A model generated the notes under the pieces. That model had not been told where the DNA came from. It saw nothing but the letters and a program-made list of their open reading frames with translations, and made no database searches. 64,000 bases of DNA from Pyruvatibacter mobilis (GTDB lineage Bacteria > Pseudomonadota > Alphaproteobacteria > CGMCC-115125): assembly GCF_012848855.1 (NCBI RefSeq), contig NZ_CP051630.1, forward strand, positions 3,079,501 to 3,143,500, in the 5' to 3' direction. Made by a program: the position numbers and the translations under genes. Below are positions 1 through 64,000 of the stretch, one piece after another; position 1 is the stretch's first letter, and each line of letters starts with the position of its first letter.

Positions 1-979
<979 letters not shown>

Positions 980-1004
980 TTTTGTTGTGCCCCGCTTCTT
1001 GCAG

Positions 1005-1027
1005 GTGCGCCCGGTGAATGGGCGCAC
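1005..1027. promoter_or_regulatory. Hairpin in the argG leader
   Basis: A perfect 8-bp inverted repeat (GTGCGCCC and GGGCGCAC, 7-nt loop) lies 26 bp upstream of the argG start codon. No T-run follows on the minus strand, so it is not a normal terminator. It could be a leader RNA structure; function is inferred only from position. Confidence 0.3.
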
Positions 1028-1078
1028 ATTTCTTGGGGCGGGGTTTTGCGCGTCTGGCGGCGTTTGTCAAAGGGTCAG

Positions 1079-1150
1079 TTGGCTGCCCGCCGGAAGGGTG
1101 ATGCCCGCAGATGCATGGGCTGCGGCAAAGGGCGTCCGGCGGGCAGCCAA
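1079..1150. repeat. Long perfect inverted repeat upstream of argG
   Basis: A 15-bp perfect inverted repeat (1079-1093 and 1136-1150, arm core GGCTGCCCGCCGG) encloses 42 bp that can itself fold through a GCCCGCAG/CTGCGGC-type inner stem. It sits between the stop codon of the MAPEG gene and the argG leader, both on the minus strand. It may end the MAPEG transcript (no clear T-run) or act in the argG leader. Confidence 0.55.
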
Positions 1151-1159
1151 AGATGCGGC

Positions 1160-1609
1160 TCAGAACGGCAGTTGCGGGACCATGACCCACAGCAGATAGG
1201 CCCCCAGCGCGATGCCTGTGAGGGCTGTCAGCGTGGCGCCGCCTGCACGGAACAGCACAACCGTGCCTGAGCCCGTGGCCCCGTCACCCGCCAGCTTGCC
1301 GTGGGAGCCCTTGAGGTTGGAAAAGCCGAAGGCGTGCGACAGGCGGGCCAGCAGGAAGACGCCGGCGAAGATCTGCACGGCGAGTGTGGGGCCGGTGGCC
1401 AGTTCCAGCAGCGCCAGCCCGGCAATGAAAATCGCAGAATTCTCCGCCAGATTGCCGTGGCGCCGCACCAGCCGCTCCAAATTCTTGTCGTCTGCATAGC
1501 CGACACCGATGCCGGTTCGGGCGCGCAGGGTGCCGGCTGACAGCATCAGCACCTGCTGCAGGATCAACAGCAGTCCGGCCAGGGCTGCGGTGATGATGGG
1601 GAATGTCAT
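1160..1609 (-). CDS. MAPEG family membrane protein
   Basis: A 149-residue integral membrane protein with about four hydrophobic helices, the size and layout of the MAPEG family (membrane-associated proteins in eicosanoid and glutathione metabolism). The family-type polar block with R50, H51, N53 and E56 lies between the first two helices. Bacterial members are often of unknown substrate; some conjugate glutathione. The start at 1609 is preceded by GGAGA at good distance, so longer upstream frames were not used. It is divergent from a LysR regulator across 138 bp, a common regulator-target layout. Substrate cannot be assigned. Confidence 0.85.
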   Translation of the reverse strand: MTFPIITAALAGLLLILQQVLMLSAGTLRARTGIGVGYADDKNLERLVRRHGNLAENSAIFIAGLALLELATGPTLAVQIFAGVFLLARLSHAFGFSNLKGSHGKLAGDGATGSGTVVLFRAGGATLTALTGIALGAYLLWVMVPQLPF

Positions 1610-1747
1610 GGAAGTCTCCTCCGGCTGAATGGCGGCTTGTTGAAGGATGGCGCCGCCTGATGAAGTCCGTGCCCCTTGATGACCCGGTTCTGTCACCCGA
1701 TCTAGGTGTTTCGAATTCGGTCCATAAGATGACAGAAAAGAACCGAC

Positions 1748-2701
1748 ATGGTCCAAAAAAGAACCGACCAGGCCACTGGCGGGCTGAACGCACCGGAAGA
1801 CCCCTCCTGGGATGATCTGCGCCTGCTGCTGGCTGTCGGCCGGGCGGGCAGTTTGCGCAAGGCAGCCGGTCAGCTTGGCCTTGGCCACGCCACCCTGTCG
1901 CGGCGGCTGGGCCGGCTGGAGCAGCAATTGGGGGTCAGGCTGTTTGACCGGCCATCGGCGGGAGCTGTCGTGCTGACCCCGGCGGGCGAGGAACTTGCCG
2001 GATCGGCGGCCCTGATGGATGACACAGCCGCCACCGCGCTACGGCGGGTGGCGGGGCGTGACCTGGCGCTGACGGGCACGCTGCGGGTGTCGGTCAATCC
2101 GCTGATCGGCATTCATCTTCTGCCGCCTGTCTTTGACGCGTTCTCCCGCGCCTATCCGGATGTGTGTCTGGAGGTGATGGCGGATTACGTGTCGGTCAAT
2201 CTGGACCGACGCGAGGCGGATGTCGTCGTGCGGGTCACCGACACCCCGCCGGACAATCTGGTGGGCCAGCGCTTCGGGCCGGTGGGCTACGGGTTTTATG
2301 CGGGCCGCGCCGCGGTTGAGGCGGCGGGCGGCGTTGAGGCCTATCTCGCCGGCCAGCCGCCGCTGCTTGGCTATACCGGCCGGCGCGACAATGCGGTGCA
2401 TGTGCCGTGGCTGCGGGCCGAACTGCCCGGGTCGCAGGCCTCGCTGACGGCGGGTGATCCGTTACAGATCGCAGCGCTGGTGCGTGCCGGGGCGGGCATT
2501 GCGCGGCTGCCGTCGGTTCTGGGGGCGGTGGACGAGGGCTTCGTCCGGCTATTTCCCGATCAGCGCGAGGAGGCCTATGCGGTGTGGCTGCTGACTCATG
2601 CCGATCTGCGCAAGACCGCCCGGGTGCGGGCCTTCATGGATCACATGGCGGCGGCGCTGAAGGCGCGCCTGCCGGTGATCACCGGGCTGCCGGAGAGTTG
2701 A
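1748..2701 (+). CDS. LysR family transcriptional regulator
   Basis: A 317-residue DNA-binding regulator. The N-terminal winged helix-turn-helix (about residues 19-78) contains the typical block AAGQLGLGHATLSRRLGRLE followed by LGVRLFDR; the rest is the periplasmic-binding-like effector domain starting near residue 105. It has a roughly 18-residue polar N-terminal extension before the HTH, so the true start could be slightly later. It faces the MAPEG gene and probably controls it and itself. The effector cannot be predicted. The downstream dioxygenase starts 51 bp after its stop but has its own palindrome and ribosome binding site. Confidence 0.93.
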   Translation: MVQKRTDQATGGLNAPEDPSWDDLRLLLAVGRAGSLRKAAGQLGLGHATLSRRLGRLEQQLGVRLFDRPSAGAVVLTPAGEELAGSAALMDDTAATALRRVAGRDLALTGTLRVSVNPLIGIHLLPPVFDAFSRAYPDVCLEVMADYVSVNLDRREADVVVRVTDTPPDNLVGQRFGPVGYGFYAGRAAVEAAGGVEAYLAGQPPLLGYTGRRDNAVHVPWLRAELPGSQASLTAGDPLQIAALVRAGAGIARLPSVLGAVDEGFVRLFPDQREEAYAVWLLTHADLRKTARVRAFMDHMAAALKARLPVITGLPES

Positions 2702-2726
2702 CGGTGAGCCTTGCACCCTGTTACTG
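2698..2726 (+). promoter_or_regulatory. Putative sigma-70 promoter for the dioxygenase-TetR pair
   Basis: TTGACG (2698-2703, overlapping the LysR stop codon), a 17-bp spacer and a weak TTACTG -10 (2721-2726). The -10 lies inside the palindrome at 2721-2741. Inferred by eye; the -10 match is poor. Confidence 0.35.
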
Positions 2727-2741
2727 ATTTGAAATCAGTAA
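2721..2741. promoter_or_regulatory. Perfect palindrome, probable TetR operator
   Basis: Two 10-bp arms (TTACTGATTT and AAATCAGTAA) around a single central G. It covers the region just before, and touches, the AAGGAG ribosome binding site of the dioxygenase gene. Size and symmetry fit a TetR operator, and a TetR gene is second in the transcription unit, so autoregulation is the simplest reading. Confidence 0.65.
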
Positions 2742-2752
2742 GGAGCGCAGCC

Positions 2753-3619
2753 ATGCAAAATTCCCATCCGACACCAACCGGCCTCAAGCGCCAGGGCCCG
2801 GGCCGCCCGGACCTTGCGGGCACCTACAAGGCCACCCGGAGCACCGCCATCGACAAGGTGGACCCGGATGATCTGGCGCGGGATCTCGCAGCGGTTGAGA
2901 GCGAGGGCTATGTCATCATCGAGGGGCTGTTGAGCAACGACGAGATCAGCGCCATCCGGGCCGAGCTCCTGACGATGCTCGACCACACGGGCCGCAATGA
3001 TTTCGAGGGCCACCTCACCCAGCGGCTTTACTCAATGCCGGAGAAGACGCGGGTCACCGACAAGCTGATCGAGCATCCGCGCATCCTGGCGCTGCTCGAC
3101 AGCCTGCTGATGCCCGGCTATCTGCTGTCGCAGGCACAGGCGATCAACATCCTGCCCGGTGAAACCGAACAGGCGCCCCATGCAGATGACGGGTTTTATC
3201 CGGTGCCGCGCCCGCGCGCGGGGCTGAGTGCTGCCACCGTGTGGGCGATTGATCCGTTTACGGAAGACAATGGCGCAACGGTCGTCTTCCCGCGCAGCCA
3301 AACCTGGCCGGATGGCCGGGTGCCCCGCGCCGAGGACGAGACGGTGCAGGCCGTGATGGCGCCGGGGTCGGTGGTGTTTTATCCGGGCACGCTGTGGCAT
3401 GGCGGCGGGGCCAACCGGTCTGACGCGGCACGGCTGGGCGTCACCTGCCAATATTGCGAGCCGTGGCTGCGCACGCAGGAGAACTTTTTCCTGTCGCTCT
3501 CCAAGGACACGATCCGCAGCATGACCGAAGACATGAAGCGCATGGTCGGGTATGGCGTCTATCCGCCCTTCATCGGCATGGTGAATGGCATGCACCCCAA
3601 GCGCAAACTGGAAGAGTGA
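2753..3619 (+). CDS. Phytanoyl-CoA dioxygenase family protein
   Basis: A 288-residue Fe(II)/2-oxoglutarate-dependent oxygenase. The metal triad is visible as H143-x-D145 and H216, with R227 as the likely 2-oxoglutarate anchor. The family hydroxylates varied small substrates, so the substrate is unknown. The ATG at 2753 follows AAGGAG by a normal spacer; an upstream TTG in frame would place the palindrome inside the gene and is less likely. A TetR gene starts 14 bp downstream, suggesting a two-gene unit in which the regulator controls the oxygenase. Confidence 0.9.
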   Translation: MQNSHPTPTGLKRQGPGRPDLAGTYKATRSTAIDKVDPDDLARDLAAVESEGYVIIEGLLSNDEISAIRAELLTMLDHTGRNDFEGHLTQRLYSMPEKTRVTDKLIEHPRILALLDSLLMPGYLLSQAQAINILPGETEQAPHADDGFYPVPRPRAGLSAATVWAIDPFTEDNGATVVFPRSQTWPDGRVPRAEDETVQAVMAPGSVVFYPGTLWHGGGANRSDAARLGVTCQYCEPWLRTQENFFLSLSKDTIRSMTEDMKRMVGYGVYPPFIGMVNGMHPKRKLEE

Positions 3620-3633
3620 CCGGACCCCGCGCC

Positions 3634-4257
3634 ATGGCTGACACCGCCACCCCCCTCTCTCCCGTCAAGCGCACGCGCCGGCCCGCCAAGGAAACCAAGC
3701 GGCTGCTGGTTGCTGCGGCAGGTGAGGTGCTGGTGGAGAAGGGCGGCGAGCTTGAGATGGGGGATGTCGCCAAACGCGCCGGGGTGTCCACGGCGCTGGC
3801 GCATTATCATTTCGGCAACAAGGCAGGCCTTCTGACGGCGGTGGTGGCGGATTTCTACGCGCGCATGGACGACGCGATCATTGCCGTGCCCTATGAGGGC
3901 GCGCGCTGGATCGACCGGGAACAGGCGCGCATCCGCGATCTCATTTCGTTTTTTCTCGATGAACCGCTGGCGCCGGTCATCATCGGTTCGCTGCAGAATG
4001 ATCCGTCGCTGGGGCCGGAAAGTGCCGAGCGCGCCCGACGGGTTGCCCGGCTGGGGGCGCTCAACATCGCCCAGGCCCAGCGCGAGGGCGACATTGATGG
4101 CCGGTTCGATCCGGAGCTTCTGGTGTCGATGATCCTCGGCGGCGTCATGGCGGGGCTGACGCAGGCGGTCTCCGCCACGCCCCGGCCCAACAAGGCGCAG
4201 GTGGAAGACGAGATCATCGGCTTCGTCGCCCGCGCCGCGGGTCAGCACTGGCCGTAA
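3634..4257 (+). CDS. TetR/AcrR family regulator
   Basis: A 207-residue regulator with the TetR helix-turn-helix near residues 28-72 (block MGDVAKRAGVSTALAHYHFG then KAGLL). The remaining helices form a ligand-binding domain of unknown specificity; LISFFLDEPLAP is typical of the variable core. The ATG at 3634 was chosen because the upstream frame runs through the dioxygenase gene in another phase. It is 14 bp after the dioxygenase stop and very probably cotranscribed. The palindrome ahead of the pair is its likely operator. Confidence 0.92.
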   Translation: MADTATPLSPVKRTRRPAKETKRLLVAAAGEVLVEKGGELEMGDVAKRAGVSTALAHYHFGNKAGLLTAVVADFYARMDDAIIAVPYEGARWIDREQARIRDLISFFLDEPLAPVIIGSLQNDPSLGPESAERARRVARLGALNIAQAQREGDIDGRFDPELLVSMILGGVMAGLTQAVSATPRPNKAQVEDEIIGFVARAAGQHWP

Positions 4258-4260
4258 GTT

Positions 4261-4848
4261 TCAGGCTTTCAAACCGTCCAGCATTGCTTCAGCAGCGGCC
4301 ACTGCCTGGGCGCGCGCCTGCTTGCGGTTCCTGGATTCAGCGATGACGTGGACGGCTTCGTCCAGCGCTGCGGCAAACAGGGACGCGGTGACGGGGACCG
4401 AAAGGTCTGGGGTCAGCGCGCCTTGCGCCTGTGCCGCCTCCAGCCCCTCGCGCAATGTGCGCAGGGAGTGGCGGGCCTGGATCTCGCGCCAGCGCGTCCA
4501 GCCCAGCGCCGAAGGGCCGTCCAGCATCAGGATGCGCCGGGTGGCCGGGGCCGTGGCGGCGTCGAGATAGATGCCGATCCCATGGCGGAGACTCTTGAAC
4601 GCGTCCGGCATGTCTTCGGTGGCGTCGTCGATCAGCTGTGCCAGCCGTGCATCCTCCGCCTCCACCACGGCGTCGAACAGGGCCAGCTTGTCCTTGAAGT
4701 GATGATACAGCGCCCCGCGCGTGGCGCCGGCGCGGGACACGATCGCGGTCGTGGCGGCGTCCGCATAGCCGTGGGCGGCGAATTCGGCGCGGGCGGCCTT
4801 CAGGAGGCTGGCGCGGGTGCGGGCAGTGCGTTGTTCGTTGGTGGCCAT
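4261..4848 (-). CDS. TetR/AcrR family regulator
   Basis: A 195-residue TetR protein. The HTH block AATTAIVSRAGATRGALYHHF with KLALFDAV lies near residues 30-60. The C-terminal domain resembles the broad AcrR/QacR-like group. Its stop is only 3 bp from the stop of the previous, unrelated TetR gene (convergent). Upstream, in the gap to a divergent VOC gene, are two near-identical 21-bp palindromes, each in the spacer of a predicted promoter, so this protein probably represses both itself and the VOC gene. Confidence 0.94.
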   Translation of the reverse strand: MATNEQRTARTRASLLKAARAEFAAHGYADAATTAIVSRAGATRGALYHHFKDKLALFDAVVEAEDARLAQLIDDATEDMPDAFKSLRHGIGIYLDAATAPATRRILMLDGPSALGWTRWREIQARHSLRTLREGLEAAQAQGALTPDLSVPVTASLFAAALDEAVHVIAESRNRKQARAQAVAAAEAMLDGLKA

Positions 4849-4877
4849 GGCGTCGACCCTGATGTGACTGTCGGGAC

Positions 4878-4906
4878 TTTACAAACAGGCAGACTGTTTG
4901 TATATG
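4878..4906 (+). promoter_or_regulatory. Predicted promoter of the VOC gene
   Basis: TTTACA (4878-4883), a 17-bp spacer, then TATATG (4901-4906). The first TetR palindrome occupies nearly the whole spacer, so a bound repressor would block polymerase. Confidence 0.55.
4881..4901. promoter_or_regulatory. TetR operator 1
   Basis: Palindrome with arms ACAAACAG and CTGTTTGT around a 5-bp spacer. It shares both arms exactly with operator 2 (4913-4933), centre to centre 32 bp, about three helical turns. Confidence 0.8.
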
Positions 4907-4907
4907 G

Positions 4908-4936
4908 ATAAAACAAACAGGTTGTCTGTTTGTGAA
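4908..4936 (-). promoter_or_regulatory. Predicted promoter of the divergent tetR gene
   Basis: On the minus strand, TTCACA (4936-4931), 17 bp, then TTTTAT (4913-4908). The second palindrome fills its spacer, mirroring the layout on the plus strand. Confidence 0.5.
4913..4933. promoter_or_regulatory. TetR operator 2
   Basis: Arms ACAAACAG and CTGTTTGT with a different 5-bp centre (GTTGT). Conserved arms with a variable centre, as expected for a dimeric repressor site. Confidence 0.8.
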
Positions 4937-4966
4937 ATGGCGCGGTCCAGGCAAGGGAGCAGGACG

Positions 4967-5416
4967 ATGAGCATTACGAGCCTCTATCCGGTGGTGGCGA
5001 CGGAGAATGTCGCCCGGCTGGCGGATTTCTATCGCGAGGCCTTCGGGCTTCTCACGGCGTTCGAGGCGGACTGGTATGTACACCTCACCGCAGGCGACGC
5101 TGACGGTCATGCGTCAGGCGGCGGCGCGGGCAATCTGGCGATCATCGCCGCAGGTCACGCCACCATGCCCGAGGGCCATCGCGGCGTTGCGGCGCCTCGG
5201 CTGATGAATTTCGAGACCGATGACGTGGACGCGATCCATGCGCGCATGCAGGCGCGCGGGGCGGAGATATTGCTGTCCCTGCGCGACGAAGATTTCGGCC
5301 AGCGTCATTTCATCATGACGGACCCGGACGGCAATCTCGTGGACGTGATCACGCCAATCCCGCCCAAGGGCGCCTTCGCCGAGCAATATGCGGATGCGGC
5401 ACGACCCGCGGGCTAG
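4967..5416 (+). CDS. VOC family protein (glyoxalase/bleomycin resistance fold)
   Basis: A 149-residue protein with the beta-alpha-beta-beta-beta repeats of the vicinal oxygen chelate superfamily. The N-terminal half begins [21 protein letters not shown] and the C-terminal half ends with the characteristic [14 protein letters not shown]. Members act as glyoxalases, dioxygenases or antibiotic-binding proteins; no specific activity can be assigned. The ATG at 4967 is preceded by a GGGAGCAGGA-type ribosome binding site and lies downstream of the operators. It is divergent from, and probably repressed by, the adjacent TetR gene. Confidence 0.88.
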
Positions 5417-5430
5417 GCAGCGGTGGTGTC

Positions 5431-6828
5431 CTAGAGGTCGCCGCCTGCCCCGCCGGCGATGCCGCTGCGGGTCACGCGCTTCCTGATCTGCCGCATCGCC
5501 ATATAGGCAGCCGCCAGCACGAAGGGCGCAATCAGGCCGGTCATCAGGGTGGGGTTCACCGGGTGGCCGGCCTTTTCCATCGCCTTCAGCACATAGGCAA
5601 TGAGGCCGACGAGGTAATAGGTGATGGCGACAGCCGACAGCCCCTCGACGGTTTCCTGCAGGCGGACCTGCAGTCTCGTGCGGCTCTCCATCGAGCGCAG
5701 CAGCGTCTGGTTCTGCTCCTGCAGGGCCACCTCCACGCGGGTGTTGAGAAGGCTCGAGGCGCGCGAAATGCGGGCCGACACTGCCTCAAGCCGATCGGCA
5801 ACCGCCGTGCAGGTACGCATGGCGGGGCCGAGGCGGCGATCCATGAAGGTGCCGATCTGCTGCAGCCCCTCGCGCTTCACCTCATCCAGCTCGCTGATGC
5901 GCCGGTCCACCAGTTGGTGATAGGCGCGGGCGGCTGAAAAGCGGTAATGCGTGCGCGCGGCCAGGTCTTCGGCGCGGGCTGCCAGCGTCGAGAGCTGGGC
6001 CAGAAGCCGTTGCTCGTCTTCCAGATTGCGGATGCGCGCGGTCTCCGCGGCTAGCGTCGACAGCTCGGTTTCAATCGAGCCGAGGTCGGGCGTCACCTCG
6101 CGGGCGAGCGGAAAGGCCAGTAGCGCCATCATGCGGTAGGTCTCGACATCCAGCAGGCGCTGGACGAGACGGCCAAGGCGGCCCGGGCGTAGGGTCTGGT
6201 TGGCAACAAGGATGCGGCTCATGCCGTCATCGTCATGCAGGCGGAAATCGGTCCACGCCGCGGCCCTGCCGCCTGACATGCCGGCGCCCACGCATTTGTT
6301 GCCGTTGAACACCTCCGGCAGCCGCGCCTCGATGTCGCTGGCATTGCCGGGAATGGCGAGCAGGTTGATCCCCACCAGCACCTCGCCGGGCAGGCGCGCG
6401 CGCCAGTCCTCGGGGATCGACGCCAGCGGTGAATTCAGAAATACCTCGTTGAGGTCGGGCACGTCGGCGCGGGCGGCATCCTTGTTGCCGGCGCCCCCGG
6501 CAGTGTCCGGGGCCAGCTCCGGGCAGGGGCGGGAGAAGGCATAGGTGGAAAACTCCGTGTGCCGTTCCCACACCAGCCGCACGGCGGTCTCGTCCGTGCC
6601 CAGATCAATCGCCAGGTGATTGCCGAAATTCTCCGGCGTCGACACGCCCATGTCGCGCGCCAGCCCGCGCAGCATCTCGCGCTCTGCTTCCACGCCGGTC
6701 TCGCCGGTAATGGTGGCGATCTGGGTCACCATCATGGGGGCATGCACATCGGCCGAGGGGCGCGAATGCACCTCGTCGTTCAGCTGCTGGCGCAACGGAT
6801 GCGCCGTCATGGCCTTCAAGCCCGGCAT
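5431..6828 (-). CDS. DUF3422 family membrane protein
   Basis: A protein of up to 465 residues matching the DUF3422 family, widespread in alphaproteobacteria and of unknown function. The N-terminal two thirds are soluble, beginning HPLRQQLNDEVHSRP, a family hallmark. A long helical, coiled-coil-like stretch follows (about residues 250-390), then two membrane helices near the C-terminus (about 393-412 and 427-446) and a basic tail. This layout recalls CorA-like proteins, but no metal-transport motif is seen. A start at the second Met (6810) is equally possible. It ends 14 bp from the convergent VOC gene. Confidence 0.88.
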   Translation of the reverse strand: MPGLKAMTAHPLRQQLNDEVHSRPSADVHAPMMVTQIATITGETGVEAEREMLRGLARDMGVSTPENFGNHLAIDLGTDETAVRLVWERHTEFSTYAFSRPCPELAPDTAGGAGNKDAARADVPDLNEVFLNSPLASIPEDWRARLPGEVLVGINLLAIPGNASDIEARLPEVFNGNKCVGAGMSGGRAAAWTDFRLHDDDGMSRILVANQTLRPGRLGRLVQRLLDVETYRMMALLAFPLAREVTPDLGSIETELSTLAAETARIRNLEDEQRLLAQLSTLAARAEDLAARTHYRFSAARAYHQLVDRRISELDEVKREGLQQIGTFMDRRLGPAMRTCTAVADRLEAVSARISRASSLLNTRVEVALQEQNQTLLRSMESRTRLQVRLQETVEGLSAVAITYYLVGLIAYVLKAMEKAGHPVNPTLMTGLIAPFVLAAAYMAMRQIRKRVTRSGIAGGAGGDL

Positions 6829-6954
6829 GAAGTTCTGTCCCCCGAAACGGCCACGGGCGCTGCGTCATATGCAGGACGCCCGGGCGGAAGCGCGGGATCA
6901 TACGGATCGGTTGCTTGGGTGCAAGTCCCCCGGGGGACGCGGGACAAAGCCTTC

Positions 6955-8217
6955 TCAGGACGCGGCGGAGCCGGGCTCGTCCTGGGTCCCGTCCTGTGCC
7001 TCGGCCCGCCGGCGCGCCAGGCGGACGGAGGCCCGTTCCTTTTCGCTTTCCGACTTGAGCTGGCCGCAGGCCGCAAGAATGTCGCGTCCGCGCGGGGTGC
7101 GCACGGGGCTCGCATAGCCTGCCCGGTTGATGATCTCGGCAAATGCCTCGATGCGGTCCCAGTCGGAGCACTCATAGGCTGAGCCCGGCCACGGGTTGAA
7201 CGGGATCAGGTTGATCTTGGCCGGAATGCCCTTGAGCAGGCGCACCAGCTCGCGCGCGTCCTGGTCGCTGTCATTCACGCCCTTGAGCATCACATATTCA
7301 AACGTGATGCGGCGGGCGTTGGAGACACCGGGATAATTCCGGCAGGCGTCGAGAAGCGCTGCGATCGGATATTTCTTGTTGATCGGCACCAGCTCGTTGC
7401 GGATGTCGTCGCGGACGGCGTGCAGCGAGATCGCCAGCATGACGCCCATCTCCTCGCCGCAGCGGGCGATGTCCGGCACCACGCCAGAGGTGGACAGCGT
7501 GATGCGGCGCTTGGAAATCGACAGCCCGTCGCCGTCCGACACCACGTCCAGCGCGTCGCGCACATTGTCGAAATTATAGAGCGGCTCGCCCATGCCCATC
7601 ATCACCACATTGGTGATGGAGCGCTCGCGCGCGTGCGACGGGGTGTTGGGCTCGGGCCATTCGCCCAGGCTGTCGCGGGCGATCAGCACCTGGCCGGTGA
7701 TCTCGTCCGGCGTCAGGTTGCGCACCAGCTTCTGGGTGCCCGTATGGCAGAAGGAGCAGGTGAGCGTGCAGCCGACCTGGGACGAGACACACAGCGTGCC
7801 GCGGCCCGGCTCGGGGATGAACACGGTCTCCACCTCGTTGCCGTCGGGCAGGCGCAGCAGCCATTTGCGGGTGCCGTCGGTGGATATCTGCTCGGTCACC
7901 ACCTCCATGCGGGCAATCGAGAAATGCTCGTCCAGCCGCGCCTTCACGGCCTTGGAGATGTTGGCCATCTCGCTGAAGGATCTGGCGCCGCGCACATACA
8001 GCCAGTTGTAGATCTGGCTGGCGCGCATGCGGCTTTCTTTCTCCGCGATGCCGATGTCCTGCAGGGCCGTTGTCAGCTGTTTGCGCGACTTGCCGATAAG
8101 CGACGGGCGTGCGTCCGCAGTTACCCCAGGCGCTGAGCCCGGCGCAGCCGATATCACGCCGGCGACGGTCGGGGCGTTGGGGTTGGCGCGGGCGATGTCG
8201 AGCTGGGTTGAGGCCAT
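6955..8217 (-). CDS. rlmN: Dual-specificity 23S rRNA/tRNA adenine-C2 methyltransferase RlmN
   Basis: Radical SAM enzyme that methylates C2 of A2503 in 23S rRNA and of A37 in some tRNAs. The 420-residue protein has the cluster motif C150-x3-C154-x2-C157, the [10 protein letters not shown] block after residue 209, and C384 at the position of the methyl-carrying cysteine of the family. About 38 residues of low-complexity sequence precede the conserved part, so a later start is possible, but the ATG at 8217 is reasonable. Neighbours are unrelated. The call is secure. Confidence 0.97.
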
Positions 8218-8231
8218 GGCGTATGTGCAGC

Positions 8232-8777
8232 CTACTTGCAGGCCCCGTCAATGGCCTTCACCGCGGCGGTGATGCCGGAGAGGGAATAGCGGTCCTTGGT
8301 CAGCGTGCCGCGGGCGGAGGTGCCAAGCACGCGCAGGGAGTTGCCGCGCTTCATGGCCGACAGCAGCCTGGCTTCGCTGGCGCGGTCCTGCACCCAGGCG
8401 CCGCCCTCGTTGCGGGCGTCATTCTCGGTGAACAGGGTGTATTTGGCGCCGTCCACATCGGCGGTCACGGTGGACTTGTCCTTGTAGGGATAGCCCGACA
8501 CCACGCTCACCTCGCCCTTCACCTTGCGGCCCGGCCAGTTGGAGACCATCACGTAGATCTCGCCGCGGCGCACATTCTTCGGCTCGGTGTCCTTGGGCTG
8601 GCTCAGCGCATAGCAGATGGTGTTGGCACCGTTATCCAGCTTGTAGGCGCGCCAGTCGGAGAAAGTGCCCAGGGGCACGGGCTCTGCGGCGCGGGCGGCC
8701 GTCGCGGTCGTCATGGCTGCTGCCCCCAGAGCGGCACCGAAGAGGGCGAGGGCGGGCAGAATGGCGGAGCGGGTCAT
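8232..8777 (-). CDS. Invasion associated locus B (IalB) family exported protein
   Basis: A 181-residue secreted protein. Residues 1-30 form a signal peptide ending ATAARA before AEP. The mature domain contains the IalB pattern: a WRAYKLDNG strand, a [11 protein letters not shown] segment, and an acidic [13 protein letters not shown] region; C55 and C180 could form a disulfide. The family is named after Bartonella IalB, but most members in free-living alphaproteobacteria have no proven role. The ATG at 8777 follows AAGGA by about 10 nt and gives a proper signal peptide; an upstream frame start does not. It lies 15 bp upstream of rlmN on the same strand. Confidence 0.88.
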
Positions 8778-9165
8778 GCGCGGGGTTTTCCTTGCTTCGT
8801 AACGTGGGGGCTTCATGTCGTGGGGCTTGGAGCGGACCCGTTGAGCGGAGATGTCCGGCTGTCCGGCCTTTTCATATCGCTGATCGGCGTCTCCTGTCAC
8901 CCGCCGTCGCAAACAGCCTTAAGGCGCATCGCGCGGCCTTGTGCCAGTGTCGCGGGCGCGTGCGGACGGTTGCGGGGCGGGCGGACAGACATTGCGTCTC
9001 CCGGCCAAGTGGCGTTGAATGCCGGAATGTGCGCAGGGAACGTGGCCTTTTCGTGACCCGGCCTGCCGCCGCAAGGCCGTTGCCGTAACGTAATCCCCGC
9101 CGGATGAACGGCAGGAGCGCGGGGGCGCGGCCAGGCGGCTTCATGATGACCGAGGATGGCCGGAT
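8778..9165. other. Intergenic region between ialB-like gene and ECF sigma gene
   Basis: 388 bp of divergent upstream DNA. I found no convincing gene, hairpin terminator or RpoE/ChrR-type promoter match (no TGATCC-type -35 with a TAAGA-type -10). It must hold the promoters of both flanking genes. Confidence 0.5.
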
Positions 9166-9777
9166 TTGGCAGTGACTGCGTCTAAAGCAGGTATGGGAGC
9201 AGGCGGGACCAAGGCCGGCCAGACGGCCTATGACCGGGAGGCCATGGCCGACTGCATCGAGGCCGTCGCCGCGCGTCAGGACAAGGCGGCCTTTGCCGTC
9301 CTGTTCGATTATTTCGCCCCGCGCCTCAAGGGCTATCTGATGAAGCTCGGCTCCAGTGATGCGCAGGCGGAAGAAGTCGCCCAGGAGGTGATGATCACCG
9401 TCTGGCGCAAGGCCGGGCAGTTCGACCGCCGCCAGTCCTCCGTCTCCACCTGGCTTTACACCATCGCCCGCAACCGGCGCATCGACGTGCTGCGGCGGGA
9501 GAAGTTCCCCGATTATGATCCCGATGACCCGCTGCTGCTGCCGTCGGAAGCCGAACAGCCCGACGAGGCCGTGGCCGCCAGCGAGCGCGAGGCGCGGGTG
9601 CGGGATGCGCTGACCACCCTGCCGGAGGAGCAGGCGGAGCTGATCCGGCTTGCCTTCTTCAAGGGCTGGTCGCACAGCGAGATCGCCGAAAATCTTGACT
9701 TGCCGCTGGGCACCGTCAAATCACGCCTTAGACTTGCTTTCCGCAAGCTCAAGGGCGGGCTTGATGGAGCGGTGTGA
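9166..9777 (+). CDS. ECF RNA polymerase sigma factor (RpoE/ChrR type)
   Basis: A roughly 200-residue group IV sigma factor. Region 2 lies near residues 47-110 (PRLKGYLMKLG through WLYTIARNRRIDVLRR) and region 4 near 143-200, with the HTH SHSEIAENLDLPLGTVKSRL. Paired with a ChrR-like anti-sigma that overlaps its stop codon, it belongs to the ECF group that answers singlet oxygen and related stress in Rhodobacter. The start is uncertain: TTG 9166 has GAGGAT upstream, but GTG 9172 or ATG 9193 would leave all domains intact. Confidence 0.93.
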   Translation: MAVTASKAGMGAGGTKAGQTAYDREAMADCIEAVAARQDKAAFAVLFDYFAPRLKGYLMKLGSSDAQAEEVAQEVMITVWRKAGQFDRRQSSVSTWLYTIARNRRIDVLRREKFPDYDPDDPLLLPSEAEQPDEAVAASEREARVRDALTTLPEEQAELIRLAFFKGWSHSEIAENLDLPLGTVKSRLRLAFRKLKGGLDGAV

Positions 9778-9779
9778 CC

Positions 9780-10481
9780 ATGACAGACCGCACCAGCAAA
9801 CAGTCGCCCGACATCACTTCCAGGGAGGACGCCGTGGAACCGCTTGCCCGGCAGTTCGGAGAAGAAATCCTGCTCGATTACGTCACCGGCACGCTGGATG
9901 ACGCGACGCGGCTGATGGTCGCCGCGCAAATGGCGTTACGGCCGGAGATCAGCGAGACGCTGGCCGTCGCCGGTGATCTCGCCGGGCTGATGCTTGAGGA
10001 AGCCGAGCCCGTGCCGATGGGCGAGGGGGCCTTCGCTGACGTGATGGCGGCGATCGACGCCCTGCCGGAGACGGCACCGTCTGCGCCCGCACCGGATGCC
10101 GAGCTTGACGTGCTTCCGGCGGTGATCCGCGAGCGGGTGGCCGCCCATGGGGGCAAGTGGTCTTTCGTGACACCGGGCGTCCGCGCCATGGATCTCGGCT
10201 TCGAGGCCGGTGAGGGCGAGGTGAAGCTCTACCGCATCGATCCGGGCTATGGCGTGCCGACCCATACGCATAAGGGTCAGGAGATGACGCTGGTGCTTAC
10301 CGGTGCCTTCGGGGACGGGCGGGACCGCTACGGGCCCGGCGACATTTGTGTTGCCTCTCCCGAGATCACCCACAAGCCGATCGCTGAAAAGGGCGCGACC
10401 TGTTACGCGCTGGCGATCACGGACGCTCCTTTGCAGCTGACCGGCGCTCTCGGACTCGTGCAGCGCGTTCTCGGTAGCTAG
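9780..10481 (+). CDS. ChrR-like cupin anti-sigma factor with degenerate zinc anti-sigma domain
   Basis: A 233-residue protein (GTG 9774 is an alternative start). It has the ChrR two-domain layout: an N-terminal anti-sigma domain (about 20-95) and a C-terminal cupin (about 125-230). The cupin metal ligands are present as H162, H164, E168 and H198. In Rhodobacter ChrR the anti-sigma domain binds zinc through two histidines and an HxxxCxxC-type pair; here the aligned positions are Q25, Q50, R54 and I57, so the zinc site is gone. It is translationally coupled to the sigma gene. It probably still binds the sigma factor, but signal sensing must rely on the cupin. Confidence 0.88.
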   Translation: MTDRTSKQSPDITSREDAVEPLARQFGEEILLDYVTGTLDDATRLMVAAQMALRPEISETLAVAGDLAGLMLEEAEPVPMGEGAFADVMAAIDALPETAPSAPAPDAELDVLPAVIRERVAAHGGKWSFVTPGVRAMDLGFEAGEGEVKLYRIDPGYGVPTHTHKGQEMTLVLTGAFGDGRDRYGPGDICVASPEITHKPIAEKGATCYALAITDAPLQLTGALGLVQRVLGS

Positions 10482-11115
10482 GGCTCGCTGTGGCGCGCCT
10501 GTCGCCGCTGCCATGCCGCAGACCTGCATAGCTTCCATCCGGCAGCAGGTTGGAGGCTTCCGGCATCGCGATGGATGATGTCGGCCGTGGCGGGAAATTG
10601 CCCAGGGTCTTCACCCGGTCATACATCACGATGGCGCCCGCCATGGCCACGTTGATGCAGAAAGCCGTCGGGATACGGATGAAGCTCGTGCAGCGCTCGC
10701 GCATCTCGTCTGACAGCGAGCCCGCCTCCGGCCCCAGCACATAGGCTGCGCGCTTGGGGTGATAGAAGCTCGGCAGGTCGATCGACTCATCCATCAGCTC
10801 CACGCCCACAAGGTCACAGCCCTTGGGCAGCATCACGTCGCCCACGGTCTCCCAGTCATAGAAGGGGATGTTGCTGCCCGCGTCGGAGGTGTCGGAATGC
10901 GCGCCCTTGAGGCGGTAATGGGCATCCACGGTGAAGAAGAAGCTGGCCCCGAAGGCGTGCGCCGAGCGCACAAGATTGCCCATGTTCCCGGTCTTCGAAA
11001 TGCGTTCGGCCCCGATCGCGAAATAGCCGCGCGGGCGCGTGGTCGCCACGTTTGCGGGCTGGTTGCCAGGCTGGCCGGCGGAGGGTGTGGCAGCTTCTGT
11101 CTTCGGGTCGGTCAT
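10417..11115 (-). CDS. TrmH/SpoU-family RNA 2'-O-methyltransferase
   Basis: A 232-residue SPOUT methyltransferase. The three SpoU motifs are visible: NMGNLVRSAHAFGA (44-57), YVLGPEAGSLSDEM (125-138) and IPTAFCINVAMAGAIVMYDR (148-167), which build the knotted SAM site. The RNA target is not clear from sequence. The last ~50 residues are basic and low-complexity. The ATG at 11115 starts MTDPKTEAATPSAG; an upstream in-frame Met at 11196 adds a hydrophobic stretch and is less likely. Its 3' end overlaps the ChrR-like gene by 65 bp in convergent orientation. Confidence 0.9.
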   Translation of the reverse strand: MTDPKTEAATPSAGQPGNQPANVATTRPRGYFAIGAERISKTGNMGNLVRSAHAFGASFFFTVDAHYRLKGAHSDTSDAGSNIPFYDWETVGDVMLPKGCDLVGVELMDESIDLPSFYHPKRAAYVLGPEAGSLSDEMRERCTSFIRIPTAFCINVAMAGAIVMYDRVKTLGNFPPRPTSSIAMPEASNLLPDGSYAGLRHGSGDRRATASPSYRERAARVRERRSAAKERP

Positions 11116-11345
11116 GGCAGGCGCGGTCTCAGGCAGCAGTAACAGGGTTAACGGCAGCACGTCCTGTGGCGCGGCGGCCACTGTCAGCGAAGCCATGTCA
11201 ATATCACACCCCTCTCACGCCGATGTGCATTTGTCATAAATGATTTCGTGCCCATAATTTGGGCGGGCTCAGGTCTGCTTCTTCCGTTGCACTGCCGTTT
11301 GCCCAAGAAAAACAAGATTTCGCATCCGGCTGTGTGAGGACAGAC

Positions 11346-11975
11346 GTGGTCATTTCGCGGACATCGCAGGGTGCCCTTCACCGGGCTTTGGGCGGCGTGC
11401 AGGGCAGCTTGCTGGGTGGCCTATGGGCCGGTGCGCTGATGGGCGCGCTGGTCGGCGCCACGATCCTGCCCGCGCAGGCGGCTGATGCCGTGTCGCCCCA
11501 GCCTGTTGCCGGGCAGGCCACGTCTGAACAGACCACGCTCAACCAGGGCACCCTCAACCAGAGTACGGCACTGCCCGACGGCGACGGCGCAACGCTTGCC
11601 GTCGTCATTGCCGGCACCATGCCCGGCCAGGGGCAGGTGCGCGTCAATCTCTACAAATCAGGCGAGACCTTCCTCAAGGCCGAAGACGCCAAGGTTGAGG
11701 TCGCCGTGCCCGAGACGGGGCCGGTGCGCGCTGTCTTCACCGGGCTTGAGCCGGGCACCTATGCGGTGGTCGCCTATTACGATCTCAACGGCAACCGCAC
11801 GCTCGACCGGGGCCTGTTCGGCATCCCGCTTGAGCCGCTGGGCTTCTCCAATGGCGCCATGCCGGTGCTGTCGGCACCCGATTTCGCCGAGGCCGCTGTC
11901 GCGGTGACGGGCGAAGGGGCCGAGATCGGCATCGAGGTCACCTATATCGGCAAGAGCGGCCGCGCCGGGTCCTGA
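11346..11975 (+). CDS. DUF2141 domain exported protein
   Basis: A 209-residue protein with an N-terminal signal-like hydrophobic segment (about residues 15-43, ending LPAQAADA). The C-terminal half matches DUF2141: GQVRVNLYKSGETFL, a FTGLEPGTYAVVAYYDLNGN core and the FGIPLEPLGFSNGA ending typical of the family. It is predicted periplasmic or outer-membrane associated; function unknown. The GTG at 11346 is preceded by GAGGA with a 6-nt spacer and gives the best signal peptide. It is divergent from the RNA methyltransferase gene. Confidence 0.82.
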   Translation: MVISRTSQGALHRALGGVQGSLLGGLWAGALMGALVGATILPAQAADAVSPQPVAGQATSEQTTLNQGTLNQSTALPDGDGATLAVVIAGTMPGQGQVRVNLYKSGETFLKAEDAKVEVAVPETGPVRAVFTGLEPGTYAVVAYYDLNGNRTLDRGLFGIPLEPLGFSNGAMPVLSAPDFAEAAVAVTGEGAEIGIEVTYIGKSGRAGS

Positions 11976-12135
11976 GCCGCCTTTCCTTTCTTCCCTGACA
12001 TTATGTCCATCCCCGGATCGTGCCGGTTTCCGTGCAGCGGCCCGTCATGGTACATCCGTTGGCGAATAGGCGCGTGCTGCAACGCCGCGTCATCCAACTC
12101 TTATTCGTCAAAAACCCGAACCAAGGGAGAGTGCC

Positions 12136-13137
12136 ATGAAGGCAGTGTTGTGTAAGGAATATGGGCCGCCGGACAGCCTGGTGATCGAGGATGTCGCCTC
12201 GCCGGAGCCCGGCGAAGGCCAGGTGCGCATCGCCGTCAAGGCGGCTGCCGTCAACTTCCCCGACGTGCTGATCATCGAGAACAAGTACCAGTTCAAGCCG
12301 CCGCTACCGTTCTCGCCGGGCGGCGAAGTGGCCGGTGTGGTCGACAAGGTCGGCCCCGGCGTCAAGAACCTCAAGGAAGGCGACCGGGTGATCGGGTCCT
12401 GCGGCTGGGGCGGCTACGCCCAGGAGCTGGTGCTTGAGGAAGCCCGCTGCACGCCTTTCCCGGACGACATGGACTTCGTGTCCGCCTCTGCCTTCCTGAT
12501 GACCTATGGCACCTCCCATCACGCGCTGAAGGACCGCGCGCAGCTCAAGCCGGGCGAGACCCTGCTGGTGCTGGGGGCTGCCGGCGGCGTCGGCCTGGCG
12601 GCTGTTGAGCTCGGCAAGGCCATGGGTGCCCGCGTCATTGCCGCAGCCTCCACCGAGGACAAGGTGCAGGTCGCCAAGGATCACGGGGCCGATGACGGTT
12701 TCGTCTATCCCTCCGGCGAGATGTCGCGGGATGAGCAGAAGGCCTTCTCCGACAAGATCAAGGAGCTGACCGGCGGCCAGGGTGCTGATGTGGTCTATGA
12801 CCCGGTCGGCGGCAGCTATTCCGAGCCGGCGCTGCGCGCCACCAACTGGGAAGGCCGCTTCCTTGTGGTCGGCTTTGCGTCCGGTCCGATCCCGAAGATC
12901 CCGCTCAACCTGGCGCTGCTCAAGGGCTGCCAGATTGTCGGCGTGTTCTGGGGCGCGTTCACCGCGCGCGAGCCGGAGCGCAACAAGGACAATCTCAACG
13001 AGCTGATGACCTGGTTCCGCGACGGCAAGATCAAGCCGCATGTGTCCAAGACCTATGCGCTTGAGGATGCGGCCTCCGCCCTCAAGGACATGGCCGCGCG
13101 CAAGGTGAAGGGTAAGATTGTCCTCACCACTGAATAG
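12136..13137 (+). CDS. NADPH:quinone oxidoreductase family (zinc-independent MDR)
   Basis: A 333-residue medium-chain dehydrogenase/reductase. It has a GroES-like N-terminal domain with no zinc-binding cysteine set and a Rossmann domain with LGAAGGVGL at 146-154. The family reduces quinones or other enones with NADPH. The ATG at 12136 follows GGGAGAG. The next gene starts 1 bp after the stop, which suggests cotranscription. Confidence 0.9.
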   Translation: MKAVLCKEYGPPDSLVIEDVASPEPGEGQVRIAVKAAAVNFPDVLIIENKYQFKPPLPFSPGGEVAGVVDKVGPGVKNLKEGDRVIGSCGWGGYAQELVLEEARCTPFPDDMDFVSASAFLMTYGTSHHALKDRAQLKPGETLLVLGAAGGVGLAAVELGKAMGARVIAAASTEDKVQVAKDHGADDGFVYPSGEMSRDEQKAFSDKIKELTGGQGADVVYDPVGGSYSEPALRATNWEGRFLVVGFASGPIPKIPLNLALLKGCQIVGVFWGAFTAREPERNKDNLNELMTWFRDGKIKPHVSKTYALEDAASALKDMAARKVKGKIVLTTE

Positions 13138-13138
13138 G

Positions 13139-13939
13139 ATGGATGACCGGTATGGTCGCGAGTGGCGGCGCGGAGCAATCCGCGCCGTCCTGCTTGCGGC
13201 CGTGCTGATCCTCGCCGTCTTCGGCTTCCTGGTCTATGTGCTGCTGGCCTCCGGCGAGGCGGAGTACTGGGCCGGGGAGATCGCCGAGTTCGAGCGGCTG
13301 GACGTGTCCAATCCGCCAGAGGCGGGGCAGATCGTCTTTGCCGGGGGCGGCACCATCCGCAAATGGGAGACGCTCGCCCGCGATCTCGCGCCGCTGCCGG
13401 TGCTCAATCGCGGCTTCGGCGGCGCCCATGTGTCCCATGTGGCCGCCTATGCCCCGCGCATCATCCTGCCCTATGGGCCGCGGGCGGTGGTCATCTCCGC
13501 CGGGGCGGATGATCTGGCCGATGTCGGCGGCAAGCCGGCGGATGAGGTCGAAGCGGATGTGGCGGCGCTCATAAGCATCCTGCGTCCGGCAGGCCTCGGC
13601 CCTGACGACGACCCGCAGGTCTATGTCCTGTCGATCCCGCCGCAGCCCATGCGCAAGGCGCGCTGGGCGGCATTTGCCCAGGCCAACACGCAATTGTCCG
13701 CCATGGCGGCGGCAACGCCGGGGGTGCATTTCATCGATATCTCGACCCCAATGCTGACGGCGGACGGCCGCATCGATGAAAGCCTGTTCCGCTGGGATGG
13801 GCTGACCTTCAACGACGCCGGCTACGACCTGATCGGCCAGCTGGTGCGGGCGCGGCTGGCGAGGGATCTTGAGACCTTTACCCGCGCGGAGCCGCCGCTT
13901 CCCGCCGGTCCGGCCCTGCCAGTGGCCCCCGCGCCCTGA
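13139..13939 (+). CDS. Membrane-anchored SGNH-fold protein lacking catalytic residues
   Basis: A 266-residue protein with one N-terminal membrane helix (about 14-37) and a periplasmic SGNH-hydrolase-like domain. The family landmarks are recognisable but altered: the nucleophile block reads GGGTIRKW (69-76) where family members have GSSSIRxW; block II RGFGG (91-95) is intact; block III reads GADD (122-125) instead of GxND; block V reads DGLT (220-223) instead of DGLH. Serine, asparagine and histidine are thus all missing, so it is probably a non-catalytic binding protein. It follows the oxidoreductase stop by 1 bp. Confidence 0.75.
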   Translation: MDDRYGREWRRGAIRAVLLAAVLILAVFGFLVYVLLASGEAEYWAGEIAEFERLDVSNPPEAGQIVFAGGGTIRKWETLARDLAPLPVLNRGFGGAHVSHVAAYAPRIILPYGPRAVVISAGADDLADVGGKPADEVEADVAALISILRPAGLGPDDDPQVYVLSIPPQPMRKARWAAFAQANTQLSAMAAATPGVHFIDISTPMLTADGRIDESLFRWDGLTFNDAGYDLIGQLVRARLARDLETFTRAEPPLPAGPALPVAPAP

Positions 13940-14197
13940 TTTCCGGCCGGATTGCGCTCAGCCTCTCATGACGGACGCAGGGCCAGCGGACGCCTGAGCA
14001 AATGCGCAGCCATGCTCCGCATAATCATGACTCCCAGTCATCTTGTAGCCTCGCCCCGCGGCGCATAGATTGGCGGGGCCTTTTGGCCTCCCCCTTTGGC
14101 GGTTCCATGGCCCTGTCGCCCGTGCCTTGCCTGCGGTGCGCTGGCCGCCGCCCTGCCTTTGCGTCCCCAAGGCAGCGTACCAGGAAAGACCCCGCCC

Positions 14198-15148
14198 ATG
14201 ACCGAGCAACCCCCCGCATCCGCCCTTGATGACCGGCGTGCGCGGTTCGCCGCGGCCTGGGAGGCGCTGCCCGCCAATACGCGCGGGGCGCTGTGGCTGC
14301 TCACCTCGGCGGCGCTGTTCACGGTCATGGCGGTGCTTACCAAGTTTCTCGGCACCCGGCTCGACACCATGCAGGTGGCGTTCTTCCGCCTGTTCTTCGC
14401 TACCCTCATCATCATGCCCTGGCTGATCCGGCATGGCGGCTTCAGGCCCGCGCATCCGCGCCTGATGACGCTGCGCGGGGTCATCGGCGGCGGGGCGATG
14501 CTGTGCATGGTCTATGCCTTCGTGCATCTGCCGCTGGCCGACGCGCAGGCGATCCAGTTCGCCCAAGGCCTGTTCCTGGTGCCGCTGGCCATCATCTTCC
14601 TGCGCGAAGTGCCCGGCCCGCGCCGCATCATTGCGGTCATCCTCGGGTTCATCGGTGTGCTGATCATGTTGCGCCCGTCCGGCGATTTCGAGCCTGCGGC
14701 CTTCGTGGCGCTGTTCGGTGCGCTGCTGGTGGCGGGGGCGGCCGTCATGGTCAAGCTCGTCGCCGACAAGGACGGGCCGCTGACCATGATGCTGTTTTCG
14801 GGCGTGTTCGGCTGCGGCATGGCGGTGATCCCCATGGCGCTCAACTGGATCGACCCCACGCCCTATGAATGGGTGATGCTGGCAGGCATCGGCCTTGTGG
14901 GTGCGGGCGCGCACAATTGCTTCCTGCGCGCCTACCGCGTCGGGGAGGCAACCGCCATCGCGCCGATCGATTACACCCGTCTGATCTTCGCGGGCACGGC
15001 GGGCTTCCTCTTCTTCGGTACGGTGCCGGACATCTACACCATCATCGGTGCTGTCATCATCGCGGGCACCAGCTTCTACATCGCCCGGCGCGAGGCTGCC
15101 GTGGCGCGCGCCAAGGCTGCTGCGGCCGCGCAGGCCGACGGCGCATGA
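14198..15148 (+). CDS. DMT/EamA family transporter (first of a tandem pair)
   Basis: A 316-residue inner membrane protein with ten predicted helices in two EamA repeats, the drug/metabolite transporter layout. The first repeat begins GALWLLTSAALFTVMAVLTK near residue 30; a conserved FRLFFA segment and LGFIGVLIMLRP end it. Exported substrate is unknown. The ATG at 14198 follows AGGAAAG. Its stop overlaps the start of a clear paralogue in an ATGA arrangement, so the two are translationally coupled. Confidence 0.92.
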   Translation: MTEQPPASALDDRRARFAAAWEALPANTRGALWLLTSAALFTVMAVLTKFLGTRLDTMQVAFFRLFFATLIIMPWLIRHGGFRPAHPRLMTLRGVIGGGAMLCMVYAFVHLPLADAQAIQFAQGLFLVPLAIIFLREVPGPRRIIAVILGFIGVLIMLRPSGDFEPAAFVALFGALLVAGAAVMVKLVADKDGPLTMMLFSGVFGCGMAVIPMALNWIDPTPYEWVMLAGIGLVGAGAHNCFLRAYRVGEATAIAPIDYTRLIFAGTAGFLFFGTVPDIYTIIGAVIIAGTSFYIARREAAVARAKAAAAAQADGA

Positions 15149-16083
15149 GCAGCGCCGAGGAGACACCGGAGCTGCGGGCGCGGCTGGCGGCCTGGTGGCT
15201 GGCCCTGCCGCCCAATGTACGCGGCGCGCTGTGGCTGCTCCTGTCGGCCACCTGCTTCACCGCCATGGCGGTACTGGCAAAGTTTCTGGGCGACCGGCTG
15301 CACAGCCTGCAGCTGGCTTTCTTCCGTATGTTCATCGCGCTCCTGGTCATTGTGCCGTTCCTGGTGCGCGGCGGGGTCGCGTCCATCAAGACGCATTATC
15401 CGTTCCTGCAATTGCTGCGCGGCATTGTCGGCTCCACGGCCATGATGTGCGGCTTCTATGCGCTGGTTCATCTGCCGCTGGCAGACGCGTTGGCCTACAA
15501 TTTCACCAAGGCGCTGTTCGTTGTGCCGCTGGCCTATTTCATCCTGTCCGAGCCGGCAGGGCCCCGGCGCATCGGCGCTGTGGTGATCGGCTTTTTCGGC
15601 GTGCTCGTCATGCTCCGGCCCACGGTCGAGATCGATCCCGCAGCCCTTGTCGCGCTGGGCGGCGCGCTCTGCGTGGCCATGGCGACCATCTTCGTCAAGC
15701 TGGTGGCGAAAGACGCACCGGTCACGCTGATGTTCTACACGGGCGTCGTCGGCACCGCTGTTGCGGGCATCCCCGCCTCCTTCGTGTGGGTGACACCCAC
15801 ATGGGAGGAGCTCGGTCTGCTGGTGCTGATGGGGACCTTTGCCGCGGGCGCACATAACTGCTTCATCCGCGGCTATCGCGAGGGGGACGCGTCCGCCATC
15901 GTGCCGTTTGATTATTCGCGGCTGGTCTTCGCGGCGATTGCGGGTTTCCTCATTTTCGGCGACGTGCCGGACTGGCTGACCATTGTCGGCGCCGCAATCA
16001 TCGTCGCCACCACGCTCTACATCGCACGGCGTGAAGCCGTGGAAGCCCGCGCACGCCGGGCTGAGGCTGTGCCCGAAGACTGA
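15145..16083 (+). CDS. DMT/EamA family transporter (second of a tandem pair)
   Basis: A 312-residue paralogue of the preceding gene, sharing blocks such as RGALWLL, AFFRxF, VHLPLADA, GVLxMLRP and GAHNCFxRxYR along the whole length. Ten membrane helices are predicted. Both copies end in an Ala/Arg-rich cytoplasmic tail following YIARREA. Tandem duplication plus ATGA coupling suggests matched production and possibly a heterodimer, which is an inference. Confidence 0.92.
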   Translation: MSSAEETPELRARLAAWWLALPPNVRGALWLLLSATCFTAMAVLAKFLGDRLHSLQLAFFRMFIALLVIVPFLVRGGVASIKTHYPFLQLLRGIVGSTAMMCGFYALVHLPLADALAYNFTKALFVVPLAYFILSEPAGPRRIGAVVIGFFGVLVMLRPTVEIDPAALVALGGALCVAMATIFVKLVAKDAPVTLMFYTGVVGTAVAGIPASFVWVTPTWEELGLLVLMGTFAAGAHNCFIRGYREGDASAIVPFDYSRLVFAAIAGFLIFGDVPDWLTIVGAAIIVATTLYIARREAVEARARRAEAVPED

Positions 16084-16124
16084 GACACTTCTTTCCGGCG
16101 CTACCACGTATCGCCGTAAAATCA

Positions 16125-16324
16125 CCTCTCCCCTGGAGGGAGAGGTCGGTGCGTCAGCACCGGGTGAGGGGGATGGGCCTCCCCGCGATGGCGCCGCCAG
16201 AAGTTAGACACCAATGCTGCCGCCCCCTCACCCTCCCACGCGCTGACGCGCGCGGGCCCCTCCCTCTCCCGCGAGGGGAGAGGGAAATTTAATCCGCCCT
16301 CCCTCCGGCTTGACCGGAGGGTCT
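16125..16324. repeat. Cluster of intergenic palindromic repeats
   Basis: Contains a CCTCTCCC/GGGAGAGG hairpin (16125-16145), a CCCTCTCCC/GGGAGAGGG hairpin (16262-16284), and CCCTCCGGC-TTGA-CCGGAGGG with TCT (16301-16324). The last element recurs with one base changed at 21400-21423, and the CTCTCCCC-type hairpin at 21501-21523. These look like dispersed REP-like elements between genes; the palindromes could also end transcription from both sides. Confidence 0.7.
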
Positions 16325-16361
16325 CGTGCATACGGCCTGAGCTTCCGCGTTCCCGACGCCC

Positions 16362-16778
16362 TCAGGCGTCCTCGAACTCTCCCTGCCGCAAGGTGCGGCG
16401 GGCGCGGGTGATGTGGTGGTCCTTGATGTGACTGCCGACGATGGCGATGGCGGTGGTCAGCACCGTGGCGTCATCGGTGAAGCCGAGGGCCGCGATCACA
16501 TCGGGGATGAGATCCGTCGGCACGATGAAGTAGGTGATCGCGGCAAACAGCGTGGCGCGCACGCGCATCGGCGTGCCGGGGTCGATGGCGCAGTAATAGG
16601 CGGCGGTCACGTCCTCAGCGAAAGGGATCTTGCCGGCCACGCGCGCGAGCTTGCGCCAGAACCCGCGCCGCGCCACGCGCTCATTGCGCGCGGCAATGGC
16701 GGGCAGCTGGATCTTCGGGTCCTCGATCAGCGCAATGGCGTCGCTGTCCGGGGACATGCCTGTCTCTGGGCCGGTCAT
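16362..16778 (-). CDS. YkvA/DUF1232 family protein
   Basis: A 138-residue protein. The central segment (about 66-115) matches DUF1232: MRVRATLFAAITYFIVPTDLIPD then LGFTDDATVL, with a single hydrophobic hairpin containing the PTDLIPD signature. Bacterial YkvA-like proteins have no established function; many sit in the inner membrane. The start at 16778 is the only good candidate. It stands alone, facing the repeat cluster. Confidence 0.82.
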   Translation of the reverse strand: MTGPETGMSPDSDAIALIEDPKIQLPAIAARNERVARRGFWRKLARVAGKIPFAEDVTAAYYCAIDPGTPMRVRATLFAAITYFIVPTDLIPDVIAALGFTDDATVLTTAIAIVGSHIKDHHITRARRTLRQGEFEDA

Positions 16779-16943
16779 GGCTCATGCTCCCGGTTGTTTC
16801 CGGTCCGCCGCGATGGGCGGCACTATCTGGGAAAATGCGCAAAAGGGCGCGCCGGTTCCCTGAAAGATGGGCCTGCGCGCGGGCAGGCGCAAGCGGGCCC
16901 CGCGTGGCTGCCCAATATTCCCCTACGTCAAAACCGTGCCGAT

Positions 16944-16970
16944 TTTGGGGCGGGCCCGGAAGGCCCCAAA
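16944..16970. promoter_or_regulatory. GC-rich hairpin upstream of SDR gene
   Basis: Arms TTTGGGGC and GCCCCAAA enclose 11 bp. No T-run follows on either strand, so it is not a standard terminator. It lies about 90 bp before the SDR start and could be a leader structure. Confidence 0.3.
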
Positions 16971-17062
16971 CCCCTATCGCAACTGGTTTTCTTCATGGTA
17001 CACCCGCGCCCAATCGCAGTCCTGACGATCAATCTCAACATACAATCGGGAGGCTTTGATCC

Positions 17063-17845
17063 ATGAAGCTTGATAGTTCCATTTCCGCCGTCATCACCGG
17101 CGGTGCGTCCGGTCTCGGCGAAGCCACGGCGCGTGCCCTGGCCGCTGAAGGCGTCAAGGTCGGCATCTTCGACCTGAATGCCGAAAAGGGTGAAGCCCTT
17201 GCCAAGGAACTCGGCGGCGTGTTCGCCCAGTGCAACGTGACCGACGAAGCCGGCGTCGACGCAGCTTTCGCCACGTCGCGCGAGGCCATCGGCCAGGAGC
17301 GCATCCTGGTGAACTGCGCCGGCATCGGCAACGCCATCAAGACCGCCGGCCGCGACAAGGAAACCGGTGAGATCAAGCCGTTCCCGACCGACAAGTTCGA
17401 CCTGATCATCCAAATCAACCTGGTCGGCACCTTCCGCTGCATCGCCAAGTCAGCTGCCGGCATGATGTCGCTGGACCCGCTGCCGGACGGTGACCGCGGC
17501 GCGATCATCAACACGGCGTCCGTTGCGGCCCAGGACGGCCAGATCGGCCAGGCTGCCTATTCCGCCTCCAAGGCCGGTGTTGTCGGCATGACCCTGCCGA
17601 TTGCCCGCGACCTGTCGCGCGAAGCCATCCGCATCAACACGATCCTGCCGGGCATCTTCAACACCCCGCTGCTGCAGGGTGCGCCTGAAAAGGTGAAGCA
17701 GGCCCTCGGCGCGCAGGTGCCGTTCCCGGCCCGCCTCGGTGAGCCGGCCGAATATGCGCATCTTGCCAAGACCATGATCGAGAACGGCTACTTCAACGGT
17801 GAAGCCGTCCGTCTCGACGGCGCTATCCGCATGGCGCCGCGGTAA
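17063..17845 (+). CDS. Short-chain dehydrogenase, 3-hydroxyacyl-CoA dehydrogenase type II-like (HSD10 group)
   Basis: A 260-residue SDR. The NAD-binding TGGASGLG is at 12-19, the NCAG block at 84-87, and the catalytic S153, Y166 and K170 are all present. The insert GRDKETGEIKPFPTDKFDLIIQINL and the overall pattern match human HSD17B10-like bacterial 3-hydroxyacyl-CoA dehydrogenases, which oxidise 2-methyl-3-hydroxyacyl-CoAs and related substrates in fatty acid and isoleucine breakdown. A GGGAGG ribosome binding site precedes the ATG. Codon use is strongly biased to GC, as for a well-expressed gene. A hairpin terminator follows. Confidence 0.93.
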   Translation: MKLDSSISAVITGGASGLGEATARALAAEGVKVGIFDLNAEKGEALAKELGGVFAQCNVTDEAGVDAAFATSREAIGQERILVNCAGIGNAIKTAGRDKETGEIKPFPTDKFDLIIQINLVGTFRCIAKSAAGMMSLDPLPDGDRGAIINTASVAAQDGQIGQAAYSASKAGVVGMTLPIARDLSREAIRINTILPGIFNTPLLQGAPEKVKQALGAQVPFPARLGEPAEYAHLAKTMIENGYFNGEAVRLDGAIRMAPR

Positions 17846-17927
17846 GCGTGGGTCTTGCCATGTGATGCCGCGGTAAGCGCGGGCCATATGGCACTGCTGT
17901 AAGCCGTACAAAACTGACTATGTAAGA

Positions 17928-17959
17928 GGGGCGTCCGGCCATGCCGGGCGTCCCTTTTT
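17928..17959 (+). terminator. Rho-independent terminator after SDR gene
   Basis: An 11-bp stem (17928-17938 with 17944-17954; two G-U pairs in RNA), 5-nt loop and TTTTT at 17955-17959. Confidence 0.8.
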
Positions 17960-18052
17960 CATTGCCCCGTCAATTCACGAAAACGTAAGTGCACGGGGCC
18001 GCGTTTGCGATTACAAAAACGCGTTAATCAATTGCACCCGGAGGAAACCCCC

Positions 18053-18421
18053 ATGCTCGGATATACCTGTGTCGGCACCAACGACCTGCCCAAGGCCCTG
18101 TCCTATTACGAAGCCCTGATGGCCGATCTCGGCCCGAAGATGGTGATGGAAGACGAAGGCCGCATGCGCATCTACAGCAACGGCCAGGGCGGTATGCTGA
18201 TGGTGACAAAGCCGGCAGACGGCCAGCCCGCTACCGTCGGCAATGGCTGCATGATCGCGCTGCCCGCCGGCAGCCGCGAGGGCGTTGACGCGCTCTACAA
18301 GAAGGCCATGGAACTCGGCAGCGCTGATGAAGGCGGTCCCGGCGAGCGGATGCCCGGTTTCTACGGCGCCTATTTCCGTGACCTCGACGGCAACAAGATC
18401 TGCGCCTTCCACATGGGCTGA
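18053..18421 (+). CDS. VOC family protein (glyoxalase-like)
   Basis: A 122-residue protein of the vicinal oxygen chelate fold: MLGYTCVGTNDLPKALSYYE at the N-terminus and GFYGAYFRDLDGNKICAFHM at the C-terminus, with a conserved H120 near the end. Members of this small subgroup are annotated as glyoxalase or lactoylglutathione lyase relatives, but activity is unproven. GGAGG precedes the ATG at 18053; an upstream in-frame start lacks this. It is monocistronic between two terminators. Confidence 0.88.
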   Translation: MLGYTCVGTNDLPKALSYYEALMADLGPKMVMEDEGRMRIYSNGQGGMLMVTKPADGQPATVGNGCMIALPAGSREGVDALYKKAMELGSADEGGPGERMPGFYGAYFRDLDGNKICAFHMG

Positions 18422-18453
18422 GCCGCAAGGCGCCGGAAACGCGAAACGAGAAA

Positions 18454-18478
18454 GGCCGCCCCATGGGGCGGCCTTTTT
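18454..18478 (+). terminator. Rho-independent terminator after VOC gene
   Basis: A perfect 9-bp stem GGCCGCCCC/GGGGCGGCC with a 2-nt loop and TTTTT. Confidence 0.88.
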
Positions 18479-18513
18479 CTTTGCGGCCCGTCTCCGGGCG
18501 GATCGAGGCGGCG

Positions 18514-19077
18514 TTACTCGGCGGCCAGCGGCACGGGCAGGGCGCCCGGTGCGCCGCCGCCCTGGCGCTCGGCCAGCTTGGCGCGCATGCGTTCGAGCAC
18601 GCTGGCGGCCATGAACAGCTCTTCCTTGGAAAAGCCCTCGCCCAGCTGCTCGGCCAGTTCGCCGAGGCTTGCATTCATGCGGGAATAGGCGTCCAGCCCC
18701 TTGGGCGTGGCTTCGATGAGCTGCGAGCGCTTGTGGGCCGGGTTGGGCACGAAGCGGATCAGCCCCTCGGCCACCATCTCGTTGGCCAGTTTCTGGATGT
18801 GCTGGCGGGAGACGGGGCGGGCGCGGGCCAGCTGCGGCACGGTCTGCGGGCCCTGGGTGATGACGGAATTGAGCATGCCCCATGTGCCGCCGCGCTGGGC
18901 GTTGACGGCACCAATTTCCTGGCCTTCGGCCTGCAGGCGGAAATAGAGCCAGGGCACGCAGTTCATCACGGCCAGCGACAGGTCACGGCGTCCCAGATTG
19001 CGGGCGGGGGTGACGGCCTTAACAAGTTTCTTGGCGCCCTTGCCTGCTTTCTTCTTGCCGCCGTCTTCCTTCGCCAC
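18514..19077 (-). CDS. MarR family winged-helix regulator
   Basis: A 187-residue regulator. After a basic, lysine-rich N-terminus (residues 1-20), the winged-helix domain runs from about 60 to 135, with the recognition region ARPVSRQHIQKLANEMVAEGLI and the wing NPAHKRSQLIEATPKG. It is divergent from a SAM methyltransferase gene; a TGACAA/TTGTCA palindrome in the shared upstream region is a likely MarR site. The inducer is unknown. Confidence 0.88.
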   Translation of the reverse strand: MAKEDGGKKKAGKGAKKLVKAVTPARNLGRRDLSLAVMNCVPWLYFRLQAEGQEIGAVNAQRGGTWGMLNSVITQGPQTVPQLARARPVSRQHIQKLANEMVAEGLIRFVPNPAHKRSQLIEATPKGLDAYSRMNASLGELAEQLGEGFSKEELFMAASVLERMRAKLAERQGGGAPGALPVPLAAE

Positions 19078-19142
19078 GGGCGCCCTCCTGCTGATGCGTC
19101 GTCAATTCAAGAGCGCGGACTCTAAACCTTGGCCGCTGCGTC

Positions 19143-19170
19143 TTGAAGGGGGTAAAACAGTCCTTATATG
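19143..19170 (+). promoter_or_regulatory. Predicted promoter of methyltransferase gene
   Basis: TTGAAG (19143-19148), 16-bp spacer, TATATG (19165-19170). The palindrome at 19169-19185 begins in the -10, so repressor binding would block it. Confidence 0.45.
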
Positions 19171-19185
19171 ACAAATCAGTTGTCA
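19169..19185. promoter_or_regulatory. Inverted repeat, probable MarR operator
   Basis: TGACAA and TTGTCA arms around 5 bp, between the divergent MarR and methyltransferase genes. Size fits a MarR dimer. Confidence 0.55.
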
Positions 19186-19212
19186 ATCAGCGTGACGATG
19201 GGAGAGGACGCG

Positions 19213-19947
19213 ATGAGCAAGGCGGGCATTGGAGGACAGATGGGGACCGGTGGTGGGATGGCATCTCACCTGCCGATGATCGACAAGAATGCTGCTAATA
19301 CCGAGGCTGAGGCAGAGCGTGAAACCGGATCGCAATTCGGCCATCCGCGCGGGCTTATGGGCCGTCTCGCGCTCACGGCCATGGCCTGGAAGAACGGGGC
19401 CTATAACAGCGCCGCCCGGCAGGCGCTGGCGCTTGCGCCGGGAGAGCGGGTGCTGGAGATCGGCTGCGGGCCGGGGGTGTCGCTGCGCCGGGTGGCGCGG
19501 ATCGTGGGCCGCACGGGCCGGGTGGCCGGGGTGGATGTGTCCCGGGCGGCGGTGCGCATGGCGCGGCACAAGCTGCACTGGATGATCGCCCGCAACCGCG
19601 CCGAGGTGGCACAGGCCAGTGCCGAGAGCCTGCCCTTTCCAGCTGACGCGTTCGACAAGGTGTATGCGGTCAACAGCTTCCAGTTCTGGCCGGAGCCGCA
19701 GCGGGCGCTCGTGGAGATCGCCCGGGTGCTTGCGCCCGGCGGCCACCTCGTCATCGTCCAGCGGTCGGCGGGGCCGGACACCACCAGCAATTTTGCCGGT
19801 GCCCAGGGCGGCTGGGACCGGGTGGAGCGGGCGGTCGAGGCTGCCAAACAGGCAGGCTTTGCCGTGGTGGATGTCACCCAGGAGCCCGCCGGCAAGCTCG
19901 TCGCGGCCATCGCGATCTTTGAAAAGCCGCGGCTCGGCCAGGCCTGA
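19213..19947 (+). CDS. Class I SAM-dependent methyltransferase (UbiE-like)
   Basis: A 244-residue protein with SAM motif I VLEIGCGPG at 80-88, an acidic VDVS after strand 2, and ALVEIARVLAPGGHLVIVQ, typical of the UbiE/Methyltransf_11 group. The N-terminal ~35 residues are Gly/Met-rich and low in structure. The ATG at 19213 has GAGAGGA upstream; an earlier ATG at 19168 would overlap the palindrome and promoter. Substrate unknown. Likely controlled by the divergent MarR protein. Confidence 0.88.
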   Translation: MSKAGIGGQMGTGGGMASHLPMIDKNAANTEAEAERETGSQFGHPRGLMGRLALTAMAWKNGAYNSAARQALALAPGERVLEIGCGPGVSLRRVARIVGRTGRVAGVDVSRAAVRMARHKLHWMIARNRAEVAQASAESLPFPADAFDKVYAVNSFQFWPEPQRALVEIARVLAPGGHLVIVQRSAGPDTTSNFAGAQGGWDRVERAVEAAKQAGFAVVDVTQEPAGKLVAAIAIFEKPRLGQA

Positions 19948-19976
19948 CGGTCATGGAGGACTAGGCGGCCTGAGCG

Positions 19977-20267
19977 TCAGGCGGCGTAGTCTTCCATGGC
20001 GCGGGCGAGGTCGATGTCCTTCTGGCTCAGCCCGTCCGCGTCGTGGGTGGTGAGGGTCACATCCACCTTGTTATAGACGTTGAACCATTCCGGGTGGTGA
20101 TCCATCACCTCGGCCTTCAGCGCCACGCGGGTCATGAAGGCAAAGGCCTGGGAAAAATCCTTGAAGGTGAAGACCTTGCGGATGGCGTCGCGGCCCTCCA
20201 CCTCGTCCCAGCCGGTAAGGGTGGCAAGTGCCTCCGTGCGGGCGGTGCCCTCAAGCCGTGCGGTCAT
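19977..20267 (-). CDS. phhB: 4a-hydroxytetrahydrobiopterin (pterin-4a-carbinolamine) dehydratase
   Basis: A 96-residue protein of the PCD/DCoH family, which dehydrates the pterin carbinolamine formed by aromatic amino acid hydroxylases. The active-site block is present: H57, H58, P59 and W61 in [14 protein letters not shown], with H75 further on and D76. Length matches the family. It is convergent with the methyltransferase and divergent from the zincin gene; no phenylalanine hydroxylase gene lies nearby. Confidence 0.95.
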
Positions 20268-20347
20268 GGTCTGTCTCCCTGACGATATCGGTTGAAGGTG
20301 ATGTGCATGCGCTTTCGTGCCGGGTCAAGGCGGGGCATCATCCCCGC

Positions 20348-20773
20348 ATGACCATCCATACCGACGCGCTTTCCAACTGGCAGGGCCGCCGCGCGCCCTC
20401 ACTCGATGACATCACGCAGATCGCGCAGGCGGCGCTGGCCGATCTGCCGGAGCCGTTCGCGGGCCTCACCCGCGACGTGGTGGTGCGGGTGGAGGATTTC
20501 CCCGATCAGGACGTGATGACCGAGATGGGGCTTGAAACGCCGTTCGACATTCTCGGGCTTTATTCCGGCAGCATGACCCCCTATCGCGAGACGGGCGACA
20601 TGGGCGGCACGGTCAACATGGTGTTTCTTTACCGGCGGCCCCTGCTCGACTATTGGGCCGAATATGACGAGACCCTCGGCCACCTCGTGCGCCATGTGCT
20701 GATCCACGAGATCGGTCACCATATGGGCCTCAGTGACGAGGCCATGCACGCCCTTGAGGAGCAGACGGACTGA
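20348..20773 (+). CDS. Metallopeptidase family protein (zincin-like, DUF1025 type)
   Basis: A 141-residue protein with a zinc-protease motif H120-E121-x2-H124 in HEIGHHMGLSD, plus D130 as a likely third ligand. It matches the small cytoplasmic minimal-zincin family found in actinobacteria and alphaproteobacteria, whose substrates are unknown. The ATG at 20348 starts MTIHTDALSNW. Confidence 0.9.
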   Translation: MTIHTDALSNWQGRRAPSLDDITQIAQAALADLPEPFAGLTRDVVVRVEDFPDQDVMTEMGLETPFDILGLYSGSMTPYRETGDMGGTVNMVFLYRRPLLDYWAEYDETLGHLVRHVLIHEIGHHMGLSDEAMHALEEQTD

Positions 20774-20782
20774 CAGGCCACT

Positions 20783-21328
20783 TCAGGCGGCTGTGCGGGT
20801 CAGCCTGTAGGTTTCTTCCAGGTGATAGATCGAGCCCGTATGGCTCAGCTCGCTCGAATACAGCCCGAAGCTGTCCACCCGGAAGGGGGCCGCGCGATAG
20901 AGGTTATGCTCTTCCACAAAGCGCTGCACCTTGGCCGGGTCCGCATTGCGCAAGCGGGCGAGGGTGACGTGGGGGGAGAAGTTGCGCTTGTCCGGCGCCA
21001 GGCCGATCTGTTGGAAGGCGCGCTCGATCTTCTTTTGCAGGTGCAGCAGGGCATCGTGGGGTTCGACCCCCGCCCAGATGGAGCGCGGCTTGCCGTTGCC
21101 GAACACCCCGCAGCCTCTGATCTGCATGTCGAAGGGGCGGGCGGAAATCGTGCTCAGCGCCGAGGCGGCATCCTCGGCCACGGTTGGCTGCACCTCGCCG
21201 ATGAAGCGCAGGGTGACGTGAAAATTTTCCGAGGGCACCCAGCGCGCGCCGGGCACGCCGCCGCCCAGCATCGCAAGATCGATGCAGGTGGCATGCGGCA
21301 GTCCGATGGCGACAAACAGCCTGAGCAT
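20783..21328 (-). CDS. thpR: RNA 2',3'-cyclic phosphodiesterase
   Basis: A 181-residue 2H phosphoesterase. The two catalytic HxT motifs are H37-V-T39 and H120-V-T122. ThpR (also called LigT) hydrolyses 2',3'-cyclic phosphates on RNA ends and ligates tRNA halves in vitro. Length is typical. It is convergent with the zincin gene, 9 bp between stops. Confidence 0.94.
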   Translation of the reverse strand: MLRLFVAIGLPHATCIDLAMLGGGVPGARWVPSENFHVTLRFIGEVQPTVAEDAASALSTISARPFDMQIRGCGVFGNGKPRSIWAGVEPHDALLHLQKKIERAFQQIGLAPDKRNFSPHVTLARLRNADPAKVQRFVEEHNLYRAAPFRVDSFGLYSSELSHTGSIYHLEETYRLTRTAA

Positions 21329-21399
21329 GGGCCAAGCAGTATCTGACTCGGTGCTGTGCTGAAAGCGGTTTGGGGTGGTGTCTGCCTGGTTCCCGCTTT

Positions 21400-21523
21400 C
21401 CCTCCGGCCTGACCGGAGGGTCTGGTGGCGGGGGACCGGTGGCGGGGGATGGGCGCGGTTGCCGCGGGCGCTGTCCCCGTCACCCGGCGCTGGCGCGCCG
21501 ACCTCTCCCCGGCGGGGAGAGGT
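21400..21523. repeat. Intergenic palindromic repeat cluster
   Basis: CCCTCCGGC-CTGA-CCGGAGGG with TCT (21400-21423), a second copy of the element at 16301-16324, and an ACCTCTCCCC/GGGGAGAGGT hairpin (21501-21523) related to those at 16125 and 16262. The order of the elements is swapped relative to the first cluster. Confidence 0.7.
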
Positions 21524-21541
21524 GACTTTTTGCGCGGTCTC

Positions 21542-22588
21542 TTACGGGCAGGGGTTCGGCTGCTCCAGGTGGGCGGCCTCGATCTCCTTCAGCAGCTCCT
21601 CGCTCATCTCCAGATCCACGCTGTCGATGTCGGTCTTGAGCTGCTCCATCGTTGTGGCGCCGATGATGTTCGACGTCACAAAGGGGCGCTGGGTTACATA
21701 TTGCAGCGCCATCTGCGAGGGGTCGATGCCGTGCTTCTCGGCGATCTTGAAGTAGCTTTCCATGGCGCGGTCAGCGGCCGGCGTTTCATAGCGCTGCAGC
21801 CGGTTGAACAGCTTCTTGCGCGAGCCTTCCGGGTTGGCGCCGTTGCGGTACTTGCCGGTGAGGTAGCCCTGGGCCAGCGGCGAATAGGCCAGAAGCCCCA
21901 CCTTCTCGCGGTGGGCGATTTCAGAGCCGCCAAGCTCGAAGGTGCGGTTGATCAGGTTATAGGCGTTCTGGATCGACTGCATGCGCGGCAGGCCGCGCGC
22001 TTCGGCAATCTGCAAGAATTTCATCGTGCCCCAGGGCGTCTCGTTGGAGAGGCCCACATGGCGCACCTTGCCCGCCTTCACCAGCTTGCCGAGGGTATCG
22101 AGGATCTCTTCCAGCGGCGTGTGGTCGCCGTCGATGTGCTTGTAGCCCAGCCCGCCGAACAGATTGATGGGGCGGTCCGGCCAGTGCAGCTGGTAGAGGT
22201 CGATATAATCCGTCTGCAGACGTTTCAGCGACTTGTCGACGGCTTCCTCGATCTGGGCGGCGGTGTGGTTGGTATAGCCGCCGTCATTGCGCAGCCAGTC
22301 GAAGTTGGACCGCCCGGCCACCTTGGTGGCGAGGATGATCTTGTCGCGGTTCTTCCGTTCCTTGAACCAGGTGCCGATGATCTGTTCGGTCGAGCCCTGC
22401 GTCTCCTTGCGCGGCGGCACGGCGTACATTTCCGCCGTATCGAAGAAGTTGATGCCGCGCTCCACGGCATAATCCATCTGCTCGTGGCCCTCGGCCTCGG
22501 TGTTCTGTTCGCCCCAGGTCATGGTCCCCAGGCAGATCGACGAGACCTTGATGTCGGTTGTGCCCAGCGGGCGATAGTCCATAGCCAT
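21542..22588 (-). CDS. Aldo/keto reductase (Tas-like)
   Basis: A 348-residue NADPH-dependent oxidoreductase. The catalytic tetrad is visible as D50, Y55, K89 and H135. MDYRPLGTTDIKVSSICLGTMTWGEQN at the start and the length match the Tas subfamily of E. coli, a predicted reductase with no firmly known substrate. It lies downstream of tesA on the same strand, 149 bp away. Confidence 0.93.
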   Translation of the reverse strand: MAMDYRPLGTTDIKVSSICLGTMTWGEQNTEAEGHEQMDYAVERGINFFDTAEMYAVPPRKETQGSTEQIIGTWFKERKNRDKIILATKVAGRSNFDWLRNDGGYTNHTAAQIEEAVDKSLKRLQTDYIDLYQLHWPDRPINLFGGLGYKHIDGDHTPLEEILDTLGKLVKAGKVRHVGLSNETPWGTMKFLQIAEARGLPRMQSIQNAYNLINRTFELGGSEIAHREKVGLLAYSPLAQGYLTGKYRNGANPEGSRKKLFNRLQRYETPAADRAMESYFKIAEKHGIDPSQMALQYVTQRPFVTSNIIGATTMEQLKTDIDSVDLEMSEELLKEIEAAHLEQPNPCP

Positions 22589-22644
22589 GCGTTGCTCCCT
22601 TGAAGTGCGATCTTGTCTATTCGGTTGTGCGTGAAGGCGTCCGG

Positions 22645-22661
22645 GCCCGCCTTTGGCGGGC
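22645..22661. repeat. Short perfect hairpin between tesA and aldo/keto reductase
   Basis: GCCCGCC-TTT-GGCGGGC. No T-run on the minus strand; may be a weak terminator or processing site after tesA. Confidence 0.3.
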
Positions 22662-22737
22662 GGCGCTGGTGTGATGTTGCGGTCAAACGAAGCGCGCCTC
22701 CCCCCAAGATGCGGCGCGCGTCAGGAAAGATGTCGGG

Positions 22738-23424
22738 TCAGGAAGAGGTGTCCTTGCGCGCATGCTCGACAAGCTGGACGGCATAGGGGGTGATCGCCTC
22801 CACGATCACCTGCACACCGTCCGCATTGGGATGGATGCCGTCCGGCTGGTTGAGCGCAGCGTCGGCGGCCACGCCTTCCAGGAAGAAGGGATAGAATAGC
22901 ACGCCGTAGCGGCTCGCAAGGTCGGGATAGATGGCGGCGAATTCCGCGCCATACTCCTCGCCGAGATTGGGCGGTGCCAGCATGCCGGTCAGCAGCACCG
23001 GCAGGTCGCGGGCCGCCAGCGCCTCCAGAATGGCGGTCAGGTTGTTGCGGGTCTGCTGCGGGTCGAAGCCGCGCAGGGCATCGTTGGAGCCAAGCTCGAC
23101 GATCACCGCGTCCACGTCGTCATCGATCGACCAGTCCAGCCGCGCCAGGCCGCCGGCGGAGGTGTCACCGGAAACCCCGGCATTTTCCACCTCAACGTCC
23201 AGCCCCTTGGCCTCAAGCGCGGCCTGCAGCTGAGGCACGAAGCCTTCCGCCTGCTCAAGGCCATAGCCCGCCGTGAGGCTGGTGCCGAGCGCCACCACCT
23301 TGACCTTGCCGTCCTCCGCGCGGGCGGGCGCTGCGAGTGAAAAGGCCAGCAAAGCTGCCGCCGCGAGAAGCGCTGCCAGGGGCTGCATGATCTGGGCGGG
23401 CATGAGGCGCGTATTCTTCAGCAT
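22738..23424 (-). CDS. tesA: Arylesterase/lysophospholipase TesA family (SGNH)
   Basis: A 228-residue periplasmic GDSL esterase with a signal peptide (residues 1-36, ending APARA). All SGNH catalytic residues are present: S49 in GTSL, G84-type glycine in block II, N114 in GSND, and D195/H198 in DGIH. TesA hydrolyses acyl thioesters and aryl esters. GAGGAT lies just before the ATG at 23424, so this start was preferred over the Met at 23436. It is divergent from an ABC exporter, a common proteobacterial arrangement with ybbA/ybbP. Confidence 0.93.
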   Translation of the reverse strand: MLKNTRLMPAQIMQPLAALLAAAALLAFSLAAPARAEDGKVKVVALGTSLTAGYGLEQAEGFVPQLQAALEAKGLDVEVENAGVSGDTSAGGLARLDWSIDDDVDAVIVELGSNDALRGFDPQQTRNNLTAILEALAARDLPVLLTGMLAPPNLGEEYGAEFAAIYPDLASRYGVLFYPFFLEGVAADAALNQPDGIHPNADGVQVIVEAITPYAVQLVEHARKDTSS

Positions 23425-23624
23425 TGATCCTCGCATGTGGATGCATTGGTCAGCGATTATGACACGCTGCTAGATGAGTGGCGCATGAATATGACCGAAG
23501 GTTGTATAACCCGGCCAAGCCGCCATATGCCATATACCGACGCTGGACCTGGGGTCTTGTTGCATATGGGCAAGCCAGCCTTAGACATCCAGCGCGGGCC
23601 CCAGAAAAATCCGGAAGGTTCTCC

Positions 23625-24383
23625 GTGACCCATCCTGCCGCCTCGACTGCCGCCGCTTCGCCGATCATCTCGCTTCAGGATGTGCATCTCACTTTGCCGA
23701 GTTCGGCAGGCCCCGTGCACATCCTGCGCGGCATCGGGCTTGATGTGGCGCCGGGGCGCGCTGCGGGCCTTGTCGGCCCGTCCGGTTCCGGCAAATCCAC
23801 GCTTTTGATGGTGCTGGCGGGGCTCGAGAAGCCGACTTCCGGCTCGATCCGGGTGGCGGAGCGCGAGCTCACCACCATGAATGAAGACGAGTTGGCCCTG
23901 TTCCGGCGCGACAATGTGGGGATCGTGTTCCAGTCCTTCCATCTGGTGCCGACCATGACGGCGCTTGAAAACGTCGCCATCCCGCTTGAGTTTGCGGGCC
24001 GCGCGGACGCGTTCGATGTGGCGGCCGAAGAGCTCAAGGCCGTGGGGCTGGCCCACCGGCTTGACCATTATCCCGGCCAGCTGTCCGGCGGTGAGCAGCA
24101 GCGCGTGGCATTGGCCCGCGCCGTGGCGCCGGACCCGGCGATCCTTCTGGCGGATGAGCCCACCGGCAATCTCGATGGCACGACGGGTGAAGCGATCATC
24201 GACCTGATGTTCGACCTGCATTCGCGCCGCGACACCACGCTGGTGCTGATCACCCATGACATGCAGCTTGCCGAGATGTGCGACGACGTCGTGCATCTCC
24301 GCGACGGGCAGGTGGAGACGACGCGGGCCGGTGTGCGTGCGGGCGGGGTGGCAGACGCTGCCGTGCTGGAGGGGCAGGCGTGA
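23625..24383 (+). CDS. ABC transporter ATP-binding protein (YbbA/LolD-like)
   Basis: A 252-residue ATPase. Walker A GPSGSGKST is at 51-59, the signature is LSGGEQQRVALARA, Walker B is ILLADEPTGNLD, and the H-loop is in LITHD. It belongs to the MacB/LolD/YbbA group that partners FtsX-type permeases. The GTG at 23625 follows GGAAGG; the frame is open far upstream but without homology. Its stop overlaps the permease start. Confidence 0.95.
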   Translation: MTHPAASTAAASPIISLQDVHLTLPSSAGPVHILRGIGLDVAPGRAAGLVGPSGSGKSTLLMVLAGLEKPTSGSIRVAERELTTMNEDELALFRRDNVGIVFQSFHLVPTMTALENVAIPLEFAGRADAFDVAAEELKAVGLAHRLDHYPGQLSGGEQQRVALARAVAPDPAILLADEPTGNLDGTTGEAIIDLMFDLHSRRDTTLVLITHDMQLAEMCDDVVHLRDGQVETTRAGVRAGGVADAAVLEGQA

Positions 24384-26995
24384 GCGATATAGCCGAACCC
24401 TCCTCATCCGCGCTGTCGGGCTCGATCCGCCGCAATGGCGCTGGCCGCATGCCGCTGCCGTGGAAGATCGCGGCGCGGGAGCTGCGCGGCGGCCTCAAGG
24501 GCTTCCGGATCTTTCTTGCCTGCCTGACGCTTGGCGTTGCGGCCATTGCCTCTGTCGGCTCGGTTTCCTCGGCGCTGATGCGCGGGCTTGCCGAAGAAGG
24601 GCAGAGCATTCTGGGCGGCGATGTCGGCTTCGAGCTGGTGCATCGCGAGACCGATGCGGCAGAGCGGGCCTGGCTTGACCAGGTCGTGGCGCGCGGCGGT
24701 GAACTGTCGAAGACCGCGGACATGCGGGCCATGGGCCGCGCCGTCAAGAATGACAGCCGCACGCTTGTCGAGCTCAAGGCCGTGGACAAGGCCTATCCGC
24801 TCTACGGCGAAGTGGCGCTAGCCTCCGGCGCGCCGCTTGACCGGGCGCTGGCCCAGGATTCAAGTGGCCGCTTCGGCGCAGTGGTGGAACCGGTCCTTCT
24901 GGAACGTCTCGGCCTTGAAGCAGGTGACGCGCTCAAAGTCGGTACACAGACGTTTGAAATCCGCTCGGCCATCGACAATGAGCCGGACCGGGTGGCCGGC
25001 GGTTTTGCCATCGGCCCGCGGGTGATGATCTCCGAGGAGGCTCTGGCCACCACGGGGCTTGTCACGATCGGCAGTCTTGTTGATTACGAGTACCGGCTGA
25101 AGCTGCCCCCGGGTGAGCAGAGCAATGAAGCCGTTGCGCAGTTTGTGACGGACACCAAGGAGGCGCTCCCGGAAAGCGGCTGGCGCATCCGTGACCGCTC
25201 AAACTCAGCGCCCGGCCTGCGCCGCACCGTCGGGCAGGTGGCCCTGTTCCTGACGCTGGTGGGCCTCACAGCGCTGATCGTCGGGGGTGTGGGCGTCGGC
25301 AATGCCATCAAGAGCTACATCGATAAAAAGCGTGAAGTGATTGCCACCTTCAAATGCCTCGGCGCGCCGGGCGGGCTGATCTTCCAGATCTATTTCCTGC
25401 AGGTGATGGCCATTGCGCTTGTGGGTGTCGCGTTCGGCCTTGCCATCGGGGCGGTTGTGCCGGTGATCGCGCAAGCGACCCTGGCTGATCTTCTGCCGGT
25501 GCCGACGGTGTTTTCGATCTATCCCGGCGCGCTCATTCTGGCGGCGATCTATGGTGTGGTCACCGCGGTGGCCTTTGCCGTGTGGCCGCTGGCGCGGGCG
25601 CGGGACATTCCCGCCGCAGGCCTGTTCCGCGACATCGTGGCCCCGTCGCGCAAATGGCCGCGGCCCTTCTATGTGGCGCTCACCGCCGGCGCGCTCGGCG
25701 TCCTTGCGGTGCTGGCGGTTGCGCTCACCGAAGACTATCAGCGGCTGTTCGCTGTCTGGTTCCTGGTGGGCACGGCTGCAAGCTTCGGTGTCCTGCTGCT
25801 GGCGGCTGATCTCATGATGTGGGTCGCCAAGAAGGCGGGCCGCCCGAAGCAGCCGTCCTTGCGCATTGCGCTGGCCAATCTCTACCGGCCCGGTGCGCCG
25901 ACAAGTTCGGTGGTGCTGTCCCTCGGCCTCGGGCTGACATTGCTTGTCACCATCTCGCTGATCGACGGCAACATCACCCGCCAGGTCGCCACGCAATTGC
26001 CGGACCGCGCGCCCTCCTTCTTCTTCGTCGACATGCAGAAGGCGCAGCTTGAACCGTTCAACGCCATTCTCGACGACACTGACGGCATCGTCAGCGTCAA
26101 TCAGGTGCCGATGATCCGAGGGCCGATTGTTGCAGTGAACGGCGTGCGCGCCGGCGACGTGGAAGCAACGCCTGACACCCGCTGGGCGCTGCGCGGTGAC
26201 CGCGGCTTCACCTATTCAGCGGCGCTGCCGCAGGGCTCGGAGCTTGTGCGCGGGGAGTGGTGGCCGGAAGACTATCAGGGTCCGCCGCTTGTCTCGTTCT
26301 CGCGCGAGCTTGCCGAGGGCTGGAACGTCGGCATCGGTGATACGCTGACCATCGACGTGCTGGGCCGCGAGATCACTGCCGAGATCGCGTCGCTGCGCGA
26401 CATCACCTGGCAGTCCGGCGGCATCAATTTCATTCTCGTCTTCTCCCCCGGCGTGCTCGACAACGCCCCGCAGACGGTGCTCTCCACCGTCACCATGGAA
26501 GAAGCGGGCGAGTTGGAGCTTCAACGCCGGGTCACCGATGCCTTCCCCAACGTCACGTCGATCCGCGTCAAGGAGGCGATCAGTTCGGTGTCGTCCCTGC
26601 TCGAGGACCTGGTGCTGGCCGTGCGTGCCACGAGCGTCGTGACGATTGTTGCCGGCATTCTGGTGCTGGCGGGGGCAATGGCGGCGGGCCACCGGCACAG
26701 GGTTTATGACTCGGTGGTGCTCAAGGTGCTGGGGGCCACACGCGCCCGGGTGCTTGGCGCCTATGCGCTTGAATATGCGCTGCTCGGCTTCGGCACGGCG
26801 CTGATCGCCGCCGGGGCGGGCACGCTGGCGGCCTATCTCGTCATCACCCAGGTGATGCAGGCCGAGTGGCTGTTCCTGCCCGGCACGCTGGCCGTGACGG
26901 TGGTCGGCGCGACGGTCATCACCATGGGCTTCGGCCTCGTCGGCACCTGGTCCGCCCTCAGCCGCAAGGCCGCGCCAATCCTGCGGTCGGAATAA
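24380..26995 (+). CDS. FtsX-domain ABC transporter permease (YbbP-like)
   Basis: An 871-residue inner membrane protein with two FtsX modules and about ten membrane helices: one near residue 40, a set around 300-420, a central pair near 460-510, and a C-terminal set near 750-865. Large periplasmic domains lie between. GTG 24380 overlaps the ATPase TGA. YbbA/YbbP next to TesA is conserved and has been proposed to act in export or lipid handling, but the substrate is unknown. Confidence 0.93.
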   Translation: MSDIAEPSSSALSGSIRRNGAGRMPLPWKIAARELRGGLKGFRIFLACLTLGVAAIASVGSVSSALMRGLAEEGQSILGGDVGFELVHRETDAAERAWLDQVVARGGELSKTADMRAMGRAVKNDSRTLVELKAVDKAYPLYGEVALASGAPLDRALAQDSSGRFGAVVEPVLLERLGLEAGDALKVGTQTFEIRSAIDNEPDRVAGGFAIGPRVMISEEALATTGLVTIGSLVDYEYRLKLPPGEQSNEAVAQFVTDTKEALPESGWRIRDRSNSAPGLRRTVGQVALFLTLVGLTALIVGGVGVGNAIKSYIDKKREVIATFKCLGAPGGLIFQIYFLQVMAIALVGVAFGLAIGAVVPVIAQATLADLLPVPTVFSIYPGALILAAIYGVVTAVAFAVWPLARARDIPAAGLFRDIVAPSRKWPRPFYVALTAGALGVLAVLAVALTEDYQRLFAVWFLVGTAASFGVLLLAADLMMWVAKKAGRPKQPSLRIALANLYRPGAPTSSVVLSLGLGLTLLVTISLIDGNITRQVATQLPDRAPSFFFVDMQKAQLEPFNAILDDTDGIVSVNQVPMIRGPIVAVNGVRAGDVEATPDTRWALRGDRGFTYSAALPQGSELVRGEWWPEDYQGPPLVSFSRELAEGWNVGIGDTLTIDVLGREITAEIASLRDITWQSGGINFILVFSPGVLDNAPQTVLSTVTMEEAGELELQRRVTDAFPNVTSIRVKEAISSVSSLLEDLVLAVRATSVVTIVAGILVLAGAMAAGHRHRVYDSVVLKVLGATRARVLGAYALEYALLGFGTALIAAGAGTLAAYLVITQVMQAEWLFLPGTLAVTVVGATVITMGFGLVGTWSALSRKAAPILRSE

Positions 26996-26998
26996 CAG

Positions 26999-27436
26999 TC
27001 AGCGCTGCGGCGGGATCGAGTAGGTCACCTGGGCGTGGGCCACCATGTCCGTGTCGCCCTGGCTGGTGAGGGCCACGTCGCCGATGGCAAGGCGCGAGCC
27101 GAGTTTCAGGAGGCGGCAGGTGGCCACCAGCGGGCGCGGTTCGGGCTTGCGCATGAAATTGATATTGAGGTTGGTGGTGACAGCAAGCGCCACCGGGCCG
27201 ATGCGCGACAGGACGGCGGCATACATGGCGGTGTCCGCCAGCCCCATCATGGTGGGCCCGGACAATGTGCCGCCCGGCCGCAGCTGGCTGTCGCTATAGG
27301 GCAGTTCCACCACCACGCCGTCGCCCGTGGTGGCGATGACGCGGGAGCCATGCTCCTCGGTCCATTGGGGAAATTCCCGCTGCAGGAACGCGTTGAGGGA
27401 ATCCACATCCATTTTAAGTGTTTGAATATTCGACAT
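26999..27436 (-). CDS. PaaI family thioesterase (hotdog fold)
   Basis: A 145-residue hotdog protein. The catalytic-loop region LRPGGTLSGPTMMGLADTAMYAAV and the later TTNLNINFMRKPEPRPLVATCRL strand match PaaI-like acyl-CoA thioesterases. The ATG at 27436 has AAAGGT upstream and is preferred over the Met at 27457. It is convergent with the permease gene, 3 bp between stops, and divergent from the BI-1 gene. Confidence 0.9.
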   Translation of the reverse strand: MSNIQTLKMDVDSLNAFLQREFPQWTEEHGSRVIATTGDGVVVELPYSDSQLRPGGTLSGPTMMGLADTAMYAAVLSRIGPVALAVTTNLNINFMRKPEPRPLVATCRLLKLGSRLAIGDVALTSQGDTDMVAHAQVTYSIPPQR

Positions 27437-27537
27437 ATTTACCTTTTGGGCACGCACCGGCAGCCTTGAACAGGCCGCAATTCCGAACGATATTACGGGT
27501 CGGTATTCCGTTTCCCTTTGAGAGGATCAACAACTCC

Positions 27538-28293
27538 ATGGCTGACTACGACAGCGAAGTCCTTCGTGGCCGTAGCCCTGCGCAGGCGCGTGGCGCAGAT
27601 ATCGACGCCGGCCTGCGCAGCTACATGCTGCGTGTTTATAACTACATGGCCGGTGGTTTGGCGATCACGGGCGTCATCGCCTATTTCGCCTACACCATGG
27701 CCGTTGTGCAGACCCCGCAGGGTCTTGCCCTGTCCGGTTTCGGTCAGTTCCTGTTCGCCAGCCCGTTCAAGTGGCTGGTGATGCTGGCCCCGCTGGCGAT
27801 CGTCTTCTTCCTGAGCTTCCGGGTCCACAAGATGAGCGTGCCGGCGGCACAGGCCACCTTCTGGGGCTATGCGGCGCTGATGGGCCTGTCCATGGCGTCC
27901 ATCTTCCTGGTGTTCACCGGTGCCAGCATCTTCCAGGTGTTCCTGATCACCGCCGCCTCCTTCGGTGCGCTGAGCCTGTGGGGCTACACCACTTCCAAGG
28001 ATATCTCCGGCTGGGGCTCGTTTCTGTTCATGGGCCTGATCGGCGTCATCCTGGCCTCGGTGGTGAACATCTTCCTGGGTTCGGGCGCCCTGCAGTTCGC
28101 CATCTCGGTCATCGGTGTGCTCGTGTTTGCCGGTCTCACCGCCTACGACACGCAGCAGATCAAAGAGATGTATGACGTCAATGATGACGGCACGGTCGCC
28201 GGCCGCAAGGCCATCATGGGCGCCCTGCGGCTCTATCTCGACTTCATCAACCTCTTCATCATGCTGCTGCAGCTGTTCGGCTCGCGCGAATAG
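27538..28293 (+). CDS. Bax inhibitor-1/YccA family membrane protein
   Basis: A 251-residue protein with seven predicted membrane helices from residue 35 on. The family hallmarks are the second-helix FLSFRVHKMS region, YTTSKDISGWGSFLFMGLIG, and the C-terminal GLTAYDTQQIKEMY followed by LYLDFINLFIMLLQLFG, with the paired acidic residues of the pH-sensitive calcium-leak channel BsYetJ. Related bacterial proteins regulate FtsH (YccA). A strong terminator follows. Confidence 0.95.
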   Translation: MADYDSEVLRGRSPAQARGADIDAGLRSYMLRVYNYMAGGLAITGVIAYFAYTMAVVQTPQGLALSGFGQFLFASPFKWLVMLAPLAIVFFLSFRVHKMSVPAAQATFWGYAALMGLSMASIFLVFTGASIFQVFLITAASFGALSLWGYTTSKDISGWGSFLFMGLIGVILASVVNIFLGSGALQFAISVIGVLVFAGLTAYDTQQIKEMYDVNDDGTVAGRKAIMGALRLYLDFINLFIMLLQLFGSRE

Positions 28294-28319
28294 GCCAAGC
28301 CGACTACCCGCAAAGCAAA

Positions 28320-28353
28320 GCCCCCGGCGGATGGGTCCGCCGGGGGCTTTTTT
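28320..28353 (+). terminator. Rho-independent terminator after BI-1 gene
   Basis: An 11-bp perfect stem (GCCCCCGGCGG with CCGCCGGGGGC), 6-nt loop and six Ts. Confidence 0.92.
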
Positions 28354-28384
28354 CGTGTCCCGATCAGATGTGGGCGGGCCCGGG

Positions 28385-30370
28385 TCAGGCGGCCTGCACA
28401 TCCTTGAGGAAGCTTTCGATCTCCCCGCGCAGGCCGGTGGTTTCCCCGGCAAGGTCGCCGGAAAGGGAGCGCACCTGGGCTGCGGACTGGGAAGTCTCGC
28501 CGGTCAGCGTGTTGAGCTCGCCGATGGACTGGCTGGCCTCCGAGGCGCCGCCGGCCACCTGCTGGGCCTTGGTGGAAATCTCGTTGGTGGCCGCGCTCTG
28601 CTCCTCGACGGCGCTGGCGACGATCGAGGTATATTCGGCAATGCTCTCGATGGTCGTGGTGATGCCGTTGATGGCGTCCACGGCGGACCCCGTGGAGGTC
28701 TGGATGCTGGCGATCTGGCCGGTGATCTCCTCGGTGGCCTTGGCGGTCTGCGTTGCCAGGGCTTTCACTTCCGAGGCAACCACCGCAAAGCCCTTGCCGG
28801 CGTCCCCGGCGCGGGCGGCCTCGATGGTGGCGTTGAGGGCCAGCAGATTGGTCTGCTCGGCGATGTCCTGAATGAGCGTCACCACGCTGCCCACCTTCTC
28901 GGCGGCGGCGGCAAGCTCTGCCACCGTGGCGCTGGCATGGCCGGCCTTGGAGCGGGCCTCGGTCGACATCTCGCCGGTCTTCTGGATCTCGCGGCTGATT
29001 TCGGCGATAGCGCTCGATAGCTCTTCGGATGCGGCCGCCACGGCGTTGACGTTGGTGGAGGCGTCATCCACCGCGCGGGTGGCCGACGCGGCCTGGGTGC
29101 TTGAGGTTTCCGCTGACTGGGACAGGATGTCCGCCGTGTCGTTGAGCTGCGTCGCGGCAGCGGACATGGAAGCCATGCTGCGGTTCATCGCGGCATCGAA
29201 ATTGGCGATCAGCTGGTCGATGCGCTGGGCGCGTGCCTCTTCGGCGGCCCGGGCTGCGGCCTGTTCCTCTTCCAGCTTCTCGCGGGCAATGGCGTTTTCC
29301 TTGAACACCAGAAGCGCGCGGGCGATCTCGCCGGTCTCGTCCTTGTTGGCGGTCGCAGGCACGTCCACGGCGGTGTCGCCCTTGGCGAGGGCGTTGATGG
29401 CCGTGGTAAGGCGCGCCAGCGGCACGGTGATGGTGCGGGCGATGACAACCCCCAGCAGGGTGGCGCCGGCCAGCACGGCGATGCCCGTGATGACGAACAG
29501 CAGGCGGGTGTCGCTGCGCGCATCCTTGAGGGCGGCTTCCGCCTTGGCGGTGCCGTCGGCAGCAATCTGGAAGGTGGCGTCGAAGTCGTCATTCATGGCG
29601 CTGAAGATGTCGCTGAGGACTGAAATCTCGGTCTGTAGCACCAGCCACTGACTGGCCCAGCTCTTGAAGTCGGCCTGGTAGGTATCCATCAGGCGCGAGA
29701 CATCGCGCTTGTAGCCCGGGTCAAGCTCGGCTGCGGCCAGCAGCGCGTCGAATTCCGTCCGGCGGGTGTCGATCCGGCCGATATATTTTTCGGCCCCGCG
29801 CAGCATGAAGTCCTTCTCGTGGCGCCGCATCATCAGCATCTTCACGGTCAGGGCGTCGAGTTCGGCCTCTGCCAGGCGCTTTTCAACCGCATGGACGGCC
29901 GCGCGCAGATTGCCCTGAAGACCGCTTTTCTCATCGAGACCGATTTCCTGCTGCAGCGCCACCACAGTGGCAAACTTCTCGCGGTGGGCCCGGATGCCCG
30001 CGGTCAGGCGGTCGAGGGCCGCGGCCTCTTCCTGGGTGGTCGGCATGGCCTTCATGGCGTCGAGGCGGCCGAGCACGCGGTCAACGGCACCGTCATATTT
30101 CTCCGCATAGGCCATGTCCCGGCGCATCAGGAAGTCCTTCTCGCGCCGGCGCATTTCCAGGGCTCCGATTTCCACTTCCTTGGCAAGCGCTGCCTTCTCC
30201 GCGAAGACGGACTGGCGGGCGGAGGCATCCCCGACGCGCAAATCCCCCACCAGGAAGGCCGCGGAGAGCACAAGCGCTGCGGCCACGGCAAGGCCGGTCA
30301 GCACGAAGATGCGGGTGGAGATGCGGAGATCACGCAGGAAAGCGAGAGGGGCCTGCAGAGCATGTGCCAT
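28385..30370 (-). CDS. Methyl-accepting chemotaxis protein with HBM-like sensor
   Basis: A 661-residue transmembrane chemoreceptor. Membrane helices lie near 22-42 and 289-311. The periplasmic region is all-helical and contains two copies of the R-x-EKDF/H-EKDF motif (EKDF at 77-80 and 185-188), the mark of the helical bimodular domain that binds small organic acids. A HAMP domain follows (about 310-362), then the signalling domain with the hairpin tip [16 protein letters not shown]. No pentapeptide CheR tether is seen at the C-terminus. It stands alone, with no che genes nearby. Confidence 0.93.
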
Positions 30371-30622
30371 TGGATCAATCCCGGTTGCGGTTGCAGGCTC
30401 GCGCCGGGTCGTCCGGTCCCATGGTGGGAATGCAAGCCTTAACAGCCAATCAGTTCAACTTCCGGTAGATTGGCCTGCACGCAGTAAACTTTGATTTAAT
30501 CGCGGATCGAATTTGTATGCGCTGCATCATGGCAGTCATGCACGGGGTGCGGATCGGCAGGGTGGCCCGGCTGCTGTCTCGCTGCTTGCCAGCACCCCGA
30601 CAACCCGCCTATCAGCGATGTC

Positions 30623-31861
30623 ATGGATGCACTTGGCGGCCTGTTCATCATCTTCGTGATCGCGCGTCTCTTCGGCGAGGGGGCGGAGCGCTGCCGTCAG
30701 CCTGCCGAAGTGGGTGAGCTGGTGGCCGGCGTACTGATCGGCCTGGGGGCCGCTTATCTGGCAACGCACGGGCTCAGCCCGCATGGCTTGTGGGCGCTCG
30801 AGGGACCGCTGATCGAGCTGGTGGCGCAGGCGGGCATTTTCTTCCTGCTGCTGGCAGCGGGCATCGACATGCAGCCGCGCAGCCTGATGCGGAATGGCCG
30901 GGCGGGTCTTGGCATCGCGCTGGGCGGCGCCTTGGTGCCCCTGGCGGCCGGTATCTGGCTGGGCTGGGCCTTCCTGCCCGATACACCGGAGCGGCCGGTG
31001 CAGGCAGCGTTGGTCGGTGTCGCCTTGGCGATCACGGCGATCCCCACGACGGTCCGCGTGCTGTCGGAGCTTGGACTGCTCGGCACCCGGCTGGGCCAGG
31101 CCATGGTGGCCGCGGCGATCTTCGATGATGTGATAGGCCTTGTCCTGCTGGCCTTGCTGACGGCTCTCATAGAAACCGGCTCCATGCCGGGACTTGCGGA
31201 CAGTCTGCTGATGGTTGCCAAGGCTGCCGCCTTCTTCGTGGTGACAGGGCTCCTGGGTGCCCATGTCTATCCGCGTATCTCCCGCAAGCTGCATGTGCTG
31301 CAGATCGCCTCAGCCGAACTGGCGATCCTGATGGCGGTGGCCATGGGCTATGGGGTGCTGGCCGAGCTTCTGGGCATGCACTGGATCATCGGTGTGTTCA
31401 TGGCCGGGCTCTTCTTCGAGCCGGAACGGGTCGGGGCCAAGGCCTATAATGAGATGAAACTGATCATCGGCGGACTGACGGCGGGCTTCGCGGGCCCGGT
31501 GTTCTTTGCTTCCATCGGCCTTGCGGTGGATCTCACCGCCGTCACCCATGCACCGCTGTTCCTTGCGGCTCTCATCGGCCTTGCCATGGCTGGCAAGATG
31601 GCGGGCTGCGGTGTGCCGGCCCTGGCGCTCGGCTTCCGCCCGCGCGAGGCCGTGGCCATCGGGGCGGGCATGTCGTCGCGCGGGGCGGTGGAGCTGGTGG
31701 TGATCTCGATTGCCGTCGAGCGCGGGCTGTTTGCCTCGGCGTCGGATGATCCCATGGTGGCGGCGCTGCCTTCGGCGCTGATCCTGATGGCGATCGTCAC
31801 CACCCTGGCGGCACCGCTGGCGATGAGCCTGCTGCTCAGGCGGTCGCCGCAGGGGCGCTAG
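30623..31861 (+). CDS. Kef-type cation:proton antiporter (CPA2 family)
   Basis: A 412-residue membrane protein with about 12 helices and no cytoplasmic TrkA-N domain. Signature elements are PAEVGELVAGVLIG near the start, the ion-binding-region IFDDVIGLVLLA with paired aspartates, and SSRGAVELVV near the end. It would exchange K+ or Na+ for protons. ATG 30623 was chosen; the ribosome binding site is weak. Its stop overlaps the convergent DUF2794 gene by 4 bp. Confidence 0.92.
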   Translation: MDALGGLFIIFVIARLFGEGAERCRQPAEVGELVAGVLIGLGAAYLATHGLSPHGLWALEGPLIELVAQAGIFFLLLAAGIDMQPRSLMRNGRAGLGIALGGALVPLAAGIWLGWAFLPDTPERPVQAALVGVALAITAIPTTVRVLSELGLLGTRLGQAMVAAAIFDDVIGLVLLALLTALIETGSMPGLADSLLMVAKAAAFFVVTGLLGAHVYPRISRKLHVLQIASAELAILMAVAMGYGVLAELLGMHWIIGVFMAGLFFEPERVGAKAYNEMKLIIGGLTAGFAGPVFFASIGLAVDLTAVTHAPLFLAALIGLAMAGKMAGCGVPALALGFRPREAVAIGAGMSSRGAVELVVISIAVERGLFASASDDPMVAALPSALILMAIVTTLAAPLAMSLLLRRSPQGR

Positions 31862-32274
31862 AGCTCGGAGACGAGCGAAATCTGCTTCGGTTCCAGCACC
31901 TTCAGCACCTGTTTCAGCTCATGGCCGCGCTTCAGGATCATCCCCGAGGCGGCGATCACGGCATAGGCGCCCTGGCGGTTGCGCAGCTTGGGGCGCTTCT
32001 CGATGCGGTAGAGCGGCATTTCGCTTGCCCGGCGATATACCTCGAACACAGCCATGTCCTTGGCGCCGCTCATGGCGTAGTCCCGCCAGTCACCGGCGGC
32101 CACGCGGCGGCCATAGACGTTGAGAAGGGCGTCGAGTTCGCGCCGGTCCCAGAAGACCTGCTTCGGCGCCTTCGGACCCGTGCCTCCGGATGCGCCTCCG
32201 GACGTGCTGCCCGACGCGCCCCCGGACCCCGCGGGGACGATGGAGAGATGTTGTGCTGTGCTCATCATGAGCAT
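31858..32274 (-). CDS. DUF2794 family protein
   Basis: A protein of about 138 residues. The N-terminus is Gly/Ser-rich and low complexity (residues 15-35). From residue 40 the conserved domain follows: VFWDRRELDALLNVYGRRVAAG, then WRDYAMSGAKDMAVFEVYRRASEMPLYRIEKRP, as in DUF2794, an alphaproteobacterial family of unknown function. The start could be 32274, 32268 or 32265; all lack a strong ribosome binding site. Confidence 0.85.
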   Translation of the reverse strand: MLMMSTAQHLSIVPAGSGGASGSTSGGASGGTGPKAPKQVFWDRRELDALLNVYGRRVAAGDWRDYAMSGAKDMAVFEVYRRASEMPLYRIEKRPKLRNRQGAYAVIAASGMILKRGHELKQVLKVLEPKQISLVSEL

Positions 32275-32569
32275 TGTCAGGGGCAAAGGGGCAGGGCGCA
32301 AGGGCCCATGGCCGGGCGTCGATAACCAAGCGGCCGGGCGCTGTGTGGCAAGGCTGCCTTGCCGGTCACGGGCCCGTGTCCCGGGATCATGAAATTGCCC
32401 TAATTCAGCCGTTGGCGTGCCCAAAAGCCCACCCATATTTCAACTGTCGCAAGGCGGCGAAGGGTCCACCGGCCTCTCCGGTTCCCCCAGCCCCCCAGCC
32501 CCCTCCGGGGATGCCACAGGCCCGCACAGCCGCCGCAGCGACCCCCCGCATTGTTCCCGCGTATCCAGC

Positions 32570-32593
32570 AGGGTCCTTGCGGGGGCCCTTTTT
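32570..32593 (+). terminator. Terminator-like hairpin in the gap
   Basis: AGGGTCC pairs with GGGCCCT (one G-U), 6-nt loop, followed by four further Ts. No plus-strand gene ends just upstream, so if active it would end an unannotated transcript. Confidence 0.4.
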
Positions 32594-32772
32594 GCGGTGC
32601 CGGGCAGGATCCTCCTCCGATGCTCCGGCGCATGATGGTCCCGGTTTCCCCCCAAACCTCCGGGATCAGACGGTCCATCCCCCCGGACCGGCCCCTCGCG
32701 CGGGAGCCCTTCTCACACGGAAGGCGTGTCCGCCCGGCACCGCCATTTTCTCCCCCCGCCGGCATAAGCTTT

Positions 32773-32791
32773 CCGCGCGTCCAACGCGCGG
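32773..32791. repeat. Perfect short hairpin
   Basis: CCGCGCG-TCCAA-CGCGCGG, about 210 bp upstream of the ABC operon. Role unknown. Confidence 0.35.
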
Positions 32792-32998
32792 GAGGCCTGT
32801 CCATGCGCGTGCCATGGTTTCGGCGTGTTTCTTTCCGAAAAGTCACTTGCGCCTGCCCCTTCACATTTCTATCCACAAGGGTAAGTACTAGCAGCGCCGC
32901 TGGCGGGCCCAAGAGGCTGGCAGCAGGCCGTTGCATAAAGCGCGACCGGAGCGCGACAAGAGCGCATCGCCGCTGAGGCGCGCGGATTGGGAGAGAAC

Positions 32999-34039
32999 GT
33001 GACCGGCATGAGTTCGGCAGCACCGATGATTGAAATCAGTGGACTGACCAAACGGTTCGGCCCCTTCGTCGCCGTCAACAATGTGAGCTTCAGCGTGCCC
33101 AAGGGGCAGGTGCTGGGCTTTCTGGGCCCCAACGGCGCAGGCAAATCCACCAGCATGAAGATGATCACCGGCTTTCTGGCGATGACCGCCGGTCGGGTGA
33201 GTGTCTGCGGCCACGACGTGGAGACCGACACCATGGCGGCGCAGAAGCGCATGGGCTATCTGCCCGAGGGCGCGCCGGCCTATGGCGAGATGACGCCGAT
33301 CGATTTCCTGCGCTTCGTTGCCGAGATCCGCGGCCTGCGTGGCGCTGATGCCGCCGCAGCTGTCGGTCTTGCGGTGGCGCGCACCACCCTCGGCCCGGTG
33401 CTCGACCAGCCGATCGATACCCTGTCCAAGGGCTTCAAGCGGCGCGTCGGCCTGGCACAGGCGATCCTGCATGATCCGGACGTGCTCATCATGGATGAGC
33501 CGACCGACGGTCTCGACCCCAACCAGAAACACCAGGTCCGCCTGCTCATCCAGGAGATGGCGCGGGACAAGGCGATCATCATCTCCACCCACATCCTTGA
33601 GGAAGTGGAAGCCGTGTGCGACCGCGCGCTCATCATCGACCGCGGGCGCATTGTTGCTGACGGCACCCCGGCTGAGCTGATGGGCCGGTCGCGCTGGCAT
33701 GACGCTGTCACCCTGTCTGTCGCCTTTGCGTCACCGGCTGATGCGGATGCGGCGGAAACCGCCCTGCGCGGCCTTGCCGGGACGGCCAGTGTCGAGCGGC
33801 GGGACGCGGATGCGGGCCTTGTGGACTTCACCGTCTTCGCCGCCGCCCGCACGGACCAGTCCACAGCGCCGCTGGCGGAGCAGGTGGCAGTGCTCGCGCA
33901 GGAGAAGGGCTGGACGGTCAAGGCGCTCTATGCCGAAAAGGGCCGGCTGGATGAAGTCTTCCGTATGCTGACGCATTCCGACGCGCCCGACGCACCGGCA
34001 GGTGACGTTGCGGCCCCCCGCCAGGAGATCAGCGCATGA
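32999..34039 (+). CDS. ABC transporter ATP-binding protein (GldA-like)
   Basis: A 346-residue ATPase of the ABC-2 type. Walker A GPNGAGKST, the variant signature LSKGFKRRVGLAQA, Walker B VLIMDEPTDGLDP and the ISTHILEEVEAVCDR H-loop are all present, followed by a C-terminal ~110-residue domain. GldA of Bacteroidetes is the best-known relative; in proteobacteria these operons have no link to gliding shown. GTG 32999 has GGGAG at proper spacing; ATG 33008 is an alternative. First gene of a four-gene operon. Confidence 0.92.
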   Translation: MTGMSSAAPMIEISGLTKRFGPFVAVNNVSFSVPKGQVLGFLGPNGAGKSTSMKMITGFLAMTAGRVSVCGHDVETDTMAAQKRMGYLPEGAPAYGEMTPIDFLRFVAEIRGLRGADAAAAVGLAVARTTLGPVLDQPIDTLSKGFKRRVGLAQAILHDPDVLIMDEPTDGLDPNQKHQVRLLIQEMARDKAIIISTHILEEVEAVCDRALIIDRGRIVADGTPAELMGRSRWHDAVTLSVAFASPADADAAETALRGLAGTASVERRDADAGLVDFTVFAAARTDQSTAPLAEQVAVLAQEKGWTVKALYAEKGRLDEVFRMLTHSDAPDAPAGDVAAPRQEISA

Positions 34040-34770
34040 CCCAGATGTTCGCCATCTTCAAGCGCGAGCTTGCGTCGTTCTTCGCCACGCCCCTGGCCTT
34101 CGTCTTCATCGTCATCTTCCTGCTGGCGACCGGGGCGTTCACCTTCTATCTCGGCCAGTGGTACGAGGCGGGCGAGGCGTCCCTGCGCGGCTTCTTCGGT
34201 TTCCACCCGTGGCTATACCTGTTTTTGATCCCGGCGATCTCCATGCGCATGTGGGCCGAGGAGCGCAAGTCCGGCACCATGGAACTGCTGCTGACCCTGC
34301 CGGCGCCGTTCTGGGCCAGCGTCGTGGGCAAGTATCTGGCTGCCTGGGCATTCGCGGCCATTGCGCTGGGGCTCACCTTCCCGATCTGGATCACCGTCAA
34401 CTATCTCGGCGACCCGGATAACGGCGTCATCATCGCGTCCTATGTGGGCAGCCTGTTCATGGCGGGCGGCTATCTCGCCATCGGAGCCTGCATGTCGGCG
34501 GTCACCACCAACCAGGTCATCGCCTTCGTGCTGTCGGTCGTCGTGTGCTTCCTGTTCACGCTGTCCGGCCTGCCGCTGGTTCTGGATTTCTTCGCCGGCT
34601 GGGTGCCGCAGGTGGTGCTCAACACCATCGCGTCGTTCAGCTTCGTCACCCATTTCGACGCCATCATGGATGGGGTGATCGATCTGCGGGACGTGATCTA
34701 TTTCGCCTCGCTCATCGCCGTGTGGCTGGTGGCAACAGGCATTGTCATTGATCTCAAGCGGGCGGGGTAA
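34036..34770 (+). CDS. ABC-2 transporter permease (GldF-like)
   Basis: A 244-residue inner membrane protein with six predicted helices, the first starting near residue 17 (TPLAFVFIVIFLLATGAFTF). FLIPAISMRMWAEERKSGTMELLLTLP is the typical ABC-2 permease coupling region. Its ATG overlaps the ATPase stop (ATGA). Partner of the ATPase and of the GldG-like protein downstream. Confidence 0.92.
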   Translation: MTQMFAIFKRELASFFATPLAFVFIVIFLLATGAFTFYLGQWYEAGEASLRGFFGFHPWLYLFLIPAISMRMWAEERKSGTMELLLTLPAPFWASVVGKYLAAWAFAAIALGLTFPIWITVNYLGDPDNGVIIASYVGSLFMAGGYLAIGACMSAVTTNQVIAFVLSVVVCFLFTLSGLPLVLDFFAGWVPQVVLNTIASFSFVTHFDAIMDGVIDLRDVIYFASLIAVWLVATGIVIDLKRAG

Positions 34771-34776
34771 GGCATC

Positions 34777-36768
34777 ATGAGCACGCCAGAGAAAAACCGC
34801 CCCGCCATCAGCCGGGCCGTCTTCGCCATCAGCGTCCTGGTGCTGAGCGCCATTCTGTTCGTCGCGCTCAATACCTTCTCCAATGTCAGCCTGCAGAATG
34901 CGCGGCTGGACCTGACCGAGCGCAGCCTGTTCACCCTGTCGGACGGCACCCGAAACATCGTCGCCAATCTGCGCGAGCCGGTGACTCTGCGGTTCTATTA
35001 TTCCGAAGACGTGGTGACCGAGATCCCGTCGCTGCGCGCCCATGCCCAGCGCGTCCGCGATATGCTGGGCGAAATCGCCTCCGTCTCCGACGGCATGGTG
35101 CGGATCGAGGAAATCAATCCGGAAGCCTTCTCCGTCGAGGAAGACAAGGCGAGTGATGCGGGCCTCACCGGTGTGCCGCTGCGCACCGGCGACAAGGTGT
35201 TTCTCGGCATAATCGGCACCAACAGCGTTGACGGGCGGGAGGTCATCTCCTTCGTCGCGCCGGAGCGGGCAACCTATCTGGAATATGATCTGGCGCGGCT
35301 GATCTTCTCGCTCGCCAATCCTGAAAAGCCGAAGCTGGGCGTCGTTTCCAACCTGCCGCTTGATACAGGGGCGGGCGGGCTGCTGCTCGCCATGGAGGGC
35401 CGGTCCGAGCCCTTCATGATCTATCAGGAGCTGCAGGCATCTTTCATCGTCGAATTCCTTGAACAGGATTTCGACCGGGTGCCGAACGAAATCAAGGTGC
35501 TGGCGCTGGTGCATCCCAAGGAGCTCAGCCCGCAGACACTCTATGCCATCGACCAGTTCGTGATGCGCGGCGGCCGGGTGATTGCCTTCCTCGACCCGCA
35601 TTCCGAAGTGAGCCTCACCGCCGGTCCCGCGGGCAAGCCCGTGCAGGGGTACACGGAAGCCTCCAACCTGCCGGTCCTGATGGAGAGCTGGGGCGTCGAG
35701 ATGGTGCCCACCGACGTGCTGGCCGACCGGCTGCGGGCGCAGCGTGTGGCCGCCGGTGCCCGCCAGCGCCGTCAGTTGACGGATTATGTGTTGTGGCAGC
35801 GGCTGGTGCCGGAGGATTTCGACCAGGACGACCCGATCACAGCGCCGCTTGATGCGCTGCATATCGGCTCGGCGGGCATTCTGCGGCCGACCGAAGGGGC
35901 GAGCACCACGTTCACGCCCATCGTGCAATCCTCGCCTGAATCCATGATCCTCGATCTTGAGCGCGTGAAGGCGGCCCCGTCGCCGGATGATCTGCTGCGG
36001 TCGTTCGAGTCCGCCGATCAGCGCTTCACGGTGGCCGCCCGCCTGTCGGGCCCGGTCACATCGGCCTTCCCGGAAGGCCGTCCGTTGGCCGATGACGAGG
36101 AGGAAGCGCCCATCGAGCTTCAGTCTTCGGCCCATCTGACCGAGAGCATCGAGGACGCTAATATCGTTGTCTTCGCTGACAGCGATCTGTTCGATGACCG
36201 GTTCTGGGTGCAGGTGCAGGCCTTCCTGGGTGACCGGATCGCCGTCCCAACCGCCGACAACGCGGCCTTCGTGGTGAACGCGGTCGAAAACCTGATGGGC
36301 TCCAACGATCTCATCTCCCTGCGCGGGCGTGAACCGGCGGACCGGCCCTTCACCGTGGTGGAGGACATCCGCCGCGACGCGGAAGCCAAATTCCTCGCCG
36401 AGGAGCAGCGCCTGCAGCAGCGTATCGAGGAGACCGAAGCCCGGCTCGCCGAATTGCGGGCCGAACTGCCCGACGGCTCAAGTGCGTCTGCGCTTCTGAC
36501 GGATGCGCAGGAGAGCGAAATGCAGAGCCTGCAGCGGGAACTGGCGGAGGGCCGCCGGGCCCTGCGTGACGTGCAGGGCGACCTGCGCCGCGACGTGGAT
36601 GCGCTGGGCGCGCGCCTGGCCTTCATAAACATGGCCCTGGTGCCGATTCTGGTGGGGCTGGTCTGGGCGGGCCTCGGCTGGACGCGCCGCAAGCGCCGTC
36701 GGGCACGGGCGGAAGCCGCCGGCCGCGCCATTGTCACATCCAATTCTTCGACCGGGGGAGCAGAGTAA
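34777..36768 (+). CDS. GldG-family ABC transporter auxiliary protein
   Basis: A 663-residue protein anchored by an N-terminal helix (about 13-32) and a C-terminal helix (about 611-632) with a large periplasmic region between, including an ABC-type extracellular domain (VTLRFYYSEDV onward) and a coiled coil near 540-600. This is the GldG layout. It lacks a lipoprotein signal. It starts 6 bp after the permease and ends in a TAATG overlap with the next gene. Confidence 0.9.
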   Translation: MSTPEKNRPAISRAVFAISVLVLSAILFVALNTFSNVSLQNARLDLTERSLFTLSDGTRNIVANLREPVTLRFYYSEDVVTEIPSLRAHAQRVRDMLGEIASVSDGMVRIEEINPEAFSVEEDKASDAGLTGVPLRTGDKVFLGIIGTNSVDGREVISFVAPERATYLEYDLARLIFSLANPEKPKLGVVSNLPLDTGAGGLLLAMEGRSEPFMIYQELQASFIVEFLEQDFDRVPNEIKVLALVHPKELSPQTLYAIDQFVMRGGRVIAFLDPHSEVSLTAGPAGKPVQGYTEASNLPVLMESWGVEMVPTDVLADRLRAQRVAAGARQRRQLTDYVLWQRLVPEDFDQDDPITAPLDALHIGSAGILRPTEGASTTFTPIVQSSPESMILDLERVKAAPSPDDLLRSFESADQRFTVAARLSGPVTSAFPEGRPLADDEEEAPIELQSSAHLTESIEDANIVVFADSDLFDDRFWVQVQAFLGDRIAVPTADNAAFVVNAVENLMGSNDLISLRGREPADRPFTVVEDIRRDAEAKFLAEEQRLQQRIEETEARLAELRAELPDGSSASALLTDAQESEMQSLQRELAEGRRALRDVQGDLRRDVDALGARLAFINMALVPILVGLVWAGLGWTRRKRRRARAEAAGRAIVTSNSSTGGAE

Positions 36769-37889
36769 TGCGGGAAGCCTTGTTGCGGCCGGGCCATGCG
36801 CGCACCCTGGCCATGCTGGCGGTGGTGACGGTGCTGATGGTCGCCATGGCGGCCTTCGCCGTCTCCATGCAGCGGCGCGCGGTGACGAGTGATTTCGAAC
36901 CTCGCCCGGTGTTCCCGGAGCTTGCCGAAAGGGCAAATCAGGCCCAGCGGGTTGTGATCCGCAGCCGCAAGGAAACCGTCACCGTCGAGCGTGACGCGAC
37001 GGACCCTGCCCTGTGGCGGGTGACGGAGAAGGGCGGCCACCCGGTCAAGCCGCAGCTTGTGAAGCGGACCGTGGTGGGTCTTGCCGACCTTGAACTCATC
37101 GAGGCCCGCACCGCTCAGCCGGAATGGCACAAGCACATCAACCTCACGGACCCGGACGACAAGGGCACCGGCGTGCGCATCACTGTCTACGGGGCGGACG
37201 ATATCGTGCTGGCCTCGCTGATTGCGGGCAAGCTCGAAGGCTCAGCGGATATCGACGGCAGCGGCACCATCTATGTGCGGCGCACCGGCGAGGACCAGAC
37301 CTATGTGGCGCGCGGCTCCTTCAACCTGGAACAGAACCCCGCAGCCTGGCTCGACACCGGCATTCTCACCCTGGCAAAAGGCCACGTGCACCATGTGGAG
37401 GTCACGCCTGCGGAGGGCGAGGCCTATGTGGTGGAGCTTGATGGTGAGCCGGATCTTGCGGCCACACCCGGCCCGGCCTACCGCATCCGCGGTCTCGATG
37501 AGGGTCTGGAGCCTGTCACCGACTATGCCATCAACGGCATCGGCAACGCGCTTGTCGGGCTGAGCTTCATCGATGTAGTGCCAGCGGAAGACAGAACGCT
37601 GGAGGCTCCGGTCACGAGCCGCTTTGTCACCGGCGACGGGCTGGTGATCACGGCTGAGGCCGAGAAGCAGGACAAGCTCTATTACGCCCGCTTCCGTGCC
37701 GATACGACGGCCGAAGCGTCAGAGGCGGTCAAGGCGGAAGCAGAGGCGCTTGACGCGCGGCTTGGGGCCTTCGTCTATGCGCTGCCCACCGCCAAGGGCG
37801 CGGACCTTACCCGGGCGCTCGATACGCTGGTGCAGCCGCGCGAGGAAGGCGCGGTTGATCTTGAGGCCGTGGCAGACCCGGCTGAGTAA
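36768..37889 (+). CDS. DUF4340 domain protein
   Basis: A 373-residue protein with one N-terminal membrane helix (about 11-30) and a periplasmic beta-rich DUF4340 domain, VTVERDATDPALWRVTEKGG being typical. DUF4340 proteins are found at the end of GldA/F/G-like ABC operons in many Gram-negatives, and their role is unknown. One-base overlap with the GldG-like gene indicates coupling. Confidence 0.88.
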   Translation: MREALLRPGHARTLAMLAVVTVLMVAMAAFAVSMQRRAVTSDFEPRPVFPELAERANQAQRVVIRSRKETVTVERDATDPALWRVTEKGGHPVKPQLVKRTVVGLADLELIEARTAQPEWHKHINLTDPDDKGTGVRITVYGADDIVLASLIAGKLEGSADIDGSGTIYVRRTGEDQTYVARGSFNLEQNPAAWLDTGILTLAKGHVHHVEVTPAEGEAYVVELDGEPDLAATPGPAYRIRGLDEGLEPVTDYAINGIGNALVGLSFIDVVPAEDRTLEAPVTSRFVTGDGLVITAEAEKQDKLYYARFRADTTAEASEAVKAEAEALDARLGAFVYALPTAKGADLTRALDTLVQPREEGAVDLEAVADPAE

Positions 37890-37923
37890 GCCGGTCTGCC
37901 GGACCCTGTTTCGGGGCTGACGC

Positions 37924-38697
37924 CTAGTTGATGAGGCTCATGTCGAGGCGGGTCGCGGTGATGACTTCGCCGACGCCATATTGCCCCGCCCGCTGCACGA
38001 TGATCGCGCATCCGTCATGGGCACCTTCCATGAGCATGGCCTTCGCCACGTCGAGGGACAGGGGTTCGGTCATGTCCCAGTCGGCCAGCCGCGTCACGTC
38101 GCGCACCACGTTGGAATAGATGATGGTCTCGCCCGCATTCTCGCCGCGGGTGATTTCCACCTCGTGGGCGGTATCGAACTGCACAAGCCAGATGGCGCTG
38201 ACGTCATCCGTCTCGCTTCCCGGCACGGCGCCGGCGCGCAGGGTGATCCCGTCATTGGTGACGTCAGCGATCAATTCCGGACGGCCGCTTACCCGAGACA
38301 CCCGGTCGTCGATGGCATCGCGCGAGGCGCGCACGCGGCTGCCGGGCATGTGGCTTGCACCGTCCACCACCAGCTGCGGGGTGTATTTCCGGTCGCGGAA
38401 ATGCTGCGCATAGGCTTCCTGGCGCGCGGTGTGTTCATCGCGGCCCAGGGTGTCGCGCCAGCCGAGATAATCCCAATAGGTGATGTTGTAGGTCAGCGCG
38501 ATGACGTCCCGCCGGGTGGCGACTTCATTCATCAGCGCGTCCGCCGGCGGGCAGGATGAGCAGCCCTGGCTGGTGAACAGCTCCACCACGGCGGGCCGCG
38601 CGGCGGCAGGGGCTGCGGGCAGCAGCGCTGTCAGCGCGGCGAGGCCTGCAGCCAATGCCGCGGGCGTGAAAAATCTGCTGTTGGTGACGCCGGTCAT
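37924..38697 (-). CDS. DUF1223 thioredoxin-like periplasmic protein
   Basis: A 257-residue exported protein with a signal peptide (residues 1-33, ending APAAARP). The mature part starts with a thioredoxin-like strand VVELFTSQGCSSCPPAD containing C46 and C49 as a CxxC redox motif, followed by DUF1223. Family members are often found near acnA and ccm genes in alphaproteobacteria, as here, but have no established role. It lies downstream of acnA on the same strand but beyond a strong terminator. Confidence 0.9.
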   Translation of the reverse strand: MTGVTNSRFFTPAALAAGLAALTALLPAAPAAARPAVVELFTSQGCSSCPPADALMNEVATRRDVIALTYNITYWDYLGWRDTLGRDEHTARQEAYAQHFRDRKYTPQLVVDGASHMPGSRVRASRDAIDDRVSRVSGRPELIADVTNDGITLRAGAVPGSETDDVSAIWLVQFDTAHEVEITRGENAGETIIYSNVVRDVTRLADWDMTEPLSLDVAKAMLMEGAHDGCAIIVQRAGQYGVGEVITATRLDMSLIN

Positions 38698-38877
38698 GAG
38701 TGGCTGCTTCCATAGAGGCTTGTGTGGCCTTCCCCGCCCACGGAGAACCTAGAAAGTCATCCGCTCCTGATCCACTCAAGTATTGGTGAAATGCGGCGTG
38801 AGAAAGATGAACGGGTGCAGGCACTTGCCCCGCTCACCAGGCCGATAGTCTAGCTGTCATGACCGGCAGCCGGGCAC

Positions 38878-38908
38878 AAAAAACGCGGGATGCCGGAGCA
38901 TCCCGCGT
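38878..38908 (-). terminator. Rho-independent terminator of acnA
   Basis: On the minus strand: ACGCGGGATGC, 4-nt loop, GCATCCCGCGT, then a run of Ts (A-run at 38878-38883 on the plus strand). An 11-bp perfect stem 42 bp after the acnA stop. Confidence 0.92.
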
Positions 38909-38949
38909 CTTGAGTGTCGTTGCGGCACCGGGGTGCCGGGCCTGATCCG

Positions 38950-41715
38950 TCAGGCGGAAATCAGGTTGCGCAGCACGAAGTGCAGGATGCCGCCATTGTT
39001 GTAGTAATCAACTTCATCGGCGGTATCGATGCGGCAGAGCACCGGCACGGTCTGGGTCTTGCCCTTCTCGTTGGTGATCTCCAGCTTCAGCTTCATGCGC
39101 GGCTTGATGCCCTTTTCCGTGCCCTTGATGGTCACGGTCTCGGAGCCGGTCAGGCCTAGGGACTTCCAGCTCGTGCCTTCCTCGAACTGCAGGGGCAGCA
39201 CGCCCATGCCGACGAGGTTGGAACGGTGAATGCGCTCGAAGCTTTCCACGATCACGGCCTCGACGCCCAGGAGCTTGGTGCCCTTGGCCGCCCAGTCGCG
39301 CGAGGAGCCGGTGCCGTATTCCTTGCCGCCGAAGACAACGAGGGACTTGCCCTGTTCCTTGTACTTCATGGCCGCATCGTAGATCGGCATGGCATCGCCG
39401 GACGGGTAGTGTACCGTCACGCCGCCTTCGACACCCGGCACCATCTGGTTCTTGATGCGGATATTGGCGAAGGTGCCGCGCATCATGACTTCGTGGTTGC
39501 CGCGGCGCGAGCCGTAGGAGTTGAACTCCGCCGGCTTCACCTTGTGCTTCTTGAGGTATTCACCAGCCGGGCTGTCCGCCTTGATGGAGCCGGCAGGGGA
39601 AATGTGGTCGGTGGTGATGGAATCCCCGAACAGACCCAGGATGCCGGCATCCGTCACGGCGTCGCGCGGCTGCGGCTCGGCCGTCATGCCTTCGAAGTAA
39701 GGCGGGTGCTGCACATAGGTGCTCTTCTTGTTCCACTCATAGGTCTTGCCACCGGTGACCTTGATCTTGCGCCAGTGGGTGTCGCCCTTGAAGACGTCCG
39801 AATAGCGCTCGCGGAACATCTTGGCGGTGACGGACTTGCGCACGGCCTCGGCGATTTCCAGCGACGTCGGCCAGATGTCCTTCAGATAGACGTCATTGCC
39901 CTTCTTGTCCTGGCCGATCGGCTCTTCGGTGAGGTTGACGTTCACCGAGCCGGCCAGCGCGTAGGCGACGACCAGCGGCGGGGAGGCCAGGTAGTTGGCA
40001 CGCACATCCGGAGACACGCGGCCTTCGAAGTTACGGTTGCCGGACAGGACGGAGGCGACCACGAGGTCAGCATCGTTCACCGCCTTGGAGATCGGCGCCG
40101 GCAGCGGGCCGGAGTTACCGATGCAGGTGGTGCAGCCATAGCCGACGAGGTTGAAGCCCAGCTTGTCGAGCTCCTTCTGCAGGCCTGCGGCCTTCAGGTA
40201 CTCGGTCACGACCTGCGAGCCGGGGGCCAGCGACGGCTTCACCCACGGCTTGGTCTTCAGGCCCAGCTTGTTGGCCTTCTGGGCCACGAGGCCGGCAGCC
40301 ATCAGCACCGACGGGTTGGAGGTGTTGGTGCACGAGGTAATGGCGGCGATCACGACGTCGCCATGGCCGATGGTGAACTTCTCACCGGAGACCTTCTCGC
40401 GCTTGAAGCCTTCGTCGCCCTTCTTGAACTCGTTGACGAGCGTGCCGGCAAAGCTGTCGGCCACGTCGGTGAGGGGCACGCGGTCCTGCGGGCGCTTCGG
40501 GCCGGCAAGGCTCGGCACCACGTCGCCGAGGTCGAGCTCGAGGGTCGAGGTGAAGATCGGGTCTTCCGAGCGGGCGGTGCGGAACATGCCCTGCTTCTTG
40601 GCATAGGCTTCCACGAGGTCCACGCGGGCCTTCTTGCGGCCGGTGGCCTTCAGGTAGCGGATGGTTTCCGCGTCGATCGGGAAGAAGCCGCAGGTGGCGC
40701 CGTATTCCGGGGCCATGTTGGACAGGGTTGCCTGGTCTTCCAGCGACAGGTGGTCGAGGCCCGGGCCGTAGAATTCCACGAACTTGCCGACCACGCCCTT
40801 CTCGCGCAGCTTCTGGGTCACCGTCAGCACCAGGTCGGTGGCGGTGATGCCTTCCGGCAGCTTGCCGGTCAGCTTGAAGCCGATGACTTCCGGGATCAGC
40901 ATGGAGATCGGCTGGCCGAGCATGGCGGCTTCCGCCTCGATGCCGCCGACGCCCCAGCCGAGAACGGACAGGCCGTTGACCATGGTGGTGTGGCTGTCGG
41001 TGCCGACGAGGCTGTCCGGATAGGCGACTTCAACGGTCTTCACCGTGTTGCGCGGGCCGGCAACCTTTTCCTTACGGGTCCAGACGGTCTGGGCCAGATA
41101 TTCGAGGTTCACCTGGTGGCAGATGCCGGTTCCCGGGGGAACAACGCGGAGGTTGTTGAAGGCCGTGGAGCCCCAGCGCAGGAACTCGTAGCGTTCGCCG
41201 TTGCGCTCGTACTCGATTTCGACGTTCTTCTTGAAGGCGTCGCGGGTGCCGAAATTGTCGACCATCACCGAGTGGTCGATCACGAGGTCAACCGGGGCGA
41301 GCGGGTTGATCTTGTCCGGGTTGGCGCCGACCTTCTCGACGGCGTCGCGCATGGCGGCGAGGTCAACCACGCCGGGCACGCCGGTGAAGTCCTGCATCAG
41401 CACGCGGGCCGGGCGGAAGGCGATTTCCTTCGACGACTTGCGGCGGGTCAGCCACTTCGCCATGGCCTCGATGTCGGCCTTGGTGACCGAGCGGCCGTCT
41501 TCGTAGCGCAGCAGGTTTTCCAGCAGCACCTTCAGCGAATAGGGCAGGCGGGAAATGCCGTCGAGACCGTTCTTCTCGGCAATCTTCAGCGAGAAGTAGT
41601 CATAGGACTTGGTGCCGACCTTCAGGGTGCGGCGGCACTTGAAGCTGTCGAGCGACGTTGCGGGAAGCTGTTTGGGCGCAGGCTTCTTGCGCGCCGTTTT
41701 TTTAGCAGTTGCCAA
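38950..41715 (-). CDS. acnA: Aconitate hydratase A
   Basis: A 921-residue TCA-cycle enzyme that interconverts citrate and isocitrate through a 4Fe-4S cluster. Cluster cysteines are seen in [11 protein letters not shown] and [11 protein letters not shown]. The start is a TTG at 41715 with GAGGAGGAT upstream; no other start lies before the conserved [11 protein letters not shown]. This leaves a Lys-rich N-terminal extension (residues 2-20, with [11 protein letters not shown]) not usual in AcnA. Divergent from a crotonase gene. Confidence 0.97.
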
Positions 41716-42027
41716 GAGAGATCCTCCTCATCAGGCAGCAGGGAGGCGCCGGACCAGTGGGCTGGGGAGGTGGCGCCTTGAGCCGCGGGCGGGGATGTGC
41801 CCGCGCGTGGAAAGATGTGTCCCGCGACCGCTTTGTATTTGGGTTCTTCTGCACCGGGGTTGTGACCAGCCGGCGGCGCAAATTGCTTCGCGCATTCAAA
41901 ACGTGCGGGGGTATGCGCGCGCTTTATACTCCCAAGAAATTCGTGCGCCTAGGGGAAGGCGGATTTTTCCTATGCGACCAAGGCACTTAAGCCACACAGT
42001 TCGACACAAATGGAGGGAATGGGCGGC
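41716..42027. other. Divergent promoter region between acnA and crotonase
   Basis: 312 bp with no gene seen. It must hold the acnA promoter and that of the crotonase. I recognised no iron-responsive operator or other known site with confidence. Confidence 0.5.
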
Positions 42028-42858
42028 ATGAGCGAAACGACATCCGAAAACCCGGTGCTGGTGGAGCGCCGCGGCGCGGTAACGGTCATCACCATCAACC
42101 GTGAAACCGCGCGCAATGCCGTCAATCGTCCGACCGCCGACAGACTGGTGGAAGCCTTCCTCGATTTCGAGCGCGATGGGGACGCAGCGGTCGCGGTTTT
42201 CACCGGGGCGGCGGGCAATTTCTGCGCCGGGGCCGATCTCAAGGCGGTGGCGGGCAGCGATCCGTCGCTTGCCAATCAGGGCACGCTTCCAAGGACGGGC
42301 GCTTTGTTCGAGCGGCTGGCCGATGACGGGCCGATGGGGCCGTCGCGGATGCTCCTGTCCAAGCCGGTGATCGCCGCCGTTGAAGGCTATGCGGTGGCAG
42401 GCGGGCTCGAGCTTGCCTGCTGGGCGGATATGCGGGTGGCGAGTGAAAGCGCTGTCTTCGGCGTCTTTTGCCGGCGGTGGGGCGTGCCGTTGATTGACGG
42501 CGGCACCGTGCGCCTGCCGCGCATCATCGGCCATGGCCGCGCCATGGATCTCATCCTCACCGGCCGCCCGGTCGACGCCCATGAAGCGCTGTCCATGGGC
42601 CTTGCCAACCGCGTTGTGCCCGAGGGCAAGGCGCTTGAGGAAGCGGTCATGCTGGCCGAGCAGATCGCCAAGTTCCCCCAGGGCTGCATGCGCGGCGACA
42701 GATTGTCCGCATACATGCAATGGGACATGCCCTATGATCAGGCCATGGCCAATGAGTTCCGGCTCGGTCGCGAAACGCTGGCTTCCGGCGCCACGCGCGA
42801 AGGCGCCGCGCGCTTTGCCGCCGGCAAGGGGCGGGGCGGGAAATTTGACGATATCTAG
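42028..42858 (+). CDS. Crotonase/enoyl-CoA hydratase family protein
   Basis: A 276-residue crotonase-fold protein. The CoA/oxyanion-hole segments are FCAGADLKAV (65-74) and GYAVAGGLELACWADMRVA (120-138), with the first catalytic glutamate at E128. The second glutamate of true hydratases falls at C148 in FGVFCRRWGVPLIDGGT, so classical hydration is doubtful; this variant is common in uncharacterised family members. GGAGGG precedes the ATG at 42028, preferred to that at 42010. It lies 18 bp upstream of ccmA, so could share its transcript. Confidence 0.9.
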   Translation: MSETTSENPVLVERRGAVTVITINRETARNAVNRPTADRLVEAFLDFERDGDAAVAVFTGAAGNFCAGADLKAVAGSDPSLANQGTLPRTGALFERLADDGPMGPSRMLLSKPVIAAVEGYAVAGGLELACWADMRVASESAVFGVFCRRWGVPLIDGGTVRLPRIIGHGRAMDLILTGRPVDAHEALSMGLANRVVPEGKALEEAVMLAEQIAKFPQGCMRGDRLSAYMQWDMPYDQAMANEFRLGRETLASGATREGAARFAAGKGRGGKFDDI

Positions 42859-42876
42859 GGACACCGCATTCCACCC

Positions 42877-43479
42877 GTGACCGCGCTTCTCCACGTCACC
42901 GACCTAGCCTGCCGACGGGGCACGCGCGCTCTGTTTGCGGGCGTGTCGTTTAGGTTGTCCGGTGGTGAGGCGCTGGTGGTGACGGGGCCCAACGGCACCG
43001 GCAAGTCGAGCCTGCTGCGCATTCTGGCCGGGCTGCTTGAGGAAGAAGCCGGCGAGATCAGCCAGGATGCTGAGATGCTGTATCTGGGCCATCTGGACGC
43101 GCTGAAACCGCAGCTCACAGTGCGGGAGAACCTGCGCTTCTGGGTCGGTATGTTCGGCGGCGAGGGTGATCTTGATGCAGCGCTTGCCCGTTTCGGGCTT
43201 GGGCACATTCCGGAGCTTGCGGCGGGTGTGCTGTCGGCGGGTCAGCGGCGGCGGCTGACGCTGGCGCGGTTTTCATGTTTTCTCGGCGCTGACAGTGCGC
43301 GGCCGGTCTGGCTGATGGATGAGCCTGACAGTGCGCTCGATGATGCGGGCCGGGCCCTGCTTGATGATCTGCTGGCGGAGCATCTTCAGCGCGGCGGCAT
43401 CGTGGTGGCGGCCACCCATCGCGGCCTTGGCATCCCCGCGCAGGCGCTGCGCCTGGGCGTGGCGGAGCCTGTGTCATGA
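42877..43479 (+). CDS. ccmA: Cytochrome c biogenesis ATPase CcmA
   Basis: A 200-residue ABC ATPase of the System I cytochrome c maturation pathway, which works with CcmB and CcmCD to release heme-loaded CcmE. Walker A GPNGTGKSS and the signature LSAGQRRRLTLARF are visible; Walker B is VWLMDEPDSALD. The GTG start at 42877 gives the expected short N-terminus. ATGA overlap with ccmB. Confidence 0.95.
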   Translation: MTALLHVTDLACRRGTRALFAGVSFRLSGGEALVVTGPNGTGKSSLLRILAGLLEEEAGEISQDAEMLYLGHLDALKPQLTVRENLRFWVGMFGGEGDLDAALARFGLGHIPELAAGVLSAGQRRRLTLARFSCFLGADSARPVWLMDEPDSALDDAGRALLDDLLAEHLQRGGIVVAATHRGLGIPAQALRLGVAEPVS

Positions 43480-44129
43480 GCGGCTTCTGGGCGCTCGTCG
43501 CGCGGGACATGAAACTGGCCGGGCGGCTGGGCGGCGGGCCGTTTGTCGGGCTCGGCTTCTTCATCATCGTGGTCACCATGGTGCCGTTCGGTGTCGGCGC
43601 GGACCTGCCGCTCCTGGGCCGGATCGGTCCGGGCATCCTGTGGGTGGCGGTGCTGCTAGCGACACTTCTGTCCCTCGACCGGCTGTTTCAGGCGGATTAT
43701 GAGGATGGGTCGCTGGACCTGTTCCTGATGGCACCCTTGCCGGTGGAAGCGCTGGTGCTGGCCAAGTGCCTGGCCCACTGGCTCACTAATACGGTGCCGC
43801 TGATCATCGCCATGCCGGCGGTGGCGTTTCTTGTGAACCTCAACATGGACGGGCTGGGGCCGCTTGTGGTGAGCCTTGTGATCGGCACGCCCGCCCTCAG
43901 TCTCATCGGCGCCCTCGGCGCGGCGCTGGTGGTCGGCGTCCGGCGCGGCGGGCTTGTGCTGTCGCTGATCGTGCTGCCGCTCTATGTGCCGGTGCTCATT
44001 TTCGGTGCGGCGGCGTCGGGCAGTGGGCTTGGGGACACGCCGATGCTGTTTCTGGGGGCGTTCAGCCTGGCAGCGCTGGCGCTGGCACCCTTTGCAGCGG
44101 CGGCGGGATTGCGGATTTCGGTGTCGTAA
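43476..44129 (+). CDS. ccmB: Heme exporter protein CcmB
   Basis: A 217-residue membrane protein with six helices, permease partner of CcmA. The FQADYEDGSLDLFLMAPLPVEALVLAKCLAHWL loop is typical of CcmB. Overlaps ccmA by 4 bp. Confidence 0.95.
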   Translation: MSGFWALVARDMKLAGRLGGGPFVGLGFFIIVVTMVPFGVGADLPLLGRIGPGILWVAVLLATLLSLDRLFQADYEDGSLDLFLMAPLPVEALVLAKCLAHWLTNTVPLIIAMPAVAFLVNLNMDGLGPLVVSLVIGTPALSLIGALGAALVVGVRRGGLVLSLIVLPLYVPVLIFGAAASGSGLGDTPMLFLGAFSLAALALAPFAAAAGLRISVS

Positions 44130-44205
44130 CCTCTTTCAAGGACACGTTATTTCGCCGCATCCGGCTTTTCTTGCTGCGCGGGCAGGGCGGAGATACATAA
44201 ACCCC

Positions 44206-44964
44206 ATGGCTAGATCCATTCAGCGGTTTGCTAATCCGGCGCAGTTCATGGCGCTGTCGGGCGCGGTCCTTCCCTGGGCCAGCGCGGCGGCGGCGCTGAC
44301 GCTGGGCGTGGGGCTCTATTTCGCGCTCCTCGCCTCACCGCCGGATTACCAGCAGAGCGAGACCGTGCGCATGATGTATGTGCATGTGCCGTCGGCGTGG
44401 CTGGCTTCAGCGGGCTATGCGTCCATGGCGCTGGCCTGCGCCATCGGGCTCATCTGGCGGCATCCGCTGGCCTTTGCCTCGGCCAAGGCCATGGCCCCGC
44501 TTGGGGCGGCCTTCACCTTCCTGGCACTGGTCACCGGTGCCCTGTGGGGCAAGCCCATGTGGGGGGCGTACTGGGTGTGGGACGCGCGGCTCACCAGCGT
44601 GCTCGTCCTGTTCTTCATCTATCTCGGCTATATGGCGCTGTGGGAAGTGATCGAGGATTTCTCCCGTGCCGCCAAGGCGACGTCAGTGTTCTGTCTCGCA
44701 GGCGCGGTCAATCTGCCGGTGATCCGCTTTTCGGTGGATTGGTGGAACACGCTGCATCAGCCGGCCTCCGTGGCGCGGCTCGACGGCCCGGCGATCCATT
44801 CGTCCATTCTGACGCCACTTCTGATCATGGCCGCAGGCTTCACCCTGCTGTTCCTGGTGCTGGCGCTGGTGCGCACGCGGACGGAAATTCTCCAGCGGCG
44901 GGCGGCGGCCCTCGAGGCAGCGCAGGCCAATCGCGTGATGCAGACCGGCGGGAGCGCGAGCTGA
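44206..44964 (+). CDS. ccmC: Heme transporter protein CcmC
   Basis: A 252-residue, six-helix membrane protein that presents heme to CcmE. The tryptophan-rich periplasmic WGAYWVWDARLTS motif is intact, and the flanking histidines in YVHVPSAW and WWNTLHQPAS are the likely heme ligands. The start at 44206 matches the family; 76 bp separate it from ccmB. Confidence 0.96.
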   Translation: MARSIQRFANPAQFMALSGAVLPWASAAAALTLGVGLYFALLASPPDYQQSETVRMMYVHVPSAWLASAGYASMALACAIGLIWRHPLAFASAKAMAPLGAAFTFLALVTGALWGKPMWGAYWVWDARLTSVLVLFFIYLGYMALWEVIEDFSRAAKATSVFCLAGAVNLPVIRFSVDWWNTLHQPASVARLDGPAIHSSILTPLLIMAAGFTLLFLVLALVRTRTEILQRRAAALEAAQANRVMQTGGSAS

Positions 44965-44968
44965 GGCG

Positions 44969-45154
44969 ATGGCGGACTTCTTTTACATGGATGGCTATGC
45001 GGCCTTCATCTGGCCGGCCTACGGGATCACTGCGCTGGTAACGCTCGGCCTCGTCGTCTGGGCGCTGCGCACCCATAAGGCGGCGCGCGCGCGGGTCGCG
45101 GCCCTTGAGGCGCAAGCGCAGGGTCAGTCACAGCCGGGGAGGGAGACCTCGTGA
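44969..45154 (+). CDS. ccmD: Heme exporter protein CcmD
   Basis: A 61-residue protein with one membrane helix (about 14-35) after an aromatic N-terminus FFYMDGYAAFIWPAYG, and a basic, coiled tail; the standard CcmD form. It stabilises CcmC-CcmE interaction. It starts 4 bp after ccmC and overlaps ccmG by 4 bp. Confidence 0.92.
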   Translation: MADFFYMDGYAAFIWPAYGITALVTLGLVVWALRTHKAARARVAALEAQAQGQSQPGRETS

Positions 45155-45753
45155 GCGGCGACGCTGATGACCGCGAAAAAGCACCCGGTGCCGGCCGCCG
45201 TTACGGTGCCGCCTTGCCGGTTGCGGTGTTCGCGGCATTGGCCGTCCTGCTCTATCTCGCCCTGTTCTGGGGAGACCCCAGCGACATCCCGTCGGCCCTC
45301 AAGGACAAGCCGGTGCCGGAGTTTGCCCTGCCCGCCATTGAGGGGGCGGACAGGCTGCCGGGGCTTCAGACCGCCGATCTCAAGACCGGGGTGCCGACGC
45401 TGGTGAATGTGTGGGGCTCGTGGTGCGCCCCCTGCCGCAAGGAGCACCCGGTGCTCATGCAGCTTGCCGCCCGGGCCGATGTGCGGCTTGTCGGCATCAA
45501 CTACAAGGACGCGCCGGACAATGCGCGCCGCTTCCTCGGCACCCTGGGCAATCCCTTCGAGGCGGTGGGCGCGGACCGCACCGGGCGCACGGCCATCGAC
45601 TGGGGCGTCTATGGCGTGCCCGAGACCTTCATTGTCGATGGGGCCGGCATCATCCGCTACAAGCATGTGGGGCCGATTTCCCCTGCGGATGTCGAAAACG
45701 TGATCCTGCCGGAACTCGAAAAAGCCCGCACGCCTGCGGCGCCTGCGCCTTAG
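45151..45753 (+). CDS. ccmG: Thiol:disulfide interchange protein CcmG (DsbE)
   Basis: A 200-residue membrane-tethered thioredoxin that reduces apocytochrome c cysteines. Anchor helix near 20-39; active site W91-C92-A-P-C95; the acidic and YGVPETFIVD cis-proline region is intact. GTG start overlaps the ccmD stop. CcmE, F and H genes are not in the window. Confidence 0.95.
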   Translation: MSGDADDREKAPGAGRRYGAALPVAVFAALAVLLYLALFWGDPSDIPSALKDKPVPEFALPAIEGADRLPGLQTADLKTGVPTLVNVWGSWCAPCRKEHPVLMQLAARADVRLVGINYKDAPDNARRFLGTLGNPFEAVGADRTGRTAIDWGVYGVPETFIVDGAGIIRYKHVGPISPADVENVILPELEKARTPAAPAP

Positions 45754-45852
45754 GGCCTGATCGCACGCCAAATGCGAGCAATCCGGTTAACAGGCCGGAA
45801 ACCTTCTGCGGCCTAAACCTGTATCACCCGAAAAGTGTTAGAACAGGTCTCG

Positions 45853-46212
45853 ATGGCCCTGCCTATTTCCGCATCGCTGATTTCCGCGCAGGCGCAGGCT
45901 TATGTCTCGCCGAAGAATGCGCGGCCCTATGCCCCGCCGCAGGTCGAGAAACTGGCCGCGCGCGGCAGCAGCAATGCTGTTCAGGTGGAGATTTCCGCCG
46001 AGGCACGGCAGGCGCAGCAGACACGGCAGGATACCCGTCAGGCAGACGAGACCCGTCGGCAGGACGATGCCCGCAAGGCGGATGAGCAGCGCCGGTCGGC
46101 GCGTGACTTTGCCCGCGAGGCCCCGCTGCGTGGCTTCGAGGCGCGGGACGGGCAAGAAAATGCCGGGACCCGCAACACGCGCCCCGGCACCACTCTCGAC
46201 ATTCGTATCTGA
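45853..46212 (+). CDS. Hypothetical protein, Gln/Arg-rich
   Basis: A 119-residue predicted protein (GTG 45835 is an alternative start). The middle (residues 48-95) is rich in Q, R, D and A and probably helical or disordered, with repeated RQDxRxADExRR-like units. No signal peptide or membrane helix is clear, though ALPISASLISAQAQAY at the start is mildly hydrophobic. No domain is recognised. It lies 99 bp after ccmG on the same strand. Coding is moderately likely from its normal codon bias. Confidence 0.55.
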   Translation: MALPISASLISAQAQAYVSPKNARPYAPPQVEKLAARGSSNAVQVEISAEARQAQQTRQDTRQADETRRQDDARKADEQRRSARDFAREAPLRGFEARDGQENAGTRNTRPGTTLDIRI

Positions 46213-46260
46213 CCTCAAGCACGCGCCGATGTGGCACGTGTTTCAGAGGCTCCAGCGCGC

Positions 46261-46923
46261 CTAGCGGCGGCTGGTGCGCTTCTTGGCGGCCGTCTTCTTT
46301 TTCGCTGCGGTCTTCTTCTTGGCAGCGGTCTTCTTGGTGGCTGCCTTTTTCGCCGTGGTCTTCTTGGCGGTGGTCTTCTTAGCTGCGGTCTTCTTTTTGG
46401 CGGTTGTCTTCTTCGCAGCCGTCTTCTTGGCGGCTGCCTTCTTCTTCGTCGCCGTCTTGCGGCCGGTGGCGGCATTCACCGCATCCACTGCGTCATCCGC
46501 CAGGTTGGAGATCACGCCCAGCACTTCAAACAGGGCTTCGCGCTGCTTCGGTGACAGGGCGTCGAGTACCATTTTCTCGGCGCGCACGGCCTGGGGCATG
46601 GTGGCGTTGAGGGCGCGGCGGCCGGCGGCCGTCAGGCTCACCGAGTTGGCGCGGCGGTCGGATGCCGTGCGCTTGCGCTGCAGCAGGCCGCGGGAAATCA
46701 TCCGGCTGATCATGTCGGCCAGGGTGGAGCGGTCGATGCCGGTCTGCTTGACGAGATCCGTCTGGCTCAGGCCCTCATCCCGCTCGACGGTGACGAGCAC
46801 CGCGAACTGACGGGCCGTCAGGCCGCCCGGGCCGACTTCCTTGGTGAAGAGATCCTGCGCGAACTGGGTGGCGCGGCGCAGGAGGTGTCCGGGGGATTGG
46901 TCGAGATCAACTTTCTTAGCCAT
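46261..46923 (-). CDS. MarR family regulator with histone H1-like C-terminal tail
   Basis: A 220-residue protein. Residues 1-150 are a standard MarR winged helix with the HTH LSQTDLVKQTGIDRSTLADMISRMISRGLL and the wing RKRTASDRRANSVSLTAAG. Residues 155-220 are almost only K, A, T: repeats of the KKTAAKK/TTAKK type as in histone H1 and AlgP-like proteins. Such a tail would bind DNA non-specifically. The ATG at 46923 starts MAKKVDLDQSPG. No operon partner; a 0.7-kb gap lies upstream. Confidence 0.9.
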   Translation of the reverse strand: MAKKVDLDQSPGHLLRRATQFAQDLFTKEVGPGGLTARQFAVLVTVERDEGLSQTDLVKQTGIDRSTLADMISRMISRGLLQRKRTASDRRANSVSLTAAGRRALNATMPQAVRAEKMVLDALSPKQREALFEVLGVISNLADDAVDAVNAATGRKTATKKKAAAKKTAAKKTTAKKKTAAKKTTAKKTTAKKAATKKTAAKKKTAAKKKTAAKKRTSRR

Positions 46924-47660
46924 TGATGCCCTCTTGGTGGTTGTCCGGATCGCTCCGGTCGGGTGCCGGTCATTCCCCCCGCCGCTGTCTGCTCCGCCGC
47001 ACTGTGCCATGTGATCTGGCATGGCCCCCCTGCCGGGGCCTCTCCGCCTTCCGGGGTGTTCCCGCTGCGGAGCCGTCTTTGTGCGGCTGGTCTTCGAACG
47101 ACGCGTTGCGGCCAGGGAGTGTACGCATCCTGTCCCTGTGCCGGGCCTCTGGTGAATGTCCGGTCGTGATTGATGGAAACTGTGACTACTCGATACTCTG
47201 TGTACCGGTCCTGGGCGCCGGCTTTGCTCGCCGGTCTTCGCTGCGGTCCCTGGCGGTGTCAGTTCCGTTCAGGACCGGTTGTCCGGGTACGTTGCTTCTT
47301 GAACCTCGTTTGCTGTTGTCCGTCATGCCGGCACTCACGCCTCGCGGCGGGACTGGTCCGTAGCAGTCGCGTCCCGCGGTGTCTGGCCTGGACCGGAGAA
47401 GCTCCGAAGGTCATTCACGAGGGTGGTAACCCTCATTGATTGTCAACATACTAACAGTGCACCAATCAGCACGCGACGCAAGTACGCATTGGCCTTGATG
47501 CGGTCAATTCTGTGCTGGAAATGGTGCCGGTCAGCGTTACGTCAACATCATCGGGCGCGCGGGGTTCCGCGCGGATGGCGGAAACTCCGCATGCGGAGGG
47601 CCGGGTGTGGCTTCAGTGTGACGTTGCCTGCAGAATTAAGACGATGGATGGAAAAAGATC
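46924..47660. other. 737-bp gap without a convincing gene
   Basis: Divergent region between the MarR-H1 gene and a NUDIX gene. Open frames have Cys/Trp/Arg/Ser-rich translations with no homology and look non-coding. A GAGGG-TGGTAA-CCCTC hairpin lies at 47419-47434, next to an AT-richer stretch (47436-47470, with ATTGTCAACATACTAACA) that may hold promoters or a MarR site. Long leader or unannotated RNA possible. Confidence 0.5.
47419..47434. promoter_or_regulatory. Small hairpin beside AT-rich putative promoter stretch
   Basis: GAGGG and CCCTC arms, 6-nt loop. Position only; no known site. Confidence 0.25.
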
Positions 47661-48329
47661 ATGCCGGATTCGGACAAGCAGGCTGACCTTTCAGCGCCGC
47701 CCGCAGATGCTGTCACTGACAATATGTCGGGTGCGGAACGTCACGCGGCGGCGCTGCAGTGCGATGTGGGTGGCGGGCATGCTTTCACCCTGCGTGTGCC
47801 GGAGGGCGACACCCATGCGCGCCATGTGTGTGATGACTGTGGCTATATCCACTATGTGAACCCGAAGATTGTCGTCGGCTCTGTGGTCACCTGGCACGGA
47901 GCGGATGACGGGGAGCCGCGCATTCTCATGTGCCGCCGTGCCATCGAACCACGGCACGGCTTCTGGACGCTGCCTGCAGGCTACATGGAACTCGGTGAAA
48001 CCACAGAGGCTGCGGCCATGCGCGAAGCGCGGGAGGAGGCATGCGCCGATATCCGGATCGATGCGCTGCTGGCGGTCTATTCCATTCCGCGCATCGGGCA
48101 GGTCCAGTTGATGTACAAGGCCACGCTTCTGTCGCCGGATGTAATGGCTGGCGAGGAGAGCCTCGAAGTTGCCCTTGTGCGCAACAATGAGATTCCGTGG
48201 GGCGATCTCGCATTCCCAAGTGTGCGCTGGGCGCTGACACAGCATCGCGAAGTTGCGCAGGCGGGTGCTTTTGTCCCCTTCACCAACCCTGCCGGGGATA
48301 TGGGAAACATGGTTCACGGGGCGGATTGA
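47661..48329 (+). CDS. NUDIX hydrolase with N-terminal zinc-ribbon-like segment
   Basis: A 222-residue protein. The Nudix box G-x5-E-x7-REUxEExxU is complete in GYMELGETTEAAAMREAREE. Before it, HVCDDCGYIHYVNPKIVVG carries a CxxC (C57, C60), as in NUDIX proteins with a zinc ribbon. Likely hydrolyses a nucleoside diphosphate derivative; substrate unknown. The first ~45 residues are not conserved, so a later start is possible. Confidence 0.92.
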   Translation: MPDSDKQADLSAPPADAVTDNMSGAERHAAALQCDVGGGHAFTLRVPEGDTHARHVCDDCGYIHYVNPKIVVGSVVTWHGADDGEPRILMCRRAIEPRHGFWTLPAGYMELGETTEAAAMREAREEACADIRIDALLAVYSIPRIGQVQLMYKATLLSPDVMAGEESLEVALVRNNEIPWGDLAFPSVRWALTQHREVAQAGAFVPFTNPAGDMGNMVHGAD

Positions 48330-48422
48330 CGGATAGCTGCCTTGCGTCAGTCCCGCTTACCGGCACCGGTCCTTGTCGCCCACGCTTCTAGGTGCAGACC
48401 AACACCGGCATGGAGGTGACGC

Positions 48423-49553
48423 ATGGCCCGCAAGCTTGACGCATTCGCGGACGGGTTCCTGAAGCAGGCGCAATGGTGCACGGATCTCGGCTCGCCCTTC
48501 TCAGGCGCCCTGATGACACAGGCAGCGGATGCGCTGCGTCTCGGCACCGATTTCGTCACCACCTACATGCCCTGGTGTCAGGGCGCGACCACGGGCGATG
48601 TCTCGGCGGATGTCGTGCCGCTGCGCTTTCTCGGCTGTGCGCATGCGTTGGCGCTTGGCGGTCAGGCCCCGGCGCTTGCCCGGCACTATCCTTCATGCGG
48701 CGGAGACGGGGTGGCGGACAATCTCTGGCAGACAGCGCTTGAGGCCTTTGCCGCCCACCCGGCATTCACGGCTGATTTCGTAACGCAGCCGCCGCAGACC
48801 AACGAAGTTGGGCGTGCCGGTGCGCTGATGGCCGGGCTGCTTGAGCTGGCGCAGCTCACGCGCCTGCCGGTCAGCCTGTTTGAGATCGGGGCGAGCGCCG
48901 GCCTGTTGCAGGGGCTTGATAGTTTTTACTATCGGTTCGGCGGTGCCTCATGGGGAGATGAAGCCTCTCCCTGCCGCATCGAACCGCAATGGCTGTTCGA
49001 AGCGGTGCCGCCGGTCGCTGCACCGCTCAGCATCATCGGGCGGCGCGCCTGCGACTATGCGCCGATTGATGTTCTGGACCCGGCCAATGCGCTGAAGATC
49101 CGTGCTTACATCTGGGCAGACCAGTCAGAGCGTTTGGCACGGCTTGAGGCCGCCATCGCCATCGCGCAGACGGTCAGGCCGCAGGTGGATGCCGCCTCGG
49201 CGGATGACTGGCTTGCGGACGTTCTGGCGGGACCCGGTACGCCGGGCCAAGTGCGCTGCGTCTTCCATTCGATCATGTGGCAGTACATGCCGCAGGAGGT
49301 GCGTGACCGGGCCTATGGTGCGATCGCCGCTGCAGGCGAACGGGCAAACGCCGACGCGCCTGTCGCGTGGCTCAGGTTCGAGCCGGAAACCAACAACGAG
49401 CCCGTCCAGCTCGTGCTGGCCCTGTGGCGCGGCGGCCCGCCTGAAACACGCCTCCTCGCTGGTGCCCATCCCCACGCCACGCAGATCGGCTGGACCGGCT
49501 GGGATAAGGGGCGCGTGCTGGAGACGCCGGAGCTGGTCCAGCGGTTTTCGTAG
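48423..49553 (+). CDS. DUF2332 family protein
   Basis: A 376-residue protein matching DUF2332, found mainly in alphaproteobacteria and actinobacteria. Typical blocks are NEVGRAGALMAGL, LFEIGASAGL, and the C-terminal VFHSIMWQYMP with LARLRF-like ends. The EIGASAGL loop resembles a SAM-binding motif I, hinting at a methyltransferase-like fold, but this is inference. It has no signal peptide. Not obviously in an operon. Confidence 0.88.
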   Translation: MARKLDAFADGFLKQAQWCTDLGSPFSGALMTQAADALRLGTDFVTTYMPWCQGATTGDVSADVVPLRFLGCAHALALGGQAPALARHYPSCGGDGVADNLWQTALEAFAAHPAFTADFVTQPPQTNEVGRAGALMAGLLELAQLTRLPVSLFEIGASAGLLQGLDSFYYRFGGASWGDEASPCRIEPQWLFEAVPPVAAPLSIIGRRACDYAPIDVLDPANALKIRAYIWADQSERLARLEAAIAIAQTVRPQVDAASADDWLADVLAGPGTPGQVRCVFHSIMWQYMPQEVRDRAYGAIAAAGERANADAPVAWLRFEPETNNEPVQLVLALWRGGPPETRLLAGAHPHATQIGWTGWDKGRVLETPELVQRFS

Positions 49554-49560
49554 GGGCTGC

Positions 49561-49666
49561 GCGTGACGCTTTGGAGTCTGTGGTCAAGCCACGGAATGAT
49601 ATGCCCCTTTTTGTCACCCCGTGGCTTGACCACGGGGTCCAGGGCAGCGAATGCAGACGCTGACTA
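49561..49666. repeat. 106-bp repeat, copy A (left of GIY-YIG gene)
   Basis: A direct repeat of 49965-50070, about 90% identical by eye. It contains two palindromes built on GTGGTCAAGCCAC and GTGGCTTGACCAC. Its right end is the stop codon of the GIY-YIG gene. A 38-bp core (49611-49648) recurs exactly, inverted, at 54012-54049. Confidence 0.9.
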
Positions 49667-49957
49667 TGAAAGCATGTCGTCCCACAGATCGCGCCATCGC
49701 GGATTGTGCTCTTCGATCAGCGCCAGCTTCCACTCCCGCCGCCAGTCCTTCAGCCGCTTCTCGCGCCGGATCGCCTCGCGAACATCAGCAAATGCCTCCA
49801 CATGTACCAGCCGGTGCACGCCGTATTGCCGGGTGAAGCCTTCGACAAGGCCAGTGCGATGCTCATGTGCGCGACGGGCGATGTCATTGGTCACGCCGAT
49901 GTAAAGCGTGCCGTTGCGGCCGCTCGCCATGATGTAGACGTAGTAGGTCTTTTCCAC
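49664..49957 (-). CDS. GIY-YIG nuclease family protein
   Basis: A 97-residue single-domain protein (UPF0213/YhbQ-like). The GIY-YIG module is YYVYIMASGRNGTLYIGVTN (5-24), followed by the catalytic-type arginine in ARRAHEHRTG and the conserved E/N in EEHNP near residue 86. Such small proteins are putative structure-specific or homing-like nucleases; few have been tested. The gene lies exactly between two 106-bp direct repeats, and its stop codon is the end of one of them. Confidence 0.93.
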   Translation of the reverse strand: MEKTYYVYIMASGRNGTLYIGVTNDIARRAHEHRTGLVEGFTRQYGVHRLVHVEAFADVREAIRREKRLKDWRREWKLALIEEHNPRWRDLWDDMLS

Positions 49958-49964
49958 GGCATCA

Positions 49965-50070
49965 GCGTGACGCTCTGGATTCCGTGGTCAAGCCACGGAA
50001 TGACATGCCCCCTTTTGTCACCCCGTGGCTTGACCAGGGGGTACAGGGCAGCGAATGCAGGCGCTGGCTA
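49965..50070. repeat. 106-bp repeat, copy B (right of GIY-YIG gene)
   Basis: Direct partner of 49561-49666. It too ends with the stop codon of a minus-strand gene, here yciB. The two copies differ by scattered substitutions, so the duplication is not recent or is kept divergent. Confidence 0.9.
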
Positions 50071-50691
50071 CAGCGTATCGATCTGACGGTCGGCCTCGGC
50101 TTCCTTCTCGGCCTCGGTCTTGGGGTCGGGCAGGGCGTAGCGCTGCAGGAGGCCGACCTGGGCGATGGCGAAGGCCATGGTAATCGGCACATTGCCGAAC
50201 AGCTTGAAGCTGACCCAGAAATCCGTCGAGAAATTGCGCCAGACAATTTCATTGAGCACGGCGAGGAACACGAAGAAGAACGCCCAGCGCCAGGTGAGCA
50301 GTCGCCAGCCCTCCTGGGTCAGGCGGAATGTGCCGTCGAACACGATCTTCAGCAGTGACTTTCCGAAGAACAGGCCGCCGAACAGGATCGCCGCAAACAG
50401 GCCGTTCACCAGGGTCGGCTTGAGCTTGATGAACAACTCGTCGTTCAGCACCAGGGTCAGCGTGCCGAACACCAGCACGAAGGCCCCGGTTACAAGCGGC
50501 ATGGTGGCGATGTGGCGGGCGAGGATCCATGAGGCGGCCAGGGAAATGGCAATCGCCACCATGAAGGCCGCCGTCGCGGTGAAAATGTCGAAGCGGTTGT
50601 TGGCGATGAAGAACACGGCCAGCGGGCCGATCTCGATCAGCATCCGCACAAGCGGGCTCAGGGGCTCTTTGTGGACGGCGTGATCTGTCAT
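50068..50691 (-). CDS. yciB: Septation protein A / inner membrane protein YciB
   Basis: A 207-residue protein with five predicted membrane helices, matching YciB (IspZ/IspA family), linked to cell envelope and division. Typical are [36 protein letters not shown] and [22 protein letters not shown] charged C-terminal tail ends at the repeat-embedded stop. It follows ftsY by 9 bp in the conserved dapF-mtaB-ftsY-yciB order. Confidence 0.94.
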
Positions 50692-50700
50692 CGGTGCGGG

Positions 50701-51750
50701 TTACTCGCTGCTGGAAGTCGGGGTGGCGGTCTCGTCCAGACCGGCAATGGCATTGGCGAAGTTACGGGCCACGAAGGGTTGCAGATCATCCTCGCCTTCG
50801 CCAACCCCGATTGCGTGAACGGGCAGACCCGCCTTTTTGGCGATGGCAACGAGAATGCCGCCGCGCGCGGTGCCGTCCAGCTTTGTCATGATGAGGCCGG
50901 TCACGCCCACTGCCCTGGTGAAGACGTCCACCTGGTTGACGGCGTTCTGGCCGGTCGTGGCGTCAAGCACAAGAAGAACCGTGTGCGGTGCGGTTTCATC
51001 GCGCTTTTTGATAACGCGCACGACCTTTTCGAGTTCCGACATCAGCTCCGCCTTGTTGTGCAGGCGGCCGGCTGTGTCGATCATCACAACGTCTGCGTTC
51101 GTCTCCTGCGCCCTGGCGATGGCGTCGAAGGCAAGCCCCGCGGAATCCGCGCCGACGTCGCGGGCGACGACGGGCGCGCCGATGCGCTCCCCCCAGATCT
51201 TCAGCTGGTCGATGGCGGCCGCGCGGAAGGTGTCGCCCGCGCCCAGCACCACTGATTTGCCGGCCTGGGTGATGTGCTTCGCGAGCTTGCCGATGGTGGT
51301 GGTCTTGCCGGTGCCGTTGACGCCGACCACCAGAATGACATGCGGCTTGTGGGTGCCGTCTAGCAGGATCGGCTGTTCGACCGGCTCCAGCACCTTCGCC
51401 ACTTCGGACGCCACGATGGAGCGGACTTCTGCCTCGTCTACTTCCTTGTCATAACGCCCGTCGCTGACCGCATCTGTGATCGCGGTTGCCGTCTCGATGC
51501 CGAGATCGGCCTGGATCAGCAGGTCCTCCAGCTCGTCCACTGTCGCCCCGTCCAGCTTGCGCTTGGTGAAGACCGAGGCGATGCCCGTGGTCATCGAGGA
51601 GGTGGAGCGGCTCAGGCCTTCCTTCAGGCGCTTGAACAGGCCCTTCTTCTCGGGCGCCGCGGCGGGTGCCGGTGTGTCGCTGCCGAAATCAATGATGCGG
51701 GCAGGCTTTTTGAGGTCCGGTTCAATATCCGGCGTCGTTTGGTCACTCAT
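50701..51750 (-). CDS. ftsY: Signal recognition particle receptor FtsY
   Basis: A 349-residue SRP GTPase that docks ribosome-SRP complexes at the membrane. The N-terminal ~50 residues are charged; then the helical N domain and G domain with GVNGTGKTTTIGKLA, DTFRAAA, DTAGRLHN and TKLDGTARGG. The A domain is short, as usual in alphaproteobacteria. Its start overlaps the mtaB stop by 4 bp. Confidence 0.97.
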   Translation of the reverse strand: MSDQTTPDIEPDLKKPARIIDFGSDTPAPAAAPEKKGLFKRLKEGLSRSTSSMTTGIASVFTKRKLDGATVDELEDLLIQADLGIETATAITDAVSDGRYDKEVDEAEVRSIVASEVAKVLEPVEQPILLDGTHKPHVILVVGVNGTGKTTTIGKLAKHITQAGKSVVLGAGDTFRAAAIDQLKIWGERIGAPVVARDVGADSAGLAFDAIARAQETNADVVMIDTAGRLHNKAELMSELEKVVRVIKKRDETAPHTVLLVLDATTGQNAVNQVDVFTRAVGVTGLIMTKLDGTARGGILVAIAKKAGLPVHAIGVGEGEDDLQPFVARNFANAIAGLDETATPTSSSE

Positions 51751-53009
51751 GCAGCGGCAGACAGGTTCGGGGTGGCAACAAGGGTGGCGCCGTGACGTGC
51801 GGTCACGTCAGCCCGGCAGATGGTGCCGGGCGCAACGGGCGTGCTGAGGCGCACGGCGGCAAAATCATCCGTGTGCCCCTCATCCGGCTTTTCGGCAAGC
51901 AGGCGCACAGTGGTGCCCACATGGGCGTCGAGCCGGGCTTCCAGCGCTGTGGACGCCCTGGCGCGCAGCTCAGCAGCGCGCGCCTTGATGGTGGCGCCGT
52001 CAACGGGCGGCATCTTGGCGGCAGGCGTCATGGGGCGGGCTGAATAGGGGAACACATGCACATGGCTGAGGCCGCAGGCCTCTATCAGCGATAGATTGGC
52101 TGCGTGCATGTCGTCCGTTTCGGTCGGGAAGCCGGCCATGAGGTCGGCCCCGAAGGCGATCTCCGGGCGCAGGCGGCGGGCTTCCTCGCAGAAGGCGATG
52201 GCGTCGGCCCGCGAATGCCGCCGCTTCATCCGCTTCAGGATCATGTCGTGGCCGTGCTGCAGAGACAGATGCAGATGCGGCATCAGGCGCTCTTCCTCGG
52301 CAATGGCGCGCATCAGGTCCGGGTCGGCCTCGATGGAATCGATCGACGACAGGCGCAGGCGCGGAAGCTCAGGCACCAGCTTGAGAATGCGCTGCACGAG
52401 GTTGCCGAGCGGCGGGGTGCCGGGCAGGTCGCCGCCCCAGGACGTCAGGTCGACACCGGTCAGCACCACTTCCTGCGTGCCGTTCTCGACCAGCTTGCGG
52501 ATCTGGCTGACGACTTCACCGGCAGCAACGGAGCGGGAATTGCCGCGACCGTATGGGATGACGCAGAAGGTGCAGCGATGGTCGCAGCCATTCTGCACCT
52601 CCACGAAGGCTCGCGCGCGGGCCTCGAAGCCGGCGATCAGATGCCCTGCGGTTTCGCGCACGGCCATGATGTCGGCGACGGCGACGCGCGGCGCGTTGCT
52701 GCCCTTGAGGAAGGTTTCGGCCTTGGTCTTTTCCGCGTTGCCGACGATGCGGGAGATCTCCGGCATCTGCGCGAATGTCTCGGGCTCTATCTGTGCCGCG
52801 CAGCCTGTAACGATGATCTCCGCTTCCGGATGATCGCGCCGCGCCTTGCGGATCGCCTGGCGGGCCTGGCGCACCGCTTCGCTGGTCACAGCGCAGGTAT
52901 TGATGATAATGGCGTTGTCCATGCCGCCGGCGCGCGCATGGTCGCGCATCACCTCGCTCTCGTAGGCGTTGAGGCGGCAGCCGAAGGTGATGATCTCCGG
53001 GTCCGCCAT
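51747..53009 (-). CDS. mtaB: tRNA (N6-L-threonylcarbamoyladenosine-C2)-methylthiotransferase MtaB
   Basis: A 420-residue radical SAM methylthiotransferase that adds a methylthio group to t6A37 of tRNAs. The N-terminal cluster cysteines are C11, C39 and C70; the radical SAM triad is C142-x3-C146-x2-C149 in GCDHRCTFC. A TRAM-like domain ends the protein. Start overlaps the dapF stop by one base. Confidence 0.95.
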   Translation of the reverse strand: MADPEIITFGCRLNAYESEVMRDHARAGGMDNAIIINTCAVTSEAVRQARQAIRKARRDHPEAEIIVTGCAAQIEPETFAQMPEISRIVGNAEKTKAETFLKGSNAPRVAVADIMAVRETAGHLIAGFEARARAFVEVQNGCDHRCTFCVIPYGRGNSRSVAAGEVVSQIRKLVENGTQEVVLTGVDLTSWGGDLPGTPPLGNLVQRILKLVPELPRLRLSSIDSIEADPDLMRAIAEEERLMPHLHLSLQHGHDMILKRMKRRHSRADAIAFCEEARRLRPEIAFGADLMAGFPTETDDMHAANLSLIEACGLSHVHVFPYSARPMTPAAKMPPVDGATIKARAAELRARASTALEARLDAHVGTTVRLLAEKPDEGHTDDFAAVRLSTPVAPGTICRADVTARHGATLVATPNLSAAA

Positions 53010-53854
53010 CACGCGGCTCCTGAAAGCTCGATCTCGCCGTCGAACTCGAACTCGGCGGGGCCGGTCATCATGATGTGGTCGTCGTCGTTCCACAAAATAT
53101 GCAGCGGGCCGCCGGGCAGGTGCACAGTCACGTCGCGCTCCGTCAGCCCCTTGCGGGCGGCGGAGACGGCGATGGCGCAGGCCGCGGTGCCGCAGGCGCG
53201 CGTGGCACCCGCCCCGCGCTCCCACACCCGGGTGCGGATGGTGTTGCGGTCAATCACCTGGGCCAGCGAGATGTTGGCGCGCTCGGGGAACATCGGATGG
53301 TTCTCGAGCAGCGGGCCGATCTTCTCCAGATCATAGGCGTCCGCATCCTTGACCCAGAAGATCGCGTGCGGGTTGCCCACATTGGCAACGGACGGCGAAT
53401 GGAGGATGGGGGCGTCGATGGGGCCGATCTGCAATTCGATGGCGCGGGTGTCGCGGATTTCCTCCGCCAGCGGAATATCCTGCCAGCCGAAGCGCGGCAC
53501 GCCCATGTCGATGGTGATCTGCCCGTTGCCCGCGTCACTCGCCACGATGTCGCCGCCCAGGGTCCCCATGCGGATGTCGCCGGAAAGCCCTGCCTTGTAG
53601 AGATAGGCGGCCACACAGCGCGCACCGTTGCCGCAGGCTTCCACTTCTTCACCGGACTTGTTCCAGATGGCGGTGGTGACATCCGTCCCATCACGGCCGG
53701 GGCCGATCACCATGATCTGGTCGCAGCCGGGGCCGGTCTCGGTGCTGCCGATCAGGCGCGCGGCGTCGGCGTCCAATGCAAGCGCATTGTCGCGGGCGTC
53801 GATCACCACGATCTCGTTGCCGAGGCCATTCATCTTGTGAAACGGGACTGTCAT
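53009..53854 (-). CDS. dapF: Diaminopimelate epimerase
   Basis: A 281-residue enzyme converting LL- to meso-diaminopimelate for lysine and peptidoglycan synthesis. The two catalytic cysteines are C74 in EACGNGARC and C221 in TRACGTAAC. MTVPFHKMNGLGNEIVVID is the family start. First gene of the dapF-mtaB-ftsY-yciB unit. Confidence 0.97.
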   Translation of the reverse strand: MTVPFHKMNGLGNEIVVIDARDNALALDADAARLIGSTETGPGCDQIMVIGPGRDGTDVTTAIWNKSGEEVEACGNGARCVAAYLYKAGLSGDIRMGTLGGDIVASDAGNGQITIDMGVPRFGWQDIPLAEEIRDTRAIELQIGPIDAPILHSPSVANVGNPHAIFWVKDADAYDLEKIGPLLENHPMFPERANISLAQVIDRNTIRTRVWERGAGATRACGTAACAIAVSAARKGLTERDVTVHLPGGPLHILWNDDDHIMMTGPAEFEFDGEIELSGAA

Positions 53855-53950
53855 GGCCGCCTATATGGCGCTTTTGAGCGTGAAATACCAGAAACAGCCG
53901 CGCACACCGGCACATAGCTGTCATTCCCCGCGTTGGACCCCCACCACACC

Positions 53951-54054
53951 CCCTCTTGTCATTCCGCGACTTGATCGCGGAATCCAGGGCGGACCGTGGG
54001 GGAGGTGACAGGCTGCCCTGGACCCCGTGGTCAAGCCACGGGGTGACAAGAGGG
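53951..54054. repeat. Inverted copy of the palindromic repeat, next to dapF
   Basis: About 104 bp made of two palindromic halves whose outer ends are also inverted repeats (CCCTCTTGTCA and TGACAAGAGGG). 54012-54049 is an exact inverted match to 49611-49648. The left half uses a variant core (CCGCGACTTGATCGCGG). Confidence 0.88.
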
Positions 54055-54145
54055 TGGGCCAGGGCGCCGGGAAACGCGCCCGCCCGCACAATGGCGCTTT
54101 GGCGCAGCGCATGGCAGAAACGGGGCAACAAACGGGGAGGAAACC

Positions 54146-54982
54146 ATGCGGGAAACAATCGGCCGGCTGGTTATGGTCATTGGCGGCATCATGCTGTTCG
54201 CGGCGATGATCGGGGTCATCTGGCTGGATGCGCAGTTCGAGGAGCCCGGCGTGACCCATGTCCCATCGCTGGCCGATGAGTTGGGTGCCAAGCGCGTTCT
54301 GGCGATCTTCGCCCATCCCGACGACGAGCAGCTGGTGGCAGCCCTCCTTTCCCGCGCTGTTGAGGGCGGGGCTGAGGTTTTCATGATCACTGCCACGGCG
54401 GGTGAAGCGGGCACGCAGATGCCGCAGGTGGCCCGGCAGCAGGAACTCGGCATCATCCGTACCGCCGAGGTCCTGAAGAACGGATATGCGTTGGGGCTCA
54501 AGGCGCAGGAAGTGTGGGGCATGCCCGATGGCGGGCTTGAGCGGGATGTGCCGTTCCTGGCGCTGGTGATGGAGATCGTGAAGGCGTTTCATCGCTACGA
54601 GCCGGATCTCGTCGTCACCTTCTGGCCGGAAAGCGGGGCCAGTGCGCATCCGGACCACATGCGCATGGGGCTTGCCGCGCGTGAAGCAGTGCGCCAGTTC
54701 GAGGGCATCCACGTCTATCAGGGCCCCCGCCACGTCGCCTACACGCTGATGCCGCGCGGGGCCATGCGGTCGCTGGGCGGCGAGCGCGGCGCCTTCGTGG
54801 CCGACAACCAGCCCGACCCCACCCATTCCATGCCCGGCGACACCCATCTCAAACAGCGCGGCTGGGATTTGCATCACAGTCAGCGGGACTATGTCGCCCA
54901 CGCCTATGGCGCGCCCGCCAATGTGCTGTACGCGTTCTTCGACAAGGAGTTTTATTTCGTCGAAGAGGTTGGCGCCGAATGA
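54146..54982 (+). CDS. PIG-L family deacetylase, membrane-anchored
   Basis: A 278-residue protein with an N-terminal membrane helix (about 8-27) and a PIG-L/LmbE metal-dependent N-acetylglucosaminyl deacetylase domain. Metal-site motifs AHPDDE (56-61) and SAHPDHMRMG are intact. The family deacetylates sugar N-acetyl groups in GPI, mycothiol, bacillithiol and antibiotic pathways; the substrate here is unknown, and the active site would face the periplasm if the helix is an N-in anchor. It overlaps the DUF2804 gene by 4 bp. Confidence 0.9.
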   Translation: MRETIGRLVMVIGGIMLFAAMIGVIWLDAQFEEPGVTHVPSLADELGAKRVLAIFAHPDDEQLVAALLSRAVEGGAEVFMITATAGEAGTQMPQVARQQELGIIRTAEVLKNGYALGLKAQEVWGMPDGGLERDVPFLALVMEIVKAFHRYEPDLVVTFWPESGASAHPDHMRMGLAAREAVRQFEGIHVYQGPRHVAYTLMPRGAMRSLGGERGAFVADNQPDPTHSMPGDTHLKQRGWDLHHSQRDYVAHAYGAPANVLYAFFDKEFYFVEEVGAE

Positions 54983-56004
54983 GCACGCAGCATGAACTTT
55001 CTCCCGGCCCGCTGCATGATGCCCGGGGCCATCTGACCGAGGCGGGCTACGCGACGGACGAGCGCAAGCGCTACAGCCGCGCGGCCATCCGGGCGCCCTG
55101 GTACCGCATCAAGGAATGGGACTATTACGGCATTTTCGGTGACGATTACGGCATCGGCCTCGTCATCGCCGATAATTCCTATATGGGGCTTCTGTCGGTC
55201 ACCTGGTTCGACTTCACCGCGCGCACCATGCGCGATGTCGCGGCCATTCCGCTGTTCACCCGCGGGCAGCTGGGCCTGCCGGAAAGCGCGGATACGGGCG
55301 ATATCGCTGCGTCGCACAAGGGCGTGTCGCTTGACTTCCGCCATGTGGATGGCGGGCGGCGGCTGATCCTGGATTGCCCGGCATTCGAGGGCGGCAAGGG
55401 GCTTGCGGGCGAGATATTCCTCGCCCAGCCCGACATGGACCGGATGACCATCGCCACGCCCTTTCCCGAAGGCGACCGGCTTTTTTATTACAACCAGAAG
55501 ATCAACTGCCTCGCCGCCACCGGCGAAGTGACGGTAGCGGGCGTGCCCCATAGCTTTTCGCCGGACCGGCATTTCGGGGTGCTCGACTGGGGCCGCGGCT
55601 GCTGGGCCTATGACAATGTCTGGTACTGGGGCTCCGCCTCGGGCCTCGTCCAGGGGCGGCCCTTCGGGTTCAATATCGGCTACGGCTTCGGCGATACCTC
55701 GGCGGCGAGCGAGAACATGGTGTTCGTCGATGGCCGGGCGCACAAGCTCGATCAGGTGACCTTCCACATCCCCGAGGAAGGCTTTGACGCCGCACCGTGG
55801 CGGTTTTCCTCCAATGACGGGCGGTTCGAGATGGATTTCGAGCCGGTGTTCGACCGGGCTGCCTACACCAATCTCGGCCTCATCCGCTCCGACACCCACC
55901 AGACCTTCGGCCATTTCTCCGGCCGCGTGCGGCTGGATGACGGCTCGGTGCTGGAAGTGGAGCGGCTTCTCGGCTTTGCGGAAGAGGTGAAGAACCGGTG
56001 GTGA
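54979..56004 (+). CDS. DUF2804 family protein
   Basis: A 341-residue protein of the DUF2804 family, found in bacteria and fungi, function unknown. Characteristic blocks are KEWDYYGIFGDDYG near 46-59, and DRHFGVLDWGRGCWAYDNVWYWGSAS near 195-220, which resembles the lipocalin/AttH-like beta barrel of the carotenoid hydratase-related fold. ATGA coupling to the PIG-L gene suggests a shared pathway. No signal peptide. Confidence 0.87.
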   Translation: MSTQHELSPGPLHDARGHLTEAGYATDERKRYSRAAIRAPWYRIKEWDYYGIFGDDYGIGLVIADNSYMGLLSVTWFDFTARTMRDVAAIPLFTRGQLGLPESADTGDIAASHKGVSLDFRHVDGGRRLILDCPAFEGGKGLAGEIFLAQPDMDRMTIATPFPEGDRLFYYNQKINCLAATGEVTVAGVPHSFSPDRHFGVLDWGRGCWAYDNVWYWGSASGLVQGRPFGFNIGYGFGDTSAASENMVFVDGRAHKLDQVTFHIPEEGFDAAPWRFSSNDGRFEMDFEPVFDRAAYTNLGLIRSDTHQTFGHFSGRVRLDDGSVLEVERLLGFAEEVKNRW

Positions 56005-56009
56005 GGGGG

Positions 56010-56345
56010 CTAGTTGCAGCGCCTGGCCTTTAGCCGGTTGCCTATTTCCATTTCCAGTTTCCGCAAGTCTTGCTGTCTCGCCTCAGCATTCGTCACCCGC
56101 CTGACACGACGTATTTCTTCTGCCGTCAGGCTCTGAAGCTGTTTCTTCAGGCGATCATGCTTCCGCACGAGCAAGACGCCCTGAGTCACCGATACAACCA
56201 ATCCAACCAGCCCGGAAATTTTTGACGCGGGAATGCCGGTCGGAATGCCAGCTGCACCTAGCTCCTTCAGCACCTCGGATAAATCGGCGGAAACACGGCG
56301 CTTCATGTCCTGCGTGCGGCGTAACTGAAACCTTGCAGCTTCCAC
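56010..56345 (-). CDS. Hypothetical protein, helical
   Basis: Up to 111 residues (Met at 56306 would give 98). Sequence is basic and helical with a short hydrophobic stretch GLVGLVVSVTQGVLLV (45-60) and a charged coiled-coil-like C-terminal half. No known domain. Codon use is richer in A/T at third positions than the core genes around it, suggesting recent acquisition. Convergent with DUF2804, 5 bp apart. Confidence 0.5.
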   Translation of the reverse strand: MEAARFQLRRTQDMKRRVSADLSEVLKELGAAGIPTGIPASKISGLVGLVVSVTQGVLLVRKHDRLKKQLQSLTAEEIRRVRRVTNAEARQQDLRKLEMEIGNRLKARRCN

Positions 56346-56518
56346 AGCGTGGAAAGCCGCATTGGTTTCATCTCATACCTGATGGGCCCTGCCCCGCAGG
56401 GTTTGGCAGTCAGGGTGTTCTTCTGCCTTGTTTCCCGACACGTCTGCAATCTCAATCCCGTAATGCGTGTAGATGTGCTATTTTGCGGGCCTGAGAGGGA
56501 CCAGGGGATTACGCGCTT

Positions 56519-57643
56519 ATGCGGCGGGCGGGCACTTATCTTTTTGGCGGAACGCTTGTTTTTGCGGGACTGATGGCCGCGCTTCTGTGGGGGACATTGC
56601 CCCCGGCGCAGCCTGATTGGCGCCTGGCGTTCGAGGGGCTTGTGGCGGAAGGCGCGTGCTACGAGGCCAGCCGTCTTGCCAGCGATGTGGCCGGGGCTGA
56701 TGTCATTGAGGCCGCTGAATTGTTTCAGGCGCTGGCGGCGCAGGACCCTGACAGCCCGTGCCGGCCTCTGTGGAGGCCCGAGCTGGCGAACTCATGGCCA
56801 ACCGAAGACGCGTTACTGAGCGAGATGCGGATGGCAGCAGCCTCGCAGCGGGCGCGCCTGGCAGAGCTTGTTGATCAGCGCCGGTGGGCACCGGGCCGTA
56901 ATGGGGCGTTTTTCCACGATCTTGCCGGCAGGTCCGTCACCACCAGCCCGGACAGCGTCTTTGTGTATGACGCCTTTGATGCAACGCCCCTGTCCGCAAG
57001 GTGGCAACATGCCTGGTGGCAATTCACCTGCGGCCACGCGCTTGGCCGTTTCAACCGGCCGCGCTGGGTGTGGGTGGAAAGCACGCTTTTCTGGCTGCGT
57101 CACCCGGACGGGACGCCCGCACAGCGGGAGATCGAACCCTGGTACGTATTCGAGCAGACCTGCGCAGCCTCTGCCCTGGACCTGGCCCGGGAGCTTGGCC
57201 TGGACGCACCCGGACAATTGGGTGATCTGGCTGAGCACCTGCTCTTTGAAGCCCAGGCCAGCCGCGAGGCGCAGCTGCTGTCCATCACGCGCGCGCTAAT
57301 CCACGGCAAGTTCGGTTATGCCAGTCCGCAAACCAAGGAGGAGCGTGTGGCTGCTGCCCGCGATGCGTTGCTCTCGCTCGGACTGCTGACATGGGACGAG
57401 TATGGCCCGGCGCTTTCGTTCTATGGACGATTGCTGCTCAACGGCGGCCCGCCGGACTATGAAGATGTCAGCCTGGTCATGATTGCGAGGGACCCGCCAC
57501 TGTCAGACGGGCAATACGCCTACGGATTACTGCTGCGGGCGCAGGCGGCCGGGGAAGACGTGGAAGAAGACCTCGCGCGGGCTGAGGCGGGGCTGACGGA
57601 AGCTGAGAAGGCAGCGGTGATGGATTGGGTGGAGGGAGAGTGA
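56519..57643 (+). CDS. Hypothetical membrane-anchored protein
   Basis: A 374-residue protein with an N-terminal membrane helix (about 7-26) and a large extracytoplasmic region with four cysteines (C47, C81, C170, C212) that could form disulfides. The C-terminal part (about 270-370) is helical and Ala/Leu-rich, somewhat like degenerate Sel1/TPR repeats. No domain could be named. A purine-rich AGGGGA lies upstream of the ATG. Alone on its strand until the lipoprotein gene. Confidence 0.75.
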   Translation: MRRAGTYLFGGTLVFAGLMAALLWGTLPPAQPDWRLAFEGLVAEGACYEASRLASDVAGADVIEAAELFQALAAQDPDSPCRPLWRPELANSWPTEDALLSEMRMAAASQRARLAELVDQRRWAPGRNGAFFHDLAGRSVTTSPDSVFVYDAFDATPLSARWQHAWWQFTCGHALGRFNRPRWVWVESTLFWLRHPDGTPAQREIEPWYVFEQTCAASALDLARELGLDAPGQLGDLAEHLLFEAQASREAQLLSITRALIHGKFGYASPQTKEERVAAARDALLSLGLLTWDEYGPALSFYGRLLLNGGPPDYEDVSLVMIARDPPLSDGQYAYGLLLRAQAAGEDVEEDLARAEAGLTEAEKAAVMDWVEGE

Positions 57644-57742
57644 ACGTGGTGATGAGGGCGGCGCCGCAGAGATTTCTGACGAGGAGTTCCATTTTATAAA
57701 AGCAGCGGATTCGATGAGTCAGAAGCTGGAGGGTGAAGAGAA

Positions 57743-58000
57743 ATGAAGATGAAAGCGTTTGTTCTGGCTATCGGAATAGTCTCAACACTCCTGTTGGCAA
57801 GCTGTGAAGATGAGGGGCGGGAAGTCTACAGCTTGTATCGCGGTTCTGTATTTGGAGACCTTCGGATACATATGGCCACATTCGATGCTGATGAGGGTGA
57901 CGACTATAACTTCAACAACTGCCAGATCGCTGCAGACCTCTTTCAAAAGCAACCTGGCGTGATTGTTCCGTATTGGTGTGAGAAGGGACGGGCTCGCTAA
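57743..58000 (+). CDS. Small putative lipoprotein
   Basis: An 85-residue protein with a lipoprotein signal: basic MKMK start, hydrophobic FVLAIGIVSTLLLASC, lipobox LLASC with C21, then CEDEGREV. Two more cysteines (C60, C79) might pair. No known family. GGAGGGTGAAGAGAA precedes the ATG. Base composition is clearly more AT-rich than the core genes; may be horizontally acquired. Confidence 0.72.
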   Translation: MKMKAFVLAIGIVSTLLLASCEDEGREVYSLYRGSVFGDLRIHMATFDADEGDDYNFNNCQIAADLFQKQPGVIVPYWCEKGRAR

Positions 58001-58214
58001 GACCTCCTCCCGCTTGACCCCACACCCGGTTTCGCCCTAAAACCCTAGCCACTTTCCGAGACATCGTCTGTCTCCTTCGGCCAGCGGGCTTTCGCGTCCG
58101 CACGTCGCCACCCGTCAGCGCGTTGCGCCCACGGGTGCGTTACTGCTTTGGCTTGTCGGATCTTTTGGCGGTGTGTCGCGGAAAACGGTTTGAAACGGCG
58201 GATTTTCGGCGCGG

Positions 58215-59792
58215 ATGTTTGACACCTTACAGGAACGCCTGGGCTCCATTTTCGAGGGGCTGACCAAGCGCGGGGCGCTGTCGGAGAAAGATGTCTCCGA
58301 GGCGATGCGCGAGGTGCGCCGGGCGTTGCTCGAGGCGGATGTGGCGCTGCCGGTGGCGCGCGACTTCATCAAGAAGGTGACCGAGCGCGCTGTGGGACAG
58401 GAAGTCCTGCGCTCCGTCACGCCGGGCCAGCAGGTCATCAAGATCGTCCATGACGAGATGGTGGCGATGCTTGCCGGCGGCGGCGAAGAGGGCGCGCCCG
58501 CGCCGTCTTCGGACGATGCGGCGGATGACGCGGCGGGGATCGACCTTGCCGCGGTTGCGCCGGTACCGGTGATGATGGTGGGCCTGCAGGGCTCCGGTAA
58601 GACGACATCCACGGCCAAGGTGGCGATCCGCCTGCGCGACAAGGCCAAGCGCAAGGTGCTGATGGCATCGCTCGACGTGCGCCGTCCCGCCGCGCAGGAA
58701 CAGCTCAAGGTGCTGGGCGAGCAGGCGGGCATCGACACGCTGCCCATCGTCGCGGGCCAGGACCCGGTGGCGATTGCGCGCCGCGCCATGGAAGCAGGCC
58801 GTCTCGGCGGCTATGACGTGGTGATGTTGGATACGGCGGGCCGCCTTGCCGTCGATGAAGCGCTGATGGCCGAGATGGCGGAGATCAAGTCCGCCGCCAA
58901 TCCGCATGAAATTCTGCTGGTGGCCGACAGCCTGACCGGCCAGGACGCGGTCAACACCGCTGATCTGTTCAACAAGCGCGTCGGCCTCACCGGCATCGTG
59001 CTGACGCGCGCGGATGGTGACGGGCGCGGCGGTGCGGCGCTGTCCATGCGCGCTGTCACCGGCAAGCCGATCAAGCTTCTGGGCACCGGCGAAAAGCTGG
59101 ACGAGATGGAAGTCTTCCGCGCCGAGCGCGTGGCGGGCCGCATTCTCGGCATGGGCGACGTGGTGTCGCTCGTGGAGAAGGCCGCCGAGACGCTCGACGC
59201 CGAGCAGGCCGAGAAGATGGCCGCCAAGATGAAGAAGGGTCAGTTCGACCTGGATGATCTGGCGGAGCAGCTCAAGCAGATGGCGAAGATGGGCGGCATG
59301 TCCGGCGTCATGTCGCTGATGCCCGGTATGGGCAAGGCGAAGAAGCAGCTTGATGCGGCGGGCATGGATGACGGGGTCTTGAAGCGCCAGGCGGCGATCA
59401 TCTCCTCGATGACCAAGACCGAGCGCCGCAACCCGAAGCTTCTGAACGCAAGCCGCAAGAAGCGCATTGCCGCGGGCTCCGGCACCCAGGTGCAGGAAGT
59501 GAACCGCGTTCTGAAGATGCACCGTCAGATGGCGGATGTTTTCAAGATGATGGGCAAGAAGGGCGGCCGCAAGGGTATGGCTGCGCTGATGAACGCCATC
59601 GGCGGCGGTGGCGGTATGCCCCCCGGTGTCACGCCTCCCGGCGGCATGGGGGGCGGTATGGGGGGCGGTATGCCCGGCCTCGGTGGCGGCATGCCCGGCA
59701 TGGGCGGTGGTCTGCCGCCTGCAGGATCTGGCGGTCTTCCTGGGTTGGGGGGTGGCTCGCTTCCCGGACTGGGCGGATCGAAGAAGAAGTAA
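58215..59792 (+). CDS. ffh: Signal recognition particle protein Ffh
   Basis: A 525-residue SRP54 GTPase that binds signal peptides and 4.5S RNA. The NG domain has GLQGSGKTTSTAKVA, DTAGRLAVDEAL and the TRADGDGRGGAALS motif. The Met-rich M domain follows (about 330-450), then a long Gly/Met/Pro-rich tail of about 65 residues with GGGMPG repeats. Starts the ffh-rpsP-rimM-trmD-rplS cluster; no 4.5S RNA gene was recognised nearby. Confidence 0.97.
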   Translation: MFDTLQERLGSIFEGLTKRGALSEKDVSEAMREVRRALLEADVALPVARDFIKKVTERAVGQEVLRSVTPGQQVIKIVHDEMVAMLAGGGEEGAPAPSSDDAADDAAGIDLAAVAPVPVMMVGLQGSGKTTSTAKVAIRLRDKAKRKVLMASLDVRRPAAQEQLKVLGEQAGIDTLPIVAGQDPVAIARRAMEAGRLGGYDVVMLDTAGRLAVDEALMAEMAEIKSAANPHEILLVADSLTGQDAVNTADLFNKRVGLTGIVLTRADGDGRGGAALSMRAVTGKPIKLLGTGEKLDEMEVFRAERVAGRILGMGDVVSLVEKAAETLDAEQAEKMAAKMKKGQFDLDDLAEQLKQMAKMGGMSGVMSLMPGMGKAKKQLDAAGMDDGVLKRQAAIISSMTKTERRNPKLLNASRKKRIAAGSGTQVQEVNRVLKMHRQMADVFKMMGKKGGRKGMAALMNAIGGGGGMPPGVTPPGGMGGGMGGGMPGLGGGMPGMGGGLPPAGSGGLPGLGGGSLPGLGGSKKK

Positions 59793-59918
59793 CGACGAAT
59801 TTTCGCGGGCGAAGAAGAACCAAGAAGAGCAGCCCGCACATGACGAGTACGGATTAACGAGAATTGCCGCGCGGCCATGAGCGCCCCGGCAGGTGAGACA
59901 ACCAAGGAGACCTTAACG

Positions 59919-60347
59919 ATGGCACTGAAGATCAGGCTTGCCCGTGGCGGCGCCAAGAAGCGTCCGTTCTACCGCATCGTGGTGGCGGATGTGCGTTCCC
60001 CGCGCGACGGCCGTTTTGTCGAGAAGATCGGTACGCTGAACCCGCTCTTGGCCAAGGACAACGAAAACCGCGTCGTGCTCGACCTTGAGCGCGCCAAGTA
60101 CTGGCTCGGCCAGGGCGCCAAGCCGACCGACCGCGTGTCCCGTCTGCTGGACGCCGAGGGCCTTGTGAAGCGCGAAGCACGCAACAACCCGAAGAAGGCC
60201 CTGCCGGGCAAGAAGGCGCAGGAGCGCATCGAAGCCAAGCGCATCGCCGAGGAAGAAGCTGCTGAAGCCGCCAAGGCTGCTGAAGAAGCTCCGGCCGAGG
60301 AAGCTCCCGCCGAAGAAGCCCCGGCTGAAGAGGAAGCCGCTTCCTAA
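59919..60347 (+). CDS. rpsP: 30S ribosomal protein S16 with acidic tail
   Basis: A 142-residue S16. The conserved core is residues 1-85 ([20 protein letters not shown] start). Family length is usually 80-90; the remaining ~55 residues form an Ala/Glu-rich tail with APAEE repeats, common in alphaproteobacteria but long here. AAGGAG precedes the ATG at 59919; an upstream in-frame Met is not the start. rimM follows after 15 bp. Confidence 0.97.
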
Positions 60348-60362
60348 AGCGGTCATCGTCTC

Positions 60363-60932
60363 ATGGCTGACGGGTCCACGGACATACTTCTTGGCGCGAT
60401 CGCCGGTGCCCACGGGGTGCGCGGCGAGGTGCGGGTCAGGACGTTCACGGAGGATCCGCGGGCCATCGGCGATTACGGGCCGGTGCACACGGAAGACGGG
60501 CGGGTTTTTGTCCTGCGCGTCACCAAGCCGGTCAAAGGCGGCATGGCCGCGAAGCTTGATGGGGTCACGGACCGCGATCAGGCAGAGGCACTGAAGGGCA
60601 CGCGGCTCTATGTGTCTCGCGACGCGCTCGGCGAGCCGGGCGTGGATGAGGATGGTGAAGAGGCTTTCTTCCATGCAGACCTCGTGGACTGCGTGGTGGT
60701 GAAAGCCGATGGCGAGGAGATCGGACGGGTGATTGCCGTTCATGATTTCGGCGCGGGCGATTTGCTGGACGTCCAGCGCGCTGACGAGACCGGCAAGGGC
60801 AAGGCCCTGCTGGTGCCGTTCACGCGCGCGGTGTGTCCGGAGGTAGATATCGCCGCGCGCCGGATCGTGTGTGTGCCGCCTGCCGGTCTTCTCGAGGACG
60901 CGGAACCCGGGGAGGGCGAGGCCAATGGCTGA
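60363..60932 (+). CDS. rimM: Ribosome maturation factor RimM
   Basis: A 189-residue protein that binds S19 and helps 30S assembly. The RimM N domain begins [20 protein letters not shown] and the PRC-barrel C domain contains [11 protein letters not shown] and [20 protein letters not shown]. Overlaps trmD by 8 bp. Confidence 0.96.
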
Positions 60933-61671
60933 GACTGCCTCCCCGGCCTGGACCGCCACCGTCCTCACCCTCTACCCGGAGATGTTTCCGGGGCCGCTGG
61001 GCACGAGCCTTGCGGGCCGTGCGCTTGAGGCAGGCACCTGGGCGATGGATGTGCACAACATCCGCGAACATGCCCATGACAGGCACCGCACGGTGGACGA
61101 CACGCCGGCGGGCGGCGGCCCGGGCATGGTGATGCGGGCCGATGTGCTGGCCGAGGCGATCGACGCTGTGGCCGACGGGCCGGGGCCGCTCGTCTATCTC
61201 ACGCCGCGCGGCGTGCCGCTGAGCCAGGGCCTTGTCCGCGAAATGGCGGCGGGGCCGGGCGTCCGGTTCGTGTGCGGACGGTTCGAGGGGCTTGATGAGC
61301 GCCTGTTCGCCACGCGGCCGGGGCTTGAAGTATCGCTCGGAGATTTCGTGCTCTCCGGCGGCGAGATGGCGGCGCTGACCGTCATGGATGCCTGCGTGCG
61401 GCTGTTGCCGGGCGTGATGGGGGCGGACGCCTCGGGCGATGAAGAGAGTTTTGAGAACGGGCTTCTGGAATACCCGCATTACACGCGGCCCCAGGAGTTC
61501 AACGGCATGGAGATACCGGCGGTCCTGACCTCCGGCCACCATGAAAAGGTGCGGGCGTGGCGTCTGGCGGAAGCCGAGCGCATCACCCGCGAGCGGCGCC
61601 CGGATCTCTGGGCTGCCTATGTTGCAAGGACTGCCGGCGCGCGCGACGTGCGTCCGGAACTGGATCATTAG
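60925..61671 (+). CDS. trmD: tRNA (guanine-N1-)-methyltransferase TrmD
   Basis: A 248-residue SPOUT methyltransferase making m1G37 in tRNAs. Knot motifs [26 protein letters not shown] and [15 protein letters not shown] are complete. The start at 60925 overlaps rimM. Confidence 0.97.
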
Positions 61672-61697
61672 ACGATAAGAGAAATCGAGGGTTCGAC

Positions 61698-62090
61698 ATG
61701 AACATCATCGAAGAGATTGAAAAAGAGCAGCAGGCCAAGCTGACCGAAGGCAAGGAAATCCCTGATTTCCGCCCGGGCGACACGGTCCGCGTCAACGTGA
61801 AGGTGGTGGAAGGCTCGCGCGAGCGTATCCAGGCCTATGAAGGCGTGTGCATCGCGCGGTCCGGCGAGGGCCTGCAGGAAAACTTCACGGTACGGAAGAT
61901 TTCCTACAATGAGGGCGTGGAGCGCGTGTTCCCGATCTACTCCCCGCTGATCGACAGCATTCAGCTGGTCCGCACCGGTAAGGTGCGCCGCGCCAAGCTC
62001 TATTACCTGCGCGGCCGCCGCGGCAAGTCCGCCCGTATCGCCGAGCGCGTGGACCACAAGGCCGGTGCCAAGGGCAAGAAGAAGGCGTAA
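61698..62090 (+). CDS. rplS: 50S ribosomal protein L19
   Basis: A 130-residue L19. [27 protein letters not shown] and [15 protein letters not shown] are the family marks. A short Lys/Ala tail ends the protein. ATG 61698 matches the family start. Confidence 0.98.
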
Positions 62091-62109
62091 GCCCGTCCTT
62101 CTCCCTGAT

Positions 62110-62136
62110 GGCGGCAGGGTGTTTGTGCCTGCCGCC
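62110..62136. promoter_or_regulatory. Stem-loop after rplS
   Basis: A perfect 9-bp stem GGCGGCAGG/CCTGCCGCC with a 9-nt loop, 19 bp after the rplS stop. No T-run follows, so it is at best a weak terminator or mRNA-stabilising hairpin between the ribosomal and leu genes. Confidence 0.45.
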
Positions 62137-62154
62137 GGTGCCTATATGACCAGA

Positions 62155-62188
62155 CACCGGACAGCCCGCGTGCGAGCGGGCGCCGGTG
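62155..62188. promoter_or_regulatory. Nested hairpin in the leuC leader
   Basis: CACCGG/CCGGTG outer arms enclose a CCCGC/GCGGG inner stem, 38 bp before leuC. No leucine-rich leader peptide is seen, so classical attenuation is not supported. Possibly structural. Confidence 0.35.
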
Positions 62189-62225
62189 CCCCATGACTGG
62201 ATCCGATTGAAAAGGAAGCGAGCTG

Positions 62226-63632
62226 ATGTCCGGCCCCCGCACAATGTATGACAAAATCTGGGACGACCATGTTGTCGAGACCCGTGAAGACGGGACCAGC
62301 CTGCTCTACATTGACCGGCATCTCGTGCACGAAGTGACGAGCCCGCAGGCCTTTGAAGGTCTGCGCATGGCCGGCCGCCAGGTGCGCCGTCCGGAAAAGA
62401 CGCTGGCCGTGGCCGATCACAACGTGCCCACGTCCGACCGCGCCGGCGGTATCGCTGACGAGGAAAGCCGCATTCAGGTCGAGACGCTCGAAGCCAACAC
62501 CAAGGAGTTTGGCGTCGAGTATCTGCCGATGATGGATATCCGTCAGGGCATCGTGCACATCGTCGGGCCGGAGCAGGGTTTCACCCTGCCGGGCACCACC
62601 ATCGTCTGCGGTGACAGCCACACCTCCACCCATGGCGCGTTCGGCGCCCTGGCGCACGGCATCGGCACGTCCGAAGTTGAGCATGTGCTGGCGACGCAGA
62701 CGCTGATCCAGAAGAAGGCGAAGAACTTCCGCGTCAATGTGGAAGGCACGCTGCCGGAAGGGCTCACCGCCAAGGACATCGTGCTGGCGATCATCGGCGA
62801 GATCGGTACGGCCGGCGGTACGGGCTATGTCATCGAATATGCCGGTGAAGCCATTCGCGCGCTCTCCATGGAAGGCCGTATGACCGTCTGTAACATGACG
62901 ATCGAAGGCGGTGCCCGCGCTGGGCTGATCGCGCCGGACGATGTGACCTACGATTATCTCAAGGGCCGCCCGCGCGCGCCCAAGGGTGGGGCGTGGGAAG
63001 CAGCGGAAGCCTATTGGCGCACGCTGCCGTCCGATGAGGGCGCCAAGTTCGATCGCGAGATCACCATCGACGTCAACAACATGACGCCGATCGTCACCTG
63101 GGGCACCAGCCCGCAGGATGTTGTGGCCGTCACCGGCATGACGCCGGACCCGGCCAAGATCGACGATCCGGACAAGGCCCGCGCCGTGCAGCGCGCGCTC
63201 GACTATATGGGTCTTGATGCCAACACCAAGATGACCGACGTCGCCGTCGACACGGTCTTCATCGGCTCCTGCACCAATGGCCGCATCGAGGATCTGCGCG
63301 CCGTCGCCGACGTGGCCAAGGGCCGCAAGGTGAAGGAAGGCATCCGCACGCTCGTCGTGCCGGGCTCAGGCCTCGTCAAGGAGCAGGCGGAGGCCGAAGG
63401 CATCGACAAGGTGCTGATCGAAGCGGGCTTTGACTGGCGTGAGCCGGGCTGTTCCATGTGCCTTGCCATGAACGCCGACAAGCTGGCCCCGGGTGAGCGC
63501 TGCGCCTCCACCTCCAACCGCAACTTCGAAGGCCGCCAGGGCCGCGGCGGCCGCACACACCTCGTGTCCCCCGCCATGGCCGCCGCCGCGGCCATCGCCG
63601 GGCATTTCGTTGACGTGCGCGACCTCGACTAA
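62226..63632 (+). CDS. leuC: 3-isopropylmalate dehydratase large subunit
   Basis: A 468-residue aconitase-family protein that, with LeuD, isomerises 2- to 3-isopropylmalate in leucine biosynthesis. Iron-sulfur cysteines are in [13 protein letters not shown] and [11 protein letters not shown]. Start [16 protein letters not shown] is standard. leuD follows after 12 bp. Confidence 0.98.
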
Positions 63633-63644
63633 GGGAACAGCAAG

Positions 63645-64000
63645 ATGGATAAATTCGACAAGCTGACGGGTGTTGCGGCGCCGATGCCGATCCTCAACAT
63701 CGACACCGACATGATCATCCCCAAGCAGTTCCTCAAGACGATCAAGCGGACGGGGCTGGGTGTGCATCTGTTCGACGAGATGCGCTACAAGGATGACGGG
63801 TCCGAGGTCGAGGACTTCGTGCTGAACCAGCCGGCCTATCGCGATGCCAAGATCATCGTGGCGGGCGACAATTTCGGCTGCGGCTCCTCGCGCGAGCATG
63901 CGCCCTGGGCGCTGCTTGATTTCGGCATCCGCTGCGTGATCTCCACCTCGTTTGCCGACATCTTCTACAACAACTGCTTCCAGAACGGCATTCTGCCCAT
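63645..64000 (+). CDS. leuD: 3-isopropylmalate dehydratase small subunit (3' end outside window)
   Basis: The first 118 residues of LeuD are visible of about 200. Family blocks [18 protein letters not shown] and [18 protein letters not shown] are present. Cut by the right edge. Confidence 0.97.

Follow-up and report, generated by a model that had tools for sequence, protein, structure and literature searches.

The gene at positions 13139 to 13939 of the window (the whole 64,000-nucleotide stretch of Pyruvatibacter mobilis DNA analysed here) encodes a membrane-anchored protein with an SGNH hydrolase fold, in which the nucleophilic serine, the oxyanion asparagine and the catalytic histidine have all been replaced. 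The loss is common to its orthologues in two families, which form a single clade under purifying selection, and constraint has visibly moved from the catalytic site to the transmembrane (TM) segment. The features discussed below, all on the + strand, are as follows.

12136–13137, +: PIG3-like NAD(P)H quinone oxidoreductase (QOR), directly upstream (TIGR02824, 229.7 bits, below the cut-off of 296.8)
13139–13939, +: membrane-anchored SGNH-fold pseudoenzyme, 266 aa (open reading frame, PF13472, AlphaFold2, Foldseek, VIA-align)
13178–13249, +: TM helix, approximately residues 14–37 (modelled helix 3–37; hydrophobic 19-mer in 38 of 39 clade rows)
13220–13252, +: near-invariant exoplasmic half of the TM helix, residues 28–38, FGFLVYVLLAS (pairwise identity)
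13253–13318, +: conserved juxtamembrane collar, residues 39–60, ending in the invariant SNPP (alignment)
13343–13354, +: block I, GGGT (69–72), nucleophile Ser replaced by Gly71 (alignments)
13406–13426, +: block II, NRGFGGA (90–96), oxyanion Gly95 kept (alignments)
13502–13513, +: block III, GADD (122–125), oxyanion Asn replaced by Asp124 (alignments)
13790–13807, +: block V, RWDGLT (218–223), Asp220 kept, catalytic His replaced by Thr223 (alignments)

Fold and catalytic residues

The reading frame opens with the ATG at 13139 and closes with the last codon at 13936 and a TGA stop at 13937–13939. Its 266-residue product matches PF13472 (Lipase_GDSL_2) with 52 bits, above the curated cut-off of 32.9, and had no match in a search of NCBIfam; of three orthologues compared with the PF13472 cut-off, L004 and L005 lay narrowly above it and L006 gave no match. 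An AlphaFold2 model built from 50 sequences (mean pLDDT 90.9, pTM 0.84) consists of a long helix at residues 3–37, a second helix at 41–57 and then the SGNH domain. Using VIA-align, the best structural match was the sialic acid esterase 7pzg (Z 25.3, rmsd 2.2 over 192 residues), and TesA (4jgg) was superposed with a Z of 18.0; Foldseek and VIA-align place sialic acid esterases and PAF acetylhydrolase nearest, such that sugar-ester esterases are among the closest folds. The first-pass annotation, which had recognized SGNH landmarks and a membrane anchor in the bare sequence and had proposed superposition of a predicted structure on SGNH esterases, is borne out in both respects, the anchor by the modelled helix and the hydrophobic 19-mer of its orthologues. 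The arginine-rich N-terminus suggests an N-in topology, which would place the SGNH domain in the periplasm.

In alignments with SGNH proteins of known structure, the Ser of 'GNS' is matched by Gly71, the Asn of 'GTND' by Asp124 and the His of 'DGxH' by Thr223, whereby the protein departs from the SGNH catalytic definition at three of the five residues compared. RGFGG at 91–95, DGLT at 220–223 and FNDAGY at 224–229 are further landmarks. Counted along the G-x-S pattern, the nucleophile lies two residues beyond the glycine (the second Ser of GSSS); position 71 was named by the G-x-S register of TesA, which we take to apply here, and the active-type member L052 has position 71 as its nucleophile. 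The TesA-like protein encoded at 22738–23424, earlier put forward as an intact control within the window, indeed reads GTSL, SGDTS, GSND and DGIH by eye and scores 99.6 bits against PF13472.

Similar replacements were observed throughout the clade. Among 39 distinct rows, position 71 is Arg in 30, Asp in five, Gly in three and Ser in one; position 124 is Ala in 22, Glu in ten, Asp in five and Ser in two, and never Asn; and position 223 is Thr in 19, Ser in 18 and Ala in two, and never His, while Gly95 is kept in all 39 and Asp220 in 38. All three residues are gone together in 38 of the 39 distinct genes, the sole member with Ser71 (L086) still being devoid of Asn and His. By comparison, 36 aligned relatives outside the clade (made up of class-level hits, two second copies and 27 non-clade loci out of the 77 from the relatives search) have Asn124, Gly95, Asp220 and His223 without exception and Ser71 in 35 cases (Ala in L088). 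An initial inspection of the full set of 80 loci from the relatives search gave a similar picture: the clade members L004–L006 lacked all three residues, and the remaining loci had active-type motifs wherever the alignment was readable, the unreadable ones being L008, which proved active-type when reread separately, and parts of L074 and L076. The combined absence of Ser, Asn and His described in the first-pass annotation thus holds for the window protein and, as its suggested survey of orthologues brings out, for the clade at large. Since the orthologues share it, the triple loss is not due to chance or sequencing error, and these alignments give good support to the disappearance of the canonical triad.

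As a separate observation, the outside relative L088 (G055), with Ala at the nucleophile position and intact Asn and His, may represent an independent partial loss.

A different site could have replaced the old one, the acidic residues Asp125, Asp128, Asp220 and, in the majority of orthologues, Asp72, together with Arg218 and His100, forming a new metal-dependent or acid/base centre. Asp128, Arg218 and Trp219 hardly vary within the clade and are specific to it, His100 occurs in 39/39 clade members versus 18/36 active relatives, and Asp72 is present in 34 of the 39 rows. However, the window gene itself has Thr72, L119 has neither Asp220 nor Asp128, and positions 71, 124 and 223 vary in a manner unlike an active-site core. 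Moreover, a search across the clade for an invariant Ser or Cys as substitute catalytic residue in the domain after the collar found none. We consider such a re-tooled enzyme very unlikely, and infer that the protein is catalytically inactive.

Arg74, Trp76, Arg91, Gly92–95, Asp125 and Asn183 are conserved in the clade and in active relatives alike, and given these residues a binding cleft, or altered chemistry within it, may persist. The first-pass annotation suggested a periplasmic ligand-binding protein whose retained cleft would bind an acylated or glycan ligand without turnover. The conserved RGFGG, Arg74, Trp76, Gly122, Asp125 and P-x-P-x-R stretch are in line with this proposal, as is the likeness to sugar-ester esterases, but positions 71, 97 and 124, which lie in or close to the old active site, vary, and the best conserved segment of the protein, the exoplasmic half of its TM helix, is left unexplained. 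We regard this ligand-binding reading as rather unlikely.

Distribution, descent and selection

Within its own family, the orthologue was found in three of four genomes, the one without it being 81% complete; a search at the order level comprises the same four genomes. In a second family (Rhodobiaceae/Parvibaculaceae-type, in the order of G012), 36 of 40 genomes encode it, the family names being inferred from matches to the Rhodobiaceae-labelled records L004 and L006, which coincide in the tree with the hits from G387 and G388. The four second-family genomes without the gene are G385, G386, G392 (70% complete) and G411 (57% complete). A profile search for diverged copies found none in G002, G385, G392 and G411, and only one weak match, elsewhere in the genome, in G386 (E 1.2e-8). 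As G002, G392 and G411 are also without the ∼80%-identical QOR, the pseudoenzyme region is probably unassembled there. In genus g277 (G385 and G386) the QOR is kept and the pseudoenzyme gene absent; judging from these two genomes, the gene is dispensable in that genus.

In a class-wide sample of 385 genomes, 14 genomes gave a match, three from the window's own family, four from family f10 and seven from outside, the last with active-type motifs (L088 with Ala71). G390 and G391 carry a second, active-type copy beside the pseudoenzyme (L133, 4083–4742, and L134, 3249–3971, respectively), with Ser, Asn and His intact, which provides an internal control.

In a tree computed without the motif columns, all 42 pseudoenzyme rows were placed on one side of one branch with an SH-aLRT of 99, as obtained from 78 rows (75 different) by a quick method giving SH-aLRT but no bootstrap values, and with several long branches. 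Mapped on this tree the loss requires one change, a value as low as this being reached in 0 of 500 shuffles. Clade membership coincides with the absence of His223; removal of the duplicates L102, L103 and L130 from the 42 rows leaves the 39 used for counts, and L135–L137 were left out as repeats of L088–L090. This topology suggests that Ser, Asn and His were lost once, in the common ancestor of the clade.

Pairwise dN/dS (Nei–Gojobori) could be estimated for 15 of the 16 pairs chosen and ranged from 0.04 to 0.25; the other pair was saturated. Although the absence of three catalytic residues would also fit a decaying pseudogene, these ratios are not those of decay, the frames are open in two families and the operon position is conserved, leaving this explanation with practically no chance. 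By the same substitution measure the gene is maintained as a protein, and the loss of its catalytic residues is conserved by descent under purifying selection, as is expected of a pseudoenzyme.

Membrane anchor, gene neighbourhood and proposed role

The exoplasmic half of the TM helix carries the motif F-x-FL-x-YVLLAS and the collar the motif YW...FER-D-SNPP. Residues 28, 30, 31 and 35 of the helix and 44, 53, 57 and 58 of the collar are invariant in the clade but not in active relatives. For residues 28–38, mean pairwise identity was 0.82 among 20 clade representatives versus 0.09 among active relatives, and the cytoplasmic half (14–27) of the same 20 reached 0.30; between the two families, identity over residues 28–38 is 0.86, the highest value of 14 zones. 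Synonymous change in this segment (pS 0.63) is like that elsewhere in the gene (0.55–0.80), indicating that the constraint acts on the protein.

To match the depth of divergence, pairs were compared at 35–45% and 45–55% domain identity, giving 0.62 and 0.61 for the clade versus 0.20 and 0.22 for active relatives, i.e. an anchor half about three times more conserved at equal domain divergence, in a rough control that relied on automatic segment choice. Of 125 rows read, this control used the 38 clade rows and 23 active rows that contain such a hydrophobic stretch; many of the active ones resemble cleavable signal peptides. The 48-residue anchor module matched the orthologue alone in seven of eight genomes, and it found no match in G386, which is without the pseudoenzyme gene. 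Overall, the new constraint, strongest in the exoplasmic half and collar, suggests a membrane partner no less than it does a periplasmic ligand.

Conservation of the segment might instead stem from processing, if the Ala-Ser-Gly/Ser sequence before the collar were a signal peptidase site; by eye, Ala37-Ser38-Gly39 does fit an A-x-G/S site. Yet the hydrophobic stretch extends over ∼24 residues and is modelled as one long helix, and the N-termini of the active relatives are not conserved. Signal peptides are normally not conserved in sequence. Cleavage is, in our judgement, quite unlikely to be the cause.

The stop codon of the QOR gene and the start of the pseudoenzyme gene are separated by a single nucleotide, and a QOR (74–100% identical) lies directly upstream on the same strand in 38/38 testable genes (46 stretches representing 39 distinct genes, of which L132 ends before its neighbour). 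The QOR is thus probably the operon mate of the pseudoenzyme; it is predicted to be a soluble cytosolic enzyme. Downstream, DUF1232 and SDR genes are common to most of the larger regions and EamA to several. In L124 the pseudoenzyme gene is followed by a RidA-type and then a serine-hydrolase-type gene, and in G386 the serine-hydrolase-type gene adjoins the QOR. The interval 6730–8912 of L124, from the second-family genome G145, contains RidA-type, beta-lactamase-fold and 4HBT thioesterase genes between the pseudoenzyme and EamA; these are absent at the corresponding place in the window.

Taken together, we consider it fairly likely that the protein is a non-catalytic subunit, attached to an inner-membrane partner through its TM helix and collar, with the SGNH domain above. 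According to this model, the protein descends from a periplasm-facing, inner-membrane-anchored acyl-esterase whose fold outlived the loss of Ser, Asn and His in the clade ancestor; the exoplasmic half and collar would dock on a specific inner-membrane partner and so hold the SGNH domain over it, where the domain would serve as scaffold, regulator or ligand-sensing lid. Several points stand against this reading: no partner was found, the linked QOR being predicted to be soluble and cytosolic; genus g277 (G385, G386) keeps the QOR without the gene; and the cleft residues common to the clade and its active relatives leave room for binding or altered chemistry. Anchor conservation could instead serve self-association or signal-peptide processing. 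More tentatively, the protein might serve solely as a component of an undescribed complex in the inner membrane of these Alphaproteobacteria, in which its SGNH domain would act as periplasmic lid or sensor for a QOR-linked process, catalysis having been discarded once and selection having moved from the active site to the docking surface formed by the exoplasmic half and collar.

An MBOAT protein, considered as linked partner by analogy to PatA/PatB or DltB/DltD, was dropped as PF03062 is not encoded near the pseudoenzyme gene. The only PF03062 match of the same genome lies at C1:301128, beside two other SGNH-type genes, and MBOAT proteins were present in 10/10 genomes tested, including G386, which is without the pseudoenzyme. 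The cluster of two SGNH-type genes and MBOAT (G000, C1:298342–302160, L149), also encountered in L152 (G420), looks like a separate envelope acylation system. Elsewhere in G000, two loci of equal PF13472 score and equal strand (C1:2833–3408 and C1:3325096–3325671) lie near both contig ends, by either recent duplication or assembly overlap.

Comparison with known systems

PF13472 hydrolases such as the Phocaeicola vulgatus sialic acid esterase (7pzg) and PAF acetylhydrolase Ib (1wab) have the same fold as residues 36–245 of the window protein, including the block II Gly and the block V Asp, but they differ from it in that the window protein has Ser, Asn and His replaced and a conserved TM anchor. 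An esterase/lipase annotation based on PF13472 is probably wrong for this clade. The active homologues (from Myxococcota, SAR86, Competibacteraceae and others, and the second copies of G390 and G391), the nearest of which are 35–45% identical to the window protein, likewise often have an N-terminal hydrophobic segment; they retain Ser, Asn and His, and their anchor sequence is not conserved. The clade offers a clean case, with two families, one apparent loss event, and active relatives and second copies in two genomes as controls.

The OSK domain of Oskar has its catalytic residues missing and is not known to carry a membrane anchor. It is SGNH-like and of bacterial type but serves a different function (PMC7250577), in an insect germ-plasm protein unlike the one described here. 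A plant survey counts dead GDSL members (PMC4757993). In Arabidopsis, the GDSL-family protein ERMO3/MVP1/GOLD36 is reported to be apparently a pseudoenzyme, its catalytic-centre position being occupied by Gly; a G59S mutant was made and interacting proteins were found by coimmunoprecipitation (PMC3498303); being a plant endomembrane protein, it differs from the window protein, and common ancestry of the loss is not implied. The available portion of a review on SGNH proteins gives no bacterial pseudoenzyme case (PMC9487903), and within limited literature coverage no report on this clade was found, bacterial SGNH pseudoenzymes being hardly present.

Finally, PatA/PatB and DltB/DltD are membrane-bound MBOAT–SGNH pairs in which the SGNH domain works next to an inner-membrane partner, as proposed for the window protein; however, they use a catalytic Ser, whereas the window protein has none and no linked MBOAT (PMC12148441). 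The acyl-shuttle motif FXYXXF of DltX described in the same source bears a loose likeness to the TM motif F-x-F-x-x-Y, to which we give no weight as order and place differ. In the present clade, the move of constraint from catalytic site to TM segment is visible, and the role of a dead esterase becomes testable by pull-down through a defined motif.

Follow-up and report, generated by a model that had tools for sequence, protein, structure and literature searches.

A MarR-type regulator of Pyruvatibacter mobilis with a histone H1-like Lys/Ala/Thr tail retained among alphaproteobacterial orthologs

Described systems and the architecture of the regulator

HosA, CouR, PcaV and BpsR are repressors that sense small aromatic acids, CouR being responsive to a CoA thioester. 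In their solved structures, little of the chain follows the last dimerisation helix, and a polycationic tail is missing. In eukaryotic histone H1, a Lys/Ala-rich, low-complexity, disordered tail extends from a winged-helix globular domain; unlike histone H1, MarR proteins dimerise and recognise specific sites. In Bacteria, disordered Lys/Ala-rich H1-like tails are found at the C-terminus of AlgP and PhaF from Pseudomonas, where they are attached to another type of N-terminal domain, and KPAA repeat peptides from both tails bind DNA in vitro (PMC9239181). Finally, actinobacterial topoisomerase I bears a C-terminal lysine-rich arm on a protein that acts on DNA, and loss of the lysine repeats makes Streptomyces TopA leave DNA more readily (PMC7398561).

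Here, we analysed a MarR-family regulator encoded on the minus strand of a window of Pyruvatibacter mobilis DNA (the whole stretch under study, 64,000 nucleotides; Table 1). The gene is a single open frame of 220 codons, from an ATG at 46923 to a TAG at 46263-46261. A prior sequence-only reading had placed the gene correctly, the strand being added here, and its description of a MarR protein ending in a nearly pure K/A/T tail is borne out by codon counts and Pfam matches. A frameshift or wrong-strand artefact is ruled out by this uninterrupted frame and by the fact that many independent genomes encode proteins built the same way.

Table 1. Features of the marR locus (positions are those of the window)
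Feature	Position	Strand	Basis
MarR-family regulator, 220 aa (MAKKVDLDQSPGHLLRRATQ...KKRTSRR)	46261..46923	-	ORF, translation, Pfam, AlphaFold2
Winged helix-turn-helix DNA-binding domain, residues 34-92	46648..46824	-	Pfam MarR_2, nearest folds
K/A/T tail, residues 155-220	46264..46461	-	codon counts, pLDDT, tandem DNA array, selection in relatives
Divergent intergenic region, expected operator site	46924..47660	.	distances, alignment with congeners
Block ATTGGTGCACTGTTAGTATGTTG, weak operator candidate	47444..47466	-	alignment with two congeners
NUDIX hydrolase with Zn-ribbon (Zn_ribbon_Nudix + NUDIX), divergent, likely regulated gene	47661..48329	+	Pfam, synteny
CcmG/DsbE-like thioredoxin, convergent neighbour, end of ccm operon, synteny marker	45151..45753	+	Pfam Redoxin, synteny

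The DNA-binding domain is matched by both MarR_2 (PF12802; E 4.6e-13, 49.6 bits for a curated cut-off of 27) and MarR (PF01047; E 3.3e-12, 46.6 bits for a curated cut-off of 24.6). In an AlphaFold2 monomer model built from an alignment of 23 orthologs, the fold is confident, with a pLDDT of about 90 over most of the core, and the helices from 11-30 to 125-152 together with the wing strands make up a MarR fold. By sequence profile as well as by fold, the nearest solved structures are of the HosA, CouR, PcaV and BpsR type (8aga, 6c28/6c2s, 4fht, 6pcp), and Foldseek gives a TMt of 0.81-0.89 to HosA, CouR and BpsR; the winged-helix MarR fold is common to all four and to the protein of the window. 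Arg16, invariant in the 23-sequence alignment, aligns with an arginine of PcaV, presumably Arg15, which we take to be the ligand-pocket residue that contacts the PcaV ligand. Identity with a named regulator is ruled out for the NCBIfam equivalogs Saro_0803, BagL/FevM, BilQ and HpaR, the best score being 68.4 bits for a cut-off of 200. We infer that the protein acts as a dimer and is a MarR-type repressor similar to HosA, CouR, PcaV and BpsR; by analogy with these four proteins only, it may respond to a ligand.

The last 66 residues comprise 27 Lys, 19 Ala, 15 Thr, 4 Arg and 1 Ser, with no acidic residue, so that 61 of the 66 are Lys, Ala or Thr and 31 are basic. The region following the core bears a net charge of +28. 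No secondary structure is modelled in the tail, whose pLDDT is 44-59 per ten-residue block, and it is predicted to be intrinsically disordered. Being Lys/Ala-rich, of low complexity and disordered by prediction, it belongs with the H1-like tails of the AlgP-PhaF kind. AlgP and PhaF differ by their KPAA repeats, by an unrelated N-terminal domain, by their function in granule positioning and by having no MarR domain; conversely, no N-terminal domain of their type was found among the Pfam matches of the P. mobilis regulator, which are to winged-helix DNA-binding families only. Topoisomerase I differs in being an enzyme and not a ligand-responsive repressor, and its repeats, unlike those described here, lie in a more extensive C-terminal domain that includes acidic residues at its end. 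As for histone H1, the likeness is one of layout and composition and not a demonstrated homology.

Repeats and selection in the tail

The tail is encoded by degenerate tandem repeats, in 15- and 30-bp units with about 67-76% matches, and four Ala, three Thr and two Lys codons are used. Such a degenerate array with mixed codons argues that the tail is not the product of recent slippage: the mixed codon usage indicates DNA repeats of long standing and a protein composition that has been retained. The sequence-only reading had held that strong variation by repeat slippage in close relatives would speak against a role for the tail. In two congeners, where 77 residues follow the core (82 in the P. 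mobilis protein), the differences in this region number 25 synonymous and 2 non-synonymous, with no indels; for the core, the counts are 23 and 0. Variation of this type is thus not seen between the congeners, while tail length does differ between species and genera. Over 21 pairs, the pooled pN/pS is 0.155 for the tail and 0.066 for the core, values that come from protein-guided alignments and are biased low where gaps occur. Judged from these substitution counts, the tail is under purifying selection and is not slippage noise.

Locus, orthologs and other K/A/T stretches

The gene order ftsY, septation-type membrane protein gene, NUDIX, marR and ccmG/ccmC/ccmB/ccmA is conserved, sometimes with an MFS transporter gene before NUDIX; the NUDIX gene is divergent from marR and the ccm genes are convergent with it. 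Window genes were named by Pfam, except ftsY, the septation gene and the MFS gene, which were named from their sequences, and genes of relatives were named by similarity to window genes and by reading of the sequence. The NUDIX gene adjoins marR divergently in most orthologous loci and, from gene order alone, it is the obvious and likely target. A 125-aa ORF with Gln/Arg/Asp-rich repeats and no Pfam match lies between ccmG and marR (45835-46212, plus strand).

The operator would be expected in the shared upstream region, which spans 737 bp in the window as against 395 bp in two congeners. Its best conserved part in the alignment with these congeners, which show a few differences there, is the block listed in Table 1. 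In related divergent regions, an expectation-maximisation search recovered a palindromic 18-mer, the GGTGCATATG-type element, present in Parvibaculum and in four other loci (L028, L030, L064 and L076); its log-likelihood of 121, as against 31-37 in shuffled controls, is inflated by shared ancestry. The relatives' element GGTGCATATGA is absent from the window at up to one mismatch. Hence, no clear operator stands out in the window, and the congener-conserved block is just a weak candidate.

Orthologs were sought in 385 alphaproteobacterial genomes, in 398 genomes of the phylum and in a named genome collection, which together are a partial sampling. The search for MarR proteins with comparable tails yielded an ortholog group whose tailed members span, by our own count, 12 or more family-level groups of Alphaproteobacteria (f1, f4, f5, f10, f64, f92, f117, f123, f126, f146, f180 and f183). 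Outside the genus, the cores are up to about 68% identical, and the relatives include Parvibaculum and Tepidicaulis. In a tree of the cores, nearly all tailed orthologs fall in one clade of 52 rows (support 99/93), and the rows outside it are mostly devoid of a tail. Tail and synteny go together: of 56 loci where NUDIX or ccmG adjoins the gene, 52 encode a tailed protein, as against 12 of the 37 other loci (Fisher p = 7e-10, in a test that treats related sequences as independent). Four syntenic homologs (L042, L046, L090 and L092) are tailless.

The tails of the orthologs are rich in Lys, Arg, Ala, Pro and Thr, and vary widely in repeat pattern and in length, from 19 to 861 residues with a median of 45. 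Their net charge stays positive despite these changes of length and of protein end. Those of family f5 number just 24-27 residues and have a net charge of +5 or +6. The longest belongs to a 1000-aa ortholog (L075:4989-7988) from a metagenome-assembled genome, complete on its contig, with an 861-residue Lys/Arg-rich tail of net charge +524; it is encoded by many 57-bp-type units that are only about 65-75% identical, which indicates that these repeats are old. A second assembly (L054) encodes a tail of at least 392 residues (net +211) that runs off the contig. In one lineage (L082/L083), a basic arm of 91 residues (net +25) is found at the N-terminus, with no C-terminal tail. A MarR homolog of 536 aa (L099) has a C-terminal region of 406 residues that is slightly acidic.

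Within the P. mobilis genome, PF12802 has 16 matches, 11 of them above the cut-off, the regulator of the window included. None of the other 15 (10 over the Pfam cut-off) carries a C-terminal K/A/T tail, which rules out that such tails are a trait of all MarR paralogs of this genome. A second MarR-like ORF in the window (18514-19077, minus strand, GTG start) has a short basic N-terminal arm, MAKEDGGKKKAGKGAKKLVKAVTPARNLGRRD. The fusion had been regarded as unusual for MarR proteins; this holds among the paralogs of the genome and outside the ortholog group, but within the group the tail is the norm. A literature search, which covered open-access papers, yielded no description of a MarR protein with an H1-like or lysine-rich tail.

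Other K/A/T stretches in the genome, located by similarity search alone, are found on a trigger factor, two WS/DGAT-like acyltransferases, a GNAT-like protein and a stand-alone protein, the first three types being named by eye from the sequence. In the acyltransferases and the trigger factor (L147, L148 and L151), the K/A/T-rich stretches are C-terminal, while the GNAT-like protein (L149, G000:C1:1971899, plus strand) has an N-terminal arm of about 100 residues; in principle, its action might be directed at the same DNA or tails or at their vicinity. The stand-alone H1-like protein of 142 aa (G000:C1:799920-800258, L146/L150), encoded outside the window, consists almost entirely of Lys, Ala and Thr, plus some Arg, Pro and Val, and similar proteins are present in the congeners G001 and G003.

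Possible roles of the tail

The reading that we favour, and hold to be somewhat better than an even bet, is that of a MarR repressor of its own gene and of the divergent NUDIX gene, with the tail as a polycationic, sequence-independent arm that holds DNA; binding of DNA by the tail, operator, ligand and targets are all putative. The repressor would control both genes from a site in their shared upstream region, the winged helix supplying specificity. Through its charge, the disordered Lys/Ala/Thr tail would add non-specific affinity for DNA, and so might concentrate the repressor locally on DNA and delay its release, as do the lysine repeats of Streptomyces TopA. A small acid, perhaps aromatic, would free the repressor from DNA. 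The sequence-only reading had proposed a built-in, non-specific DNA-binding arm. The MarR core, the tail predicted to be disordered and the selection to keep it do argue for a built-in charged arm, and the variation in length and the independence of position fit a role of bulk charge. Against the favoured reading stand the absence of the relatives' operator element from the window and the four syntenic homologs that have lost or never had a tail. Moreover, polycations bind RNA, polyphosphate and membranes too, and the occurrence of the K/A/T module on several proteins weakens the inference that the MarR tail must bind DNA; to our knowledge, the trigger factor, the two acyltransferases and the GNAT-like protein are not DNA-binding. 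The counterweight is that the MarR ortholog group retains its tail across many families.

Alternatively, the tail could tether the regulator to polyphosphate or storage granules, to RNA or to another polyanion, sequestering or positioning the repressor. The tails of AlgP and PhaF act in this manner for granules, the KPAA tail of AlgP being required for the spacing of polyphosphate granules (PMC9239181), and the two acyltransferases of this genome bear their basic stretches near the C-terminus. We nonetheless judge this unlikely, given that the domain carrying the tail is itself a DNA-binding domain and that the conserved locus, with NUDIX, ccm, ftsY and the septation gene, gives no hint of granules. 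The condensation or bridging of DNA put forward in the sequence-only reading, which would make the protein a nucleoid-associated one headed by a MarR domain, appears less likely again. It has in its favour the H1-like composition, the two orthologs with the longest tails, and the presence of the stand-alone H1-like protein with its counterparts in congeners; but most tails are short, the locus looks like one for local control of a divergent gene, and a dedicated H1-like protein is already encoded elsewhere in the genome. A dimer would carry roughly +56 (twice +28), a charge more in line with local affinity, search or retention than with compaction, with perhaps an exception for orthologs whose tails reach at least 392 residues. 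Compaction is possible for very long tails and is unneeded to explain the common ones.

That the tail is low-complexity drift, with repeats that slippage expands and contracts in G+C-rich DNA and that a permissive C-terminus tolerates, is improbable, and as a full explanation it is ruled out by the selection on the tail together with the conservation of its charge. Indeed, while length variation between genera, tandem arrays beneath the tails and similar stretches on unrelated proteins would be expected from drift, the congener tails are equal in length with mostly synonymous differences, the repeat units are old, with divergence at synonymous sites, the charge persists in at least 12 families, L082/L083 having it on the opposite end, and the other MarR paralogs of the genome are devoid of a C-terminal tail. 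We give least credence to the tail being an acetylation platform, on which a lysine acetyltransferase would tune DNA affinity, although the GNAT-like protein is a candidate enzyme in the same genome (named by eye) and the lysine repeats of Streptomyces TopA have been suggested as acetylation targets (PMC7398561). The genes for the GNAT-like protein and MarR have no genetic link, and acetylation is compatible with a DNA-holding arm and not an alternative to it.

Beyond P. mobilis, we put forward a wider proposal, tentatively and with less than even confidence: a widespread group of alphaproteobacterial repressors whose disordered, polycationic arms are selected for bulk charge and not for sequence, length or position. 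The effect of disordered charged arms on target search and residence time has been studied mainly in Eukaryotes and by simulation. Here, one orthologous repressor occurs with very different tail lengths, in one lineage with the arm on the opposite end, mostly at the same locus and with a simple likely target, so that the effect of the arm is directly testable. If this proposal is true, Bacteria would have their own version of the disordered arms that assist transcription factors of Eukaryotes in searching for their sites and in being retained there, and the natural tails of 19 to 861 residues would be a ready-made test series. It also suggests that bacterial H1-like tails are not restricted to nucleoid or granule proteins.
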